Positions 1 to 64,000 of a DNA stretch of 64,000 bases are shown here, in pieces. Position 1 is the stretch's first letter. Each line of letters begins with the position of its first letter. The DNA lies in contig MEDW01000002.1 in the NCBI GenBank assembly GCA_001724215.1, positions 1 through 64,000 of the forward strand, given 5' to 3'. A program made the translations under genes and the position numbers. The notes under the pieces were generated by a model, which was not told the DNA's origin, made no database searches, and saw nothing but the letters and a program-made list of their open reading frames with translations. This DNA comes from Erythrobacter sp. SCN 62-14. Lineage in GTDB: Bacteria > Pseudomonadota > Alphaproteobacteria > Sphingomonadales > Sphingomonadaceae.

Positions 1-1
1 G

Positions 2-337
2 CAGGCCGAGCGGCTGGGCACCGGCCATGCGGTGGAGCAGGCGCTGGGCGAGATACCCGACGAAGCGCGCGTGCTGGTGCACCCTTCCTACATCGAACAT
101 CTGCTAGAGCTGGAGCAGGCCTTTAGCGCCAAGGAACTGCGCGCGCTGTTCAGCCGGGGCGAGGTGATCCTTGCCGCAGCCAGCGACAACCTGTTCGAAA
201 GCGGTTCGCTGAACGAGGCCGAAGACCATGCGCGGGCAAAAGCGACTGCGCAGCAGATTGCAGCGCTTGCTGATCTGGCGCTGGCGATCAATCAGTGCGA
301 GCGAGGTCAGGTGCTGCGCGACGCGCGCCAGCGCTGA
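2..337 (+). CDS. C-terminal part of an unidentified protein truncated by the window edge
   Basis: Frame open from base 2 through the listed ORF 32..337; no family recognised. Confidence 0.5.
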   Translation, partial: QAERLGTGHAVEQALGEIPDEARVLVHPSYIEHLLELEQAFSAKELRALFSRGEVILAAASDNLFESGSLNEAEDHARAKATAQQIAALADLALAINQCERGQVLRDARQR

Positions 338-344
338 CAACAGC

Positions 345-1538
345 TCAGCTCAGTCGGTCGCGGAAATCCTCGTAATCAAACCGCTTGATGCAATCGAGCG
401 CGTCGGTTTCGCTGTCCCACATCCAGATCGAAGGCAGCGCCACACCATTGAAGGTGTTGGTCTTGACCATCGAATAATGGGCCTGATCAAGGAAAGCGAA
501 GCGCGCGCCGGGCTCGGCAGGCACCGGCAGGCGGTAGTCACCGATCACATCGCCAGCGAGGCACGAAGGCCCGCCAAGCCGGATCGGGATCATGCTGTCA
601 TCGGTCAACTCGCCGAGCATGGCAGGGCGATAGGGCGCCTCCAGCACATCGGGCATATGGCAGGTGGCTGAAATATCGGTGATGCCAACAGGCATTTCAT
701 TGAAATGGGTATCCAGCAGCGTGCCGACCAGAATGCCGGCATCGAGCGCCACCGCTTCTCCCGGTTCAAGGATGATCTCGCAGCCGGTATCCTCGGCCGC
801 ATCGCGCAGGAATTCGACCAGTTCCTCGCGCTGGTAATCGGCCCGCGTGATGTGGTGCCCGCCGCCCATGTTGATCCATTTGAGTTGGCCGAAAAAAGGC
901 TCGATCGCATCGAAGACGCGGTCCCATGTGGCTTTGAGAGGTTCGAAGTCCTGTTCGCACAGGTTGTGGAAGTGGATGCCCTCAATGCCTTCCATGTGTT
1001 CATCAGTCAGTTGATCGAGCGGGAACCCCAATCGCGATCCCGGCGCGGACGGATCATATTTCGCGACCTCGCCAGTGGCGACTTGCGGATTGATGCGCAG
1101 GCCCACGCTCACGCCTGCCCCGTTCGCGGCGGCGTGATCAAGGATCGCGCGCGCGCGCACGTGCTGGCCGGGCGAATTGAAGATCACATGATCGGACAGG
1201 CGGCAGATTTCTTCGAGGTCTTCAGGCTTGAAGGCAGCGCAATAAGTCGCGATTTCGCCGTCGTAGAATTCTGATGCGAGGCGCGCTTCCCACAGGCCGG
1301 AGGTCGAAACGCCATCAAGATACTCACCGATTATCGGCGCAGCCGACCACATCGAAAACGCCTTCAATGCCGCGAACACCTTGATATTCGCGCCATCGCT
1401 GGCGGCTGCATCGCGCACATCGGCGAGCACGCGGCAATTGGCGCGCAATTTGGCGGCGTCCACGACAAAGGCAGGGCTGTCAACGCGCGACAGGTCGAAA
1501 TGGGCAAAGGCGCCTGGATCACCGGCTTTGGTCTGCAT
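345..1538 (-). CDS. nspC: Carboxynorspermidine decarboxylase (PLP fold-III decarboxylase)
   Basis: 397 aa; SPAFVVDAAKLRANCRVLADV, HFHNLCEQ and ILEPGEAV motifs; neighbouring saccharopine-dehydrogenase-like gene. Confidence 0.88.
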   Translation of the reverse strand: MQTKAGDPGAFAHFDLSRVDSPAFVVDAAKLRANCRVLADVRDAAASDGANIKVFAALKAFSMWSAAPIIGEYLDGVSTSGLWEARLASEFYDGEIATYCAAFKPEDLEEICRLSDHVIFNSPGQHVRARAILDHAAANGAGVSVGLRINPQVATGEVAKYDPSAPGSRLGFPLDQLTDEHMEGIEGIHFHNLCEQDFEPLKATWDRVFDAIEPFFGQLKWINMGGGHHITRADYQREELVEFLRDAAEDTGCEIILEPGEAVALDAGILVGTLLDTHFNEMPVGITDISATCHMPDVLEAPYRPAMLGELTDDSMIPIRLGGPSCLAGDVIGDYRLPVPAEPGARFAFLDQAHYSMVKTNTFNGVALPSIWMWDSETDALDCIKRFDYEDFRDRLS

Positions 1539-2509
1539 TATTGGGGCTCATTGGGAACAAGAGGGAGTTTGAAGCGCACCACGCGAGCGGCGACGACATC
1601 GGCAATATAGGCATAACCATCAGCGGAAATCGCAAGGTCGTGGCCAAGGCTGTATTTGGTGCCCGGAACGCCGACGTCAAGTGATGTCTCCAGAGTGCCG
1701 TCAGCAGCATAGATCCGCACAATCGCCCTTGTACGATCAAGATTGTCGCGTCCTAGCAGCACCGCCAACCGCCCATCGCCCAGCGGTTTTATCGCATAAG
1801 GGCGATTGTCCCCGCGCATCGCCCGGCTTTCAATCAGTTTGCCCGAATGATCAAACACCTGAACCTTGGCATTCTCACGATCGGCCACATAAATGCGGGT
1901 TTCGTCCACCGCAACGGAGTGCGCGATGTTGAAGTTGCCCCATTCGCGCAGGAAGCGCCCCTGCTGATCGAATTCGGCAATCCGCGTGTTCACATAGCCA
2001 TCGGCAATCAGCACGCGATCGGCCAGAAAGGCTACATCAGTCGGCCGACCAAATTGGGTGGAGCCTTGCGCGTTTGCGCCTGCCTCGCCCAGCACAAGTT
2101 CCACCTCGCCTTCGGGACTGAAGCGGAAGACCTGTTCCAGAGCGACATCGGTGATCCACACCTTGCCTGCCGCATCAACCGAAAGACCATGGGGCATAAT
2201 GAAGGCCCCTGCTCCCCACTGGCGGATCAGCGCCCCATCAGGCGAAAAAACGAACACAGTCGGCTCGGCAATGGGCTGCGCCGGAAAGGGTTCCTGCCAT
2301 TTGCGGCCGGCGCGGTGGAGCACGTAGACATTGCCCGCCGCATCGACATCAACGGCCGTCACCTCGGCAAACACCGCATCATCGGGCACGCTTGGCCAAT
2401 CTGCATCCAGTGTCGCGCGAGGCACCACCTCGGGTGGCAGGGGCGGCGCAAGATCATCGCAGGCAGTGAGCGCAAAGGCCGCTGCCGCCACGCACCACCA
2501 CGCCCGCAT
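1538..2509 (-). CDS. NHL-repeat / six-bladed beta-propeller lipoprotein
   Basis: Repeated NHL-like blades (GLSVDAAGKVWITD, HSVAVDETRIYVADREN); start MRAWWCVAAAAFALTAC looks like a lipobox signal; abuts nspC. Confidence 0.75.
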   Translation of the reverse strand: MRAWWCVAAAAFALTACDDLAPPLPPEVVPRATLDADWPSVPDDAVFAEVTAVDVDAAGNVYVLHRAGRKWQEPFPAQPIAEPTVFVFSPDGALIRQWGAGAFIMPHGLSVDAAGKVWITDVALEQVFRFSPEGEVELVLGEAGANAQGSTQFGRPTDVAFLADRVLIADGYVNTRIAEFDQQGRFLREWGNFNIAHSVAVDETRIYVADRENAKVQVFDHSGKLIESRAMRGDNRPYAIKPLGDGRLAVLLGRDNLDRTRAIVRIYAADGTLETSLDVGVPGTKYSLGHDLAISADGYAYIADVVAARVVRFKLPLVPNEPQ

Positions 2510-3735
2510 CAGAAATCCACCGGTGCGGGCAGCTCCTCGACCGTCCACGGCAGGCCATGGGCATTGAGCATTTCCATGAAGGGGTCTGGGTCCATCTGTT
2601 CGATGTTAAAAACGCCCTCCCCGCGCCAATGGCCCTGCACCATCATGGCAGCGCCGATCATGGCTGGCACGCCGGTGGTATAGCTGACCGCCTGATTACC
2701 GGTTTCCTCGTAGGCGGCCTCATGCGAACAGATGTTCTTGATATAGAAAGTCTTTTCACCCGATCCATCGAGCGCCTCGCCGGTCGCGATCACCCCGATA
2801 TTGGTGTTGCCCTTGGTGGTTTCACCCAGCGTTTCGGGCTTGGGCAAGACGGCAGCCAAGAATTGCAGCGGGATGATATCCTTGCCCTGATATTTCACCG
2901 GCTCGATCGAAGTCATCCCGACATTCTGCAGCACAGTAAGGTGGGTGATGTATTGATCGCCAAAGGTCATCCAGAAGCGCGCGCGCTCCAGTTCGGGGAC
3001 GAATTTGGCGAGGCTTTCCAATTCCTCGTGATACATCAGATACATATTCTTGGGGCCCACCGCCTCGAAATCGAACTCGACCTTGTTCGACATCGCCGGA
3101 GTTTCAACCCATTCGCCGCCTTCCCAGTGACGCGCAGGCGCGGTCACTTCGCGGATGTTGATTTCCGGGTTGAAATTGGTCGCAAAATGCTGGCCGTGAT
3201 CGCCGCCGTTGCAATCGAGGATGTCAAGCTGGCGGATCGTCTTCAGCTTGTGCTTCTTCAGCCACATGGTGAAAACGCTCGTCACGCCGGGGTCAAAGCC
3301 GCTCCCCAGCAAAGCCATCAACCCTGCATCCTTGTAGCGATCATGATAGGCCCATTGCCACTTATATTCGAACTTGGCCTCGTCCTTGGGTTCGTAATTG
3401 GCGGTGTCGAGGTAATCCACGCCCGCTTCAAGACAGGCATCCATGATCGGCAGGTCCTGATAGGGCAGCGCGAGGTTCACGACGAGGCCCGCGCCGGTCT
3501 TGCGGATCAGGTTGACCATCGCGGGCACTTCTTCGGCGTCGATTTCATAGGTCGCGATGTCGCGCCCGGTGCGCTGCTTGACGCTGGCGGCGATCGCATC
3601 GCATTTCGATTTGGTGCGGCTGGCAAGATGCACTTCGGGGAAGATATCCGGGTTGAACGCCATCTTGTGAACACAGACCGAGCTGACGCCGCCTGCGCCG
3701 ATGACAAGCACTGTGGGGGATTGGGCTGCCGACAT
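2509..3735 (-). CDS. Saccharopine dehydrogenase family protein, probable carboxynorspermidine synthase
   Basis: Rossmann start VLVIGAGGVSSVCVHKMA; YLDTANYEP; paired with nspC. Confidence 0.85.
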   Translation of the reverse strand: MSAAQSPTVLVIGAGGVSSVCVHKMAFNPDIFPEVHLASRTKSKCDAIAASVKQRTGRDIATYEIDAEEVPAMVNLIRKTGAGLVVNLALPYQDLPIMDACLEAGVDYLDTANYEPKDEAKFEYKWQWAYHDRYKDAGLMALLGSGFDPGVTSVFTMWLKKHKLKTIRQLDILDCNGGDHGQHFATNFNPEINIREVTAPARHWEGGEWVETPAMSNKVEFDFEAVGPKNMYLMYHEELESLAKFVPELERARFWMTFGDQYITHLTVLQNVGMTSIEPVKYQGKDIIPLQFLAAVLPKPETLGETTKGNTNIGVIATGEALDGSGEKTFYIKNICSHEAAYEETGNQAVSYTTGVPAMIGAAMMVQGHWRGEGVFNIEQMDPDPFMEMLNAHGLPWTVEELPAPVDF

Positions 3736-3798
3736 AATAGGAACCTTTCGTCTCGCGAATCTTGCGCTGCGCTTAGTCTAATGCGCTATGAGGGACAA

Positions 3799-4836
3799 AT
3801 GATCCAAGCGCCTGACACATTGCAATCAGCCACTCCGTCGCAGGAAGGCGTGCAGGCGGCAGCGCGCGCGGTTGCCGATATCCTGCCGCCGACACCGCTT
3901 CTGCCGGTCACGATCAGCGGCGTGCGCTGCTGGGCCAAGGCGGAATCCCTGCAACCCATCGGAGCCTTCAAGATCAGAGGCGCATGGTGGGCGCTGTCCA
4001 ATCTTGCACCAGAACAGCGCGCGGCTGGCGTGGTGGCGGTGTCTTCGGGCAATCATGCCCAAGGCGTGGCATGGGCAGCGAAGAAACTCGGCATCCGCGC
4101 CGCGATTGTCATGCCGCGCGATGCGCCGCAGGTGAAGCTGGCGAACACGCGCGCTCTGGGCGCTGAAGTGGTGCTGTACGAAAGGCCCTGCGAAGATCGC
4201 GACGAGGTGGCTGCAAAGCTGATCGCAGAACGAGGCGGCAGCCTTATCCACGCTTTTGCGCATCCTCATGTGATCGAAGGACAGGGCAGCGCTGGCCTTG
4301 AGGCTACGATGCAGTTGGGCCGCACCCCTGCCCGCATCATCGCCTGCTGCGGCGGGGGCGGGCTGGCGGCGGGTCTTGCATTGGCTTGCCCGGACAGCGC
4401 GATCCACATTGTCGAGCCTGATGGCTGGGACATGGTGGGACAGTCGCTTGCGGCAGGGGCACTCATTCAAGCCGCGCCCGATGCGCCGAGCACGATCTGC
4501 GATGCGCTCCAGCCGCCTGCGACCAAGCCGATCAATCTCGCAGTCCTTCAGGGCCGCGCCGAGGCGGGCGTGACTGTCACTGATGACGAGGTGCGCGCTG
4601 CGCAACATTTTGCCTTCGAACAGCTGCGCTTGGTGCTTGAACCGGGCGGCGCCGCCGCGCTTGCAGCGGCGCTTGCGGGCAAGGTTCCGGTGGACGAAAG
4701 CACCATCATCATGCTCACCGGGGGCAACGCCGATCCGGCCAGCTTTGCCGCCATGCTGGCCGACAAGAACATGACAAGGTCCGTCACAAAAGCATCATTA
4801 GGCGCGCATATAGCGGCCACGGACAATCATGTCTGA
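3799..4836 (+). CDS. Threonine/serine dehydratase-like PLP enzyme (fold type II)
   Basis: GAFKIRGAWWAL and SSGNHAQGVAWAAK motifs, GGGGLAAG; the track ORF 2557..4836 is over-extended at the 5' end. Confidence 0.8.
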   Translation: MIQAPDTLQSATPSQEGVQAAARAVADILPPTPLLPVTISGVRCWAKAESLQPIGAFKIRGAWWALSNLAPEQRAAGVVAVSSGNHAQGVAWAAKKLGIRAAIVMPRDAPQVKLANTRALGAEVVLYERPCEDRDEVAAKLIAERGGSLIHAFAHPHVIEGQGSAGLEATMQLGRTPARIIACCGGGGLAAGLALACPDSAIHIVEPDGWDMVGQSLAAGALIQAAPDAPSTICDALQPPATKPINLAVLQGRAEAGVTVTDDEVRAAQHFAFEQLRLVLEPGGAAALAAALAGKVPVDESTIIMLTGGNADPASFAAMLADKNMTRSVTKASLGAHIAATDNHV

Positions 4837-6073
4837 CACCGGAAAAGGCATTCCCGACATGGCCACTCAGCCCAAACGGATCATCGAAGATGCGGTGGTC
4901 CGCAAGGACGCAAAGCCTGCCGAAAAACTGCTCGATAAAGCCTTCGCGCTCGCTTTCCGGGGGCTGGTCTATGCCCAGATCTGGGAAGATCCGGTGGTGG
5001 ACATGGAAGGGCTCGAAATCACGCCCGATTCGCGTCTGATGTGCATTGCCAGCGGCAGTTGCAATGCGCTGTCCTATCTCACCGCGAACCCGGCATCGGT
5101 AACCGCAGTCGATCTCAATCATGCGCACGTGGCTCTGGGCCAACTCAAGATCACAGCAATCCGCCACTTGCCCAATTACGAGCGATTCCACCGGTTCTTC
5201 GCCCACGCCGATCACAAGGAAAACGCCGAAGTCTATCAAACGATGATCGCGCCCCATCTCGACAGCGCCAGCCGCGCCTATTGGGAAAAGCGTGATCTCA
5301 CCGGACGCAAGCGGATCTCCTATTTCACGCGCGGACTTTACAGAAAGGGATTGCTCGGCAATTTCATTGGCCTCGCACATATTTTTGCGCGGATTTACAA
5401 GATCGATCTGTCGAAAGTGCTCGCTGCGCAAAGCCTTGAGGAACAGCGCGAGGTGTTCGAACGCGAACTGGCCCCGGTGTTCGACAAGAAATTCATCCGC
5501 TGGCTCACCGATCAGCCCGCCTCGCTGTTCGGGCTTGGCATTCCGCCTGCCCAGTTTGAACACCTCGCCGGCGATGAACGCATGGCCGAGGTGCTCCGGC
5601 GGCGGCTCGAAAAGCTCGCCTGTGATTTTGAAATCAAGGATAATTACTTCGCTTGGCAGGCTTTTGGGCGGGGCTATGACCGCTCGGAAAGCGCGCCCTT
5701 GCCGCCCTATCTCCAGCGCGCCCATTGGGAGGCAATGCGCGAGCGAGTCGAGCGGCTCGACGTGCTGCGCGCCAATATGGTCGACTGGATCGGCGCGAGG
5801 CCGGAGGCGAGCATGGATCGCTTTGTGCTGCTCGATGCGCAGGACTGGATGAACAACGCGCAATTGGATGACCTGTGGGGCCGCATCACCCGCGCCAGCC
5901 GCCCAGGCGCGCGCGTCTTGTTCCGCACCGCGGCCGAACCCAGCCTGCTGCCGGGGCGCTTGGACGAGGCGATCCTGTCGCGCTGGCGCTATCTTGATGA
6001 GACATCGGCTGACCTTACCCGCCGCGATCGTTCGTCGATCTATGGCGGCGTGCACGTGTACGAGCTGAAATAA
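4829..6073 (+). CDS. btaA: BtaA-like S-adenosylmethionine:diacylglycerol 3-amino-3-carboxypropyltransferase (DUF3419)
   Basis: QIWEDPVVDMEGLEI, CIASGSCNALSYL, AVDLNHAHVALGQLK; directly followed by a BtaB-like methyltransferase. Confidence 0.85.
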   Translation: MSDTGKGIPDMATQPKRIIEDAVVRKDAKPAEKLLDKAFALAFRGLVYAQIWEDPVVDMEGLEITPDSRLMCIASGSCNALSYLTANPASVTAVDLNHAHVALGQLKITAIRHLPNYERFHRFFAHADHKENAEVYQTMIAPHLDSASRAYWEKRDLTGRKRISYFTRGLYRKGLLGNFIGLAHIFARIYKIDLSKVLAAQSLEEQREVFERELAPVFDKKFIRWLTDQPASLFGLGIPPAQFEHLAGDERMAEVLRRRLEKLACDFEIKDNYFAWQAFGRGYDRSESAPLPPYLQRAHWEAMRERVERLDVLRANMVDWIGARPEASMDRFVLLDAQDWMNNAQLDDLWGRITRASRPGARVLFRTAAEPSLLPGRLDEAILSRWRYLDETSADLTRRDRSSIYGGVHVYELK

Positions 6074-6708
6074 TGGCCAGCACCAACCATGCTGCCTTGA
6101 TGGACGAAGTCTATCGCGGTCAGCGCCATATCTATGACTTCACACGCAAATATTACCTGTTCGGGCGCGACACCCTGATTGCCGGATTGGGCGCGGCGCC
6201 GGGCATGAGCGTGCTTGAAGTCGCCTGCGGGACGGGGCGCAATCTTGCCAAGATCGGTAAGGCATGGCCGGGGGTGCAGCTTTACGGGCTCGATATCTCG
6301 GCCGAGATGCTCAAGAGCGCGCGCGCGGCGCTCGGCAATGCGGCGGTTCTGGGCCAAGGCGATGCCTGCACCTTTGACGCTGCCAAAGTGCTGGGCGCGG
6401 CGCGGTTTGATCGCATGGTGCTGTCCTATTCGCTGTCGATGATCCCCGATTGGGAAAGCGCGATGGATCATGCGGCCAGCCTGCTTGCCCCGCAGGGCGC
6501 GCTCCACATTGTTGATTTCGGGGACCTTGCCGGCCTGCCCCACCCGCTGGCCGGAGGCTTGCGCGCATGGTTGGCAAAGTTCCACGTAGCCCCGCGCGTG
6601 GACCTGCCCGCAGCCGCTGCCCGCATTGCCCATGGGCGCGGGCTGATCCTTACCTCCCAACGCGGGCCTTTAGGCTATTACCAACTCCACACCCTCAGCG
6701 CAGCCTGA
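6073..6708 (+). CDS. btaB: BtaB-like SAM-dependent methyltransferase
   Basis: YDFTRKYYLFGRD and VLEVACGTGRNL; coupled to btaA. Confidence 0.82.
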   Translation: MASTNHAALMDEVYRGQRHIYDFTRKYYLFGRDTLIAGLGAAPGMSVLEVACGTGRNLAKIGKAWPGVQLYGLDISAEMLKSARAALGNAAVLGQGDACTFDAAKVLGAARFDRMVLSYSLSMIPDWESAMDHAASLLAPQGALHIVDFGDLAGLPHPLAGGLRAWLAKFHVAPRVDLPAAAARIAHGRGLILTSQRGPLGYYQLHTLSAA

Positions 6709-6796
6709 CAAGGCTGCCCGCAATGCGTTGCAATTGACAATCCTTTGCGCGCCCCGCAGTCTTGCTGCTCAACGAAGCTAATCAGGGGATCACTCA

Positions 6797-7252
6797 ATGC
6801 AGGCGCAACTTCTGGCGCCCGCCGCCTTGCTGGTGGTGTGGACGCTTATCATGCTGTTCTGGATTATTCCGGCACGCTTTGGCGCGGTTGCAAAACTTGA
6901 GGACAAATCCGCGCTTGCAGGCAAGCAGGGCGTGCGCGGCAATGATCTGGAAGGCGTAATTCCCGACAAGGCAAACTGGCCCGCGCATAATCACACCCAC
7001 CTTCATGAACAGCCGACCCTGTTCTATGCCGTGGTGATGATCCTTGCGATCCTGGGGCCGGGCGCGCTCGATGTACTGCTGGCCTGGGTCTATTTTGCGC
7101 TGAGAGTGGTGCATTCGCTGTGGCAGGTTCTGATCAACACCATTCCGGTGCGCTTTGCGCTGTTCCTTTTGAGCACCCTTGCTCTGATCGCGCTGGCGGT
7201 GCGCGCGGTGATGGCGACGGTGTTTGCCGATCCTTCAACCCTGCCCGCATAA
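6797..7252 (+). CDS. MAPEG family membrane protein
   Basis: HNHTHLHEQPTLFYAVVMILAILG; multiple hydrophobic segments. Confidence 0.75.
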   Translation: MQAQLLAPAALLVVWTLIMLFWIIPARFGAVAKLEDKSALAGKQGVRGNDLEGVIPDKANWPAHNHTHLHEQPTLFYAVVMILAILGPGALDVLLAWVYFALRVVHSLWQVLINTIPVRFALFLLSTLALIALAVRAVMATVFADPSTLPA

Positions 7253-7265
7253 GGAGACAGCAGCC

Positions 7266-7688
7266 ATGATCGGCATGGATATCTTGCAACCCGTTGTCGC
7301 GTTGATGGCATGGACGATGGTGATGTGGCTATGGATGTATGCGGTGCGCTTGCCCGCATTGACCGCAGCCGGCCTCAAGCCCGATGACGCGCGCAATGTG
7401 AAGGCACTGGACGAGGTCCTGCCCCCCAACGCACAGTGGAAAGCGCATAATTACAACCACTTGCATGAAGCACCGACGCTGTTTTATGCGGTGGCAATCG
7501 TGCTGGCGCTGATCGGTCAGGGCGACGGGGTGAACACAAGCATTGCCTGGGCCTACGTTGGTCTGAGGGTGTCGCACTCGCTGGTTCAGTCAACCATCAA
7601 CAAGGTTGCCTTGCGCTTTGCGCTCTATGCGCTCTCGAGTCTTGCGCTGATTGCGTTGATTGTGAACGCGGCGATAGCGCTGTTCTGA
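7266..7688 (+). CDS. MAPEG family membrane protein (tandem paralogue)
   Basis: HNYNHLHEAPTLFYAVAIVLALIG parallels the upstream ORF; start set at ATG 7266. Confidence 0.75.
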   Translation: MIGMDILQPVVALMAWTMVMWLWMYAVRLPALTAAGLKPDDARNVKALDEVLPPNAQWKAHNYNHLHEAPTLFYAVAIVLALIGQGDGVNTSIAWAYVGLRVSHSLVQSTINKVALRFALYALSSLALIALIVNAAIALF

Positions 7689-7700
7689 GGCTTTCGCCCT

Positions 7701-7734
7701 CCCCTGCCCTACCGCGCAAGCCGGAGGGCAGGGG
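7701..7734. terminator. Inverted repeat between convergent genes
   Basis: CCCCTGCCCT / AGGGCAGGGG perfect 10-bp arms between MAPEG (+) and trxB (-). Confidence 0.5.
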
Positions 7735-7745
7735 GTGGAAGATTC

Positions 7746-8717
7746 CTAGTCGGCCGCTTCAACTTCCTTGGCCGCGTGGGCGCGCGCAGCAAGGAACCGC
7801 TCGCCATCGAGCGCCGCCATACAGCCCATGCCCGCCGCCGTCACCGCTTGGCGATAGACGTGATCGGTCACATCGCCAGCCGCAAACACCCCGGGGATTG
7901 CGGTTTTGGGTGTGCCGGGTTCGGTCAGCAGGTAGCCGCTTTCGTCCATTGGCAGCTTGCCCTTGAACAATTCGGTCGCAGGCGCATGGCCAATCGCGAC
8001 GAAGGCCCCGTCGACCTCGATCGTCGAGGCCTCACCCGTCACAGTGTCTGTCAAGGCAAGGTGGTGCAGCATCCCGTTCTCGCCGCCTTCGAAGCTTTCC
8101 ACCGCCTTGTTCCACAGCACGGTGATCTTGGGATTGGCAAACAGCCGCTCCTGCAGGATCTTTTCGGCGCGAAGACTATCGCGGCGGTGGATCAGGGTGA
8201 CATCGTCGGAATGGTTGGTGAGATAGAGCGCTTCTTCAACAGCGGTGTTGCCCCCGCCGATCACCGCAACCTTCTTGCCACGATAAAAGAACCCATCGCA
8301 CGTCGCGCAGGCCGAAACGCCCTTGCCGCCCAGTTCCATCTCGCCCGGCACGCCCAGCCATTTCGCTTGCGCGCCGGTGCAAATCACAAGGCAATCAGCG
8401 ATATATTCATCGCCGCTGTCGCCAATGGCGCGGAACGGGGGGCCGCCTTCCAGATCGACCGATACAATGGTGTCCCAGATCATGCGCGTGCCGACGTGTT
8501 CGGCCTGCGCGCGCATTTCTTCCATCAGCCACGGCCCCTGCACCACATCGCGAAAGCCGGGATAGTTCTCGACATCGGTGGTGATGGTGAGCTGCCCGCC
8601 GGGCTGAAGCCCTTGCACCACGATCGGCTCAAGCATGGCGCGCGCGGCATAAATCGCGGCGGAATAGCCCGCGGGGCCAGAACCGATGATGAGCATTCGG
8701 GTAGTGTGGGTTGCCAT
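7746..8717 (-). CDS. trxB: Thioredoxin-disulfide reductase
   Basis: GSGPAGYSAAIYAARA, CATCDGFFYRGK, GVFAAGDVTD. Confidence 0.95.
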   Translation of the reverse strand: MATHTTRMLIIGSGPAGYSAAIYAARAMLEPIVVQGLQPGGQLTITTDVENYPGFRDVVQGPWLMEEMRAQAEHVGTRMIWDTIVSVDLEGGPPFRAIGDSGDEYIADCLVICTGAQAKWLGVPGEMELGGKGVSACATCDGFFYRGKKVAVIGGGNTAVEEALYLTNHSDDVTLIHRRDSLRAEKILQERLFANPKITVLWNKAVESFEGGENGMLHHLALTDTVTGEASTIEVDGAFVAIGHAPATELFKGKLPMDESGYLLTEPGTPKTAIPGVFAAGDVTDHVYRQAVTAAGMGCMAALDGERFLAARAHAAKEVEAAD

Positions 8718-8791
8718 GGCTGGATCTTCTTGGGTCAATTATGAGCAGTGCGATATGGGAAGGTCAGGGGCGCTTGTCACGCTCCAATTCC

Positions 8792-9595
8792 TCACTCCAG
8801 AAAACGCGCGCGCAGGCGCTCTTTCTTGGCCTCGTCCACGCCCAGAGCTTCAGCCATGTAGGTGTCGAGGGAGCCGGCGATGCGAGTGGCTTCAGCGACA
8901 TAGGTTTCAAAATATTCAGGCAAAACGCCCATCAGATTGGCCTTCGCCTCAGGTTCGATCACGCCGTAATGAGCTTCCATCCGCGGCAGCGATTGGCGTT
9001 CGAGGATATGCGTGGTGGGAGCATCATTGGTGCGCAGGAATTCAGCCACCACATCATCGCGGGTGCAGCCCAACGCGTGGAGCAGCAGGCTGGCGGCCAC
9101 TCCGGTGCGATCCTTGCCGGCAAAACAATGCACCAGACTTGCCCCTTCACGCGTTTCGAGCGCTGCAAAATAGCGGCTGAACATATCGAGCATCGCCGGA
9201 TTATTGGGCATCCGGGTGTAAACCGCGATCATGCGTTCGCGCGCTTTGGTGGGCGTCATTGTTACCCGTCCACCGCCACCTTCGTGGGGCGGAGAATTGG
9301 TGGTCTCGCCATCATAAGCAATGACATGGGCGTTGAAATCGGGATGTCGGCGGCACGGAAAGCTGGCGCGTTCGCTGGCACCACGCAGATCGATTATGGT
9401 GCGAATATCGAGGCTTGCCAACACGGACAGATCACGCTCGCTCGCCTCCATATGCTGGCCCGAACGCCACAACACGCCGGTCCTGATCCGCGCCCCGCCA
9501 GGCACGGCGTAGCCGCCGTAGTCGCGCAGATTGTGGATGCCCTCAGTGGGCAGGAACGGGCCGGGTGCGGCAGAGGTTTCAGGATCGCGAATCAT
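8792..9595 (-). CDS. Tyrosine/serine protein phosphatase family protein
   Basis: NLRDYGGY and HCFAGKDRTG (CX5R active site). Confidence 0.85.
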   Translation of the reverse strand: MIRDPETSAAPGPFLPTEGIHNLRDYGGYAVPGGARIRTGVLWRSGQHMEASERDLSVLASLDIRTIIDLRGASERASFPCRRHPDFNAHVIAYDGETTNSPPHEGGGGRVTMTPTKARERMIAVYTRMPNNPAMLDMFSRYFAALETREGASLVHCFAGKDRTGVAASLLLHALGCTRDDVVAEFLRTNDAPTTHILERQSLPRMEAHYGVIEPEAKANLMGVLPEYFETYVAEATRIAGSLDTYMAEALGVDEAKKERLRARFLE

Positions 9596-9759
9596 CGCTG
9601 GCGACACTGGCAGGCCCACGCTTGGCGGGCAACAGCGCCTGCGTGCCCCACCTGCGCACAAATGCCTAAGGGCTATTCCCAGGTTCGGCCCCAAGCGGGT
9701 GTAGATCCTTGCATGGTTAAACCCCCATTAGTGTTAACAGCCAGGGAGAGACCCGCACA

Positions 9760-10221
9760 ATGGCGCGAATCCTGATTGCCGATGATGATGAAATCACCGC
9801 TTCGCTGGTGTCGGGGGTGTTGATGGATGCCGGCTATGCCTGCGGCTGGGTGACAAGCGCCGAGGAATGCTCGGCGGTGATGCGCTTCAAGCGGCCTGAT
9901 CTGTTGCTGCTCGATCAAACCTTTCCCGGCATGTCGGGCATCACGTTCCTGCGCCAGTTGCGCCGCTCGCCGCGCTTTTACGATCTGCCTGTCATCATGT
10001 TGACGGCGCTTAGCGGGCGCGAAGATGAAGCCCAGGCGATTTATGCCGGCGCACAGGATTTTATCCGCAAGCCCGCCGATCCGGTCTGGCTGGTGCGCAA
10101 GGTGGCAGGCCAGCTTGCCAAACGCGCGGGCCGCCCGCGCCATGTCGATCTGGCAGCGGCAATCATGGGCTCAGACTACCAGACTGCCCCTCTAGCCCCT
10201 GTGCCCAAACGCATGCTTTAG
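9760..10221 (+). CDS. Response regulator receiver protein (single REC domain)
   Basis: ILIADDDEITASLVS, LLLLDQTFPGMSG, LTALSGREDE, RKPADP. Confidence 0.88.
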   Translation: MARILIADDDEITASLVSGVLMDAGYACGWVTSAEECSAVMRFKRPDLLLLDQTFPGMSGITFLRQLRRSPRFYDLPVIMLTALSGREDEAQAIYAGAQDFIRKPADPVWLVRKVAGQLAKRAGRPRHVDLAAAIMGSDYQTAPLAPVPKRML

Positions 10222-10237
10222 GCTGGCGGCGGCGCGG

Positions 10238-11896
10238 TCAAGCCGCCTTGGCAGCCGCCTGCATGGCAAGCAGCCCGCGCCCGATCACCTGCGCCTGAAT
10301 TTCGGCCGCACCTTCGAAGATGTTGAGAATGCGCGCATCGCACAAAACCCGGCTGATCGGATATTCCAGCGCATAACCATTGCCGCCGTGCACCTGAAGC
10401 GCGTTATCGGCCGCCACCCATGCGGTGCGCGCGGCCAGCAGCTTGGCCATACCTGCCTCGATATCACAGCGGGTGCCTGCATCTTTGGCGCGCGCGGCAG
10501 AATAGGTCAGTTCGCGGCTCATCACGATTTCAGCTGCCATCAGGGCAAGCTTGTCGGTGATCCTGGGAAAAGTGGTGAGCGCTGCGCCGAATTGCTGGCG
10601 GCCAATGGCGTAATCCAGTGCCAGATCAAAGACATTCCATGCCACACCAACAGCGCGCGCGGCGGTCTGGATGCGTGCGCCTTCGAAAGTGCGCATCAAT
10701 TGCTTGAAGCCATGCCCCTCAGCACCGCCAAGCAAACCATCACTGCGCACTGAAAAGCCATCAAAGCCGAGCGCATATTCCTTCATCCCGCGATAGCCCA
10801 GCACCGGAATTTCGCTGCCGTCGATCCCGGCATCAGGGAACGGCACGGTCTCGCTGCCACGGGTTTTTTCGGCAAGCAGCATCGAGAGCCCCGGATAGCC
10901 CGGCACATTCGCATCGGTGCGCACCAGCAGCGTCATCAGATCAGCACGCGCGGCGTGGGTGATCCACGTCTTGGCCCCTGTCACAGCCCACGAACCATCC
11001 GCCTGCCGTTCAGCCCGTGTCCGGACACTCGCCAGATCGCTGCCCGTATCGGGTTCGGTGAACACGGCAGTCGGCAGGCAAGATCCATCGGCAATGCGCG
11101 GCAAATAATGCGCTTTTTGTTCCGCTGTGCCGTTCTCACTGATGAGCTCGCCTGCGATTTCGGCCCGTGTGCCAAGACTGCCAGCGCAAATCCAGCCGCG
11201 CGACAATTCCTCTGACACCACCGACATCGCCAGCTTGCCCAGCCCCAGCCCGCCATGTTCCGCCGGAATGCAAACGCCGAAAACGCCAAGCGCTGCCATC
11301 TCGGCAATGACAGCATCAGGGATCAACGCATCGGCCAAGTGCCATCTGTGGGCATGGGGGGTGATCGCTTCGGCGGTGAAGGCGCGCATTGATCCGCGCA
11401 TGAGATCAAGCGTATCATCCCCCAGCCCTTCAAAGGGCCGCGCGCCGTCTGCCAGCAAAGCGGCATAATCGCTGCGGGTTTGCGGTGTACTGCCCTCGCC
11501 CAAAAAGCGGGCAACCGCCGGTTGGGCTGCCATGGCGCGCGCATCGGCATCAGCACCAAAAGCCGACGGGCGCACCACTTCATTCGCGCTCATCGCAAGC
11601 CCGCTCGCAAGCTGGGCAAGGTATTCGCCAAAGCCGATGCGCAGCGTGAGTTCTTCGACCTGCCCGAATTGCCCTGCCCGCGCTGCCCGCGCAGCCCATT
11701 CAGCCGTTGCCTCAAGCGCGGCGACGCTGGCCGCAATCCAGCCGAATCCGTGCACCGCGTGCTGTTCTTGGGTCGCCAGTGCGGCGTCAATCTTGCCCTG
11801 AGGTGCCACCCGCAACGCAACCCGCGCTCTGACCGCCTCGCCAAACCCTTGCGCGGCACGGACGGCAGCCTTTGCTTCTTCAATCCATATGTTCAT
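10238..11896 (-). CDS. Acyl-CoA dehydrogenase
   Basis: AVFTEPDTGSDLASVRTRA, GAKTWITHAARAD, VHGGNGYALEYPISR. Confidence 0.9.
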   Translation of the reverse strand: MNIWIEEAKAAVRAAQGFGEAVRARVALRVAPQGKIDAALATQEQHAVHGFGWIAASVAALEATAEWAARAARAGQFGQVEELTLRIGFGEYLAQLASGLAMSANEVVRPSAFGADADARAMAAQPAVARFLGEGSTPQTRSDYAALLADGARPFEGLGDDTLDLMRGSMRAFTAEAITPHAHRWHLADALIPDAVIAEMAALGVFGVCIPAEHGGLGLGKLAMSVVSEELSRGWICAGSLGTRAEIAGELISENGTAEQKAHYLPRIADGSCLPTAVFTEPDTGSDLASVRTRAERQADGSWAVTGAKTWITHAARADLMTLLVRTDANVPGYPGLSMLLAEKTRGSETVPFPDAGIDGSEIPVLGYRGMKEYALGFDGFSVRSDGLLGGAEGHGFKQLMRTFEGARIQTAARAVGVAWNVFDLALDYAIGRQQFGAALTTFPRITDKLALMAAEIVMSRELTYSAARAKDAGTRCDIEAGMAKLLAARTAWVAADNALQVHGGNGYALEYPISRVLCDARILNIFEGAAEIQAQVIGRGLLAMQAAAKAA

Positions 11897-11977
11897 GGCA
11901 CAAGCCGCTAACACGATTTGGTGAGCGATTGCATCACCTCAATTGACGATGGCTGCAGCAGGCCTAGTCTGACAGGC

Positions 11978-12607
11978 ATGGATCACGCGATACTCCCTGC
12001 AATTGTGATTGCTGCTGGCGGTGAAGGACGACGTATGGGCGGGGCCAAGCCGCAGCAGATGCTGGCCGGGCGCGCACTGATTGATCACGCGTGCACTTGG
12101 GCGCTCAGCCACGGCGGCCCCTGTGCAATCGCGGTGCGCGACGCAGGCCAAGTTGCGGCAAATGCATTGGCCACTTCTGTGCCTGTGCTGATTGATGAAA
12201 ACTCTGGCATTGGCCCGGTCAGCGCCCTTTTGAACGCAATGCGCTTTGCCCGCGCGCACAGGTGCGAGGCAGTCATGCTGATTGGCTGCGATCAGCCTTT
12301 TTTACCCCATGATCTGCCCGCGCAGCTGATGGCCGCGATCGGCGGCTCGGCCGTTGCCATGCCGGTAAGCGGCGGCAAGGATCAACCACTTGCCAGCCTG
12401 TGGCGCCTGCGCGAGCGGCAAGTGGCCGATTTCATCGCGCGCGGAGCGCGCTCGCTGTGGCGGCTGGCCGATGAATTGGGCGCGCACCGGGTCGAGTGGC
12501 CATCGACGGACGCGCAGCATGATCCTTTTGCCAACATCAATGACCCGGCAAGTCTTGCAAGGATTGCCGCCATCACCAGCCACAAAGGACGCGCCCCATG
12601 CGCATGA
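11978..12607 (+). CDS. mobA: Molybdenum cofactor guanylyltransferase-like protein
   Basis: IVIAAGGEGRRMGGAKP, LIGCDQPFL, FANINDP. Confidence 0.8.
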   Translation: MDHAILPAIVIAAGGEGRRMGGAKPQQMLAGRALIDHACTWALSHGGPCAIAVRDAGQVAANALATSVPVLIDENSGIGPVSALLNAMRFARAHRCEAVMLIGCDQPFLPHDLPAQLMAAIGGSAVAMPVSGGKDQPLASLWRLRERQVADFIARGARSLWRLADELGAHRVEWPSTDAQHDPFANINDPASLARIAAITSHKGRAPCA

Positions 12608-13974
12608 TTGGATATGCCTTGGCAGCGACAGCCTTATGGAGCGCGGGCAGCCCTGTGCGTGCTGCCTGCGACGTGGCGGGATCGGTGATTTTGCCGCTCA
12701 CCGATACGCAACAACACGCTCCGGCTATCCCCGCGATCATGCCTGCGCGCGAACAGGCCCAAGTGATCAACTGCATCCTGATCGAACGATTGGAAACCAT
12801 CATCCCCCAGATCATGCGGGAAGAAGGCGTTGATCTTTGGCTGCTCATGGCGCGGGAATATTTCGAAGAACCGGTCGTGGCCTCGATGCTTAATGCAGAA
12901 AACATGCACGCTCGCCGCCGCACCATCCTGATTTTTCACGATCCGGGCAACGGGCAGCCGGTCGAACGCCTGACAGTAAGCCGCTATGGCCTTGGCGGAC
13001 TGTTTGCGCCTGCCTGGAATCCGGATGAGCAGCCCGATCAATGGGCAGCCGTTGCCGACATCATCGCCGCGCGCGATCCGGCAAAAATCGCGGTCAACAT
13101 TTCCGATCTGAGCGCCTTTGGCGACGGCATGACTGTGAGCCAGTATAATCTCATGCGCGCGGCCCTGCCCGTTGAATATGCTGCACGCATCGTTTCGGGC
13201 GAACGTCTGGCAACCCGCTGGCTCGAAACCCGCACACCTTCCGAAATGGCGATCTATCCCGGTGTTGTGCGCCTTGCGCATGGGATCATTGGCGAAGCCT
13301 TTTCCCGCAAGGTCATCACGCCGGGCCTCACCACCGCAGCCGATGTGCAATGGTGGTATCGTGACCGACTGCGCGGCCTTGGCCTTATCCCGTGGTTCCA
13401 TCCCTCGGTTGCGATCCAGCGACAGGGATCACAAACCATGCTCGATGGAGACACAGTGATCGAGCCGGGGGACTTGCTCTGGACCGATTTCGGCATCACC
13501 TATTTGCGGCTCAGCACCGACACGCAACACCTCGCCTATGTGCTGAAGCCGGGCGAGAGCGAGGCGCCGGAAGGCTTGAGCAAAGGGCTTGCGAACAGCA
13601 ACCGGGTGCAGGACATCCTGCGCAGCCATTTCAAGGTGGGACGCAGCGGCAATGAAGTGCTCGCGCTGACTCGCAGGGATGCGCTTGCGGCCAAGCTGGA
13701 GCCGTCGATCTACAGCCATCCGATCGGCACGCATGGCCACGGCGCTGGCCCTTCGATCGGGTTCTGGGACAATCAGAACCCCGAACCGCGAGGCGAAGGG
13801 GCAATATATCCGAACACCGCCTGGTCGATCGAACTCACCACCTTTTCAGCCGTGCCTGAATGGGGCGGCCAACGGGTCGATTTTCGCACCGAAGAGGACG
13901 CCTTCTTCGACGGCATGAGCGTGCGTTTTATCGATGGCCGCCAAACCACGATTACGCTCATCCCCTCGGATTAA
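12598..13974 (+). CDS. M24 family metallopeptidase (Xaa-Pro peptidase-like), exported
   Basis: N-terminal signal; pita-bread fold pattern (TDFGITYL, SHPIGTHGHGAGPSIG, IELTT). Confidence 0.8.
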   Translation: MRMIGYALAATALWSAGSPVRAACDVAGSVILPLTDTQQHAPAIPAIMPAREQAQVINCILIERLETIIPQIMREEGVDLWLLMAREYFEEPVVASMLNAENMHARRRTILIFHDPGNGQPVERLTVSRYGLGGLFAPAWNPDEQPDQWAAVADIIAARDPAKIAVNISDLSAFGDGMTVSQYNLMRAALPVEYAARIVSGERLATRWLETRTPSEMAIYPGVVRLAHGIIGEAFSRKVITPGLTTAADVQWWYRDRLRGLGLIPWFHPSVAIQRQGSQTMLDGDTVIEPGDLLWTDFGITYLRLSTDTQHLAYVLKPGESEAPEGLSKGLANSNRVQDILRSHFKVGRSGNEVLALTRRDALAAKLEPSIYSHPIGTHGHGAGPSIGFWDNQNPEPRGEGAIYPNTAWSIELTTFSAVPEWGGQRVDFRTEEDAFFDGMSVRFIDGRQTTITLIPSD

Positions 13975-14123
13975 GGGGATCAATGATGGCGGGAAAACGG
14001 GACCAGAGAGCCTGGCAGCCGGAGCAAGGCCCCTCATCACCTGTTGGTGCAAGACCGTTGCAAGACCCGGCATCAGGATAGCCCGTTTTGCCATGCGCTG
14101 CCCTTTGATCAGTTCGGTTCGCT

Positions 14124-15269
14124 TCATGCTGCGGCTTCGCAACCAGTGCTCGAAACAGCCGATTTACTCATGCGCACATCACCCATGCGGGCATCATGGC
14201 GATAAAGATCAGGGCGCACTTCCACCGCGCCATCGGGCCCCGGTGCAGCGGTGAAATAGGTGATATAAACGGGCAAGGGCCGTACAAGGTTGAAGGTCGC
14301 CGTCCGGCCCGAGGCTACCGCGGCGTCCACTTCCTCGCGTGTCATACGGCCTTCAAGCAAGGTGGCAGCAAAGCCGATGGCATCGCCGGTGCGCACACAG
14401 CCATTGCTGAAGGCGCGCTTTTCCTTGGCGAACAGGTCGCGGTTCGGCGTATCATGCATGATGACGTTGTAGGGATTGGCCATTTCCAGCTTCATCTGAC
14501 CAAGCGCATTCATGGGACCCGGGCGCTGGCGCCATTGCCCGCCCGAAAAGACATAGCCCTGATTGGCAGGAAAACGCCCGTTGTTGCGCCGCACGATGCT
14601 GGCCGGAATATTCCACCAAGGGTTGAAGTTGACCCCAGTGATGCGGGTTGAGAAGATCGGCGTCGGGGTTGAAGTCCTGCCGACAATCACCGGCCATGAG
14701 CCTGCAAGGCTCCCCTCGCGCCAGAGCCGCGCCTCGTAGAAAGGGATGTTGACGAGCACATAATCGCTCCCCAGCGAGCGCGGCAGCCAGCGCCAGCGTT
14801 CCATATTGCGAGCAAGGATGCGCCTGCGCGCTGCATCGCTTTCGCTGGCATAGGCGGCGCGCAGAGCGGCATAATCGGGATGGGCGGGACGAAGGCCGCG
14901 CAGAAAGCCGCGCAAATCGCGCGCACTCAGCGATTGTTCAAGCCAGGCCGCAACATCGACATCCTGATCGGTGTCGCGGATGCGCCACGTCCCTTTCTGG
15001 GAAGCGCTTGACGAGCCGAGCAGATGCAGCCGCGCCAGCCGCAGCGCCAGAGCGGTTGCGCTCTCATTCAAAGCAGCGCCGGGCCCGCCTGCCATGGCAG
15101 TGTCGAGGGCGCGCACATCGAGTTGCGGCAAAGCCTCTTGCGGCGCGGCCACAACAGCTGCCCGCAAAATTTGCGCATCCTCAATGCTCCACTCGGCCGC
15201 CTCGACAGGCGCAGAATTGATCCCGATCAAAATTGCCAAAATCGTCGCAAAAGCGGCCCGTCTGATCAT
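14124..15269 (-). CDS. L,D-transpeptidase (YkuD) family protein
   Basis: MHDTPNRDLFAKEKRAFSNGCVRTGD matches the HXX14-17SXGCXR/N active site; signal peptide at ATG 15269. Confidence 0.88.
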   Translation of the reverse strand: MIRRAAFATILAILIGINSAPVEAAEWSIEDAQILRAAVVAAPQEALPQLDVRALDTAMAGGPGAALNESATALALRLARLHLLGSSSASQKGTWRIRDTDQDVDVAAWLEQSLSARDLRGFLRGLRPAHPDYAALRAAYASESDAARRRILARNMERWRWLPRSLGSDYVLVNIPFYEARLWREGSLAGSWPVIVGRTSTPTPIFSTRITGVNFNPWWNIPASIVRRNNGRFPANQGYVFSGGQWRQRPGPMNALGQMKLEMANPYNVIMHDTPNRDLFAKEKRAFSNGCVRTGDAIGFAATLLEGRMTREEVDAAVASGRTATFNLVRPLPVYITYFTAAPGPDGAVEVRPDLYRHDARMGDVRMSKSAVSSTGCEAAA

Positions 15270-15347
15270 GATTTTTCGCCGTTCGGTTTGCTTTTCATGG
15301 GACGCCTTCCTAGCTTTTAGCCAATACCAATTTAGGGCTTCATTCAA

Positions 15348-15947
15348 ATGAAATTGTCTCGTCGCGGCTTTATCGGCGCGCTCGGCATAGGCGCAAGCGG
15401 GCTGCTGGGGCCTGCTGCAATGGCGGCGGTGCGCAGCGATCCGCTGCCGCGCCTGCTGGCCGAAGCGCAGGCTGCGCTCGACAGGCATGGCGCACTGGTG
15501 CGGCATCGCGATGTGGTGGGACTGGTGGATTTTGCCGCACCATCAGGCCTGCCGCGCTTCCAGATGGTCGATCTTGGCAATGGCCGGGTGCTGGCCAATC
15601 TGCTGGTTGCCCATGGCCGCGGGTCTGATCCGGCCAACACCGGTATTCTACAACGCTTCTCCAATCATCCCGGCTCCAATGCCTCCTGTGCGGGCAGTTT
15701 TCTGGTGGGGGAAACCTATTTCGGCAAATATGGCCGCTCGCGGCGCCTGCATGGGCTGGACCCTGAAAATGACAAGGCGCTGGCCCGCGCCATCGTGATC
15801 CACCGCGCCAATTATGTCTCGCACACCATGGCGCACAGCACCGGACGCGTCGGGCGCAGCCTTGGCTGTTTCACTGTGGCAGACGCGGATATTGCCACTG
15901 TCCTTGCGCTGCTCGGGCCGGGGCGCTTGCTGTTTGCCGGGCGCTGA
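15348..15947 (+). CDS. Murein L,D-transpeptidase catalytic-domain family protein
   Basis: Tat-like MKLSRRGFIGALG; SHTMAHSTGRVGRSLGCFTV active-site-like segment. Confidence 0.75.
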   Translation: MKLSRRGFIGALGIGASGLLGPAAMAAVRSDPLPRLLAEAQAALDRHGALVRHRDVVGLVDFAAPSGLPRFQMVDLGNGRVLANLLVAHGRGSDPANTGILQRFSNHPGSNASCAGSFLVGETYFGKYGRSRRLHGLDPENDKALARAIVIHRANYVSHTMAHSTGRVGRSLGCFTVADADIATVLALLGPGRLLFAGR

Positions 15948-15948
15948 T

Positions 15949-15985
15949 ACCAATGCGCGATGAGCCCCACTGATCGCGCATTGGT
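15949..15985. repeat. Perfect inverted repeat ACCAATGCGCGAT / ATCGCGCATTGGT
   Basis: 13-bp perfect arms, 11-nt loop, directly after stop codon 15947. Confidence 0.85.
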
Positions 15986-16011
15986 TAAGCCCGTGTGGCA
16001 CCCCAGCAATT

Positions 16012-16046
16012 CCAGCGCGTGATGCGTCAGCATCTCAGCGCGCTGG
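16012..16046. repeat. Inverted repeat CCAGCGCG / CGCGCTGG in the convergent intergenic
   Basis: 8-bp perfect arms read directly. Confidence 0.6.
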
Positions 16047-16060
16047 TATGACGCGTCATT

Positions 16061-17662
16061 TCAGGCCTTGGTGCTGCGGTTGGCCTTGGCATCCTTGTAG
16101 GAGGTCAGCGCCGCACGCAGCCGGGCGAGCGTCTTCTCGCGGGCGCGATCATCGTGCATCGCGATGAGATTTGCACGCAGTGATGTCGTCAGATCGGCAT
16201 ATTCATTCTGCCAGTCGCGCCCTGTTTTCAGCGCCAGATCGCCGCGTCCAGTCGCAAGGCGGCGCGCCTTGTGGCCGGGTTCCAGCGCATATTTCTCACC
16301 AATCTTGGGCACCCGCACATCCTGATGGGGCAGTTGCTGCGTCAATTTTTCCTTGAGCGCTGCAGCCTCGTCGGGCTCGCCATGATCGAGAAACACCGTG
16401 CCCGAAACCGGCAGGCGCGCAGTGATCCAGTCAATCAATTCGCGCTGGTCTGCATGGGCGGAATAGCTGTCAATCTGGCGGATCTGTGCGCGCACTTTCA
16501 CATCACGCCCCGAAATGCGCACCGCCTTGGCCCCTTCGAGGATCACCCGGCCCAAAGTGCCCCTCGCCTGATAGCCGACAAACAGGATGGTGGAGCGTTC
16601 GCGGGCAAGATTGTGATAGAGATGGTGGCGGATCCGGCCTGCCTCGCACATCCCTGATGCCGCCATGATCACCGCGCCTGACAGCGAATTGATCCGCATG
16701 CTTTCGGCCACATCGCTGACAAAGTGGAACGCAGGATTATCAAAGATGTTGCGGCGCGCAGTGTCCTCAAGGCCGTGAGCATAGCGCGCAAACACCCCGG
16801 TGATGCGGTTGGCGAGCGGGGAATCAACAAACACATGGGTGTTTCCGATACGCCCTTCGTTGATCAGACAATCGAAATCGAGCAGCAATTCCTGCGTGCG
16901 TTCGAGCGCAAAGATCGGAATCACCAGATTGCCCCCCCGCGCCCGTGCAGCCAGCACTTCTTCGGCCAACAGGGCGCGCCGCTCCTCGATTGTGACAGGC
17001 ACGCGCTCGCGGTTGCCATAGGTCGCCTCGCAGATCACATGATCAAAGCCTTGGGGGCCTTGCGGGCCTGTGTAGAAAGCCTTGTTGGCAGGGCCGATGT
17101 CGCCTGAAAAGATCAGACGGGTCTCGCCCACTTCCAGTTCGACCGAGGCCGAACCCAGAATATGCCCTGCATTCCATAGCCTTGCACGAAAGCCGGGGGC
17201 TGCTTCAAACCATGTCTCGGGGCTGGCCGGGCGGCACAGCCGCCACGCAGCCATGGCATCGGCCGAAGTGTAAAGCGGCACAAAGGGTTTCTCGCCCGCC
17301 CGGTCGCGCCTGCGGTTGCGGCGTTCGGCCTCGAATTCGTGGATGCGCCCGGAATCGGCCAGCATATGTTCCAGAAGGTCAATGGTTTCCTGCGTGCACC
17401 ACACATCGCCTCGAAAGCCGCGCGCCACCAGTTTGGGCAACAGCCCGCTGTGATCAATATGGGCATGGGTGAGGATGACCGCATCGATTTTCGCCGGATC
17501 AAAGGCGAAATCCTCGTGATTGAGCGCTTCCAGCGTGCGCGAGCCCTGAAACAGGCCGCAATCAACCAGCACCGCGCTGCCGGGCAGGCGCACTTCCATG
17601 CATGAACCCGTGACAGTGTGCGCTGCGCCGTGAAAGGTGAGGACAGGGGCCGCCTTGCTCAT
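16061..17662 (-). CDS. MBL-fold beta-CASP RNA-metabolising exonuclease-like protein
   Basis: LTHAHIDHSG, FSGDIGPANKAFY, SGMCEAGRIRHHL, SAHADQRELIDW, FLDHGEP. Confidence 0.88.
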   Translation of the reverse strand: MSKAAPVLTFHGAAHTVTGSCMEVRLPGSAVLVDCGLFQGSRTLEALNHEDFAFDPAKIDAVILTHAHIDHSGLLPKLVARGFRGDVWCTQETIDLLEHMLADSGRIHEFEAERRNRRRDRAGEKPFVPLYTSADAMAAWRLCRPASPETWFEAAPGFRARLWNAGHILGSASVELEVGETRLIFSGDIGPANKAFYTGPQGPQGFDHVICEATYGNRERVPVTIEERRALLAEEVLAARARGGNLVIPIFALERTQELLLDFDCLINEGRIGNTHVFVDSPLANRITGVFARYAHGLEDTARRNIFDNPAFHFVSDVAESMRINSLSGAVIMAASGMCEAGRIRHHLYHNLARERSTILFVGYQARGTLGRVILEGAKAVRISGRDVKVRAQIRQIDSYSAHADQRELIDWITARLPVSGTVFLDHGEPDEAAALKEKLTQQLPHQDVRVPKIGEKYALEPGHKARRLATGRGDLALKTGRDWQNEYADLTTSLRANLIAMHDDRAREKTLARLRAALTSYKDAKANRSTKA

Positions 17663-18561
17663 GGGTTGCTGGCCTCAAGCCAGCCGTTATCCCGGATTGC
17701 ATCGGCAAGCAGGCTTGCGCTGGGAATCGTGTTCACATCGCCTGCCACACTATCGGTGGCCCGGATGGTGGCAATTCCAGCCTCGCCGAGCGCGGCGAGA
17801 TCAGCATCGCTGGCCAGACAATGCGAGGCGAGCGCATCGACCCGCTCAGCCCCTGCAGCATAAAGCGCACCTGCCGCCTCGATCAGCGTGCGGCCGCTGG
17901 AAATCAGATCATCCACCAGCACCGCGCGCTTGCCTGCGATCTCGCCCGCCTCTGGGTAAACAACCTCGACGTGGCGATCACCATGGCGCTGTTTTGCGCC
18001 GACAAGGAAGGGCAAGCCGCAAAGCCGCGCAACTTCGCTCACCCATTGATGCGATTCGCTATCGGGTCCGGCCAGGATCGTGTCGCTCGCGCCCGTCAGT
18101 TCTGCGGCCAGCAAGGGCGTTGCCGAAATCGCGATAGCGGGAATAACGGGGATTGCCTCACCCAAGGTGGCAATGCGGTGGAGATGCGGATCAATCGTCA
18201 GCACCCCATCAAAGGTATCAGCCAGCAGCCGCCCGATCACTTTCTGGCTGACCGCTTCGCCGGGCCGGAAGGCGATGTCCTGCCGCATATAGCCCAGATA
18301 AGGCGCAATCAGCATAACCCGCGCAGCCCCGCCATCGCGCAGCGCAGCAGCGGCGAGCAGCAGTTCAACCAGCTTCCCATTGGGATCATTAAGCGAGCAA
18401 TAGACCAGCGCTGTGCTGGCGGTGCGGGCCACTCGCACCCGGCTTTCCCCATCGGGAAAGCGATGCACCTCAATCAGCGCGGCATCGGCTTGCAAGGCAT
18501 CAGCAAGGCGGGCGGCAGGCGCAGCATCGGCGGCGAAATGGTGAAGCAAGGCAGCGCTCAT
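17659..18561 (-). CDS. prs: Ribose-phosphate pyrophosphokinase
   Basis: FPDGESRVRV, AVLVDDLISSGRTLIEAA (PRPP motif); 4-nt overlaps with both neighbours. Confidence 0.88.
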   Translation of the reverse strand: MSAALLHHFAADAAPAARLADALQADAALIEVHRFPDGESRVRVARTASTALVYCSLNDPNGKLVELLLAAAALRDGGAARVMLIAPYLGYMRQDIAFRPGEAVSQKVIGRLLADTFDGVLTIDPHLHRIATLGEAIPVIPAIAISATPLLAAELTGASDTILAGPDSESHQWVSEVARLCGLPFLVGAKQRHGDRHVEVVYPEAGEIAGKRAVLVDDLISSGRTLIEAAGALYAAGAERVDALASHCLASDADLAALGEAGIATIRATDSVAGDVNTIPSASLLADAIRDNGWLEASNP

Positions 18562-20051
18562 GCAATCCGGTATCCTGTGTCTTCATTGGCCAGATCGCAG
18601 GCGAAATCGAGCCCGGTCTGCGTGCTGGCATGGATGCGATACATCGCCTCGCCGCTGCGCACTTCGGCTCCTGCCTTGACCAGCAGATCAACCCCTGCGC
18701 CCTTGTCCATCGGCGCGCCGGCCTGCCGCGCGATGCGGGCAATGCGTTCGCAATCAATCGCTGTGATGCGGCCCGCACGCGCGGCCTTGATGTCATGTTT
18801 GAGATGGCCGGGGGCAAGACGTTCCATCTTGCGCCCCTGCGCATCAATCAGGCGTTCCATCGCCGCCAGCGCTGCGCCCGAGGCCAACAATTCGAGCGCG
18901 CGGGCATAGCCCTTGCCGCCCGGTATCGCGGGATCGAAATCGAGCATATGGCCTGCCAGCATCACCGCGCGTTCACGCAGGTCTTCAGGCGCATCGGGTT
19001 CATTATTCAGCACCGCCATAACGTCGCGCGCTTCCAGCACCGGGCCAACCCCGCGCCCGACCGGCTGCGAACCATCGGTGAACACCACCTTCAATTCGAG
19101 CCCCATATGGCGCGCAACATATTCGAACAATTTGCGCAGGCGCACCGCATCGCTTTGGCTGCGCACCTTGGCGGTGGGGCCGACCGGAATATCGAGCACC
19201 AGATGGGTGGAACCGGCCGCCACTTTCTTGGAGATGATCGAGGCAACCATCTGCTCCATCGTGTCAATCCGAAGCGGGCGTTCAACCGAGATCAGCACAT
19301 CATCCGCCGGTGACAGGCGCATCCGCCCGCCCCATGCCAGCACCGCCTTTTCAGCCGCGACGATTTCGGTCAGGCGGTCTTCGGCGATATCGACATGGGC
19401 CAGCACTTCCATGGTATCGGCCGTACCGCTGGGCGACGTGATCGCGCGCGAGGAGGTCTTGGGGCACAGCAATCCGTGCGCTGCCATGATCGGCACCACA
19501 ATCATCGATGTGCGATTGCCCGGAATGCCGCCGATGCAATGCTTGTCCACCACCAGCGGCGCGTCCCATGTCAGCCGGTTGCCGACATCCACCATCGCGC
19601 GGGTCAGCGCCAAGGTTTCCTGCGTGGTCATAAAACCGGCGCAGGCGACCACAAAGGCGGCCAGTTCCATGTGCGAATAGCGATAGGCGGCGATATCCTC
19701 GATGATGGCGGCCAGTTCGCTGTCGCTCAAGGCTTCCCCGTCGATCTTGCGGCGCACCGATTCAAGGCTGGCAGGCGGGCGGGCCTGCGCGATTTCAACG
19801 CCTGCGCCTTCAGGCAGGCCGAGCCGCTGGAACGCCTGTTCGCCAAGGCCAAGCTCACCTGCCTCCAGCATCGCCGGATCATCCACCACCGCCAGAGTGG
19901 CGAGAATCTCGCGCATCTCGCCTGTCGCCGCGCCCCAGATGCGCAGCTTGCGCAGGGCCTGAAATTGTTCAGCCGAATAGCCGCTGCCGTGGCGCAGCAG
20001 GAAGGCGGTGTTTTCCGGATAGGTATCAATCGGAATTTGCCGGATTTTCAG
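18558..20051 (-). CDS. Thymidine phosphorylase / AMP phosphorylase family (DeoA-like)
   Basis: DKHCIGGIPGNRTSMIVVPIMAAHG, TSSRAITSPSGTADTMEV, SQPVGRGVGP; start uncertain, proposed CTG at 20051. Confidence 0.85.
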   Translation of the reverse strand: MKIRQIPIDTYPENTAFLLRHGSGYSAEQFQALRKLRIWGAATGEMREILATLAVVDDPAMLEAGELGLGEQAFQRLGLPEGAGVEIAQARPPASLESVRRKIDGEALSDSELAAIIEDIAAYRYSHMELAAFVVACAGFMTTQETLALTRAMVDVGNRLTWDAPLVVDKHCIGGIPGNRTSMIVVPIMAAHGLLCPKTSSRAITSPSGTADTMEVLAHVDIAEDRLTEIVAAEKAVLAWGGRMRLSPADDVLISVERPLRIDTMEQMVASIISKKVAAGSTHLVLDIPVGPTAKVRSQSDAVRLRKLFEYVARHMGLELKVVFTDGSQPVGRGVGPVLEARDVMAVLNNEPDAPEDLRERAVMLAGHMLDFDPAIPGGKGYARALELLASGAALAAMERLIDAQGRKMERLAPGHLKHDIKAARAGRITAIDCERIARIARQAGAPMDKGAGVDLLVKAGAEVRSGEAMYRIHASTQTGLDFACDLANEDTGYRIA

Positions 20052-20083
20052 GATAGGTCTCTCCCTGGCTTGTGTGCCACGCC

Positions 20084-22489
20084 TTAAAGTGCCGCCTCGG
20101 CCTCGGCGATGCTGGCCGCCGTGCGCACGAAACTGTCGGGGTTGAGCGATAGGGAATCGATCCCCTCGCCCACTAGAAAAGCGGCAAAATCCGGGTAGTT
20201 GCTGGGCGCCTGCCCGCAAATGCCGATGGGAATGCCCGCGCGGTGCGCCTTGGCGATGGCTTCGGCAATGGCGCGTTTGACGGCCTCATCGCGTTCGTCA
20301 AACAGGCTGGCGAGCAATTCGCTGTCGCGGTCCACGCCCAGCACCAATTGGGTAAGATCATTGGAGCCGATGGAAAACCCGTCAAACCGCGTGGCGAATT
20401 CCTCGGCCAGAATGACGTTTGAGGGAACCTCGCACATCATGTAGATCTGCAAGCCCGCCTCGCCGCGCTTGAGGCCGTGCTCTGCCATGGTGGCAATCAC
20501 CCGATCGGCTTCGGCTAGTGTGCGGCAGAACGGCACCATCACGATGATGTTGGCGAAGCCCAATTCCTCGCGCGCTTTCCTGATCGCGGCGCATTCAAGG
20601 GCAAAGCCTTCGATATAGCGCGGATCATAATAGCGCGCTGCGCCGCGAAACCCGATCATGGGGTTTTCTTCCTCAGGCTCAAAGGCTGCGCCGCCAATCA
20701 GGTGAGCATATTCATTGGTCTTGAAATCGCTCAAACGCACAATCGCCGGGTGCGGGTGAAACGGCGCTGCCAGCCGGGCAATGCCGCGGGCCAGCTTATC
20801 GATGAAGTAGTCCGCCGCGCTCGCATGGCCGCTCGTCAATTCGGCAATCTGTGCGCGCTCAGCGGGGGAGACGCGTTCCGGATGGAGCAGCGCCATGGGG
20901 TGCGCCTTTATCAGATTGTTGATGATGAATTCCATGCGCGCCAACCCAACGCCTTGTGCAGGCAGACGCCACCATTGAAACGCCGCAGCAGGATCAGCAA
21001 TGTTGAGCATCACTCTGGTGTGCGTCTCGGGTATGGCCGAGACATCGATCGCCTCGGTGGTGTAATCGATCAGGCCGCGATAGATCACACCTTGCTCGCC
21101 GCTGGCGCAGGACAAGGTGACATCCTCGCCATCGGTGAAAGTCATGGTTGCCGTGCCTGTCCCCACGACCGCAGGCACGCCCAGCTCGCGGCTGACAATC
21201 GCGGCATGGCTGGTGCTGCCACCGCGATCGGTGATGATCCCAGCCGCGCGCTTCATGATCGGAACCCAATCAGGATCGGTGTTGCCAGTGACCAGGATTG
21301 CGCCATCGGTGAAATGGGCAATATCGGCAGGGTTGTCGATCCGGCACACGGGCCCCTGGGCAACTGCGCTGCCGATGGCAACGCCGGTGAGCGCAGGCGT
21401 TGACTTGGTTTTCAGGCGGTAATGCAGGAACTGGCCGCCTGCCTCCTGCCCATGCACCGTTTCAGGGCGGGCCTGAACCAGATAGAGCAGGCCATTTTCC
21501 CCATCACGCGCCCATTCCAGATCCATCGGGCGGCCATAATGGTTCTCCACCGCGACGGCCCAGCGCGCCAGTTCCAGAATCTCGTCATCACTCAGCACAA
21601 AGCTGGTGCGTTCTTCGCGCGTGGTCGGGATGATCTTGGTCTGCTGGCCGCCTTCTGCCGAATAGATCATGCGGATGGCCTTATCGCCCAGCGTCTTTTC
21701 AATGATCGGACGCGCCGTGCCGGCTGCACAAGGCGCATCGAGCAAGGGCTTGAACACCACATAGCGATCCGGGTTGACCGCACCTTGCACAATCGTCTCA
21801 CCCAGCCCCCAGGCGGCGCTGATCATGGCAATGCCGGGAAAACCGCTTTCGGTGTCTATGGTGAACATCACGCCCGATCCTGCCAGATCCGCGCGCACCA
21901 TCTGTTGCACGCCCACTGACAGCGCGACGGCGGAATGTTCAAAGCCCTTGGTCTCGCGGTAACTGATCGCGCGATCGGTATAGAGCGAGGCAAAGCACCT
22001 GAGGCAGGCATCAAGCAGCGCGGCCTCGCCCCTGATATTGAGGAAGGTTTCATGCTGTCCGGCAAAGCTGGCATCGGGCAGGTCTTCGGCGGTGGCGCTG
22101 GAGCGCACCGCGACCGCCGGATCGCGCGTGCCGCTGCGCGCGGCGAGTTCGCGATAGGCGGCGGTTATCGCATCGACCAGTTTATCGGTGAGCCGGCTGG
22201 TCAGAATCATCTGGCGGATGGCGTGGCCGGTGTCCTGAAGGCTCTGCCTTCCGGCGCGCAAGGCCGCGATCTCGCGCCCTATCGGCTCTGCCAGATCATT
22301 GGCCGCGATAAAGCCCCGGAAAGCATCGGCGGTGGTGGCAAAGCCTTGCGGCACACGCACGCCCGCCTTGCCCAGTTCGCCCAATAATTCGCCAAGCGAG
22401 GCATTCTTGCCGCCCACGCGCGGCACATCGCCAAGCCCTAGCCTGTCAAGCCACACCACAGCCGCAGCTGCCGATTCGTCCTGTTCCAT
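20084..22489 (-). CDS. ppsA: Phosphoenolpyruvate synthase
   Basis: 801 aa; GGKNASLGEL, ITDRGGSTSHAAIVSRELGVPAVVG, FSIGSNDLTQLVLGVDRDS, GICGQAPS. Confidence 0.95.
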   Translation of the reverse strand: MEQDESAAAAVVWLDRLGLGDVPRVGGKNASLGELLGELGKAGVRVPQGFATTADAFRGFIAANDLAEPIGREIAALRAGRQSLQDTGHAIRQMILTSRLTDKLVDAITAAYRELAARSGTRDPAVAVRSSATAEDLPDASFAGQHETFLNIRGEAALLDACLRCFASLYTDRAISYRETKGFEHSAVALSVGVQQMVRADLAGSGVMFTIDTESGFPGIAMISAAWGLGETIVQGAVNPDRYVVFKPLLDAPCAAGTARPIIEKTLGDKAIRMIYSAEGGQQTKIIPTTREERTSFVLSDDEILELARWAVAVENHYGRPMDLEWARDGENGLLYLVQARPETVHGQEAGGQFLHYRLKTKSTPALTGVAIGSAVAQGPVCRIDNPADIAHFTDGAILVTGNTDPDWVPIMKRAAGIITDRGGSTSHAAIVSRELGVPAVVGTGTATMTFTDGEDVTLSCASGEQGVIYRGLIDYTTEAIDVSAIPETHTRVMLNIADPAAAFQWWRLPAQGVGLARMEFIINNLIKAHPMALLHPERVSPAERAQIAELTSGHASAADYFIDKLARGIARLAAPFHPHPAIVRLSDFKTNEYAHLIGGAAFEPEEENPMIGFRGAARYYDPRYIEGFALECAAIRKAREELGFANIIVMVPFCRTLAEADRVIATMAEHGLKRGEAGLQIYMMCEVPSNVILAEEFATRFDGFSIGSNDLTQLVLGVDRDSELLASLFDERDEAVKRAIAEAIAKAHRAGIPIGICGQAPSNYPDFAAFLVGEGIDSLSLNPDSFVRTAASIAEAEAAL

Positions 22490-22671
22490 GGCCGATTATC
22501 CTCCCGTCTCGTCCATGTGTGCCTACAATGCCAGATTATCCGCCCTTGCAAACCCTTCATTTCGCGTTTTGCCATGGGCTTAGACACTCGCGGCCCGTGC
22601 CGGCAGATCATAAGAGGCGCTTGAATTGCCCGCCTCGCCGCTGCAAGCTTGGCCCAGCACAAGGACGCTCC

Positions 22672-23595
22672 ATGGCCCGCATTGCAACGCTTACACTCAA
22701 CCCCGCCATTGATGGCGCCAGCACCACGCCGCGCGTCAGCCCCACGCGCAAGCTGCGCACGGCGGGACAGCGATTTGATCCGGGCGGCGGGGGCATCAAT
22801 GTGGCCCGCGTGCTCACCCGACTGGGTGCAGACGTCGAAGCGCTCTATCTTGCTGGCGGGATCACGGGGCCCGTGCTCACCGGCCTGATCGAGCGCGCTG
22901 GTCTTGCCCACCATCCGATCCCGATTTCCGGCGACACGCGTATCTCCTTGGCCGTGTTTGAACAGGACACCGGCGAGGAATATCGCTTTGTGCCCGAAGG
23001 CCCCGAATTGTCCGAGGCCGAATGCGAGGCCTGCCTTGCCGCAGTCGATGCGCGCGCGTGCGATTGGCTGGTGCTGAGCGGCTCCTTGCCGCGCGGCATG
23101 GCGGAGGATTTCTACGCTCGCCTGATCGCGCAGGCCAAGGCGCGCGGGGTTGCGGTGGTGCTCGACACCTCCGGCCCGGCTCTCAAGGCCGGTTTGGCAG
23201 AAGGCGGGGTCCGCTTTGTCAAGCCCAGCCTGAGCGAGCTTGAAAGCGTTGCGGGGCACATCTTACCCGATCATGCGGCAATCGTTGCAGCAGCGCGTAT
23301 GATTGTTACGCAAGGCGGTGCCCATAGTGTCGCGGTGACGCTGGGCAGCAAGGGCGCGGTGCTGGTTGAACCGGATCGTGTGCTGACCCTGCCTGCGATC
23401 GAAGTGGCGGCGAAAAGTGCCACGGGTGCAGGCGACAGCTTTGTGGCCGCGATGACTTTCGGCCTTGCCGCAGGCTGGCAAAGCGAGCGCGCCTTTCGCT
23501 ATGGCTTGGCCGCAGGCGCTGCCGCGGCCATGACGCCGGGCACCGATCTTGCCCATGCCGAGGATATTGAGCAACTCGCAGCGCGCGCCGGATGA
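22672..23595 (+). CDS. PfkB-type hexose kinase, 1-phosphofructokinase family
   Basis: TLTLNPAID, GGGGINVARVLTRLG, TGAGDSFVAAMTFGLA; start ATG 22672. Confidence 0.88.
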   Translation: MARIATLTLNPAIDGASTTPRVSPTRKLRTAGQRFDPGGGGINVARVLTRLGADVEALYLAGGITGPVLTGLIERAGLAHHPIPISGDTRISLAVFEQDTGEEYRFVPEGPELSEAECEACLAAVDARACDWLVLSGSLPRGMAEDFYARLIAQAKARGVAVVLDTSGPALKAGLAEGGVRFVKPSLSELESVAGHILPDHAAIVAAARMIVTQGGAHSVAVTLGSKGAVLVEPDRVLTLPAIEVAAKSATGAGDSFVAAMTFGLAAGWQSERAFRYGLAAGAAAAMTPGTDLAHAEDIEQLAARAG

Positions 23596-23946
23596 GGGTG
23601 TGCCGGGCAAAGCGGCTGGTTGCTTGAACCTGCGCTCACACTCAGGCTCGCCCGGCTTGACTGGCACCTGACGACCCGCCCCCGCCCGGCCACCATGGTC
23701 TGCCGGGCTAATTTGCAGCAGGGCAGGCGGTCTATGGGTTCGCGTCAGTGAAGCTCGGTGTCCGCGGCCTTGGGTTTGTGAGATTGGAAAATAGCGCTGC
23801 CTGGCAGCGTATTAAACGGCGGCGAGAAGACTGGGGCGCCGTGACAGACAGGCTATTTGGTGCTACTGGCCCGCCTGCGCAGCTGATCGTTGACAATGCC
23901 CGCGGTTGCTCAGCGCGCGAGTTTCACAGGATGGAGCCTGAAGCCT

Positions 23947-24165
23947 ATGTCAGACAAGGAACCTTACGCCCTGTTCAACCCCTTCGCCATGTGGGAGCCG
24001 GTGATCAATTTCTGGTTCGGCGCCATGACGGCGGCAACGCAGGAAACGCTCAAATTCTGGCAAAACCCCTTCAACCCCCCGCTCGAGGACGAGCGCGAGG
24101 TTGAAGGCGATCTCGATATTCCCGGCCCGCTGGAACGCGAGTTCGAGCACAACCTGCACGCCTGA
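23947..24165 (+). CDS. Small uncharacterised protein (72 aa)
   Basis: MSDKEPYALFNPFAMWEPVINFWFGAMTAATQETLKFWQNP...; ATG start within an otherwise non-coding gap. Confidence 0.5.
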   Translation: MSDKEPYALFNPFAMWEPVINFWFGAMTAATQETLKFWQNPFNPPLEDEREVEGDLDIPGPLEREFEHNLHA

Positions 24166-24189
24166 ACCGGTAAGCCGCGCGCCGCGCGT

Positions 24190-25377
24190 CTAGGCTGATT
24201 GCAGCAGGCGCCAGAGCTGGGCGGCGATCATGCCTTCCTCGTCGGTCGGGATGATCCACACTTCGCCTGCTGCGCCTTCGGGGCTGATGCGGGCGTGCCC
24301 TGCCTGATTGGCGGCGGGGTCTATTGCCAGCCCCAGCCAGCCGAGGCCCGCCACCACTTCGGCGCGGGTGGCGGCGTCATTCTCGCCAATTCCTGCGGTG
24401 AAGATCAGCGCATCGAGCCCGCCAAGCGCGGCAGCCAGCGAGCCGATCTCGCGGATGATGCGATAGGTAAACAGGGCAATCGCCTCGCGCGCTGGCTCGG
24501 CCTCGCTGGCGCGCAGCACCCGCATATCGGACGACAGGCCGGACACACCAAGCAGCCCGGATTGTTGATAGAGCAGGGCTTCAAGGGCGCGGGCATCCAT
24601 GCCCTTTTCATCCATCAGCCACAGCAAGACGCCCGGATCAAGGCTCCCGCTGCGCGTCCCCATCATCAACCCGTCCAGCGCGGTAAAGCCCATGGTCGAG
24701 GCGACCGACTGCCCCCGGTGCACCGCGCACAGGCTTGCGCCATTGCCGAGGTGCGCGATGACAAGGCGTTTGTCCGCAAGATGCGGCGCATGTCGGGCAA
24801 GCCTGGCGACCACGCTTTCATAGGACAGGCCGTGGAAGCCATAGCGGCGCACGCCTTCCTCATGCAGCGCGCGCGGCAAGGCAAAGCGGGTGGCAATCGC
24901 CGGCTGGAGCGCGTGAAAGGCGGTGTCGAAACAGGCGATCTGGGGCACTTCGGGACGCGCTGCGGCAAGCTGGCGGATGGGCGCAAGATTGTGCGGCTGG
25001 TGCAGGGGGGCAAGCGGGATGAGGCCGTGAAGGTAATCGAGCACCGCCCCGTCCATCCGCACCGGCGCGCTGAAGCGGGTGCCGCCATGCACCACGCGGT
25101 GGCCGATACCGGCAAGCGGGCGCCCTGCAAGCTGCTGACCCAGCTCATGAAGGATAAGCTCGGTTGCCTCTGCATGGCTCGCGCAAGTGATGTCGCGGGT
25201 GCGGCTCCCGGCATCGCCCGAGATCACCAGACGCGGGCGCACGCCGAGCCCTTCGATCTGGCCGCGCAGCAGGACGGGCAAATCATCTTGCGCGCCAAAA
25301 GCGGCAAATTTGATGCTGGACGAGCCCGCATTCAGCACCATCAGCGCGCTTGCCGAAGATGACGCAGCCCCGCTCAC
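24190..25377 (-). CDS. ackA: Acetate kinase
   Basis: VLNAGSSSIKFA, GHRVVHGG, RYGFHGLSYESV, IAHLGNGASLCAV. Confidence 0.95.
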   Translation of the reverse strand: MSGAASSSASALMVLNAGSSSIKFAAFGAQDDLPVLLRGQIEGLGVRPRLVISGDAGSRTRDITCASHAEATELILHELGQQLAGRPLAGIGHRVVHGGTRFSAPVRMDGAVLDYLHGLIPLAPLHQPHNLAPIRQLAAARPEVPQIACFDTAFHALQPAIATRFALPRALHEEGVRRYGFHGLSYESVVARLARHAPHLADKRLVIAHLGNGASLCAVHRGQSVASTMGFTALDGLMMGTRSGSLDPGVLLWLMDEKGMDARALEALLYQQSGLLGVSGLSSDMRVLRASEAEPAREAIALFTYRIIREIGSLAAALGGLDALIFTAGIGENDAATRAEVVAGLGWLGLAIDPAANQAGHARISPEGAAGEVWIIPTDEEGMIAAQLWRLLQSA

Positions 25378-26288
25378 CGCGCGCTCGCCACCAGCACGGC
25401 GACCGCGCAGGAGGTTTGCCGCACCATCACACTATCGGCCCGGCTGGTCAGGATCACCGGCACCCGCGCGCCCATCACAATCCCTGCCGCATTGGCATTG
25501 GCAAGAAACGTCAGGCTCTTGGCCAGCATATTTCCGGCATCCAGATCAGGCACGATCAGCACATTGGCGCGGCCCGCAACGGGCGAGACAATGCCCTTGA
25601 TGCGCGCAGCTTCTGTATCAATCGCATTATCCAGTGCGAGCGGCCCGTCGATCAGCGCGCCTTTTATCTGCCCGCGATCGGCCATTTTGCACAGCGCGGC
25701 CGCCTCCAGCGTGGAGGGAACCTTGGGATTGACCACTTCCATGGCCGAAAGCACCGCCACGCGCACTTCGGCAAAGCGCAGCGCATGGGCCAGATCAATC
25801 GCGTTCTGGGTGATATCCGCCTTGGCTGCCAGATCAGGGACAATATTGATCGCCGCGTCCGAGATAATCAGCGGTTCTGCGTGCCCCGGCACATCCATCA
25901 CAAAGCAGTGCGACAGGCGGCGTTCTGTCCGAATGCCAGTGTCCCGGTTGAGCACGGCGGAGAGCACTTCATCGGTGTGCAGGCTCCCCTTCATCAGCGC
26001 CCCCACCTTGCCCTCACGCGCCAGCTCCACGGCCTTAGCCGCGCTGTCATGGCTGTGTTCAGAGGCGATCAGGGGAAAGGCGCTGATATCTGTGTCCAGC
26101 GCAGCCGCCGCCGCCGCAATCCGCTGGGGCGGGCCAACCAGCACCGGCGCGATCAGGTTGTGCTCGGCAGCTTGCAAGGCGCCTGCCAGCGACACCTCGT
26201 CACACGGATGCACCACGGCAGTCGCGAGAGCCGGCATGTCCTCCACCGCCTTGATCAGGCGTTGGTAATGGGATCTTGCATCATTCAT
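25374..26288 (-). CDS. pta: Phosphate acetyl/butyryltransferase family protein
   Basis: IAPVLVGPPQRI, LMKGSLHTDEVL, VAGRANVLIVPDLDAGNML; coupled to ackA by a 4-nt overlap. Confidence 0.9.
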   Translation of the reverse strand: MNDARSHYQRLIKAVEDMPALATAVVHPCDEVSLAGALQAAEHNLIAPVLVGPPQRIAAAAAALDTDISAFPLIASEHSHDSAAKAVELAREGKVGALMKGSLHTDEVLSAVLNRDTGIRTERRLSHCFVMDVPGHAEPLIISDAAINIVPDLAAKADITQNAIDLAHALRFAEVRVAVLSAMEVVNPKVPSTLEAAALCKMADRGQIKGALIDGPLALDNAIDTEAARIKGIVSPVAGRANVLIVPDLDAGNMLAKSLTFLANANAAGIVMGARVPVILTSRADSVMVRQTSCAVAVLVASAR

Positions 26289-28984
26289 GCCTTCAATTCC
26301 TTGAACCAGCCGATGCGCCGCAACAGTTGCTTTTCCGCTTCCAGCACCACCAGCAAAGCTGCGCCCAGCGCGATAACCAGCGCGCCATCAACAAACTCAA
26401 GCGGGCTGCTGCCGAACGCCTGGTTCATGAAGGGCGCATAGACAAAGGCCAATTGGCCGATTGTCACCACGCTGATCGCCAGCAGCACGACGGGTGTGCC
26501 CAGAATACCGCGCAAGGTCACCGAACCAATCGTGAGATAGCGCACGTTGAACAGGTAGAAAATCTCGCCCACCACCACCATGCTGACCACCATGGTGCGG
26601 GCATATTCGAGACTATCCCCGCGCGCGAGCGCCATGAAAAACAGCGCAAGCGACGCGCCGCCCAGCAGGCTGGAGACCAGCGCCACGCGCCAGATCAGGA
26701 ACGGCGAGAGCAGGCCTGCATGGGGCGAGCGCGGCGGGCGCTGCATAATGCCGGGCTCGGTCGGTTCAAAGGCGAGTGACAGGCCGAGCGTTGCCGACAG
26801 CAGCAGATTGACCCACAAGACCTGCGTTGCGCTCATCGGCAGGGTAAAGCCCACAAGAATGGCGGCGATCACGGCAAAGACTTCCGAGCCGTTTGCGGGC
26901 AGCGTCCAGGTGATCAGCTTGCGGATATTGTCATAGACAGTGCGGCCTTCCTCGACCGCGTGGACAATCGTGGCGAAATTATCATCGAGCAGCACCACAT
27001 CGGAGGCCTCCTTGGCGGCTTCGGTACCCTTGATGCCCATGGCCGTGCCGACATCGGCCTGTTTCAGGGAAGGCGCATCATTGACCCCGTCCCCCGTCAT
27101 GGCAACGATCGAGCCATCCGATTGCAGCGCGCGCACGATGCGCAGCTTGTGTTCGGGGCTGGTGCGGGCGAACACCGCAACCTCGCGCGCGATGCGCGGC
27201 CAATCGGCCTCGCTCACCTCGTCAAGCTCAGCTCCGGTCATCACCCGCGGATCATCGGCGAGCTTCAACTGTCTTGCGATGGCAAGCGCGGTGGCAGCGT
27301 GATCGCCGGTGATCATCTTCACAGTGATCCCGGCCGAACGGCATTCGGCAATCGCGGCGATGGCTTCGGGGCGCGGCGGGTCGACAAAACCGATGAGCCC
27401 GGCCAGTTCGACGCCTGATGTTACATCCTCGAAAGTGAGCCGGTCGGGCACGCTTTCCAGCCGCTTGATCCCAAAGGCCAGCACCCGCTCGCCCTCGCTT
27501 GCGGCGGCTTCGATATGGCCGTTCCACATGGCGGCATCAAACGGGGCGGGCGCCATAGCGAACAGCGCTTCGGGCGCGCCTTTGACGAAAATCACCGCGC
27601 TGCCATCGGGGGCGGCGTGGAGGCTTGCCATAAAGCGGTGCGCAGCATCGAAGGGGATTTCATCGAGCCGCCGCCATGCGGCGCGCGTTGCGGCAGGATC
27701 CATCCCCGCCTTGATCGCCAGCGTCACCAGCGCGCCTTCCATCGGATCGCCCTGCACACTCCACAGGCCGTCCTGTTCCGACAGGCTCGCATCATTGCAT
27801 AACAGCGCACAGCGGATGATCGGTTCGGCAGCGGCCAGGGCTGCGGCCTCGTCGCCTGCCCCTTCAAGAGCAATCGTGCCTTCGGGCGCATAGCCTGCCC
27901 CGCTCACCACCAGACGCTTGTCCGCCAGGATCACATGATGCGCGGTCATTTCATTGCGGGTGAGCGTGCCGGTCTTGTCGGAACAGATCACCGAGGTGGC
28001 GCCCAAGGTCTCGACCGCCGGCAGCTTGCGGATCACGGCCTTGCGCGCGGCCATGCGGCGCACGCCAATCGCCAGCGTGATGGTGATGACGGCAGGCAGG
28101 CCTTCGGGCACCACGCTCACCGCCAGCGCCACCACCGCCATCAACGCGTCACCCCACTCAAAACCGCGCAGGCCAATCGCAAAGGCAAACAGCGCAGCGC
28201 CCGCTGCCAGCACGAACAGGCTGAATTTGCGGGCAAAGCTGCCAATCTGGCGTAGCAGGGGCGTGGTGATGGTTTCCACTTCACCAATCAGCGCGCTGAT
28301 CCGGCCGATTTGCGTGGCGAGCCCCGTCGCCACCACCACACCGGTTGCTTGGCCTGCTGCCACCAGCGTGCCGGAAAAGGCCATGTTGGTGCGATCACCC
28401 AAGGCCGCATCGGCGGCGACTATGCCCTCGTTCTTCTCCGCCGCAACCGATTCGCCAGTGAGCGCGGCTTCATCAATCAACAGCCCTCTGGCGCGCAGCA
28501 GACGCAGATCGGCGGGCACGCGGTCGCCCGCCTCGATCACCACGATATCGCCGGGCACCAAATCGCCAACCGCCACCTGCACCCGTGCGCCATCACGCAG
28601 CACCAGCGCATGGGCTGCGATCATGTCCTTGATCGCGGCGAGCGCTTCTTCGGCCTTGCCTTCCTGCACAAAGCCGACTGTGGTGTTGACGATCACCACC
28701 AGCAAGATCACCACGGTGTCCACCGGATGGCCCAGCACCGCTGCCGCCACCGCCCCCACCATCAGCAGATAAATCAGGGGGTTGTTGAGATGCCTCAGAA
28801 AACGCATGACGGGATGCACGCGCCTCGCATCAGGCAAGGCGTTGCGGCCATAGATCCCAAGCCTGCGCTCTGCCTCTTCATGCGCGAGGCCTTGCAGGCT
28901 GCTTTCAAGCGTGGCCAATACGACATCGTCGCCTTTATCGTGCCACGATTGTGCCTCGCGGTGCTCAGACTGCCCGTGCGCCAT
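26285..28984 (-). CDS. Cation-transporting P-type ATPase (P2-type)
   Basis: 899 aa; CSDKTGTLTRNEMT, TGDGVNDAPSLKQADVGTAMG. Confidence 0.93.
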   Translation of the reverse strand: MAHGQSEHREAQSWHDKGDDVVLATLESSLQGLAHEEAERRLGIYGRNALPDARRVHPVMRFLRHLNNPLIYLLMVGAVAAAVLGHPVDTVVILLVVIVNTTVGFVQEGKAEEALAAIKDMIAAHALVLRDGARVQVAVGDLVPGDIVVIEAGDRVPADLRLLRARGLLIDEAALTGESVAAEKNEGIVAADAALGDRTNMAFSGTLVAAGQATGVVVATGLATQIGRISALIGEVETITTPLLRQIGSFARKFSLFVLAAGAALFAFAIGLRGFEWGDALMAVVALAVSVVPEGLPAVITITLAIGVRRMAARKAVIRKLPAVETLGATSVICSDKTGTLTRNEMTAHHVILADKRLVVSGAGYAPEGTIALEGAGDEAAALAAAEPIIRCALLCNDASLSEQDGLWSVQGDPMEGALVTLAIKAGMDPAATRAAWRRLDEIPFDAAHRFMASLHAAPDGSAVIFVKGAPEALFAMAPAPFDAAMWNGHIEAAASEGERVLAFGIKRLESVPDRLTFEDVTSGVELAGLIGFVDPPRPEAIAAIAECRSAGITVKMITGDHAATALAIARQLKLADDPRVMTGAELDEVSEADWPRIAREVAVFARTSPEHKLRIVRALQSDGSIVAMTGDGVNDAPSLKQADVGTAMGIKGTEAAKEASDVVLLDDNFATIVHAVEEGRTVYDNIRKLITWTLPANGSEVFAVIAAILVGFTLPMSATQVLWVNLLLSATLGLSLAFEPTEPGIMQRPPRSPHAGLLSPFLIWRVALVSSLLGGASLALFFMALARGDSLEYARTMVVSMVVVGEIFYLFNVRYLTIGSVTLRGILGTPVVLLAISVVTIGQLAFVYAPFMNQAFGSSPLEFVDGALVIALGAALLVVLEAEKQLLRRIGWFKELKA

Positions 28985-29070
28985 TGTTTCCCGCCATCTT
29001 GATGATTGGTGTCATTTTGCTTGTGGCAGAGCCGTGTTGCATCATGCAAGCCGCGAAGGCGCGCAGGCTG

Positions 29071-30906
29071 CTAAAATGGCAGGATAATCGGCACAAGCAC
29101 GACGCTGGTGACAAGGCAGATGATGGCAAAGGGCGTGCCGATCCGCACAAAATCGATGAAGCGGTAATTACCCGGCCCCACCACCAGCGTGTTCACCGGC
29201 GAGGAGACCGGTGTCATGAAAGCCGCCGATGCAGCGAGCGCCACTGTCATCGCAAAGGGATAGGGCGAGGCGTCCAGCGCGCTCGCGATCTTGAGCGCGA
29301 CCGGGGCCATCAGGACGGCGGTTGCCGTGTTCGAAATGAACAGCCCTAAGATCGCTGTCGCCACGAAAATCACGGCGAGCACCATGCGCGGGGGGCTTCC
29401 GTCTAGCACCTCCAGAATGGCCTGTGCCGCCATATCCACCCCGCCAGTGCGTTCCAGCGCCAGCGAGAAAGGCAACATCCCGACAATCAGCACCAGGCTT
29501 TGCCAGTGGATCGAGCGATAGGCCGAAGGCATGTCGATGCAGCGAAAGGCTCCGAGCAGCAGGCAACCGATCAGCGCGGCCTGCACATTGGGAACAATGC
29601 TGAAGGCCATCATAAAGATAACAAGCCCCAGCACGCCAATCGCCAACGGTGCGCGGTGCCGGGCGGGCACGGCCTCGTCAAATTCGGCGGGAAGATCCAG
29701 CAGCAGCAGATCACGCCGCTCATTGGCAAGCGCCCTGATCGCTGCCCACGGCCCAACTGTGAGCAAGGTATCACCCGAACGCAGCGGCTCCTCAATCACG
29801 CTGGTTGCGACCGGTTTGGAGCCGTGCTTCATCCCAATCACCGACAAGCGGTGACGGGTGCGGAAATTCACTTCGACCACAGTCTTGCCGATCAGCCGGG
29901 AATTGGGTGGCACGATCAGCTGGGCCATGCCGATTTCCTGCGATTTATCGGTAAACCATTGGCCCGAAAGCGACAATTTGGCGAGATTGTGCCGCTTTAT
30001 GAAACCGGCAAGATCAAAGCCGTCGCCCTTGCGGGGCGGATTGTAATCAATCAACAGCGTGTCGCCATCTTCCAGCCGCGTGTCGGCGCGGGGATGCACC
30101 AACTGGCGGCGAAACCGATTGCCGCGATCAATCGCAATGATGTTGATCCCCGCGCTCGCCCTCAGATCAAGCTCGTCGAGCCGCCGCCCGGCAAGATCCG
30201 ATCCCGGGCGCAGGCGCAGGCGATATTCGCGGGTGGCAAGATCATAATCATCCACCCATCCGGTCAGCGCTGCGCGTTCAGGCAATGCGGGCGCAGGGCC
30301 GGGCGCAAGATAGCGTCGGGCAAAGCTCATATAGGCGACCGCCAACAGCAGGAAGACAATCCCAAAAGGCGTGACGGCGAACAGGCCAAAGCCCTGAAAG
30401 TCCTGACGCATCAGTTCCGCGTTCACGACCAGATTGGGTGCGGTCGCAACCAGTGTCATCAGCCCGCTGATGAGCGCTGCGATCGACAAGGGCATCATCA
30501 GGCGACCTGCCGGAATGGCAGAGCGCCGCGCAATCCGCAGCACAATCGGGATAAAGATCGCGACCACCCCGGTGGATGAAATGAACGATCCGGTCGCGCC
30601 CACAGTCAGCATCAACATCGCGGTGAGGCGGTTTTCGCTCGCGCCTGCCTGCCTTGCCAGCCAATCGCCAATCCGCTGCGCAACGCCTGTGCGAACCAGC
30701 GCCTCGCCGATCACAAACAAAGCGGCGATCAGGATGATGTTGGGATCGGCAAAACCCATCAGCGCTTCGGTCATGGAAATCACGCCGGTGAGCGGCAGGG
30801 CGACCATCATCATGACAGCAACCACATCCATGCGCGGCCGGTTGATCGCGAACATCACCACCGCTGCCGCCAGCAGCGCAAGCACCATGGCAAGATCAGA
30901 CATCAT
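29071..30906 (-). CDS. SLC13 family permease with RCK/TrkA-C-like domains
   Basis: 611 aa hydrophobic; ISSTGVVAIFIPIVL, FISNTATAVLMAPVAL; central LRPGSDLAGRRLDELDLR. Confidence 0.88.
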   Translation of the reverse strand: MMSDLAMVLALLAAAVVMFAINRPRMDVVAVMMMVALPLTGVISMTEALMGFADPNIILIAALFVIGEALVRTGVAQRIGDWLARQAGASENRLTAMLMLTVGATGSFISSTGVVAIFIPIVLRIARRSAIPAGRLMMPLSIAALISGLMTLVATAPNLVVNAELMRQDFQGFGLFAVTPFGIVFLLLAVAYMSFARRYLAPGPAPALPERAALTGWVDDYDLATREYRLRLRPGSDLAGRRLDELDLRASAGINIIAIDRGNRFRRQLVHPRADTRLEDGDTLLIDYNPPRKGDGFDLAGFIKRHNLAKLSLSGQWFTDKSQEIGMAQLIVPPNSRLIGKTVVEVNFRTRHRLSVIGMKHGSKPVATSVIEEPLRSGDTLLTVGPWAAIRALANERRDLLLLDLPAEFDEAVPARHRAPLAIGVLGLVIFMMAFSIVPNVQAALIGCLLLGAFRCIDMPSAYRSIHWQSLVLIVGMLPFSLALERTGGVDMAAQAILEVLDGSPPRMVLAVIFVATAILGLFISNTATAVLMAPVALKIASALDASPYPFAMTVALAASAAFMTPVSSPVNTLVVGPGNYRFIDFVRIGTPFAIICLVTSVVLVPIILPF

Positions 30907-31233
30907 CGGTTGCTCGATTGCAGAGCCGCACCGCGCTTTGCCGCATGACGTCGCGCTATGGCTGCAAGACGAAAGGATTGAAGAATAAAATCAGAGGGCA
31001 AAGGGCTGTTCTGTGGTTTGTTAGGGGCGGCGCAGCTTATGACGCTTCTGGCAGGCTGCACAACCAATCGGTTGCAAACCATCGCAGCAGCGACAGCGTT
31101 CATCGCATTCGTGCTCCGTGTCAGGTGCTATGCGGCGGGCCATCCGAGCAGAATTGCAGGTGACAGCCGAAGCAAACCCCCGCCTTCCTCTGGCAAACCC
31201 GCCATGTGAAACACCTATCAGTCGTTACCCGTT

Positions 31234-32094
31234 TCAAGCCCGCTTCGGCGGCACTGCGAGGATATCAATCTCAAGCTTGCGCAAGGCTTCTTCTGCCACG
31301 CTCCCCAGAACCAGGCGTCCAATCCCGCTGCGGCCATGGGTTCCCATCACCAGCAGATCGCTCCCGCTGTCCTCGATGAATGACCGCAGGACGTCGATGG
31401 GCGCGCCATCGTCTATGTAGATCGTGCTTGCCAGATCGCCATGGCCGCGATCTTCCAGAAATTTGATCATGTTCCTGCGGGCAGAAGCGAGTTCTGAATC
31501 CACATGGTCCCAAACCGCCTGCGCATTGCCGTGACCGGCCAGCATTGTTTTGGCAAAGGGTTCATGCGCATGGACCACTCGCACGCGGGCCCCATTCGTG
31601 AAATCCAGCGCCTTGGCGACCCGCAGGGCTTCTGCGCAAGGCTCCGACCCATCAACGGCAATGGCAACGCGCTGGTAAGGTGCGGTCGATGCAGCCTTGA
31701 CCAACAGAACCGGATGAGTGCCATGCCACACGACACGCTCTGCGGTTGTGCCCACAAACAAATCACGCAAAATGCGTTTGCGGTGGCGTCCGATCACAAT
31801 GAGATCGAAGTCTCCTTCGCTGGCGACGCGGCCAATTTGTTCAAAGGGATCACCAGTCTTGACGAGCAGATCAACACTGAGCCCCGCCGCAAGCCCCTGA
31901 ACCTGCTTTTCAAGCACGGCGCGTGCAAGCGCCTTCTCTGCCTCGAACATGCGGTAGGGCTGATCCTCCTCAACCACATGAAGAATAGTTAGCTCGGTAG
32001 CGAAGCGCTCAGCGAGTGCTGCGGCACGCTCCACCGCCACATCGGAGCGGTGCGAAAGATCGGTCGCAACAAGAATATGGCCGGGCACATTCAC
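31234..32094 (-). CDS. Universal stress protein, two UspA domains
   Basis: HILVATDLSHRSDVAVERA and VMGTHGRSGIGRLVLGSVAEEALR. Confidence 0.9.
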   Translation of the reverse strand: MNVPGHILVATDLSHRSDVAVERAAALAERFATELTILHVVEEDQPYRMFEAEKALARAVLEKQVQGLAAGLSVDLLVKTGDPFEQIGRVASEGDFDLIVIGRHRKRILRDLFVGTTAERVVWHGTHPVLLVKAASTAPYQRVAIAVDGSEPCAEALRVAKALDFTNGARVRVVHAHEPFAKTMLAGHGNAQAVWDHVDSELASARRNMIKFLEDRGHGDLASTIYIDDGAPIDVLRSFIEDSGSDLLVMGTHGRSGIGRLVLGSVAEEALRKLEIDILAVPPKRA

Positions 32095-32106
32095 CTCCCT
32101 TACAGC

Positions 32107-33363
32107 TTAAGTGGCCACCTTGGCGGATTGGTCGCCCTTAGCCAAGTCCGGTGCAGTTTCCGCAATGATCTCGGCCTCGCGTGTCAAACCCAGTTTGCGT
32201 GCGAGCAGACCGAGGGTAGGCCCCTGTATGAGGCTTGACAGCAAGACAACGAAAAACACGATGTTGAAGATGATGAACGCCCCATCGACGCCAGCCACGA
32301 TCGGGAAAGTAGCAAGGACAATGGGCACGGCGCCGCGCAATCCAGCCCAAGAGACAAGCAATTTAGCCCTCCAATCAAAGCGGAATGGAGCAAGGCAAAT
32401 AAAAACGCTGAGTGGTCGGGCCACCAGCATCAAAACGGCAGTGATCGCCATGCCTGACCCCGCGATGTCGAGTAGTTTTGCCGGAGCCGCAAGCAATCCC
32501 AAAGTGAGAAACATCACCACCTGCGCAAGCCATGCAATGCCGTCATGGAACGTGCTCACCGCGCGTTTGGCAGAATAGCTGCGATTGCCAGCAACAATGC
32601 CACCGACATAGGCAGCCAGAAATCCATTGCCGCCAACGACCTCTGCCGCGCCGAAAGCTACCAATGCGGCGGCAATTGAGATTACAAAACCCAGGCCACC
32701 ATAGCGGAAGTGCCCTCGGACAAGGATCTCGGGCAACAGATAGCCAACGCCAGCACCGACCACGACACCCAGCAGCATCTGCAATCCGAAATCGAAGGCG
32801 AGCGGACCTGGCTCAAAAACCGGAGCAGCGATGAACATAAGTATCGCCCCGACGAGAAAAATTGCCATCGGGTCGTTTGAACCGGATTCAAACTCGATCA
32901 ACGCCTGCACATCGCTACGCAGATCAACTCCTTTTGAACGCAGGATTGCGAACACTGCCGCAGCATCGGTCGAAGCAACAACTGCGCCAAGCAACAGGCC
33001 CTGCTGCAAATTGAAATCCAAAAGAATAATTGCTGCGACGCCCGTGATCAGGGCGCTCAGCATCACTCCCAAAGTGGCCAAAACGAGCGCGGGCGCTGCA
33101 ATTTTGCGAACTGTTTGCCAAGCCGTATCAAGACCGCCCGAGAAAAGGATGAAGACGAGGCATACAACGCCAATAACTTGGGCAAATTCATAATTGTCGA
33201 ATGCCAGTGAGCCAGGCCCGTCTTCTCCCGCGAGCATGCCAAGCGCAAGGAAACCGATGAGGGCTGGCAAACCGAAGCGGCTCGATAACGTGCCGGCAAC
33301 GACAGTCAGGAACAGCAATATTCCAGTGCCCAACAAGGCGATTTCAAGTGAGAGCGCGGACAT
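32107..33363 (-). CDS. Cation:proton antiporter (CPA1/NhaP-like)
   Basis: 418 aa hydrophobic; VVASTDAAAVFAILRSKGVDL, EFESGSNDPMAIFLV, WAGLRGAVPIVLATFP. Confidence 0.9.
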   Translation of the reverse strand: MSALSLEIALLGTGILLFLTVVAGTLSSRFGLPALIGFLALGMLAGEDGPGSLAFDNYEFAQVIGVVCLVFILFSGGLDTAWQTVRKIAAPALVLATLGVMLSALITGVAAIILLDFNLQQGLLLGAVVASTDAAAVFAILRSKGVDLRSDVQALIEFESGSNDPMAIFLVGAILMFIAAPVFEPGPLAFDFGLQMLLGVVVGAGVGYLLPEILVRGHFRYGGLGFVISIAAALVAFGAAEVVGGNGFLAAYVGGIVAGNRSYSAKRAVSTFHDGIAWLAQVVMFLTLGLLAAPAKLLDIAGSGMAITAVLMLVARPLSVFICLAPFRFDWRAKLLVSWAGLRGAVPIVLATFPIVAGVDGAFIIFNIVFFVVLLSSLIQGPTLGLLARKLGLTREAEIIAETAPDLAKGDQSAKVAT

Positions 33364-33529
33364 GCGTCTAATTTGTGGGGCCCGGGCGTTTAATCAAGCT
33401 GCCGAACATGCCTGATGCCCAATCACATGCGGTTCCATTGTGTCGACGAGCAAGGGCAGCAACAAAGTCGGCACAGTTTACGGCCAGATGTAAACCGCCG
33501 ATGCGCCTTATCGCCAAGTGCTTGAAGGA

Positions 33530-33541
33530 TGGTAGCGGAGG
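33530..33541. repeat. Candidate distal att site
   Basis: TGGTAGCGGAGG, exact copy of the tRNA 3' end at 45950-45961. Confidence 0.7.
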
Positions 33542-33654
33542 TCCGATGCGAACGGTGTGCCCCACATGGGCATATTCGGCACGGTCACGGCTAGCAGTGG
33601 GAGGGTAATCCCCTCACGCCTCAAGCTTACCCAAGCCGCATTTCCATCAAATAG

Positions 33655-33687
33655 AAAAAAGCCCCACTGTTAGCGCAGCGGGGCTTT
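33655..33687 (-). terminator. Intrinsic terminator on the minus strand inside the rep leader
   Basis: Minus strand AAAGCCCCGCTG-CGCTAA-CAGTGGGGCTTT plus T6; 12-bp stem whose single non-Watson-Crick pair is G-U only on the minus strand. Confidence 0.75.
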
Positions 33688-33769
33688 CACGAGCGCCGGA
33701 CTGACGCTGATGAGCACAGCACGAATAAGCCGGGCGCTTTTTCAATGCAAATTGAAAGGAGCCAGAACT

Positions 33770-34474
33770 ATGGCCATCAAGATACCCTCGAAGGTTAAGG
33801 CGAAAGCCCAACCCGCTAACCCGACCGTCGCGGACCTCCTGCCCGACCTGAACTTGCCAGACGAGGTTGGCTCTGCCCCCTATACGGGCTCGGCGCAGCA
33901 GCTCGTGAGCATCACACAATGGCTGGCGCTACAGATCGGGAAAGAGACCATATACAACCTCAAACAGCCGACACCTTCCGCGCTGGTCAAGAAGTGCAGG
34001 AAGGTGTTCGCCGACTGGTGGGACTATCTCACTGATCGGGTCGAAGTGGCTGACGAGCTCAAAAAGCTACTGTCCTATCAGTTCCGGGATGCGTTCGAGC
34101 AGGCCACTCATAAAGGGCTCACCGGTCACGATTTGCCCAAGGCTAAGGACGGGTTCCAGCACAATGCTCTCAAAGGGCTCAGGCAAGCGACTGGTCATGG
34201 CGACGCCGCTTTGCTGCTCTACCGCATCCGCTACTGGTGGCCGAAGGCGTCTGTAATCCACTTTGGCAAGAAGTGGATTGCAAAGACACATCAACAATGG
34301 GCGGATGAGCTAGGCATGCCGAAGCGCACTTTTCGCACGGCCTACGACAAGCTGCTGGATTTGGGATTGGTCGAAGCGATCACCGCAGAATTCAATGGCC
34401 ATTCGATGCTGCACTTGCGCCCGACGGCAGATGCCGTTGCCCTCTTTCAGTTTTCCGATAGCAATCCGGGGTGA
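33770..34474 (+). CDS. Putative replication initiator / winged-helix DNA-binding protein
   Basis: LLYRIRYWWPK...KWIAKTHQQWADELGMPKRTFRTAYDKLLDLGLVEAI resembles wHTH replication proteins; strong AAAGGAG RBS; iteron-like array starts at its stop codon. Confidence 0.6.
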   Translation: MAIKIPSKVKAKAQPANPTVADLLPDLNLPDEVGSAPYTGSAQQLVSITQWLALQIGKETIYNLKQPTPSALVKKCRKVFADWWDYLTDRVEVADELKKLLSYQFRDAFEQATHKGLTGHDLPKAKDGFQHNALKGLRQATGHGDAALLLYRIRYWWPKASVIHFGKKWIAKTHQQWADELGMPKRTFRTAYDKLLDLGLVEAITAEFNGHSMLHLRPTADAVALFQFSDSNPG

Positions 34475-34575
34475 CGAAATTCGTCAGGCAGGGATGACGA
34501 ATTGCGTCATGCCACATGACGGAAAGCGTCATAGCTAATGACGCCGTTCGGCAACCCCCCTGACGCAGTTCGGCG
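34472..34575. repeat. Five-unit iteron-like array TGACG-N5-CGnCA, 22-23 bp periodicity
   Basis: Units start at 34472, 34495, 34517, 34539, 34561: TGACGAAATTCGTCA, TGACGAATTGCGTCA, TGACGGAAAGCGTCA, TGACGCCGTTCGGCA, TGACGCAGTTCGGCG. Confidence 0.85.
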
Positions 34576-34584
34576 ACCTTAATT

Positions 34585-34606
34585 AAGAGACGAAACAAGA
34601 GACGAA
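34585..34606. repeat. Tandem 12-mer AAGAGACGAAAC AAGAGACGAACG, relatively A-rich
   Basis: AAGAGACGAA at 34585 and 34597, just after TTAATTAA and the iteron-like array. Confidence 0.6.
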
Positions 34607-34833
34607 CGAAGATACGGAAAAAGCCTTAGCGTGCCGTCGCTCCGCTCCGAACGCGTGGGTCATCCGAACAGAGTTCGGAAAGGAAGTAGCGGGATACATG
34701 CTTACGCATGTCTCCCTTCCGCCCCCACCCCCTGTAGTCCCCCTCCCCATCATAGCTGCAATTAATTGCAATCAATGAACCGTTAGGATTGCGACGATAT
34801 TGGTCTGGCCTCTCGTGGGAAGGAAGATCGACG

Positions 34834-35424
34834 ATGACGATGCCCCAACACAATCCCGACGTTGATCGCCTCAAAAAGCAGGCGCTGGCCTTGGCGGTGA
34901 AGCCAACCAAAAGCTTCCATGCCTTCGCCCGCGCTTTGTGGGCTGCACACAGTCAGGATCGGGGCTTCATGCATGAGGTCGAGAAGGTTGCGGGCATCAA
35001 GCGCCGCTCCCTGTTCTATCTGCTGAACGTGGGCGAGTTTCTGGACGAGTATGATGTGTCGGAGGAGCAGGCCGAACGTATCGGCTGGACCAAGCTCCAG
35101 ATCATTGCCCGATACGCGGGGAACCAGCCGAGCCGGATCAGCCAGCGGGCCATGAAGGGGAAGCTGGGTCTGGCGGCTCGGACCCCTGCACACGCGCTCC
35201 CAGCCGCTCTAGAAGCCGGAAACAAGCACCCATGTGACCCACTCCACTCGATCCTGCTCCGCATCTCGGCCAGCCAGTATGCTGACGTTGAGGCCGCTCT
35301 CATTGCTTGCGGAGCCAAACGGTCAGGCCGAGGCTTGGTTGGGAAAGAGGCTGCCCTCGTGAACATGGCAACGAGCCACCTGAACTGGCAGGGACACAAA
35401 CAAGGGACAAAACCAGCAGATTGA
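34834..35424 (+). CDS. Uncharacterised protein of the element
   Basis: MTMPQHNPDVDRLKKQALALAVKP...; helical, HTH-like AGIKRRSLFYLLNVGEFLDEY; start chosen near an upstream GGAAGG. Confidence 0.6.
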   Translation: MTMPQHNPDVDRLKKQALALAVKPTKSFHAFARALWAAHSQDRGFMHEVEKVAGIKRRSLFYLLNVGEFLDEYDVSEEQAERIGWTKLQIIARYAGNQPSRISQRAMKGKLGLAARTPAHALPAALEAGNKHPCDPLHSILLRISASQYADVEAALIACGAKRSGRGLVGKEAALVNMATSHLNWQGHKQGTKPAD

Positions 35425-35626
35425 GTGTCGCACGGACACGAATAGGGACAAATGGCTCTACGCCGGTCCGGGTTAGATTTCCATGGAGGATCGCCACCTT
35501 AGGACGTCCCACTGCCTTGGCTGCAACGTGGGGATCAAACCCCTCTGCCAATTTGACCCCAGGCTCAGATTTACTGGGCTTTCCCGCCGGATATGAAAGA
35601 ACCAAGCAGACAGGAGTAATTCTCAC

Positions 35627-36613
35627 ATGCTTGACCTTACCCAGCCGGATCAGACTGCAATTAATTGCACAGTGTCATCAGCAATCTCCGAGGCAATTCA
35701 TCACCCGAGCCAATTTGGAGCCTCACAGGACGCAATCCGCCACTTCCTAACTCACTCCCTATCGGCCAACTCCAAACGCGCCTACGCAGCCGATATCGAG
35801 CATTTCAGGGCATCCGGGCGGGAAATCCCTTCCACGCCGGAAACTGTCGCAGGCTACCTCGCAGAAATCGCTGAGACCCACGCTGTCGCGACCATCCAAC
35901 GCAGGCTCGTCGCCATTGCCAAAGCCCATCGCGCTTTCGGTCACGCCGATCCCTGCCAGTCCGAGATCGTCAAAGCGGTGATGCGGGGTATCCGGCGCAC
36001 CAACGGCACAGCGCAGCGGGAAGCGCAAGCATTGCAGCGCGACGACCTCTTTGCAGTCCTCTCCAAGATGGCCGACCGTCCGATTGACCTCCGCGACCGA
36101 GCATTGCTGCTGATCGGCTTTGCCGGTGCATTCCGTCGTTCCGAACTTGTAGGGCTCAATGTCGATGATGTGCAGCACGTCAGGCAAGGCATTGTCCTGC
36201 ACCTGCGCCGATCCAAAACTGACCAGACCGGTCAAGGTCGAAAGATTGCCATACCTCATGGCCGCACCCGCTGGTGCCCGGTGAAGCACCTCACCGACTG
36301 GCTTGGCCATGCAGGCATCACCCAAGGCCCCTTGTTCCGAAGCATCAACCGGCATGGCCGGATCACACCAGATCGGCTGTCAGGCGATGCGGTTTCGACG
36401 ATCATCAAGAAGCGGCTGTCCAATACCGGTTTCGATCCCGCGAGTTTCTCGGGCCACTCGCTCCGCGCCGGGTTCGCAACCAGCGCCGCCATGGCCGGAG
36501 CATCATCCTGGAAAATCCGCCAGCAGACCGGCCACGCTTCCGACGCCATGCTGACCCGCTACATTCGAGACGGTGACATGTTCACCGATAATGCGGCAGC
36601 GGCGGTGCTCTAA
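35627..36613 (+). CDS. Tyrosine recombinase / phage-type integrase
   Basis: AFRRSELV, SGHSLRAGFAT, QTGHASDAMLTRYIRDG (R..HxxR..H..Y). Confidence 0.92.
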   Translation: MLDLTQPDQTAINCTVSSAISEAIHHPSQFGASQDAIRHFLTHSLSANSKRAYAADIEHFRASGREIPSTPETVAGYLAEIAETHAVATIQRRLVAIAKAHRAFGHADPCQSEIVKAVMRGIRRTNGTAQREAQALQRDDLFAVLSKMADRPIDLRDRALLLIGFAGAFRRSELVGLNVDDVQHVRQGIVLHLRRSKTDQTGQGRKIAIPHGRTRWCPVKHLTDWLGHAGITQGPLFRSINRHGRITPDRLSGDAVSTIIKKRLSNTGFDPASFSGHSLRAGFATSAAMAGASSWKIRQQTGHASDAMLTRYIRDGDMFTDNAAAAVL

Positions 36614-36625
36614 CCGTCCGCCGGA

Positions 36626-36961
36626 TCAAACTTTCGGTCGAAGCGCGGCTTCGATCACACCGCTCAGCCAACGCAACTCGCTGTCACTGAGGCTCCCCAG
36701 CCTACCGACGATTTCCGTAAGCGTTGCGCGCTGAAGCTGGCCGTCGGGCAAGTTCGGGGTGAATAGCTCCGCAGGATCAATTTCTAGCGCCTCTGCGATC
36801 TGCGTGATCACACCGAAACGGGCTCCGCTGTTTCCCCCTTCGATCTTGGAGATCATGTCAGTGCTGATGCTTGCTCGTTCGGCCAGAGCCTCCTGCGTTA
36901 GGCCCGCACGCACCCGGTGCGTTTTGACCAGTCGTCCAAACCTCGTCCGCAAATCGACCAT
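36626..36961 (-). CDS. XRE-family HTH transcriptional regulator
   Basis: VKTHRVRAGLTQEALAERASISTDMISKIEGGNSGARFGVITQIAEALEID. Confidence 0.9.
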   Translation of the reverse strand: MVDLRTRFGRLVKTHRVRAGLTQEALAERASISTDMISKIEGGNSGARFGVITQIAEALEIDPAELFTPNLPDGQLQRATLTEIVGRLGSLSDSELRWLSGVIEAALRPKV

Positions 36962-37105
36962 GGTGCCTCCCAGCAAGTGGGTAGCCGGGGACCAGTCTCA
37001 TCTTGAGGGAAGTGTCTTCGAAAATCAGGCATATCAGTAATTAAAAGGCAACTTTCTCGAATTAGCTTACGAGACGGAGCATCATCTCAGTGGATTGAGG
37101 ACAGC

Positions 37106-37696
37106 ATGGCCGATCAGGCATCAGGCATACGCGATAGGATCAGAGCGCGGGAAGCCTCCAGAACCGTCAGTCAGTATGATCGAAGGACCAGCGAAGAGCC
37201 GAAAGCAACGACGGGCGGTTCATCGTTCTTCCGCAAGCTGGCCAAATGGACGGCAATAACGATTGGCGTGCTGATCGCTCTCGTGGCCGCAATCGGCATC
37301 ATAGCAGAGACCACGGCGACGCCGGAAGACAAGGCGCGATGGGCGGCTGAACGCGCTGAGCGGGAAAAAGAAAGAGCCATTCGGGAGGCAGCAGAGCTGG
37401 CAGCCCGACAACGGGCAGAGGCCGAGGAAGCTGCGCGCGAAGCTCAGTTCAAATGCCTCCGCTCGCTTGACGGCTCCATGGGAAGTTTCGCGATAGAGGT
37501 GAAATACGAGCTGCGGGACCCGGACAGCTTTGAACACATTCAGTCGTTTGCAACGGCGGTCGATGCTGATGGCACTCAGCGCGTTCGCATGAAGTTCCGA
37601 GCGCGCAATGGCTTTGGCGGAATGAATGTCGAAATGGCGGAGGCTGTCGTCGATAACTCGGATTGCGAAGTGCGGTCATGGCGTTTTATCCGATGA
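37106..37696 (+). CDS. Uncharacterised single-TM coiled-coil protein
   Basis: KLAKWTAITIGVLIALVAAIGIIAE TM segment then RAEREKERAIREAAELAARQRAEAEEAAREAQ. Confidence 0.7.
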   Translation: MADQASGIRDRIRAREASRTVSQYDRRTSEEPKATTGGSSFFRKLAKWTAITIGVLIALVAAIGIIAETTATPEDKARWAAERAEREKERAIREAAELAARQRAEAEEAAREAQFKCLRSLDGSMGSFAIEVKYELRDPDSFEHIQSFATAVDADGTQRVRMKFRARNGFGGMNVEMAEAVVDNSDCEVRSWRFIR

Positions 37697-37869
37697 CCTG
37701 AACCATCCCACTGCCCCAATGCTCAATGACAGCTCTTGGGGCGCGGCTTAGTCACACGACGCACATTGCCACTTCTAGGACATGCACCATCGGCTTGTCG
37801 CGGCAAGCATCGAAAGGTGTTGGCATTAATCTTCTGTCGCTATAATCCCTTTGATGGACAGAGGACGGG

Positions 37870-38997
37870 ATGGCAGACGGCTCAAAGATTTTCAGTTTAC
37901 ATTATCAGGGTAACCGCTTCAGAAATGCCCGGTTACCCGTCGATGTCCTGTCGGATTTTCCGGCCTTCCGCGATCTGCTCGTGTCTTACGCCAAAGATGA
38001 ATGGCTTCGCCGTCATTCAGACCGCCAACGAGTGCCAAAGGGTTTCGACAAGAGTTTGACATTCGATCTTGTCGACATCGAAGAGGGCAGCGCAATTCCT
38101 AAATTGGAATGGAACCGTTCGAGCGCCCAAGTAAACTTGCCGGGGTTCGCTGACGAAATTGAAGAAGTCGTTGAGGCAGCTTACAGCGACATAATCTCCT
38201 TAATCGAAGGTCAAAGTGGTCGCGTTTCTGCGTTGAGTTCAGAAAAGGTTCGAGCACTTAATCGGTTTGGCGCCGGATTGCGTCAAAACGAAAGGATTGA
38301 GCTATCCGATAGGCAGAGCACGAAGGTCGTGTTTCTTGACGCAGTCAGACGAAAGCAGCTGATCACTGGCGCACGAGAAACCTATCAGACACGTTTTGAA
38401 GACATCGGCGAACTGATTGGCACACTGTCGAAGAGTGAATACGACGGTGGAATTACAATCCGCACAGTCCAATACGGCGATATCTTTGTTCCGATAGAAG
38501 CCACGCAAGTTCGGGAAGAATTTGACGGAAACTTAGGGAACGAGGTGCAATTTGAGCTTCTCGTTGAATTGGACAGCCAAGACCAATTTAGACGAGTTGC
38601 CGATGTCTTCGATATCGGGATCGTAGACGATGAGCTTAGCGCAGCTTTGACGAAATGCAGGGTCAGATTGGACGAACTTCGCACCTTAGAAGCTGGTTGG
38701 CATGATGGAAATGGATCCAAGGTGACTGAAAGTGCGCTTTCATCAGCTCAAAACTTTTTAACCAAGCGACCCAGCTACTGTGGAGCCTTTAGAATTTTTC
38801 CAACCGAAAGCGGTGGGGTTCTATTCGACTTCGAACAAGGGGGTTGGGATTATTCAGTCGAGGTCAGTCCACATGGCGGTGTGGAGATGTATGGTATTGA
38901 GATTGACGGCTCAGGGGAGATCGATCCCGAGAACTTCAGTGCTGTGGACGACAGCTTCCTCTCGTTCTTTGATGCGCGGATGAGCGCGAATGGGTGA
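37870..38997 (+). CDS. Uncharacterised protein, first gene of a two-gene cassette
   Basis: 375 aa; LPVDVLSDFPAFRDLL...RVPKGFDKSLTFDLVDIEEGSAIPKLEW and EAGWHDGNGSKVTESALSSAQNFL blocks; overlaps the next ORF by 8 nt. Confidence 0.75.
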   Translation: MADGSKIFSLHYQGNRFRNARLPVDVLSDFPAFRDLLVSYAKDEWLRRHSDRQRVPKGFDKSLTFDLVDIEEGSAIPKLEWNRSSAQVNLPGFADEIEEVVEAAYSDIISLIEGQSGRVSALSSEKVRALNRFGAGLRQNERIELSDRQSTKVVFLDAVRRKQLITGARETYQTRFEDIGELIGTLSKSEYDGGITIRTVQYGDIFVPIEATQVREEFDGNLGNEVQFELLVELDSQDQFRRVADVFDIGIVDDELSAALTKCRVRLDELRTLEAGWHDGNGSKVTESALSSAQNFLTKRPSYCGAFRIFPTESGGVLFDFEQGGWDYSVEVSPHGGVEMYGIEIDGSGEIDPENFSAVDDSFLSFFDARMSANG

Positions 38998-39388
38998 GCG
39001 TCTCACAGACCCAGACGAGGTGCTTTTCCGGCAGATACACCCGAGTTGTATCCAAAATGGCGAGCCTGCTAGCGACCGGTTCAAGCCACAGCCAAACGAT
39101 CAAGGCTTCATGTCAGTGGATCGAAGTTCCCTTACAACTGCGCAGGCATCTTTTGAAACATACTTAAAGGGCGGTCGACAATCTGCGGCTGTCTACGGCG
39201 TCTCAGTTGGCGAATTTCAAGACGAGAATATTGCCTGCCAAAGCGACCCCATTGACGGCACTGATGGAAGGGAGCCTAATCCCGCCCATGCGTTGACCGA
39301 CTACACTGTTCACGATGAACGGAAATGGAAAAACATTTCGAAACGGCTAACACACAAGGCAAAGGCCCGTGGTCGCCTGCACCCTTGA
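38990..39388 (+). CDS. Uncharacterised small protein, second gene of a two-gene cassette
   Basis: MGERLTDPDEVLFRQIHPSCIQNGEPASDRFKPQPNDQGFMSVDRSSLTTAQASF; overlapping start. Confidence 0.7.
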   Translation: MGERLTDPDEVLFRQIHPSCIQNGEPASDRFKPQPNDQGFMSVDRSSLTTAQASFETYLKGGRQSAAVYGVSVGEFQDENIACQSDPIDGTDGREPNPAHALTDYTVHDERKWKNISKRLTHKAKARGRLHP

Positions 39389-39440
39389 TGTCGAAGCCAG
39401 CTCCTGTGATTTTTCTTCGGAAAAGTTCCTGCCCAAACCC

Positions 39441-39461
39441 CTGATAACATCCTCTTATCAG
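39441..39461. terminator. Hairpin between convergent genes
   Basis: CTGATAA-CATCCTC-TTATCAG perfect 7-bp arms. Confidence 0.4.
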
Positions 39462-39478
39462 AGCCTAGGAATGGCCGA

Positions 39479-42118
39479 TCAGGCCACCTTTCCGAGCAGT
39501 TGGGCGCGCACATCTTTGCCGTCCACCTGCTTTTCGACCATCAAAAACAGCCCCTTCCCCGCGCTGGCCTTTTCCCAAAGGGCTCCAATCGCTCGCTTCT
39601 CATCGGTGTCAGCAGCGTCGGTCAGGTGCGCCCCCTTGTATTCGACGACCAGTATCGAGCCGCTGGTGAGTTCGGCCACGAAATCGGGATAGAACCGGCC
39701 TGACGCCGTTGGCAGCCAGAACGCGTTGGGATGCCGAGGAACATTCCTGATCCAGTGTTTCACCTGCGGGAGGCTGTCGATCATCTTGGCGCAGTGCAGT
39801 TCCTCACCGTCCTCTGCACCGTCGAACGCGGGAACCTGATCCCAGCCGGTGAAATGCTTCGAGAACCGGTAGGAGCCGCGATAGGTTCGGACGCCTGCAA
39901 ACATGTCGTCAGCAAACAGGAAGCCGTTATCAAGTGAGATTTCCGGCTTCGCTTCCGGCGCAAACAGCGACCTCTGATAGACACCCTCCCGCTCTTTCGA
40001 CCGGATTTGCGCGATGCGTTCCTTCACCTTCCGGGCCAACGGATATTTGCACTGCATCAATGCCGACAAAGGGATGTTGCGCGGGCCTGTCAGGTAGCCA
40101 ACAAGCTCGGTCAGCCATCGCACCAGCTCCCCCTGCCCGATGAATTTGTCTCGCACCTGCCGGTCGAGGAACAGGACTAGGGTTTGCTCGCTCCAGCCCT
40201 CCACGGGGATGTCGAGCAGAAGCTGGGCGCTTTGATCTGCGTGCTTCACGAACAGCTTTTGCTGGTCGATGTCGATCTCGAAGGTATCCGCCGTCGCCTG
40301 AATGGAAAAGTCCTTGGCCTCCAGCTTCGGGGAGTGATCGGCCAGAGACCAATCGTGGTATTCCATGAGGAGATCAGTATCGGCCAGCTCAAGCTCGCCC
40401 TGCACCCACGCCATCAGGGCCGGAACGACGAACCTCTCGCCCCTCTCTGCTGGCGAAGCTGCTTCACGATGCTCCGCCTCATAGCTGGCGACTTCTTTCT
40501 CGAACCCGCCTGCCTCAGCTTCCGGCAATGCAGCGACGAGCTTTGCCTTCTCGGCCGGGCTGAGAAACCCGGTGATCTTGACGACCGCCTTCCCATCAAC
40601 TCCTGTCGTGACGCGCACCTTCGATGGCGCTGCCGCTTCCAATCCCCTCAACGCATTCGGGTCCACGTCGATGGTGGTTGTCATACTGGGCTTAGGACGG
40701 CGAACCTGCCCGAAAAGCCCCTCATTCAGATCGATCTGCTCCGCCTGAATGTTGTCCTGTGCCTCGCTCTCCTCAAAGCCCATCGACACCAGCCGGTCTT
40801 TCAAGGCGTTTGCGGCATCAGAGAAGGACTTGGAGGTCAGATTGGCATAGGCCCGGTTCAGCGACGGGATCGACCGCTCTTTGGCGTAGGGCATCCGCAG
40901 AACACGGCCCAGAAGCTGCTCCGCATCCGTCGCGCTGTGAATGTTGGCGACCGAGCAGAAAACATAGGCGAAGGAGCAATCCCAGCCCTCTTTCAATGCT
41001 TCGACCGTGATGATGAAATCAATCGGGCAGTCGGGGTCGAAAAGGTTGATCCCATCCAGTTCACGCTGATCGCCAGTGGCAACGGCAATGCGGTGCTCTT
41101 CGATCCCCTCAGCGTCGATCAAATGCTGCTTGAGGACGGCGACGTTGACCTCCTCATCCTTGTTCTGGGCCTGAAACAGCACAAGCGGACGGAGATAGTC
41201 GCGATCTCGGCGCGCATCCTCAGCAAGTTCCGCCCGCTTGGAAATCGCCGCCGTCACCGCAGACTGCCATGTCTGATGCTCCGACAGCATGACCGGCAGC
41301 TTGATCATCTGCGCGTCTTTCAGCTCTTGGGCCGAGACAGAGTGCAGAATGTTGGAATTGGTGCGCGGAGTGGCCGTGAACTCGATTATTGCCGTCGGGT
41401 TGACCCGGCTTTGCATCTCACGGGAAAGCCCGGTCACGGCCTTGTGCGCCTCATCGACAATCATGAGCGGCTGATGCAGGTGCATCAGATTGGCGAACGA
41501 GAACTTGATGGTGGCCGCGCCCGGGCCATCCTCGATCAGCTCCATTCCTGGCATCTTGTCTGGAACGCCAGTGAAATGCGGCTCCAGCATCTCGTGGTGA
41601 GCATAGACCTTGCGGCCCTCGGTATCCTTCACCCTCAGGGTCTGGATGGTGGCAACCACCACACAGCAATTCGACCGCAGATCATGCGGCAGAAGCTGGG
41701 TGAAATCGCCAATATCGAACACGCGGACGCGACCGGCGAAGGCGTCGTCCAATGCAGCGCGATAAGGGTGGCGGGGATTTTTCAGCGCATCCACAGTCTG
41801 CTTGCGGATCGTGGTGGACGGCACCAGCCACAGCACGAGCGGGAAATCGCGCTCGATCCACGTTTCCTTGGCAATGTTGACCGCATGGGCTGCCAGCACG
41901 GTCTTGCCGCCGCCAGTTGGCAGTCGGAGGCAGACATACGGCGTCTCCTCCTGCCCGTTGAGCGCCTTGTAGCTGCCTGCGAACCCTTTCAGGCGCTTCG
42001 CCATCTCCGGCTCGGCAACGATGCTTTCGTAAGCCGTGCGCGGACCTTCGACACGAGCCTTCTCGAAAAACCGCCGCAGCGTGCCGAGGGTCTGGCGCTG
42101 ATAGGTCTTGAGTTCCAT
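39479..42118 (-). CDS. res: Type III restriction endonuclease subunit R (SF2 helicase plus nuclease)
   Basis: LRLPTGGGKTVLAAH, IVDEAHKA, YPDFVAELTSGSILVVEYKG (PD-(D/E)XK-like C-terminus). Confidence 0.9.
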   Translation of the reverse strand: MELKTYQRQTLGTLRRFFEKARVEGPRTAYESIVAEPEMAKRLKGFAGSYKALNGQEETPYVCLRLPTGGGKTVLAAHAVNIAKETWIERDFPLVLWLVPSTTIRKQTVDALKNPRHPYRAALDDAFAGRVRVFDIGDFTQLLPHDLRSNCCVVVATIQTLRVKDTEGRKVYAHHEMLEPHFTGVPDKMPGMELIEDGPGAATIKFSFANLMHLHQPLMIVDEAHKAVTGLSREMQSRVNPTAIIEFTATPRTNSNILHSVSAQELKDAQMIKLPVMLSEHQTWQSAVTAAISKRAELAEDARRDRDYLRPLVLFQAQNKDEEVNVAVLKQHLIDAEGIEEHRIAVATGDQRELDGINLFDPDCPIDFIITVEALKEGWDCSFAYVFCSVANIHSATDAEQLLGRVLRMPYAKERSIPSLNRAYANLTSKSFSDAANALKDRLVSMGFEESEAQDNIQAEQIDLNEGLFGQVRRPKPSMTTTIDVDPNALRGLEAAAPSKVRVTTGVDGKAVVKITGFLSPAEKAKLVAALPEAEAGGFEKEVASYEAEHREAASPAERGERFVVPALMAWVQGELELADTDLLMEYHDWSLADHSPKLEAKDFSIQATADTFEIDIDQQKLFVKHADQSAQLLLDIPVEGWSEQTLVLFLDRQVRDKFIGQGELVRWLTELVGYLTGPRNIPLSALMQCKYPLARKVKERIAQIRSKEREGVYQRSLFAPEAKPEISLDNGFLFADDMFAGVRTYRGSYRFSKHFTGWDQVPAFDGAEDGEELHCAKMIDSLPQVKHWIRNVPRHPNAFWLPTASGRFYPDFVAELTSGSILVVEYKGAHLTDAADTDEKRAIGALWEKASAGKGLFLMVEKQVDGKDVRAQLLGKVA

Positions 42119-43647
42119 TATGCCCGCGCCTTCACGTCATAGGGGGTCTGCTTGAAGGTGATTTGCTCGCTTTCCAGCGTCGCGTCAGACAGCGCGGAGC
42201 GTTCGCCATAGACGGTCATGGGACCAGCAAAGGCATCCGGCAAAGCAGCACGGATCACGGCAAGAGTTTTGCGGGTCAGCACATTGCCCCCGCCGACCGA
42301 CTTGTCTCCGAGAATGCCGTTGTAGAGCAGCGCATAAGCTCGTCCGTCCTGCACGCCGAGGACTGGCGACAACGGGTCGGGCTCCGCCCAAGGCTGGCGG
42401 GTTTCTGAGAACCACACGTGCGCGGCGAGCACAGGGAATTTGATGTCGGGGCGTATTTGACCTGTTTCGTCGAAAACCGGAGCGCCGAGCCGAAAGTATC
42501 GAAAGCCCCCTCCGCCGTGCCAACTGACCGCACCTGAGATGCCGCCTTGCTCGCCGTCCACGACCTTTTTGAGACGCGGCTGACAATGGGTCGCCGCATG
42601 GTTTCCCATTTCGATGCCGATGTATCGACGGCCCATTTTGTGAGCGACGGCTGCCGTCGTGCCGGAGCCGAGGAAGCTGTCGAGCACCAGATCGCCGGGA
42701 TTGGTGGAGATATGGAGAATGCGCTGGATAAGACGTTCGGGCTTCGGAGTGTCAAAAACGTCCCCAAGTTCGAGCTTAAGAACCTCGCGCTTGGCCTCTT
42801 GGTTGTGCCCGACTTCATTATGAAGCCATACTGTTTGCGGCGTAAGACCGCCCATCTCCGAGAGATATTTTTTCAACCTCGGCATACGATTACCCTCAGG
42901 CCCAAACCAAAGCCTGCCTTCCCGTTGCAGGACTTCAATGTTTTCCTTTGGTCGGCTCCAGCTACGCCCTCTAGCTGGATAAACTTCTTTTCCAGACGGA
43001 GTTACCAACGCCCAATAATCCCGATCCCGATGCTCGGCTCGTGTTAAATCCGTCGATGCCCACGGCCCGCGAGGATCATTGTCAGGATTGGTGTATCTCT
43101 GATCCATTGCTTCGGTCCGAGGCAAAGCAATCGGAGTCCAATTTTCTTTGTTTTTGGCCGAACACAGAACGTGGTCGTGACTATCGCTGATCCATCGTGC
43201 ATCATTCTGCGGCGAGAATTTTTTCTGCCAAATGATATTCGCGACGAAGTTCCGCCGTCCGAAAACCTCGTCCATGATGACCTTGAGGTAGTGTCCCTCA
43301 TTATCGTCGATACTCACCCAGATACTGCCGTCTTCAGCGAGCAATTCGCGTAGCAATTCCAGCCGAGGCCAGATCATCGCCAGCCATTTGCTGTGCTCAA
43401 GATTGTCATCGTAATGCTCAAAGGCCGAGCGGGTGTTGTAGGGAGGGTCAATGTAGATGCATTTCACCTGTCCCGCGTAGAAGGGGAGCAAGGCCTTCAG
43501 AGCATCAAGGTTGTCGCCCTGAATAAGCATGTTACCGGTGTCGCGGTCGCCGTAACTGAGATCAGGGACTTCCTCCAAAAGCCGGTATGGCACCCGCGCA
43601 GCAGCCCGAACGTCATCCTCTCTCGTCAACCATCGCAAAGTCGGCAT
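42118..43647 (-). CDS. mod: Type III DNA methyltransferase subunit M (N6-adenine)
   Basis: IYIDPPYNT catalytic motif, DSFLGSGTTAAVAHKMGRRYIGIE SAM motif; TAATG overlap with res. Confidence 0.92.
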   Translation of the reverse strand: MPTLRWLTREDDVRAAARVPYRLLEEVPDLSYGDRDTGNMLIQGDNLDALKALLPFYAGQVKCIYIDPPYNTRSAFEHYDDNLEHSKWLAMIWPRLELLRELLAEDGSIWVSIDDNEGHYLKVIMDEVFGRRNFVANIIWQKKFSPQNDARWISDSHDHVLCSAKNKENWTPIALPRTEAMDQRYTNPDNDPRGPWASTDLTRAEHRDRDYWALVTPSGKEVYPARGRSWSRPKENIEVLQREGRLWFGPEGNRMPRLKKYLSEMGGLTPQTVWLHNEVGHNQEAKREVLKLELGDVFDTPKPERLIQRILHISTNPGDLVLDSFLGSGTTAAVAHKMGRRYIGIEMGNHAATHCQPRLKKVVDGEQGGISGAVSWHGGGGFRYFRLGAPVFDETGQIRPDIKFPVLAAHVWFSETRQPWAEPDPLSPVLGVQDGRAYALLYNGILGDKSVGGGNVLTRKTLAVIRAALPDAFAGPMTVYGERSALSDATLESEQITFKQTPYDVKARA

Positions 43648-43754
43648 TAGCTGCTAGTCGCCCTCGTCCCTAAACGCTTGATTGCCCTCCCTATCCGATT
43701 TGCCGCAGCGATGGAAACTACATCGCCGACATTGGCGGGGAACAGCGCGATGAT

Positions 43755-43778
43755 CTTTGTGCAGTTAATTGCACAAAG
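43755..43778. promoter_or_regulatory. Inverted repeat CTTTGTGCA-GTTAAT-TGCACAAAG upstream of mod
   Basis: 9-bp perfect arms; contains TGCAGTTAATTGCA, one mismatch from a motif found twice more in the element. Confidence 0.5.
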
Positions 43779-43793
43779 ACGCGGAACGCACGG

Positions 43794-44096
43794 TCAGCCT
43801 TGACCACTGGTTCGAATTTCAAGGGCACGCACCTGCGCCCTGAGACCTTCCAGCTCCTGACCGAGCACTTTGACCTGCTGATAGAGTTCTGGCGTCACGA
43901 AATCCGGCACGGTTTGGTCAGCTTCAATGCTCTGCTGAAGCCGGGCGACGATCTCGCTGTTCAGCGAGCGCCCATTTTGCCGCGCTGACGCATCCAGAGC
44001 CTCCTTGAGATCAGGAGGCATCCGCAAACCATAAGGGGTGATGTTGGCCATGGGTGCACCAGCCGATGGGGCTTTGCGGGGTGGAGTTCCAGTCAT
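43794..44096 (-). CDS. Arc-type ribbon-helix-helix DNA-binding protein
   Basis: YGLRMPPDLKEALDASARQNGRSLNSEIVARLQQSIE; the track ORF extends spuriously to 44639; start 44096 or 44051. Confidence 0.85.
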   Translation of the reverse strand: MTGTPPRKAPSAGAPMANITPYGLRMPPDLKEALDASARQNGRSLNSEIVARLQQSIEADQTVPDFVTPELYQQVKVLGQELEGLRAQVRALEIRTSGQG

Positions 44097-44107
44097 GGCT
44101 ACACAGA

Positions 44108-44158
44108 AGCTCATTTTAGCTCTTGCCTCAATACATACAGTGTAGCTACATTGTAGCT
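44108..44158. promoter_or_regulatory. Candidate RHH operator with phased AGCT cores
   Basis: AGCT at 44108, 44118, 44144, 44155 (10/26/11 spacing); palindrome TGTAGCTACA at 44141-44150; lies between divergent RHH genes. Confidence 0.55.
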
Positions 44159-44178
44159 CTTTTGATGGAGTGAAAGCT

Positions 44179-44340
44179 ATGCAGACGCAACCCGTGCACC
44201 CCACGAGCCTGAGATTGCCGACCGATCTGAAGGCGAAGCTGAAAGATCGTGCGATCATCAACCGGCGCTCGCTGACCGGCGAAATCATCGCGACCTTGGA
44301 AAAGGCAATGGCAGTCGATCCGGAGGAGGCCGCACGATGA
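44179..44340 (+). CDS. Small Arc-type ribbon-helix-helix protein (53 aa), absent from ORF track
   Basis: MQTQPVHPTSLRLPTDLKAKLKDRAIINRRSLTGEIIATLEKAMAVDPEEAAR; ATGA overlap with the downstream recombinase. Confidence 0.85.
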   Translation: MQTQPVHPTSLRLPTDLKAKLKDRAIINRRSLTGEIIATLEKAMAVDPEEAAR

Positions 44341-46007
44341 GCCAGCCGCCCCGCGCCGCGATTTACGCGAGGTATTCGACCGACATGCAGAATGAGCGGT
44401 CGATTGAGGATCAAATAGACCTTTGCCGTGCCTACGCGGCTCGCCAAGGGCTGATCGTCGTTGACGTTTTCGAAGATAGAGCCGTCTCGGGTGCGTCCAT
44501 GCACAATCGACCGGGCATTAAATCCCTGCTCGCGAAGGCTGCAACTGGACGCTTCAACGTCGTCCTCGCTGAAAGCATGAGCCGGATTGCGCGCGATCAG
44601 GAAGATCGCGCAGCCATCAGAAAGCGTCTCCAGTTCCAAGGCATCACATTAATGACGCCGAGCGATGGGGTGGTGACGCCTCTGACAGACGGCATCCGCG
44701 CCGTGATTGACAGCCAGTATATCGAAGACCTCAAGGGCATGATCCGCCGAGGAATGACTGGTCTGGCGCGGCAGGGAAAGTCAGCCGGAGGCAGAGCTTA
44801 TGGCTATCGGGCCAATCCCTTGGCCAAAGGAGAGTTGCTCGTGGCCGAAGGCGAGGCCGAAATCGTGCAGCATGTATTCCGCTCGTTTGTGAAAGGAGCA
44901 TCCCCCCAAGCGATTTGCCACGAGTTAAACGCGAGACGTATTGTGCCGCCACGAGGAGGCGGGCACTGGCACCCCTCCGCCCTGCTCGGGATGGAGGCCC
45001 GAGGTAGCGGCATTCTTCGCAATCCCATCTACGTGGGACGTCCTGTGTGGAACAAAAACAGGATGCTGAAAGACCCTGACACCGGGAAGCGCGTTTCACG
45101 GCCCAATGCTGCAGAAGAATGGCTGCATCAGGACGCTCCTCATCTTCGTCTCGTTTCGGACGAACTATTCGAGAAGGCTCAGTCCCTGCTACAAGCTCGC
45201 TCACATCGTAAGCGTGACGAAAACTTCGGCGTCCACAAGCGCCCGCAATATCTTTTGTCTGGCTTGCTCAAGTGTGCCGCCTGCGGATCAGGCATGGTCC
45301 GGTGCGGTAAAGATAAGTCAGGCAAGACCCGGCTGAAATGCTCACTTCACCACGGCAGCAAGAGTTGCCCAAACCCAAAGAGCTTTTACGCCGAAGACGT
45401 GGAAGCCTTGGTCATCGACAGCCTCACCAAGGAACTTGCCAGCCCTTCACAAATCTACGGCTACGCCAAGACCTTTATGGAGGAACGCCAAGCTAAGGCA
45501 GCTCATGAAAACCAGCGACGCAAAGCGATCGAGAGCCGCTTGAAGGCCATCGAAAAGGAGAGCACCAAGCTGGTGGACCTCATGATCGGTGGCGTTGGCG
45601 ATGTAGAGACGCTCGGGGCCAAGTCTAAAGAACTAGGTCGGGAACGAGATGACTTGCGAGTTGAGCTGGCGAGCCTTCCCGAAGCGAGCAACGTGTCCGT
45701 GCATCCAGCCGCCATAAAGCACTTCGCCAGCAAGTTGGCGGGCTCTCGTGCCAAACTCGAATATGCCCTCCACATGCTTGATGACATGGGCGAGCTTCAA
45801 CGCATCGTCCGAGGCATCATCAAGTCCGTGACACTCTCCAAGGACCACGACGGAGTGACCTGCATCTTTGTCGAGAGCTATTTGGAGCCGTTCCTTACGG
45901 AACCGGGAACCCACGAACAAGGCTTTGGCCAATCGGGGGGTTATACCGTTGGTAGCGGAGGAGGGACTCGAACCCCCGACACGCGGATTATGATTCCGCT
46001 GCTCTAA
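44337..46007 (+). CDS. Large serine recombinase (resolvase plus recombinase plus zinc-ribbon domains)
   Basis: AAIYARYSTDMQNERSIEDQI, ESMSRIARDQED, GLLKCAACGSGM...CSLHHGSKSC; stop lies in the tRNA gene. Confidence 0.95.
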   Translation: MSQPPRAAIYARYSTDMQNERSIEDQIDLCRAYAARQGLIVVDVFEDRAVSGASMHNRPGIKSLLAKAATGRFNVVLAESMSRIARDQEDRAAIRKRLQFQGITLMTPSDGVVTPLTDGIRAVIDSQYIEDLKGMIRRGMTGLARQGKSAGGRAYGYRANPLAKGELLVAEGEAEIVQHVFRSFVKGASPQAICHELNARRIVPPRGGGHWHPSALLGMEARGSGILRNPIYVGRPVWNKNRMLKDPDTGKRVSRPNAAEEWLHQDAPHLRLVSDELFEKAQSLLQARSHRKRDENFGVHKRPQYLLSGLLKCAACGSGMVRCGKDKSGKTRLKCSLHHGSKSCPNPKSFYAEDVEALVIDSLTKELASPSQIYGYAKTFMEERQAKAAHENQRRKAIESRLKAIEKESTKLVDLMIGGVGDVETLGAKSKELGRERDDLRVELASLPEASNVSVHPAAIKHFASKLAGSRAKLEYALHMLDDMGELQRIVRGIIKSVTLSKDHDGVTCIFVESYLEPFLTEPGTHEQGFGQSGGYTVGSGGGTRTPDTRIMIPLL

Positions 46008-46026
46008 CCGGCTGAGCTACTCCGCC
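45950..46026 (-). tRNA. tRNA with CAT anticodon, probably elongator tRNA-Met
   Basis: GGCGGAGTAGCTCAGCCGGTTAGAGCAGCGGAATCATAATCCGCGTGTCGGGGGTTCGAGTCCCTCCTCCGCTACCA; cloverleaf arms and encoded CCA. Confidence 0.92.
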
Positions 46027-46101
46027 CCGAAAGGCTGCTGCGGCGCGAGGCCGCTGAGCGAAGCGGGCCTTTAAGCAAGAGCAGCGTCAGGGTCAACCAC
46101 T

Positions 46102-46620
46102 TTAGAGAGCCGCGCGCCCGCGAAAAGCGCTCCGCTTTATCAGCTCCCACGGCCCGCCCTTGTAAAGGTGCAGTTCGAGCGCGGGAAAGGCGAAGCGGCG
46201 CTGTGTTAGGGTGGGCGCGAGCGCGGCTTGCAGTGCCCTCGCCTCGCGCTTGGTCACCTTGTTCTGGATGGTGATGTGGGGGCGCGGCTCGTGGAGGTCT
46301 TGGGCGGTCAGACTGCCGTGAAAATGCTCGGCGATGACGCTGCGCAGGGTGAGCAATTGCGGACTGGCAAGCGCAATCGCGGTGCCGGTGCCGAGGTCCA
46401 TGAGGCCGGTGATCTCGGCCTGCGGTGCAGCGAATTCGCCCGTGATGCGCGGGAGGAAGCGGGTGAGTTCCTCCAAGAGCGAGGGCGCGAAGGCGTGGAA
46501 CAAAGTAACATGGGCGTGGAGGTGGTTCCTCTCCGGCGGATAATGCGCGCGGCGCAGGCCCTCGGCCCAGCCTTGGATGTCGGCCGGCAAAGCCGCGGTG
46601 ACGATGAAGGGCTGTGCCAT
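46102..46620 (-). CDS. 2'-5' RNA ligase / cyclic phosphodiesterase-like family protein
   Basis: HAHVTLFHAF and RPHITIQNKV (two HxT motifs). Confidence 0.85.
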   Translation of the reverse strand: MAQPFIVTAALPADIQGWAEGLRRAHYPPERNHLHAHVTLFHAFAPSLLEELTRFLPRITGEFAAPQAEITGLMDLGTGTAIALASPQLLTLRSVIAEHFHGSLTAQDLHEPRPHITIQNKVTKREARALQAALAPTLTQRRFAFPALELHLYKGGPWELIKRSAFRGRAAL

Positions 46621-46728
46621 CAGCCCGCTTGCCTCACATCTCGCCCCGCTCGCGGCGTGTTTGCGTGTACGCCGAGGACCGTCACGCTTGGCTGATCGCT
46701 TTGCACTTGTCTGCCACTGCCGCAGCCC

Positions 46729-47694
46729 TCACATCTCGCCTCGTTCGCGGCGGATGGCATACCACTTGGCGACATTGGCGTTGTGCTCTTCGAGTGTCTC
46801 GGCAAACCAGTGCCCACCCGTACCATCGGCCACCATGTAGAGCGCGCTCGTCGCCTCGGGGTTCAAGACCGCCGCAATGCTGGCGCGGCCCGGATTGGTG
46901 ATCGGGCCGACCGGCAGGCCAACGCGCGTATAGGTGTTGTAGCCATTGACCGCCGCGATTTCGGATTGGCGGATGCGGCGGCCGAGCGGCTTACCTTGCG
47001 TGATCGGGTAAATGATCGTCGGGTCCGCCTGCAGCAGCATGCCCTTCTTCACCCGATTGGAATAGAGCCCTGCCACCATGCGGCGTTCCTCGCTCTTGCC
47101 GGTTTCCTTCTCGACAATCGAGGCAAGGATCAGCGCATCGCGCATGGTGTCCACCGCAATGCCGGGCTTACGCTTGGCCCATTCCTCGGCAAGCGCACGG
47201 TCCATCGCCGCCTGCATCCGTTCAACCAGCTTGGCGCGAGATTGGCCGCGTTCAAAATCATAGGTGTCAGGCAGGATCGAGCCTTCGGGCGGGACGGGAA
47301 TTTCGCCAGTCAGCATCTCTTCGGCCATCAGCCGCTCCCACACGAGGATCGAGGGCATGCCTTCAGGGATGGTCACAAACCGCCGGATCACATCGCCCGA
47401 TTGAAATGCGGCGAGGATCTCGCCCTGGCTCATGCCGGGAGTGAGCAGGAATTCGCCCGCCTGGATCGGCGCCGAAGAACCGAGGAGCCGCGCCCGCAGG
47501 CGGAAGCCTTGGGCAGAGGAAATCAGCCCTTCGGCCTCCAGCTTGTCCGCCACTTGCCCCAGCGAGGAGCCCGCCGGGATGATAAAACTCGTCTCTTCGC
47601 GGATGGTGGCGCTGCCAAGCTGGCTGGCGGCATAGATCGCCGCAACGCCGAGCAAGGCAAACACCAACCCGGCAATCAGGCCGAGCCTTTTCAT
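46729..47694 (-). CDS. mltG: Endolytic transglycosylase MltG
   Basis: IPEGMPSILVWERL, ILASIVEKETGKSEERRMVAGLYSNRVKKGMLLQADPTIIY. Confidence 0.93.
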   Translation of the reverse strand: MKRLGLIAGLVFALLGVAAIYAASQLGSATIREETSFIIPAGSSLGQVADKLEAEGLISSAQGFRLRARLLGSSAPIQAGEFLLTPGMSQGEILAAFQSGDVIRRFVTIPEGMPSILVWERLMAEEMLTGEIPVPPEGSILPDTYDFERGQSRAKLVERMQAAMDRALAEEWAKRKPGIAVDTMRDALILASIVEKETGKSEERRMVAGLYSNRVKKGMLLQADPTIIYPITQGKPLGRRIRQSEIAAVNGYNTYTRVGLPVGPITNPGRASIAAVLNPEATSALYMVADGTGGHWFAETLEEHNANVAKWYAIRRERGEM

Positions 47695-47698
47695 GGCT

Positions 47699-48961
47699 CT
47701 AGTCGAGCTTCTGCATAATCAGCGAGGCATTCGTCCCGCCAAAGCCGAAGGAGTTGTTGAGCACGGCGCGCACTTCGCGCTTTTTCGCCTTCAAGGGCAC
47801 GAGATCAATGCCCTCGGTCCCTTCGTCGGGATCATGCAGATTGAGCGTCGGCGGCACGATCTGGTCGCGCATGGCGAGCAGGCAGAACACCGCTTCCACG
47901 GCGCCCGCCCCGCCAAGCAAGTGCCCGATGGCGCTCTTGGTCGAGGACATCGACGCACCCGACAGCCCCTCGCCCAGCACGCGCTTGATCGCGGCCAGTT
48001 CGATGGTGTCGGCCATAGTGCTCGTGCCGTGGGCGTTGATATAGTCGATATCGCCCGGCCCAAGCCCTGCCTTCTTCAAGGCCATGCGCATGGCGAGTTC
48101 CGCGCCGCGGCCTTCGGGGTGCGGGGCGGTGACGTGATAGGCATCGCCCGAGAGGCCATAGCCGGTCACTTCGCCGTAAATTGTCGCGCCGCGCGCCTTG
48201 GCGCGTTCATATTCTTCGAGCACGACGATGCCTGCGCCCTCGCCCATGACAAACCCGTCGCGCGCTTTGTCATAGGGGCGGCTGGCTTCGGTCGGGCGAT
48301 CATTCATGCTCATGTTAAGAGCGCGCGCCTGAGCGAACCCGGCAATCCCGAGCGGATTGATGGTGCTTTCCGCACCGCCTGCCAGCATCACATCGGCATC
48401 ATCCATCGCGATCATGCGCGCGGCATCACCAATCGAATGCGCGCCGGTGGAGCACGCCGTCACAACCGCATGATTGGGGCCCATAAAGCCGTATTTGATC
48501 TGCACCTGTCCGGTGATGAGATTGATGAGGCGGCCATGCACAAAATGCGGGCTTACCCGCCCCGGTCCGCGTTCGTGGAGGTTGACGCTCTCGATCTCGA
48601 TCCCCGGCAGGCCGCCAATGCCTGCGCCGATGGAGCAACCGGTGCGTTCTTTCTCCGCCTCGGTCATGTCGGTCAGGCCGGCATCTTCGAGCGCTTGGCC
48701 TGCGGCATCAATGCCATAGACGATGAAGGGATCGACCTGACGCTGAATTTTGTGATCCACGCGCTTATCCGCGTCAAAGCCCCACGGGTGATCCTTGGGC
48801 TTGACCTCGCAAGCGATGGTGCATTTCTGATTCGAAGCGTCAAAGCGGGTGATCGGGCCCGCCCCGCTTTCTCCGGCGATCAGATTGGCCCAAGTTGTTT
48901 CAACATCACCTCCCAAGGGAGTGACAAGGCCAAGCCCGGTTACAACCACACGGCGCATCAA
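47699..48961 (-). CDS. fabF: Beta-ketoacyl-ACP synthase II
   Basis: VVTGLGLVTPLG, TACSTGAHSIGDA, NAHGTSTMADTIE, NSFGFGGTNASL. Confidence 0.96.
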   Translation of the reverse strand: MMRRVVVTGLGLVTPLGGDVETTWANLIAGESGAGPITRFDASNQKCTIACEVKPKDHPWGFDADKRVDHKIQRQVDPFIVYGIDAAGQALEDAGLTDMTEAEKERTGCSIGAGIGGLPGIEIESVNLHERGPGRVSPHFVHGRLINLITGQVQIKYGFMGPNHAVVTACSTGAHSIGDAARMIAMDDADVMLAGGAESTINPLGIAGFAQARALNMSMNDRPTEASRPYDKARDGFVMGEGAGIVVLEEYERAKARGATIYGEVTGYGLSGDAYHVTAPHPEGRGAELAMRMALKKAGLGPGDIDYINAHGTSTMADTIELAAIKRVLGEGLSGASMSSTKSAIGHLLGGAGAVEAVFCLLAMRDQIVPPTLNLHDPDEGTEGIDLVPLKAKKREVRAVLNNSFGFGGTNASLIMQKLD

Positions 48962-48977
48962 ACTCTCTCCAAATGGA

Positions 48978-49007
48978 ACAGGCCCAACCCTTGCGGGCTG
49001 AGCCTGT
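48978..49007 (-). promoter_or_regulatory. Structured RNA hairpin in the acpP-fabF intergenic
   Basis: Minus strand ACAGGCTCAGCCC-GCAA-GGGTTGGGCCTGT, 13 bp with two G-U pairs and GNRA loop. Confidence 0.6.
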
Positions 49008-49090
49008 CATAGCCCTTAGTGCCTGGCAGCGGGAAACCCGCTGTACCGCGCGCGCCCTTTCAGGAGAAAGAGCTGCGGGCTGATGGGTGA

Positions 49091-49327
49091 TTAGCCCTTG
49101 TGCTCTTCGATGTACTTGGTCGCATCACCAACAGTGGTGATCTTTTCGGCCGCGTCATCGGGAATTTCGACGCCGAATTCCTCTTCGAAGGCCATCACCA
49201 GCTCGACGATATCGAGGCTGTCCGCGCCCAGATCATCGATGAAGCTGGCTTCTTGCGTGACCTTGTCAGCCTCGACGCCGAGATGCTCGACGACAATCTT
49301 CTGCACGCGCTCGGCAGTATCGCTCAT
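49091..49327 (-). CDS. acpP: Acyl carrier protein
   Basis: [29 protein letters not shown]. Confidence 0.98.
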
Positions 49328-49439
49328 ATGTTTCCCTCTTGGACTGGGGGTTAAGAAATCTGGTTTGCCCTAATCAAGCCTTGAGCCAAGCGCAAGTGCC
49401 GATCACTTGGCCAGCGGCCCGCCATGCCGCAGCGGCGGA

Positions 49440-51230
49440 TTATTCCCCGGCTTTTTTAGGCGGCTCCACCACGCGCAGGTGCAACTCGCGCAATTGGCGG
49501 GGTTCGGCAAGGCTGGGCGCGCCCATCAACAAGTCTTCGGCGCGCTGGTTCATCGGGAACAGCGAGATTTCGCGCAGGTTTTTGACCCCGCAAAGCAGCA
49601 TCACAATGCGATCAACGCCGGCCGCCATCCCGCCATGGGGAGGCGCGCCATATTGGAAGGCGCGGTACATCCCGCCAAAACGTTCCTCGACATCGGCCTT
49701 GGTGAGGCCCGTGATCTCGAACGCTTTGACCATCACTTCTGGCTTGTGATTGCGGATTGAGCCCGATGCGATTTCATAGCCGTTGCACACCAGATCATAC
49801 TGGAAAGCCTTGATGGTAAGCGGGTCTTGCCCTTCCAAAGCCTCCAGCCCGCCCTGCGGCATGGAAAATGGGTTGTGAGAGAAATCGACCTTTTTTTCAT
49901 CCTCGTTCCATTCATAGAACGGGAAATCGACAATCCATGCGAGCGCAAAGGCGTCTTCATCAATCAGCCCCAGTTCCTCGCCAATGCGGATGCGGGCCGC
50001 CCCTGCCAGCTTGGCCGCGTCCGCTTCCTTGCCCGCGGCAAAGAACAGCCCGTCATTTTCGCCAAGCCCGAGTTCGGCGTAAAGCTCGGCCATGCGATCA
50101 GGCCCGTGGTTCTTGGCAATCGGGCCGCCGAATTCCCCGGCCTTGCGGGTGACATAGCCGAGGCCCGCATAGCCTTCGCGGCGTGCCCAATCGTTCATAT
50201 CATCGAAGAATTTGCGGCTTTTCTCGTGGGTTGCAGGCGCAGGGATCACCCGCACCACGCCGCCGCCACCAACGATCTTTTCAAACAGGCCAAAGCCCGA
50301 TTGGGTGAAATGCGCGGACACATCGCTGATAATCAGCGGGTTGCGCAGATCAGGCTTGTCGGAGCCATATTTCAGCATCGCCTCATCGTAAGGGATGCGC
50401 GGGAATTCGCCTGCGGGTGTCACCTTCTTGTCGCCAGCGAAAGCGGCAAAAGTGCCTTGGATCACCGGCTCCATCACCTCCCAGATTTCTTCCTGGGTGA
50501 CGAAACTCATTTCCAGATCGAGCTGGTAAAATTCGCCCGGCAGGCGGTCGGCACGCGGGTCTTCATCGCGGAAACACGGAGCGATCTGGAAATAGCGATC
50601 AAAGCCCGCCACCATCAGCAATTGCTTATATTGCTGCGGCGCCTGCGGAAGCGCGTAGAATTTGCCTGCGTGAATGCGGCTCGGCACGAGGAAATCGCGC
50701 GCGCCTTCGGGGCTGGAGGCGGTAAGGATCGGGGTGGAAAACTCGTTAAAACCCACCGCCGCCATCCGCGCGCGCATATCGGCGATGATCGCCACGCGCT
50801 TCATGATGTTGGCGTGGAGCGTTTCGCGGCGCAAATCGAGGAAGCGGTATTTGAGGCGGATATCCTCGGGGTATTCCTGTTCGCCCGCCACTGGCAGCGG
50901 CAATTCTTCGGCGGCGCTCTGGACAGTCACTTGCCTTGCAAAAACCTCAATCGCGCCAGTCGCCAGATTGGCGTTCACGGTCTCCGCCGCGCGCGCCTTT
51001 ACCTCGCCCTCAATCGTCACAACGCTTTCGGCCCGCAGCGAATCGAGCACCGGCAGCGCGGGGCTGTCTTCATCGGCGACAATCTGCGTGATCCCATAGT
51101 GATCGCGCAAATCGACGAACAAAACGCCGCCATGATCGCGCTTCCGGTGAATCCAGCCGGAAAGCCGCACTGTCTGGCCAACTTCGGCCGCAGAAAGCTG
51201 TGCGCAAGTGTGGGTTCTGTAGGGGTGCAT
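49440..51230 (-). CDS. aspS: Aspartyl-tRNA synthetase
   Basis: [11 protein letters not shown]...[41 protein letters not shown]. Confidence 0.97.
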
Positions 51231-51454
51231 CTAAACTCTTGTCCTGTTGGCGGCTATGACGCTAAGGCGCGCCCGGCGGTGGCCGTGCCTTTCACTAAGG
51301 GAATAGCCCCGCCTAATCGCGCCGCGCTAACAGGGCAAGGGCGGGTCTTTGTCAAGCAGGGGCCGCATCCTTTCATCATCTGCTTTGCGCAACCTCGGGG
51401 CATGGGAGCTTTTCTCCCGAAGGCGGCACTCCGCCTAAGAACAGCGAAGTTGAC

Positions 51455-52666
51455 ATGAAAATACATCCTCTCATCACCACCACCGAAGCCCTTGCCGAAT
51501 TGTGCGAGCGGCTGGCGAAGTCCGATTTCGTCGCGGTGGACACCGAATTCATGCGCGAGAACACCTATTGGCCTGAACTGTGCCTGGTGCAGATCGCCAA
51601 CACGCAAGAAGCCGCAGCGATTGATCCGCTGGCCGAAGGCATTGATCTTGCCCCGCTGCTCGATCTGATGTGCAACAACGAAGATGTGCTCAAGGTCTTT
51701 CATGCCGGCGGGCAGGACGTTGAAATCATCGTCAATCTCACCGGCAAGACGCCGCACCCCATTTTCGACACGCAAATCGCGATGATGGCGATCAGCCAGT
51801 CCGAACAGATCGGCTATGCCAATCTGGTGGAGACATGGCTGGGCCTCACCATCGACAAGGGCGCGCGCTTCACCGACTGGAGCCGCCGCCCGCTGACCGA
51901 TAGGCAGATCGAATATGCGATTGGCGATGTGACACATCTGTCCGCGATTTTCCCGCGCATCCTGAAGAAGCTGATGAAAACCGGGCGCGGAGTGTGGCTC
52001 GATGCCGAGATGGAAAAGCTGGCTGATCCATCGAACTACCTCATAGACCCTGCACAAGCGTGGAAGCGCATCCGGCAAGCGGGCCGCAATCCGCAAGTGC
52101 TGGGCCGGATGAAAGCGCTCGCCGCCTGGCGCGAAGGCGAGGCGCAGCACAAGAATATCCCGCGCGGGCGCATCATGCGCGATGAAACTCTGGCCGATAT
52201 CGCCAGCCACCCGCCCAAGGCGCAAGGCGATCTGGCCAAGGTGCGCGGGCTTTCGGCGGCGTGGAAGGACAATGACATTGGCAAGCGGCTGATGAAAGTG
52301 CTCGCCGATGCGACGCCGCTTTCCAAGGATGAAATGCCCGACAAGGTTGGTCGCGGTGCGCCCTTGGGCAAGGAAGGCGCGCTGGTCGCAGACCTTCTGA
52401 AATTGCTGCTGAAAATCCGCGCGCGTGAGATTGATGTGGCTGCCCGCCTGTTGACGCGGGCCGAGGAAATGGAAGCGCTGGCCGCTGGCGTGCGCGATCT
52501 GCCGGTGCTGAAGGGCTGGCGCTATGATGTGTTCGGCAAGGACGCGCTCGATCTGGTTGAGGGCAAGCTCGCCTTCGCCGTCGAAGGCGGCAAGCTCAAG
52601 ATGACGCATATTGACGATGTTGCAGGCGAAACCCCTGATGCACCCAGCGCGCTGGCGGCGGAGTAG
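51455..52666 (+). CDS. rnd: Ribonuclease D
   Basis: VAVDTEFMRENTYWPELCLVQIA; YAIGDVTHL; HRDC-like domain. Confidence 0.95.
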   Translation: MKIHPLITTTEALAELCERLAKSDFVAVDTEFMRENTYWPELCLVQIANTQEAAAIDPLAEGIDLAPLLDLMCNNEDVLKVFHAGGQDVEIIVNLTGKTPHPIFDTQIAMMAISQSEQIGYANLVETWLGLTIDKGARFTDWSRRPLTDRQIEYAIGDVTHLSAIFPRILKKLMKTGRGVWLDAEMEKLADPSNYLIDPAQAWKRIRQAGRNPQVLGRMKALAAWREGEAQHKNIPRGRIMRDETLADIASHPPKAQGDLAKVRGLSAAWKDNDIGKRLMKVLADATPLSKDEMPDKVGRGAPLGKEGALVADLLKLLLKIRAREIDVAARLLTRAEEMEALAAGVRDLPVLKGWRYDVFGKDALDLVEGKLAFAVEGGKLKMTHIDDVAGETPDAPSALAAE

Positions 52667-52675
52667 AAGCGCACA

Positions 52676-53572
52676 GTGTCCACTTACCTTCCCACCATCA
52701 AGCAGTTGCAATATCTTGTTGCGCTCCATGAACATGGGCACTTCGGCAAGGCGGCAGACAGCTGCTTCGTGTCGCAATCGACGCTGTCGGCGGGAATCCG
52801 CGAGCTGGAATCGCTTTTGGGTGTGGTGCTGGTCGAACGCTCGCGCCGGGTGGTGCGGTTCACTGCCCTGGGCGAACAGGTGGTGGCGAAAGCAGGCCGG
52901 CTGCTGCGCGAGGCTGAGGAGCTGACCGATCTGGTGCAAGCAGCAGGCAAGCCGCTGGCGGGCGAATTGCGCATGAGCGTCATTCCCACCATCGCGCCCT
53001 TCATGCTGCCGCGCGTGCTGCCGCGCCTCAAACGCGAGCGGCCCGACCTTAAACTGATGCTGCGCGAGGAGACCAGTCAAGACGCGCTCGAATCGCTAGG
53101 CCATGGCCGGGTCGATTGCGTGCTCTTGGCCCTTCCCTTCGACATCGGCGAGGCCGCATTCGAGCATATTTGCGATGATCGCCTGTTTGTTGCCTTTCCC
53201 AAGGACGACCCGCGCGATCCGCCTGCCAGCATTCATCCCGATATGATCGATCAGGGCCGCTTGCTGCTGCTTGAGGACGGCCACTGCCTGCGCGATCATG
53301 CGCTGGCGGCGTGTAACCGCTCCGAATTGCGGGCCAGTGCAGCGATGATCGGCACGTCCTTGCACACGCTGGTGCAACTGGTGGACAATGATCTGGGCCT
53401 GACGATGCTGCCAGAAATGGCATTGCAAGCCGGAATCCTCAATGGCACCGACGTGGTGGCCCGCCCCGTCGAAAGCCCCACCGCCAAGCGCGAGATTGCC
53501 CTCATCTGGCGCAAGAATTCCCCGCGTGAGGCCGATTTCCTGCTGCTGGCCGAGGAATTGCGCGCCGGATAA
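52676..53572 (+). CDS. oxyR: LysR-family regulator, OxyR-like
   Basis: LQYLVALHEHGHFGKAADSCFVSQSTLSAGIRELE; LLLLEDGHCLRDHALAAC; GTG start. Confidence 0.88.
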   Translation: MSTYLPTIKQLQYLVALHEHGHFGKAADSCFVSQSTLSAGIRELESLLGVVLVERSRRVVRFTALGEQVVAKAGRLLREAEELTDLVQAAGKPLAGELRMSVIPTIAPFMLPRVLPRLKRERPDLKLMLREETSQDALESLGHGRVDCVLLALPFDIGEAAFEHICDDRLFVAFPKDDPRDPPASIHPDMIDQGRLLLLEDGHCLRDHALAACNRSELRASAAMIGTSLHTLVQLVDNDLGLTMLPEMALQAGILNGTDVVARPVESPTAKREIALIWRKNSPREADFLLLAEELRAG

Positions 53573-53582
53573 GCGCGCCGCC

Positions 53583-54191
53583 TTAATCCATATGTTTAAG
53601 GCCCACCCGCAGGTAATCCCAGCCGGTGATGCAGGTCAGCACGGCCGCCGCCCACAGCGCAGCCAAGCCCACCACATGGATCCAGCTTTCGGCAAAGGTG
53701 CGGCACATATCGCCCACCGACTGGCACGGCTGACCATGCACCGCCCCGCCCAAAATCAGCGCGCCGAGCGCAATCAGCTGAAAGGTCGTTTTCCACTTGG
53801 CGAGCCGCGAGACCGGCACCGAGACCTGAATGCCGCCTAAGAATTCGCGCAGGCCCGACACCGCAATCTCGCGGATCAGGATAATCAGCCCTGCGATCAC
53901 ATGCATATCGCCCACATAGGGCCCGCGCAGATAGCCTTGCGCTGTCAAAATCAGGATGACCGTGGCCACCATGATCTTGTCAGCTATGGGGTCCAGAAAG
54001 ATACCCAGCTTCGACACAGTTCCTTGCGCGCGCGCCAGATAGCCATCGAAATAATCGGTTATCGCAATGATGGTGTAGAGCACAAAGGCGATCAGATAGC
54101 CCAGCTTCCAGCCCGGCCACCACAGGAAAAACCCCAGCAAAGGCAGCGCCGCAATCCGCGACAGGGTAAGGATATTGGGCAAGGTCAGCAT
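53583..54191 (-). CDS. pgsA: CDP-diacylglycerol--glycerol-3-phosphate 3-phosphatidyltransferase
   Basis: TLPNILTLSRIAALP; DYFDGYLAR...GIFLDPIADK (DGX2ARX8GX3DX3D-type). Confidence 0.94.
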   Translation of the reverse strand: MLTLPNILTLSRIAALPLLGFFLWWPGWKLGYLIAFVLYTIIAITDYFDGYLARAQGTVSKLGIFLDPIADKIMVATVILILTAQGYLRGPYVGDMHVIAGLIILIREIAVSGLREFLGGIQVSVPVSRLAKWKTTFQLIALGALILGGAVHGQPCQSVGDMCRTFAESWIHVVGLAALWAAAVLTCITGWDYLRVGLKHMD

Positions 54192-54308
54192 AGTCTCACA
54201 CCCTCTAGCGTGCCCAGGGCCGGGGCAAAAGCACCAATGCAAGGCTTGTGAACCGCAGCGCCTGCGCTATGGCAGGGCTTGCAACAGGAGCGTTTGCGAC
54301 GGGGCCGC

Positions 54309-55628
54309 ATGACAACATCCACCCATTTGCTGCGTCAGCGGCGGTTCGCACCCCTGTTCGTGACGCAGCTTCTCAATGCGCTCAACGACAATCTCTACAA
54401 GAACGCGATGGTGCTGTTCGTGGTCTATCAGGTGTATAATTCGCCTGAGACAGAGACATTTATCAGTGGCGTGGCAACGGCCGTTTTCGTGCTGCCGTTT
54501 GTGCTGTTTTCGGCTACCGCCGGGCAACTAGCCGATATGCGCGACAAGGCCAAGATCATCCGCTGGATCAAATTTGCCGAAATTATCATCATGAGCGTGG
54601 GCGCAACCGGGCTGGTGCTGGCGGCGCGCGGTGTCCAGATCGAGGCTCTTGCCATTCCGCTCTTGTTCACCGCTCTGTTTGCGATGGGCGTCCATTCAAC
54701 CTTCTTTGGCCCGATCAAATACGCAATCCTGCCTCAGCATTTGCGCAAGGACGAAGTGCTCGCCGGAACCGGATTGGTCGAGGCGGGAACCTATGTGGCG
54801 ATCCTGGTTGGCATGATGCTGGGCGGCGCGCTGCCGATCATGGCGAGCACGATCGGCGTGATTGTGATTGCGCTGGTGGGCTATCTGGTGTGCCGGTGGG
54901 TTCCTGCGGCCCCTGCCGAAACGGCAGAGACCAAGGTCGATTGGAATCCGTGGCGCGCATCAAAGTCCTTGATGAGCTTTTCGATGAACAATCCGGAACT
55001 GCGCTATTCGGTGCTGGCGATCAGCTATTTCTGGACGATTGCGGCGATTTTGTCGGTGCAGTTCATCCCGCTGGCCAAGAATGTGCTGCTGGCCGATAAG
55101 CAGGTGGCCGCAGTCATGCTGGTCGCCTTTTCGGCAGGGATCGCAATTGGTTCGGTGTCGATCAACGCTTTGCTCAAAGGCGATATCTCGGCGCGCTATT
55201 CGGCGGCCTCGGTGCTGGTGATGGGGGGCTTGCTCGTCACCTTCTACCTGCTGTGTCGTTCGTGGAATTTGGCGCCAGCGGGCGGCGGATTGTTCAGCGT
55301 AGGCGAATTTCTGGCCCAGCCGTTGGCGCTCGTGCTGATTGCGAACCTGCTGTTGATCGCGGTGGCAGGGGGCATGTTTGTTGTGCCGCTCTATGCCTTC
55401 CTGACCACGCGGGTCGCGGTCAATCAGGCGTCGCGTTCAGTCGCGGCCAACAATCTGATTTCTTCGGTTTTCATGGTGATGGGCGCAGTGGTGGCAGGCG
55501 CGCTGGGATTTTTGGGAATACCGCTGGCAGAACAACTGCTTGCCAGCCTGATCCTGTGCGCTATTTCTGCCGCTACCGCGCGTAAACTGCACGCCACCGA
55601 AGCAGGCCGCGCGCCCGAAGTGCCTTAA
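54309..55628 (+). CDS. MFS transporter, LplT-like lysophospholipid transporter family
   Basis: FAPLFVTQLLNALNDNLYKNAMVLFVVY; FGPIKYAILPQHLRKDEVLAGTGLVEAGTY. Confidence 0.85.
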   Translation: MTTSTHLLRQRRFAPLFVTQLLNALNDNLYKNAMVLFVVYQVYNSPETETFISGVATAVFVLPFVLFSATAGQLADMRDKAKIIRWIKFAEIIIMSVGATGLVLAARGVQIEALAIPLLFTALFAMGVHSTFFGPIKYAILPQHLRKDEVLAGTGLVEAGTYVAILVGMMLGGALPIMASTIGVIVIALVGYLVCRWVPAAPAETAETKVDWNPWRASKSLMSFSMNNPELRYSVLAISYFWTIAAILSVQFIPLAKNVLLADKQVAAVMLVAFSAGIAIGSVSINALLKGDISARYSAASVLVMGGLLVTFYLLCRSWNLAPAGGGLFSVGEFLAQPLALVLIANLLLIAVAGGMFVVPLYAFLTTRVAVNQASRSVAANNLISSVFMVMGAVVAGALGFLGIPLAEQLLASLILCAISAATARKLHATEAGRAPEVP

Positions 55629-55816
55629 ATGATGAAGGCGAAAATCGCTGCTGTGGCCGCCAGATAGACGCTGGCAAAGCCGCGCACATCCTCGGCTGTC
55701 AGCCGCCACAGGCTTTCCGCAGGGATCGGGATCAGGTCCTGCTTGATATGCGGCGGAAGGCTGCGCCGGAACCAATGGCGAGCGCTCTCGTCAGTCAGGA
55801 CAAGGCTGCGGCGCAT
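55625..55816 (-). CDS. Small single-TM protein
   Basis: MRRSLVLTDESARHWFRRSLPPHIKQDLIPIPAESLWRLTAEDVRGFASVYLAATAAIFAFII; CtrA-like box upstream. Confidence 0.55.
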   Translation of the reverse strand: MRRSLVLTDESARHWFRRSLPPHIKQDLIPIPAESLWRLTAEDVRGFASVYLAATAAIFAFII

Positions 55817-55848
55817 GGGGGGCTCTCCTGTCTCCTTGAGCAGTGACG

Positions 55849-55864
55849 TTAACGCTTTTTTAAC
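55849..55864. promoter_or_regulatory. Candidate CtrA box TTAA-N7-TTAAC
   Basis: TTAACGCTTTTTTAAC read directly. Confidence 0.5.
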
Positions 55865-55966
55865 CCTTGCGTAAAGGACCGCCACCCATCCTGCGCCATT
55901 GTGGGACAGTTTGCGAAAGACGCGCGATTGCGGTTAGAGACGAAGCGCATGACGGGAGAGAATGCC

Positions 55967-57643
55967 ATGAGTGAACCTGCGCTGCGCAGCGCTGCCGAAT
56001 TGCTGGTGGATTGCCTTGCAGAACAGGGCTGTGAGCGGATCTTTACCGTGCCGGGGGAAAGCTTCCTCGCCGTGCTCGATGCGCTGCATGACCGCCCGCA
56101 GATTGAGGCAATCACCTGCCGTCAGGAAGGGGGCGCAGCCTTCATGGCCTGCGCTGACGGCGCTTTGACGGGGCGGCCGGGCGTCGCTTTCGTAACCCGC
56201 GGCCCCGGCGCAACCAATGCCAGCATCGGTGTGCATGTCGCGCATCAGGATTCTGTGCCGATGGTGCTGTTTGTCGGCGATGTGGCGCGGGGGATGCGCG
56301 ATCGCGAAGGCTTTCAGGAGGTCGATTTTGCCGCCTTCTTTGCGCCCATCAGTAAATGGGCCGCACGCATCGATGATCCTGCGCGCATCCCCGAATATAT
56401 CGCGCGTGCTTTTTCGGTGGCGATCAATGGCCGCCCCGGCCCGGTGGTGCTCGCCCTGCCCGAAGATATGCTGTGCGAGGAAGTTTCGAGCGCACTTGCG
56501 CCGCGCCCGCAGGTCACCCGGCCCGCGCAGGCACCCTGCCCTGACGCCATGGCGGCGTTGATTGCGATGATCAGTGATGCAGCCAGCCCCATCGCGATCA
56601 TCGGCGGGGCCGGCTGGAACGCCAAGGCGCGCGATCACTTCATGATCTTTGCCGAGCGCGTCGGGCTCCCTGTAGCCACCGCCTTCCGGCGGCAGGATGC
56701 GATTTCGCCGGCCTCGCCCGTCTATGCCGGAAACCTTGGCTATGGCCCCAATCCGCGCCTTGTCGAGCGCCTGCGCGAGGCCGATCTCATCATCGCCGTC
56801 GGCGCGCGGCTCGGTGAGGCGACCACCGATGGATATAGCGTGCCCACGCTGGAACACCCCGGGCAGACGCTGGTGCACATCCACCCTGACCCCGAAGAAC
56901 TGGGCCGGGTCTATCGCACCGATCTGGCGATTTGTGCTGCAATGGATGAATTTGCTGAATGCCTTGCCCTTTGGGAAGACACCGCGATCATTCCGTTTGA
57001 TGCAGGGGGCGAGGCGCATCGCGACTGGCTTGAATGGAGCACGCCTGCGCCCTCTGGCAACGCGCCTGCACTCGATCTGGCGGCCTGCGTGGCGCATATG
57101 CGCGAGTGCCTGCCGGCCGACACCATCATCGCCAACGGCGCAGGCAATTTTGCCGGATGGTGGCATCGCTACTGGCGCTATGCGGGCTACCCCAGCCAGC
57201 TTGCGCCCACCTGCGGTGCGATGGGTTACGGCGTGCCAGCCGCCATTGCCGCTGCGCTCAGGATGCCCGATCGCATGGTGGTGGCGGTCGCGGGGGATGG
57301 CGATTTCCTGATGAACGGGCAGGAACTCGCCACCGCCGCGCAATATGGCGCCGATTTGCTGGTATTAGTGGTCGATAACGGCGCTTATGGCACAATAAGG
57401 ATGCATCAGGAGCGCGAATATCCGGGGCGGGTCAGCGCCACGCGTCTTGCCAATCCCGATTTTGCAGCTCTTGCGCGCAGCTTCGGCGCATGGGCCGCGC
57501 GCGCCGAGACCACGCAGGAATTCATCGCCGCGCTCACCGAAGCACAGGGGCGCAAGGGCCTGAGGCTCATTCACATGGTGATCGAAGTGGAGCAGCTTGC
57601 CGCCAGCGGGGCAACCCTCAGCGGACTGCGGGCACGAAAGTGA
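55967..57643 (+). CDS. Thiamine pyrophosphate-binding enzyme (acetolactate synthase-like)
   Basis: VPGESFLAVLDAL, GAMGYGVPAAIAAAL, VAGDGDFLMNGQELATAAQYGADLLVLVVDN. Confidence 0.9.
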   Translation: MSEPALRSAAELLVDCLAEQGCERIFTVPGESFLAVLDALHDRPQIEAITCRQEGGAAFMACADGALTGRPGVAFVTRGPGATNASIGVHVAHQDSVPMVLFVGDVARGMRDREGFQEVDFAAFFAPISKWAARIDDPARIPEYIARAFSVAINGRPGPVVLALPEDMLCEEVSSALAPRPQVTRPAQAPCPDAMAALIAMISDAASPIAIIGGAGWNAKARDHFMIFAERVGLPVATAFRRQDAISPASPVYAGNLGYGPNPRLVERLREADLIIAVGARLGEATTDGYSVPTLEHPGQTLVHIHPDPEELGRVYRTDLAICAAMDEFAECLALWEDTAIIPFDAGGEAHRDWLEWSTPAPSGNAPALDLAACVAHMRECLPADTIIANGAGNFAGWWHRYWRYAGYPSQLAPTCGAMGYGVPAAIAAALRMPDRMVVAVAGDGDFLMNGQELATAAQYGADLLVLVVDNGAYGTIRMHQEREYPGRVSATRLANPDFAALARSFGAWAARAETTQEFIAALTEAQGRKGLRLIHMVIEVEQLAASGATLSGLRARK

Positions 57644-57651
57644 GGTCGACA

Positions 57652-57689
57652 CGAAAAACCGCCCCTCGGCTGAGAGGCGGCTTTTCAAT
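57652..57689. terminator. Bidirectional intrinsic terminator
   Basis: AAAAACCGCC(C)CTC-GGCT-GAG(A)GGCGGCTTTT between convergent genes. Confidence 0.75.
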
Positions 57690-57707
57690 TCAAAGTCAGG
57701 TTATAGC

Positions 57708-57878
57708 TTAGATGTCGTTGCCAAGAGCGCCTTCAACCTTGCCCTTGACCTTCTGCGCCTTGCCCTTCAACTCCTGAACCTTGCCCTCAGCCTTGTCTTC
57801 CGGCTTATCCGATTCTTGCTTCAGGCCGCCGACAACTTCATTGATCGTGCCCTTGATGTTTTCCGTAAGCTTACCCAT
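57708..57878 (-). CDS. CsbD family stress-response protein (56 aa), absent from ORF track
   Basis: MGKLTENIKGTINEVVGGLKQESDKPEDKAEGKVQELKGKAQKVKGKVEGALGNDI. Confidence 0.9.
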   Translation of the reverse strand: MGKLTENIKGTINEVVGGLKQESDKPEDKAEGKVQELKGKAQKVKGKVEGALGNDI

Positions 57879-58058
57879 GGGAAATATCCTCCATCAATTC
57901 TGTATGAACAAGCATTTTTGCTTGCCCTTCACACAACTAATGATGGAAACTACTTATCCGTTCCGCGATTTCATCCGCAAAGCGGCCAGCCGTTGCTGCG
58001 CCGGGATGGAACGAACCACCCGAAAAGCCGCCGAAATCTTCGAAAAAATCAGAAAAGT

Positions 58059-58487
58059 CTATAACTTATACTGAGCCATTTCGCAGATCACCGCCCATTC
58101 TGCGGGCGTGACACCGCACACCGACAGGCGCGACTGACGGATCAACTGCATATCGGCAAGGCGTGGCTCGGCCTTGATCGCAGCGAGAGTAACCGGGTGA
58201 TCAAATCGCACCTTGGGCTTGACCTTCACCGCGGCCCACTTGCCGGTTTCATCGGTCGGATCGATGATCCCGGCAACACTGATGGTGCAGATGCCAACCA
58301 CCTCAAGCCCTTCGCGCGAGTGATAGAAGAACGCCTCGTCCCCCACCTGCATGGCCGCCAGATTGTTGCGCGCCTGATAATTGCGCACCCCGTCCCAAGT
58401 GCCTTCAGCTTCGGCCACCAGATCATCCCAACTATATTTGAACGGTTCTGATTTCATCAGCCAGTAACGCATGGGCTCACCTGCCAT
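58059..58487 (-). CDS. EVE domain-containing protein
   Basis: MRYWLMKSEPFKYSWDDLVAEAEGTWDGVRNYQARNNLAAMQVGDEAFFYHS. Confidence 0.93.
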   Translation of the reverse strand: MAGEPMRYWLMKSEPFKYSWDDLVAEAEGTWDGVRNYQARNNLAAMQVGDEAFFYHSREGLEVVGICTISVAGIIDPTDETGKWAAVKVKPKVRFDHPVTLAAIKAEPRLADMQLIRQSRLSVCGVTPAEWAVICEMAQYKL

Positions 58488-58672
58488 TGCTTTCCTCTTG
58501 TCAATAATGGGCGTGAATGCCCGATGCGTTAACGCGCCCGCCTGCCGGAGGCAAATTAACTCGATCTTTAGGCAAAGCTGGCAAAGCATGGCGTGGCGCC
58601 CACAAGTCTAAGGCGGGTGATCACCAGACCGGCAAAGCTATAGGAGCCTTGGCGTAGCGGGGTGCAAGGATT

Positions 58673-60331
58673 GTGACCGAAGCTGACAGAACCAACCGAT
58701 TGGTGACCGCCGAGCGCGATGTCATCGTGCTCGTGATCACCCTTGCGGCCATCGTGCTGTTTGTGGTGTCTGGCGGCTTGGCCGTCCCGCAGGCAGTGTC
58801 CGAGTTCTTTTTCGCTGGTCACAAAGCCGATAATGTGTTGCTCAGCGCGCTTTTGCTGAACATCGCGCTGATCATTTTTGGCTGGCGGCGATATCGTGAA
58901 TTGCGCGCCGAGATCGAACAGCGCACCCGTGCTGAGGAGCAGGCCCGCCTGCTTGCCGAACTTGACCCACTCACCGGCTGCCTCAATCGCCGCAGCATGG
59001 CTCCTGCCACCGAAAAGGTGCGCGCCGCTGCCCATGCACGGGGACAAGCGGTTGCCTATTGCCTTATCGATGTCGATCATTTCAAGCAGATCAACGATGT
59101 CTATGGCCATGTCGCCGGCGACAATGCGCTGGTTGAATTGTGCCGACGCTTTCACAAGGTGCTACCCGAAGAAGCGCGTCTTGCCCGGCTCGGCGGCGAT
59201 GAATTTGCCATTGTCATGCCCTATGACCGAGATCGTCCCGAACGGGTGGATGATCTCGTGATCCGGCTGTTTGAACAGGCCAGCATTCCTTTCGACCTCG
59301 ACCGCGTCACGATCGAGGCGACAATCTGTGTCGGGGTCACCAGCGATGACCCAACCGAGCCCGGCGAGGAGATTTCAGCCGAAACCCTGATGCACCGCGC
59401 TGATATGGCGATGTATGAGGCCAAGAAACAGGGCCGTAACCGCTATTTCTGGTTTGAGCCCAGCATGGAAAGCGAATTGCGCTTTCGCAACGAGCTTGAG
59501 ATCGGCATCCGCCGCGGGCTTCAGAATGGCGAGTTCGAACCCTTTTACGAACAGCAGATCGATCTTGAGAGCGGCGATCTGGTGGGTTTCGAAATGCTGG
59601 CGCGCTGGCGCTCGCCGCAACTTGGGATGGTGAGCCCGGAGACGTTCATTCCGGTGGCCGAAGAAATCGGCCTGATCAATGAACTGTCCGAACAACTCAT
59701 GAAACAGGCGCTTGTCGATGCGCGCGAATGGGATGACAGCCTGAGCCTTTCGGTGAATATTTCACCCGTCCAGCTGCGCGATCCGTGGTTTGCGCAAAAG
59801 CTGTTGAAGCAAATGGTTGCGGCCAAGTTCCCACCATATCGGCTCGAAATCGAGATCACTGAAAGCTGTCTGCACGAAAACGTCGGGATGGTGCGCTCGA
59901 TGATCACCAGTTTGCGCAATCAGGGCGTCAAGGTCAGCCTAGATGATTTCGGCACCGGCTACTCAAGCTTCGAACAATTGCGCACCCTGCCATTCGACAG
60001 GCTCAAGATCGACCGCAGCTTCATAGCCGAATTGCGCCAAAGCGAAGGCCGTTCACGGATTGTCGATGCGATTGTTTCGCTAGGCCGCGGTCTCAACCTG
60101 CCGATTACGGCCGAAGGGGTGGAAGATGAGACCATCCTGGCCGCGCTCAAGGACATGGGTGGTCTGAAAGCGCAGGGCTACATCTATGGCAAGCCCGAGA
60201 CCGCCGATCAGGTGCGCCAGCGCTTGCGGCTGGCAGGTCTTCTGACCGAACGAGGACACCCGCTGCGCAGGTCTGACAGCACGAGCACAGCTCCGCATGA
60301 AGACCATCAGCGCCGGATTTTCTACCCCTGA
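58673..60331 (+). CDS. GGDEF-EAL cyclic-di-GMP turnover protein with N-terminal TM region
   Basis: ARLGGDEFAIVMPYDRD; FEMLARW, DDFGTGYSSFEQL; GTG start. Confidence 0.93.
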   Translation: MTEADRTNRLVTAERDVIVLVITLAAIVLFVVSGGLAVPQAVSEFFFAGHKADNVLLSALLLNIALIIFGWRRYRELRAEIEQRTRAEEQARLLAELDPLTGCLNRRSMAPATEKVRAAAHARGQAVAYCLIDVDHFKQINDVYGHVAGDNALVELCRRFHKVLPEEARLARLGGDEFAIVMPYDRDRPERVDDLVIRLFEQASIPFDLDRVTIEATICVGVTSDDPTEPGEEISAETLMHRADMAMYEAKKQGRNRYFWFEPSMESELRFRNELEIGIRRGLQNGEFEPFYEQQIDLESGDLVGFEMLARWRSPQLGMVSPETFIPVAEEIGLINELSEQLMKQALVDAREWDDSLSLSVNISPVQLRDPWFAQKLLKQMVAAKFPPYRLEIEITESCLHENVGMVRSMITSLRNQGVKVSLDDFGTGYSSFEQLRTLPFDRLKIDRSFIAELRQSEGRSRIVDAIVSLGRGLNLPITAEGVEDETILAALKDMGGLKAQGYIYGKPETADQVRQRLRLAGLLTERGHPLRRSDSTSTAPHEDHQRRIFYP

Positions 60332-60401
60332 CGATCGGAATTGGCAGTCCCACTGCCAAGGGTGGACGAAACGCCTCGCGCACAATAGAGGCGCAGAGGC
60401 G

Positions 60402-61211
60402 ATGCGCATTCCCTTCATCAAGATGCACGGCCTCGGCAATGATTTCGTGGTGCTCGACGCGCGCAAAATGTCCCTGCCCGTCATGACACAGGCGGCCGCA
60501 CGCCGGCTGGCTGACCGGCGGCAGGGCATCGGCTGCGATCAATTGGTGCTGCTTGAGCCGAGTGACACCCATGCTTTCCGCATGCGCATCTTCAATTCCG
60601 ACGGCAGCGAGGTGGGCGCTTGCGGCAATGCGTCGCGCGCAGTGGCGCTGCTGCATGGGGAGCGCGTCACCATTGAAACCGGCGGGGGGGCGATCACCCT
60701 TGAACCGATGACAGGCGGTGCGCGGGTCGATATGGGGCTGCCCCGTTTTGACTGGGAAGCCATCCCGCTAGCCTACGCAATGGATGCCGCTGCCATGCCG
60801 GTCGGGTGGGAAGATCTACAAAGCCCCATGGCGATCAATATCGGCAATCCGCACGCGGTCTTTTTCGTACCAGATGCCGATGCGGTGGAGCTTGAACGGC
60901 TTGGCCCGCTGATCGAACACGATCCGATCTTCCCCGAACGCGTGAATGTGAACGTGGCGAGCCTTGTGGGCAGCGATCATTTGCGGCTCAGAGTGTGGGA
61001 ACGCGGCGCTGGCCTCACCCGCGCCTGTGGCACCGGGGCCTGTGCCACTGCCGTTGCCGCGATTGTCAAAGGGCTCGTGCACAGCCCGGTCACTGTCAGC
61101 CTGCCGGGCGGCGATCTGGTGATCGAATGGCAGAAAGGCGGGCCGATCCTGATGAGCGGTCCTGCCACCGAAGCTTTCCGCGGCGCGTTCGAATGGGATG
61201 ATTACGCGTGA
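60402..61211 (+). CDS. dapF: Diaminopimelate epimerase
   Basis: KMHGLGNDFVVLD; GACGNASRAVA; ACGTGACATAVAA. Confidence 0.96.
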   Translation: MRIPFIKMHGLGNDFVVLDARKMSLPVMTQAAARRLADRRQGIGCDQLVLLEPSDTHAFRMRIFNSDGSEVGACGNASRAVALLHGERVTIETGGGAITLEPMTGGARVDMGLPRFDWEAIPLAYAMDAAAMPVGWEDLQSPMAINIGNPHAVFFVPDADAVELERLGPLIEHDPIFPERVNVNVASLVGSDHLRLRVWERGAGLTRACGTGACATAVAAIVKGLVHSPVTVSLPGGDLVIEWQKGGPILMSGPATEAFRGAFEWDDYA

Positions 61212-62395
61212 ACGCAGCCGCGCCGCTTGATCCCACCATCATCAGCCTTGGCTGCCGCATGAACATTGCGGAAAGCGAGCGAATGCGCGCGATGCTGAAG
61301 GGTGAGGATGTGGTGGTTGTCAATTCCTGCGCGGTGACAGCCGAAGCGGTGCGCCAGACCCGTCAGGCGATCCGCCGCGCCCGCGCCGCGCATCCTGCCG
61401 CGCGGTTGATCGTCACCGGCTGCGCTGCCGAGATTGAGCGCGAGGCCATCGGCGCCATGGCGGAAGTGGACGGCATTATCGCCAATGCGGCCAAGCTCGA
61501 TCCGCGCAGCTGGAACATACCCTTGCAGGATGCGCCGATCATGCCCGCGCGCACCCGCGCCTTTATCGCGGTGCAGAACGGCTGCGATCATGCCTGCACT
61601 TTCTGCATCATCCCGCAAGGGCGGGGCGCGAGCCGCTCGCTTACAGTGACACAAGTTCTGCATGAGGTGGCCGAACACATCGCGGCGGGCGCGCGCGAAG
61701 TGGTGCTGACCGGGGTTGATCTGACCTCATGGGGCCATGATCTGCCCGATGCTCCCCGCCTTGGCGCTCTGGTTCGGGCCATACTCGATGCCTGCCCTGC
61801 CCTGCCGCGGCTCCGGCTTTCCTCGGTGGATGGGGTTGAGATCGATGCGCAGCTCTTTGATCTCATCGCCCATGAACCGCGCGTGATGCCGCATCTGCAT
61901 CTTTCCTTGCAGCACGGGGCAGACCTCATCCTCAAGCGCATGAAGCGCCGCCACTTACGCCGCGATGCGGTGGAACTGGTGGGCCGTTTGAAGGGGCTGC
62001 GGCCCGAAATCGCGATTGGTGCAGACCTGATCGCAGGCTTCCCGACCGAAAGCGATGCGCACCATGCCGACAATGTCTCGATCATCCGAGAACTCGCCAT
62101 CGTCCATGGCCACATCTTCCCCTATTCGCCGCGCCCTGGCACGCCCGCTACACGGATGCCGCAAATCCCGCGCGCAGTGGTGAAAGAACGCGCAGCGGAA
62201 CTGCGCGCTGCTGTGGCTGAAACGCGCGGCGCATGGCTTGCATCGCTTATCGGCCAGACCTTTACCGTCCTCGCCGAGCGCGACGGGACGGGCTATGCTC
62301 CCAATTACGCGCGCTTTGGCCTGCCTCCCGGCACACTGCCGGGCGAGGTGGTCATGATCACCGCGAAACGCCTAGAAGAAGGATTGCTCGCATGA
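61208..62395 (+). CDS. mtaB: tRNA (t6A37) methylthiotransferase MtaB
   Basis: SLGCRMNIAESERM; VQNGCDHACTFCIIPQGRG radical-SAM motif. Confidence 0.94.
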   Translation: MNAAAPLDPTIISLGCRMNIAESERMRAMLKGEDVVVVNSCAVTAEAVRQTRQAIRRARAAHPAARLIVTGCAAEIEREAIGAMAEVDGIIANAAKLDPRSWNIPLQDAPIMPARTRAFIAVQNGCDHACTFCIIPQGRGASRSLTVTQVLHEVAEHIAAGAREVVLTGVDLTSWGHDLPDAPRLGALVRAILDACPALPRLRLSSVDGVEIDAQLFDLIAHEPRVMPHLHLSLQHGADLILKRMKRRHLRRDAVELVGRLKGLRPEIAIGADLIAGFPTESDAHHADNVSIIRELAIVHGHIFPYSPRPGTPATRMPQIPRAVVKERAAELRAAVAETRGAWLASLIGQTFTVLAERDGTGYAPNYARFGLPPGTLPGEVVMITAKRLEEGLLA

Positions 62396-63318
62396 GTGAG
62401 ACCGGCTGGAGCCAGCGCCTGCTCGGCGGCTTTGCCAAGACTTCCGAACGCCTGACCAGCAATCTGGCGGGGCTTTCAGGCGGCACGGCAAAGCTGGATG
62501 ACAGCGTGCTCGATGATCTCGAAGACGCGCTCATCATGTCCGATCTTGGCCCGGCAGCAGCCGCGCGTATTCGCGGCAAGCTGGCCGAGCGGCGTTTCGG
62601 CCTTGAAATCACCGCACGCGAATTGAAGGAAGCGGTCGCCGAGGAAATCGCAGAAATCCTGCGGCCCGTGGCCAAACCGCTGGAAATCACCGCTTTCCCG
62701 CGCCCGCAGGTGATCCTTGTCATTGGCGTCAATGGAAGCGGCAAAACCACCACCATCGCCAAGCTCGCCCACCTGTTTCAAGAGGATGATTACGGCGTAT
62801 TGCTGGCCGCCGGCGACACCTTTCGCGCTGCTGCGATCGGCCAGTTGGCGACATGGGCCGGCCGCATCGGGGTGGACATCGTGCGCGGGCCGGAAGGCGG
62901 CGATCCAGCGAGCATTGTGTTTGATGCAGTCCGCCAAGCGACCGACACCGGCATCGACGCGCTGATCGTCGACACTGCCGGAAGGCTTCAGAACAAGCGC
63001 GAGCTGATGGATGAACTCTCCAAAATCCGCCGCGTGCTGGGGCGTTTGAACCCGGAGGCGCCGCATGATGTGGTGCTGGTGCTGGATGCCACCAACGGCC
63101 AGAACGCGCTTGCGCAGATCGACGTATTCAAGGAAGTGGCAGGCGTTACCGGCCTTATCATGACCAAGCTCGACGGCACCGCGCGCGGCGGCGTGCTGGT
63201 GGCAGCGGCCGAACAATATGGCCTCCCCATCCACGCGATTGGCGTGGGCGAGAAGATGGAGGACCTGCGCCCCTTCGATCCCGATCTTGTGGCGCGGGTG
63301 ATCGCGGGGGTGGCATAA
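62392..63318 (+). CDS. ftsY: Signal recognition particle receptor FtsY
   Basis: GVNGSGKTTTIAKLAHLF; DTAGRLQNKRELMDEL; TKLDGTARGG. Confidence 0.97.
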   Translation: MSETGWSQRLLGGFAKTSERLTSNLAGLSGGTAKLDDSVLDDLEDALIMSDLGPAAAARIRGKLAERRFGLEITARELKEAVAEEIAEILRPVAKPLEITAFPRPQVILVIGVNGSGKTTTIAKLAHLFQEDDYGVLLAAGDTFRAAAIGQLATWAGRIGVDIVRGPEGGDPASIVFDAVRQATDTGIDALIVDTAGRLQNKRELMDELSKIRRVLGRLNPEAPHDVVLVLDATNGQNALAQIDVFKEVAGVTGLIMTKLDGTARGGVLVAAAEQYGLPIHAIGVGEKMEDLRPFDPDLVARVIAGVA

Positions 63319-63322
63319 TGAT

Positions 63323-63422
63323 CGTCATCGTGAGGGCGGCACAGCAATCCAGAGTGAAGTGCAGCGCCCTTAGAATGGCATAAAAACTGGATTGCCGCGC
63401 GGCTGCGCCGCTCGCAATGACG
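63323..63422. repeat. Imperfect long inverted repeat (interspersed-repeat/MITE-like)
   Basis: CGTCATCGTGAGGGCGGCACAGCAATCCAG (63323-63352) versus reverse complement of 63387-63422 (CGTCATTGCGAGCGGCGCAGCCGCGCGGCAATCCAG). Confidence 0.75.
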
Positions 63423-63433
63423 AAGAAAGACCC

Positions 63434-64000
63434 ATGAGCGAGACAGAAACCAAAAAGGCCGCCTCAAGCTGGCTCAATGTCGCGGTGGATTACGGCCCGC
63501 TGCTGGTGTTCCTTGGCGTTTATCGCGCCATGTCGCCGGAGGAAACCAGCGCAAGCGGCGAAATCCTTGCGATCATGTATGGCACCGGCGCCTTCATGGC
63601 GGCATCGGTCGCGGCGCTGATGATTTCCAAGTGGCGGCTCGGCAAGGTTTCCCCGATGCTGTGGTTTTCCACCGCGCTCATCATGGGCTTTGGCGCGCTG
63701 ACGATCTTCTTCGGCGATCCGACCTTCGTGCAATTGAAGCCGACCATCATCTACGCCGTGTTCGGCGTGGCCCTGCTCGCCGGGTTCTTCATGGGCCGGG
63801 CGCTTTTGCGCATCCTGCTCGAAGCCGCGTTTGAGGGCCTCACCGAACAGGGCTGGCTCAAATTGTCGCGCAACTGGGGGGTGTTTTTCCTCGCGCTGGC
63901 GTTGCTCAACGAGGTGTTGCGCGCACAGCTCACCTTCGAAGGCTGGCTGTGGGCCAAGCTGTGGGTGTTCCTGCCGCTCACCTTCCTGTTCACTTTCACC
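63434..64000 (+). CDS. yciB: Septation protein A / YciB family inner-membrane protein (3' truncated by window)
   Basis: DYGPLLVFLGVYRA; SRNWGVFFLALALLNEVLR. Confidence 0.9.
   Translation, partial: MSETETKKAASSWLNVAVDYGPLLVFLGVYRAMSPEETSASGEILAIMYGTGAFMAASVAALMISKWRLGKVSPMLWFSTALIMGFGALTIFFGDPTFVQLKPTIIYAVFGVALLAGFFMGRALLRILLEAAFEGLTEQGWLKLSRNWGVFFLALALLNEVLRAQLTFEGWLWAKLWVFLPLTFLFTFT

Follow-up and report, generated by a model that had tools for sequence, protein, structure and literature searches.

A candidate initiator-origin pair with phased inverted-repeat iterons in a 12.4-kb element integrated at a tRNA-Met gene of Erythrobacter sp. SCN 62-14

The window analyzed here (the whole stretch of 64,000 nucleotides from Erythrobacter sp. 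SCN 62-14) contains a gene at 33770-34474 that, judging from its sequence and surroundings, probably codes for a replication initiator, with the DNA from 34472 to ca. 34720 as its origin, i.e., an initiator-origin pair. The pair is located within a discrete element of 12.4 kb (about 33530-45961), bounded on one side by a 12-bp repeat and on the other by the 3' end of a tRNA-Met gene. The repeat array, the ends of the element, the conserved pairing of gene and array and the gene context are direct observations.

The array (34472-34575, plus strand) came out of a pattern scan as five inverted-repeat iterons of the form TGACG-N5-CGKCR. A previous sequence-only reading of this DNA had described units starting at 34472, 34495, 34517, 34539 and 34561, with the first one overlapping the stop codon of the preceding gene. 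All five were recovered exactly on re-scanning, the spacing of 23/22/22/22 bp is the same in the window and in Tsuneonella flava MS1-4, and the TGA of the first unit does double as the stop codon of 33770-34474, which is the only overlap between iterons and gene, none of them lying inside it. The repeats are phased, yet each unit is in itself an inverted repeat. In units 1-3, which terminate in CGTCA and are nearly palindromic, 14, 12, and 10 of the 15 positions are self-complementary; units 4-5, which end in CGGCA and CGGCG, form weaker inverted repeats (8/15). Among 60 copies of the window generated by a first-order Markov model, the longest chain at 21-23 bp spacing was one unit, and on both strands of the window the pattern is matched 10 times, against a mean of 1.16 in dinucleotide shuffles. 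A genome-wide search located the paired-unit pattern only at this locus in its own genome, and among 401 genomes of the family T. flava was the only other carrier. Its array (L002, 8697-8800) has five units with identical spacing, the first likewise overlapping a stop codon, and the switch from CGTCA (units 1-3) to CGGCR (units 4-5) is common to both. The two arrays agree at 47/50 positions of the arms, 14/25 of the centers and 7/29 of the spacers (arms vs. spacers, p 1e-10).

Just behind the array there is an AT-rich stretch (34579-34620, plus strand), a candidate unwinding element made of TTAATTAA (34579-34586) and the 12-mers AAGAGACGAAAC, AAGAGACGAACG and AAGATACGGAAA (34585-34620); the 12-mers noticed previously are present, although as three tandem copies and not two. 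The AT content of 34577-34624 is 60%, and 67% in the T. flava counterpart, where the layout with AT-rich 12-mers downstream of the array is kept. Farther on (34663-34716, plus strand) two conserved dyads, TCCGAAC-AGA-GTTCGGA and GGGATACATGC-TTAC-GCATGTCTCCC, gave ssDNA folding z values of -3.3 and -4.0, and one dyad is altered on both arms in T. flava (CCTGAAC/GTTCAGG). Allowing up to 2 mismatches, neither 34400-34850 nor T. flava yielded a DnaA box (TTATCCACA), and no second iteron set was found beside the AT-rich stretch within 2 arm mismatches. The Rfam search of the window and T. flava returned only tRNA and the serC leader. That the dyads mimic an oriT was considered in terms of plasmid similarity and set aside, as neither they nor the noncoding region matched plasmids.

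The gene (33770-34474, plus strand) codes for 234 aa with a predicted C-terminal winged helix (residues ~142-218; PHROG and AF2). Pfam and NCBIfam had no family for this protein at E 1e-3 (NCBIfam none even at E 1), including the known plasmid Rep families (Rep_3, RepA_C, TrfA, RepA_N and others), but initiator PHROGs did match the winged helix, with DnaD-like loaders, O-like initiators and other initiators found over residues 142-206 (E 9e-5 to 2e-3). The phage matches include an O-like initiator. The PHROG matches cover the DNA-binding domain only (O-like, E 2e-4 for the window protein and 5e-6 for that of T. flava), and the T. flava homologue matches the initiator PHROGs more strongly (best E 3e-7). 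The AF2 model of residues 130-234 has a winged-helix topology (pLDDT 71), and its fold neighbors in the PDB are mostly generic MarR/ArsR-type winged helices (E >0.01), with weaker matches to phage replication proteins and to the plasmid initiator structures 4pt7 and 5kbj (RepA_N-type initiator structures do appear). The full-length model was too uncertain (pLDDT 58) and its fold matches uninformative. Based on these profiles, the protein is a predicted winged-helix DNA binder with replication initiators as sequence relatives; the modeled fold is by itself no proof of an initiator role. Its single close relative is the T. flava protein (70% identical). Protein or array was detected in only two of the sampled genomes, the source genome and T. 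flava (401 family genomes searched), and no relatives were found in viral contigs.

The left end of the element is the attachment core TGGTAGCGGAGG (33530-33541, minus strand), equal to the last 12 nt of the target site, a tRNA-Met(CAT) gene (45950-46026, minus strand) whose own core is at 45950-45961. In G805 and G816, two related genomes, DNA matching 33459-33541 directly abuts the tRNA-Met, and since 33459-33529 lies directly against the tRNA there, 33542-45949 is an insertion. Both genomes have a further tRNA fragment ~9-11 kb beyond, so that the displaced flank may itself represent another element's end. In relatives (L045, L055, L058, L051) the tRNA-Met 3' end is an integration hotspot, marked by partial copies of the tRNA, of which G808 has several in succession.

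Within the element, the rep-like gene is preceded by a leader (33652-33769, plus strand) consisting of a GC-rich hairpin, GAGCGCCGG, GACGCTGA and a ribosome-binding site. Behind the candidate origin comes a second core gene, ORF2 (34834-35424, plus strand; 196 aa), that has no Pfam family but has relatives in the elements of T. flava, G063, G184 and G226. It is followed by int1 (35627-36613, plus strand; Phage_integrase, E 1.4e-15), a tyrosine recombinase common to the element family, and an XRE-type regulator (36626-36961, minus strand; HTH_31, E 9e-14) with homologues in the elements of G054, G184 and G226. The cargo comprises a candidate defense pair, PDC-M32A/PDC-M32B (37870-39388, plus strand; PADLOC E 4e-151 and 1e-31), and a type III restriction-modification system, res and mod (39479-43647, minus strand; PADLOC REase_III and MTase_III). 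Two small ribbon-helix-helix genes follow (43794-44051, minus strand, and 44179-44340, plus strand; Arc family match); both are found in G054, and RHH2 is 54% identical to a T. flava gene beside the far-end integrase. At the right end a large serine recombinase (44337-46007, plus strand; Resolvase, Recombinase and Zn_ribbon_recom), the frame of which ends inside the tRNA-Met, has a 65% identical copy at the same tRNA-Met position in G054 and is probably the integrase of the 12.4-kb element. No relaxase, conjugation, primase or packaging genes were recognized in Pfam scans of the main ORFs of the element.

The int1 profile gave matches in eight further genomes at E <1e-60, seven of them scoring strongly and one weakly. 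The seven strongly scoring elements (T. flava, G054, G063, G184, G226, G007, and G073) were examined, and all of them bear the palindrome described below. They are located in or near tRNA-Thr, -Glu, -Met and -Pro genes, with no tRNA seen in the stretch around that of G007. Ends were identified for three. The T. flava element (14.5 kb) is flanked by tRNA-Thr and a 45-bp tRNA repeat (95.6% identical); it carries type I restriction-modification genes and a reverse transcriptase gene, and a tyrosine integrase of its own is located at the far end. That of G054 ends in a 13-bp copy of tRNA-Met just before the gene in the rep position, and that of G184 in a 17-bp tRNA-Glu repeat. The recombinase beside the attachment site is of the serine type in the window and G054, of the tyrosine type in T. 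flava and of the DUF6538 type in G063 and, by sequence resemblance, in G184, whereas int1 remains ~70% identical among elements in or near these different tRNAs. Because int1 is common to all of them while the recombinase at the attachment site changes, we disfavored int1 as the integrase, and it probably does not play this role in the window element either. Its best plasmid relatives (~37-48% identical) are plasmid-borne site-specific recombinases. A DUF488 gene is located directly upstream of int1 in four elements (L060 10585-11130, L073, L074, and L075) and is absent there in the window, and a small reverse transcriptase gene near int1 in the T. flava element (L060 12711-13493) gave weak retron/defense-type matches.

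The gene in the rep position, which we have referred to as the slot, varies. The winged-helix/array type is found in the window and T. flava, a 267-268-aa protein followed by a long inverted repeat in G063 and G184, a protein related to one on the 9.9-kb plasmid pAciIRM in G007 and G054, and an HNH-like protein in G226; no gene was identified at this position in G073. The pAciIRM protein matches Rep_trans at E 7e-6, a weak match, below the curated cut-off of Pfam and with this protein as single intermediate. Searched directly, the G007 and G054 slot proteins gave Rep_trans at E 0.21, below significance, and the assignment was dropped except for the link via pAciIRM. The leader can be aligned in five elements, two of them with a different slot gene (the 267-268-aa type) and one with the HNH-like gene (G226), and the noncoding region after the slot gene of G063 and G184 differs from that of the window. 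Slot genes thus appear to be swapped together with the noncoding DNA that follows them, as expected of an initiator-origin slot. The leader hairpin, common to elements with different slot genes, is terminator-like and might act as an attenuator. Targeted searches of the open-access literature returned no description of this element family, which with its interchangeable parts seems to be undescribed, even though the integrating-replicating kind is already known from a few other islands.

The sequence-only reading had taken the locus for a plasmid-type origin in an integrated element, i.e., an integrating-replicating hybrid. Its core, namely an initiator gene, phased iterons and DNA that opens easily within an integrated element, finds support in the predicted winged helix, the conserved array and the element ends, and also in the relatives, in which the corresponding gene differs and in two cases is replication-related. 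The hybrid character is well supported too, as far as sequence can tell, and is of a kind already known (SGI1, PICI, pPDL2). The term plasmid-type fits less well, with neither a Pfam/NCBIfam Rep family nor a DnaA box and with repeats inverted as in ori-lambda; the inverted repeats and the missing DnaA box make this origin resemble that of phage lambda more than that of a classical iteron plasmid. In lambda a phased array of inverted-repeat iterons lies next to an AT-rich region and is served by the winged-helix O initiator (PMC5043065). The window has the same kind of iterons adjoining an AT-rich region, and a winged helix with O-like PHROG matches over the DNA-binding domain. However, its five 15-bp units are 3' of the gene and not inside it, the winged helix is at the C-terminus, no partner resembling lambda P was recognized and the carrier is an integrative element.

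The genomic setting has closer parallels. The genomic island SGI1 has a rep gene followed by iterons and AT-rich direct repeats and replicates after excision (PMC7433901), and in the window repeats and AT-rich 12-mers are likewise directly 3' of the rep-like gene; unlike the window element, SGI1 inserts at trmE and is mobilized by IncC plasmids, its Rep has a RepA_C domain, its repeats are direct and 17 bp long, and it has a DnaA box. PICIs, integrated islands too, likewise have their origin immediately downstream of the initiator gene (PMC6092414); they possess pri-rep genes and two iteron sets flanking the AT-rich region, compared to one set and no recognized primase in the window element. 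The PLE satellites of Vibrio cholerae possess their own initiator, semi-palindromic iterons and a large serine recombinase (PMC7145576), all with a counterpart in the window element, but their RepA is of the RepA_N type with an N-terminal winged helix, and no sequence relation to the window protein was detected. Among sphingomonads, pPDL2 of Sphingobium fuliginis combines a replication module, a CopG-type regulator and an integrase targeting a tRNA 3' end (PMC3516476), a similar assembly, although its RepA is of the Rep_3 type, it has a DnaA box, plasmid iterons and an oriT, and it is maintained as a plasmid. Taken together, the inverted units, the lack of a DnaA box and the origin just 3' of the gene make a lambda-like mechanism in an SGI1-like setting the most likely.

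With its own predicted initiator gene and a five-repeat array, the element probably replicates on leaving the chromosome. The serine recombinase would excise the 12.4 kb, and dimers of the initiator would occupy all five inverted repeats from the same side of the helix, as lambda O does. A spacing of 22 bp corresponds to about two helical turns. Binding would open the neighboring 12-mers of the AT-rich stretch, the helicase would be loaded by host or helper proteins, and the circle would replicate transiently and then re-integrate. It is unlikely that the winged-helix protein is instead a transcription regulator and the array a multi-operator region controlling ORF2 or its own gene. By fold the winged helix is closest to MarR/ArsR regulators, the units are palindromic and the array is upstream of ORF2; however, the sequence-family matches are initiators, the array is situated 3' of the gene, with ~260 bp separating it from ORF2, ORF2 is retained without the array in elements that have a different slot gene, and five phased sites plus conserved AT-rich 12-mers and dyads over ~250 bp exceed what an operator needs. 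Improbable as well is a former origin of which this copy would be a relic, no longer excising or replicating: the single chromosomal copy would agree with it, but the open reading frames, the array and both attachment cores are intact, and the arms have been conserved at 70% protein identity. In partition systems, winged-helix or ribbon-helix-helix proteins do bind regular arrays of palindromic sites, and AspA was weakly present in the fold search of the full-length model, yet that the protein binds the array as a centromere-like partition site, and not as an origin, is very hard to credit with no ParA/ParM-type ATPase among the scanned ORFs of the element and the AT-rich 12-mers left unexplained.

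The candidate replication module ends at a 14-bp palindrome, TGCAATTAATTGCA (34757-34770), with a second copy at 35656-35669, within the first codons of the annotated int1, and a third, TGCAGTTAATTGCA, upstream of mod (43760-43773). The sequence TGCARTTAAYTGCA is thus present three times in the window, where none would be expected. Across nine genomes the palindrome TGCARTTAATTGCA was found 22 times inside elements; the three copies outside them all belong to G054. Copies close the slot, precede cargo genes and, in all seven related elements, coincide with the start of int1. Comparing 231 pairs of sites, which are not independent of one another, only the upstream flank was shared in 10, only the downstream flank in 5 and both in 3, and T. 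flava and G063 share their hsdM modules from the palindrome onward and not before. This suggests that modules have been exchanged at the palindrome. It may instead be a plain operator, but the one-sided similarity (15 vs. 3 two-sided of 231) fits exchange junctions better. In addition, a dyad with the shape of a tyrosine-recombinase core site, CTGATAA-N7-TTATCAG (39441-39461, plus strand), possibly serving as such, is present once each, in the same form or a near variant, in the T. flava, G054, G184, G226 and G007 elements. Elsewhere it is mostly ~40 bp before a palindrome, and in the window the type III restriction-modification module lies between them. One tentative reading is that int1 and the palindrome, perhaps with this dyad, form a site-specific module-exchange system in which whole origins, core genes and defense cargo would be swapped as cassettes, int1 doing the exchanging and separate, site-matched recombinases the integrating. 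This possible exchange is the most novel part of our findings; the palindrome sequence was not found in the open-access papers searched.

If the initiator-origin pair works as proposed, sphingomonads would harbor a family of small defense-carrying elements that can exist in a chromosomal and in a replicating circular form and whose initiator-origin modules are interchangeable. They would provide a direct system to ask how islands without recognizable transfer genes amplify and spread, and a route to how replication, integration and cargo modules mix. As a minor observation, GANTC, the CcrM methylation site, occurs once in the window element (33530-45961) against 66 expected, once against 73 in that of T. 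flava (L060/L061) and 0 times over ~16 kb in G063. The elements of G054 (17/54) and G184 (34/74) are not so strongly depleted, and since the avoidance does not follow the slot type (G184) we did not take it as proof of replication. The flanks have 38 vs. 195 and 70 vs. 192 expected sites.
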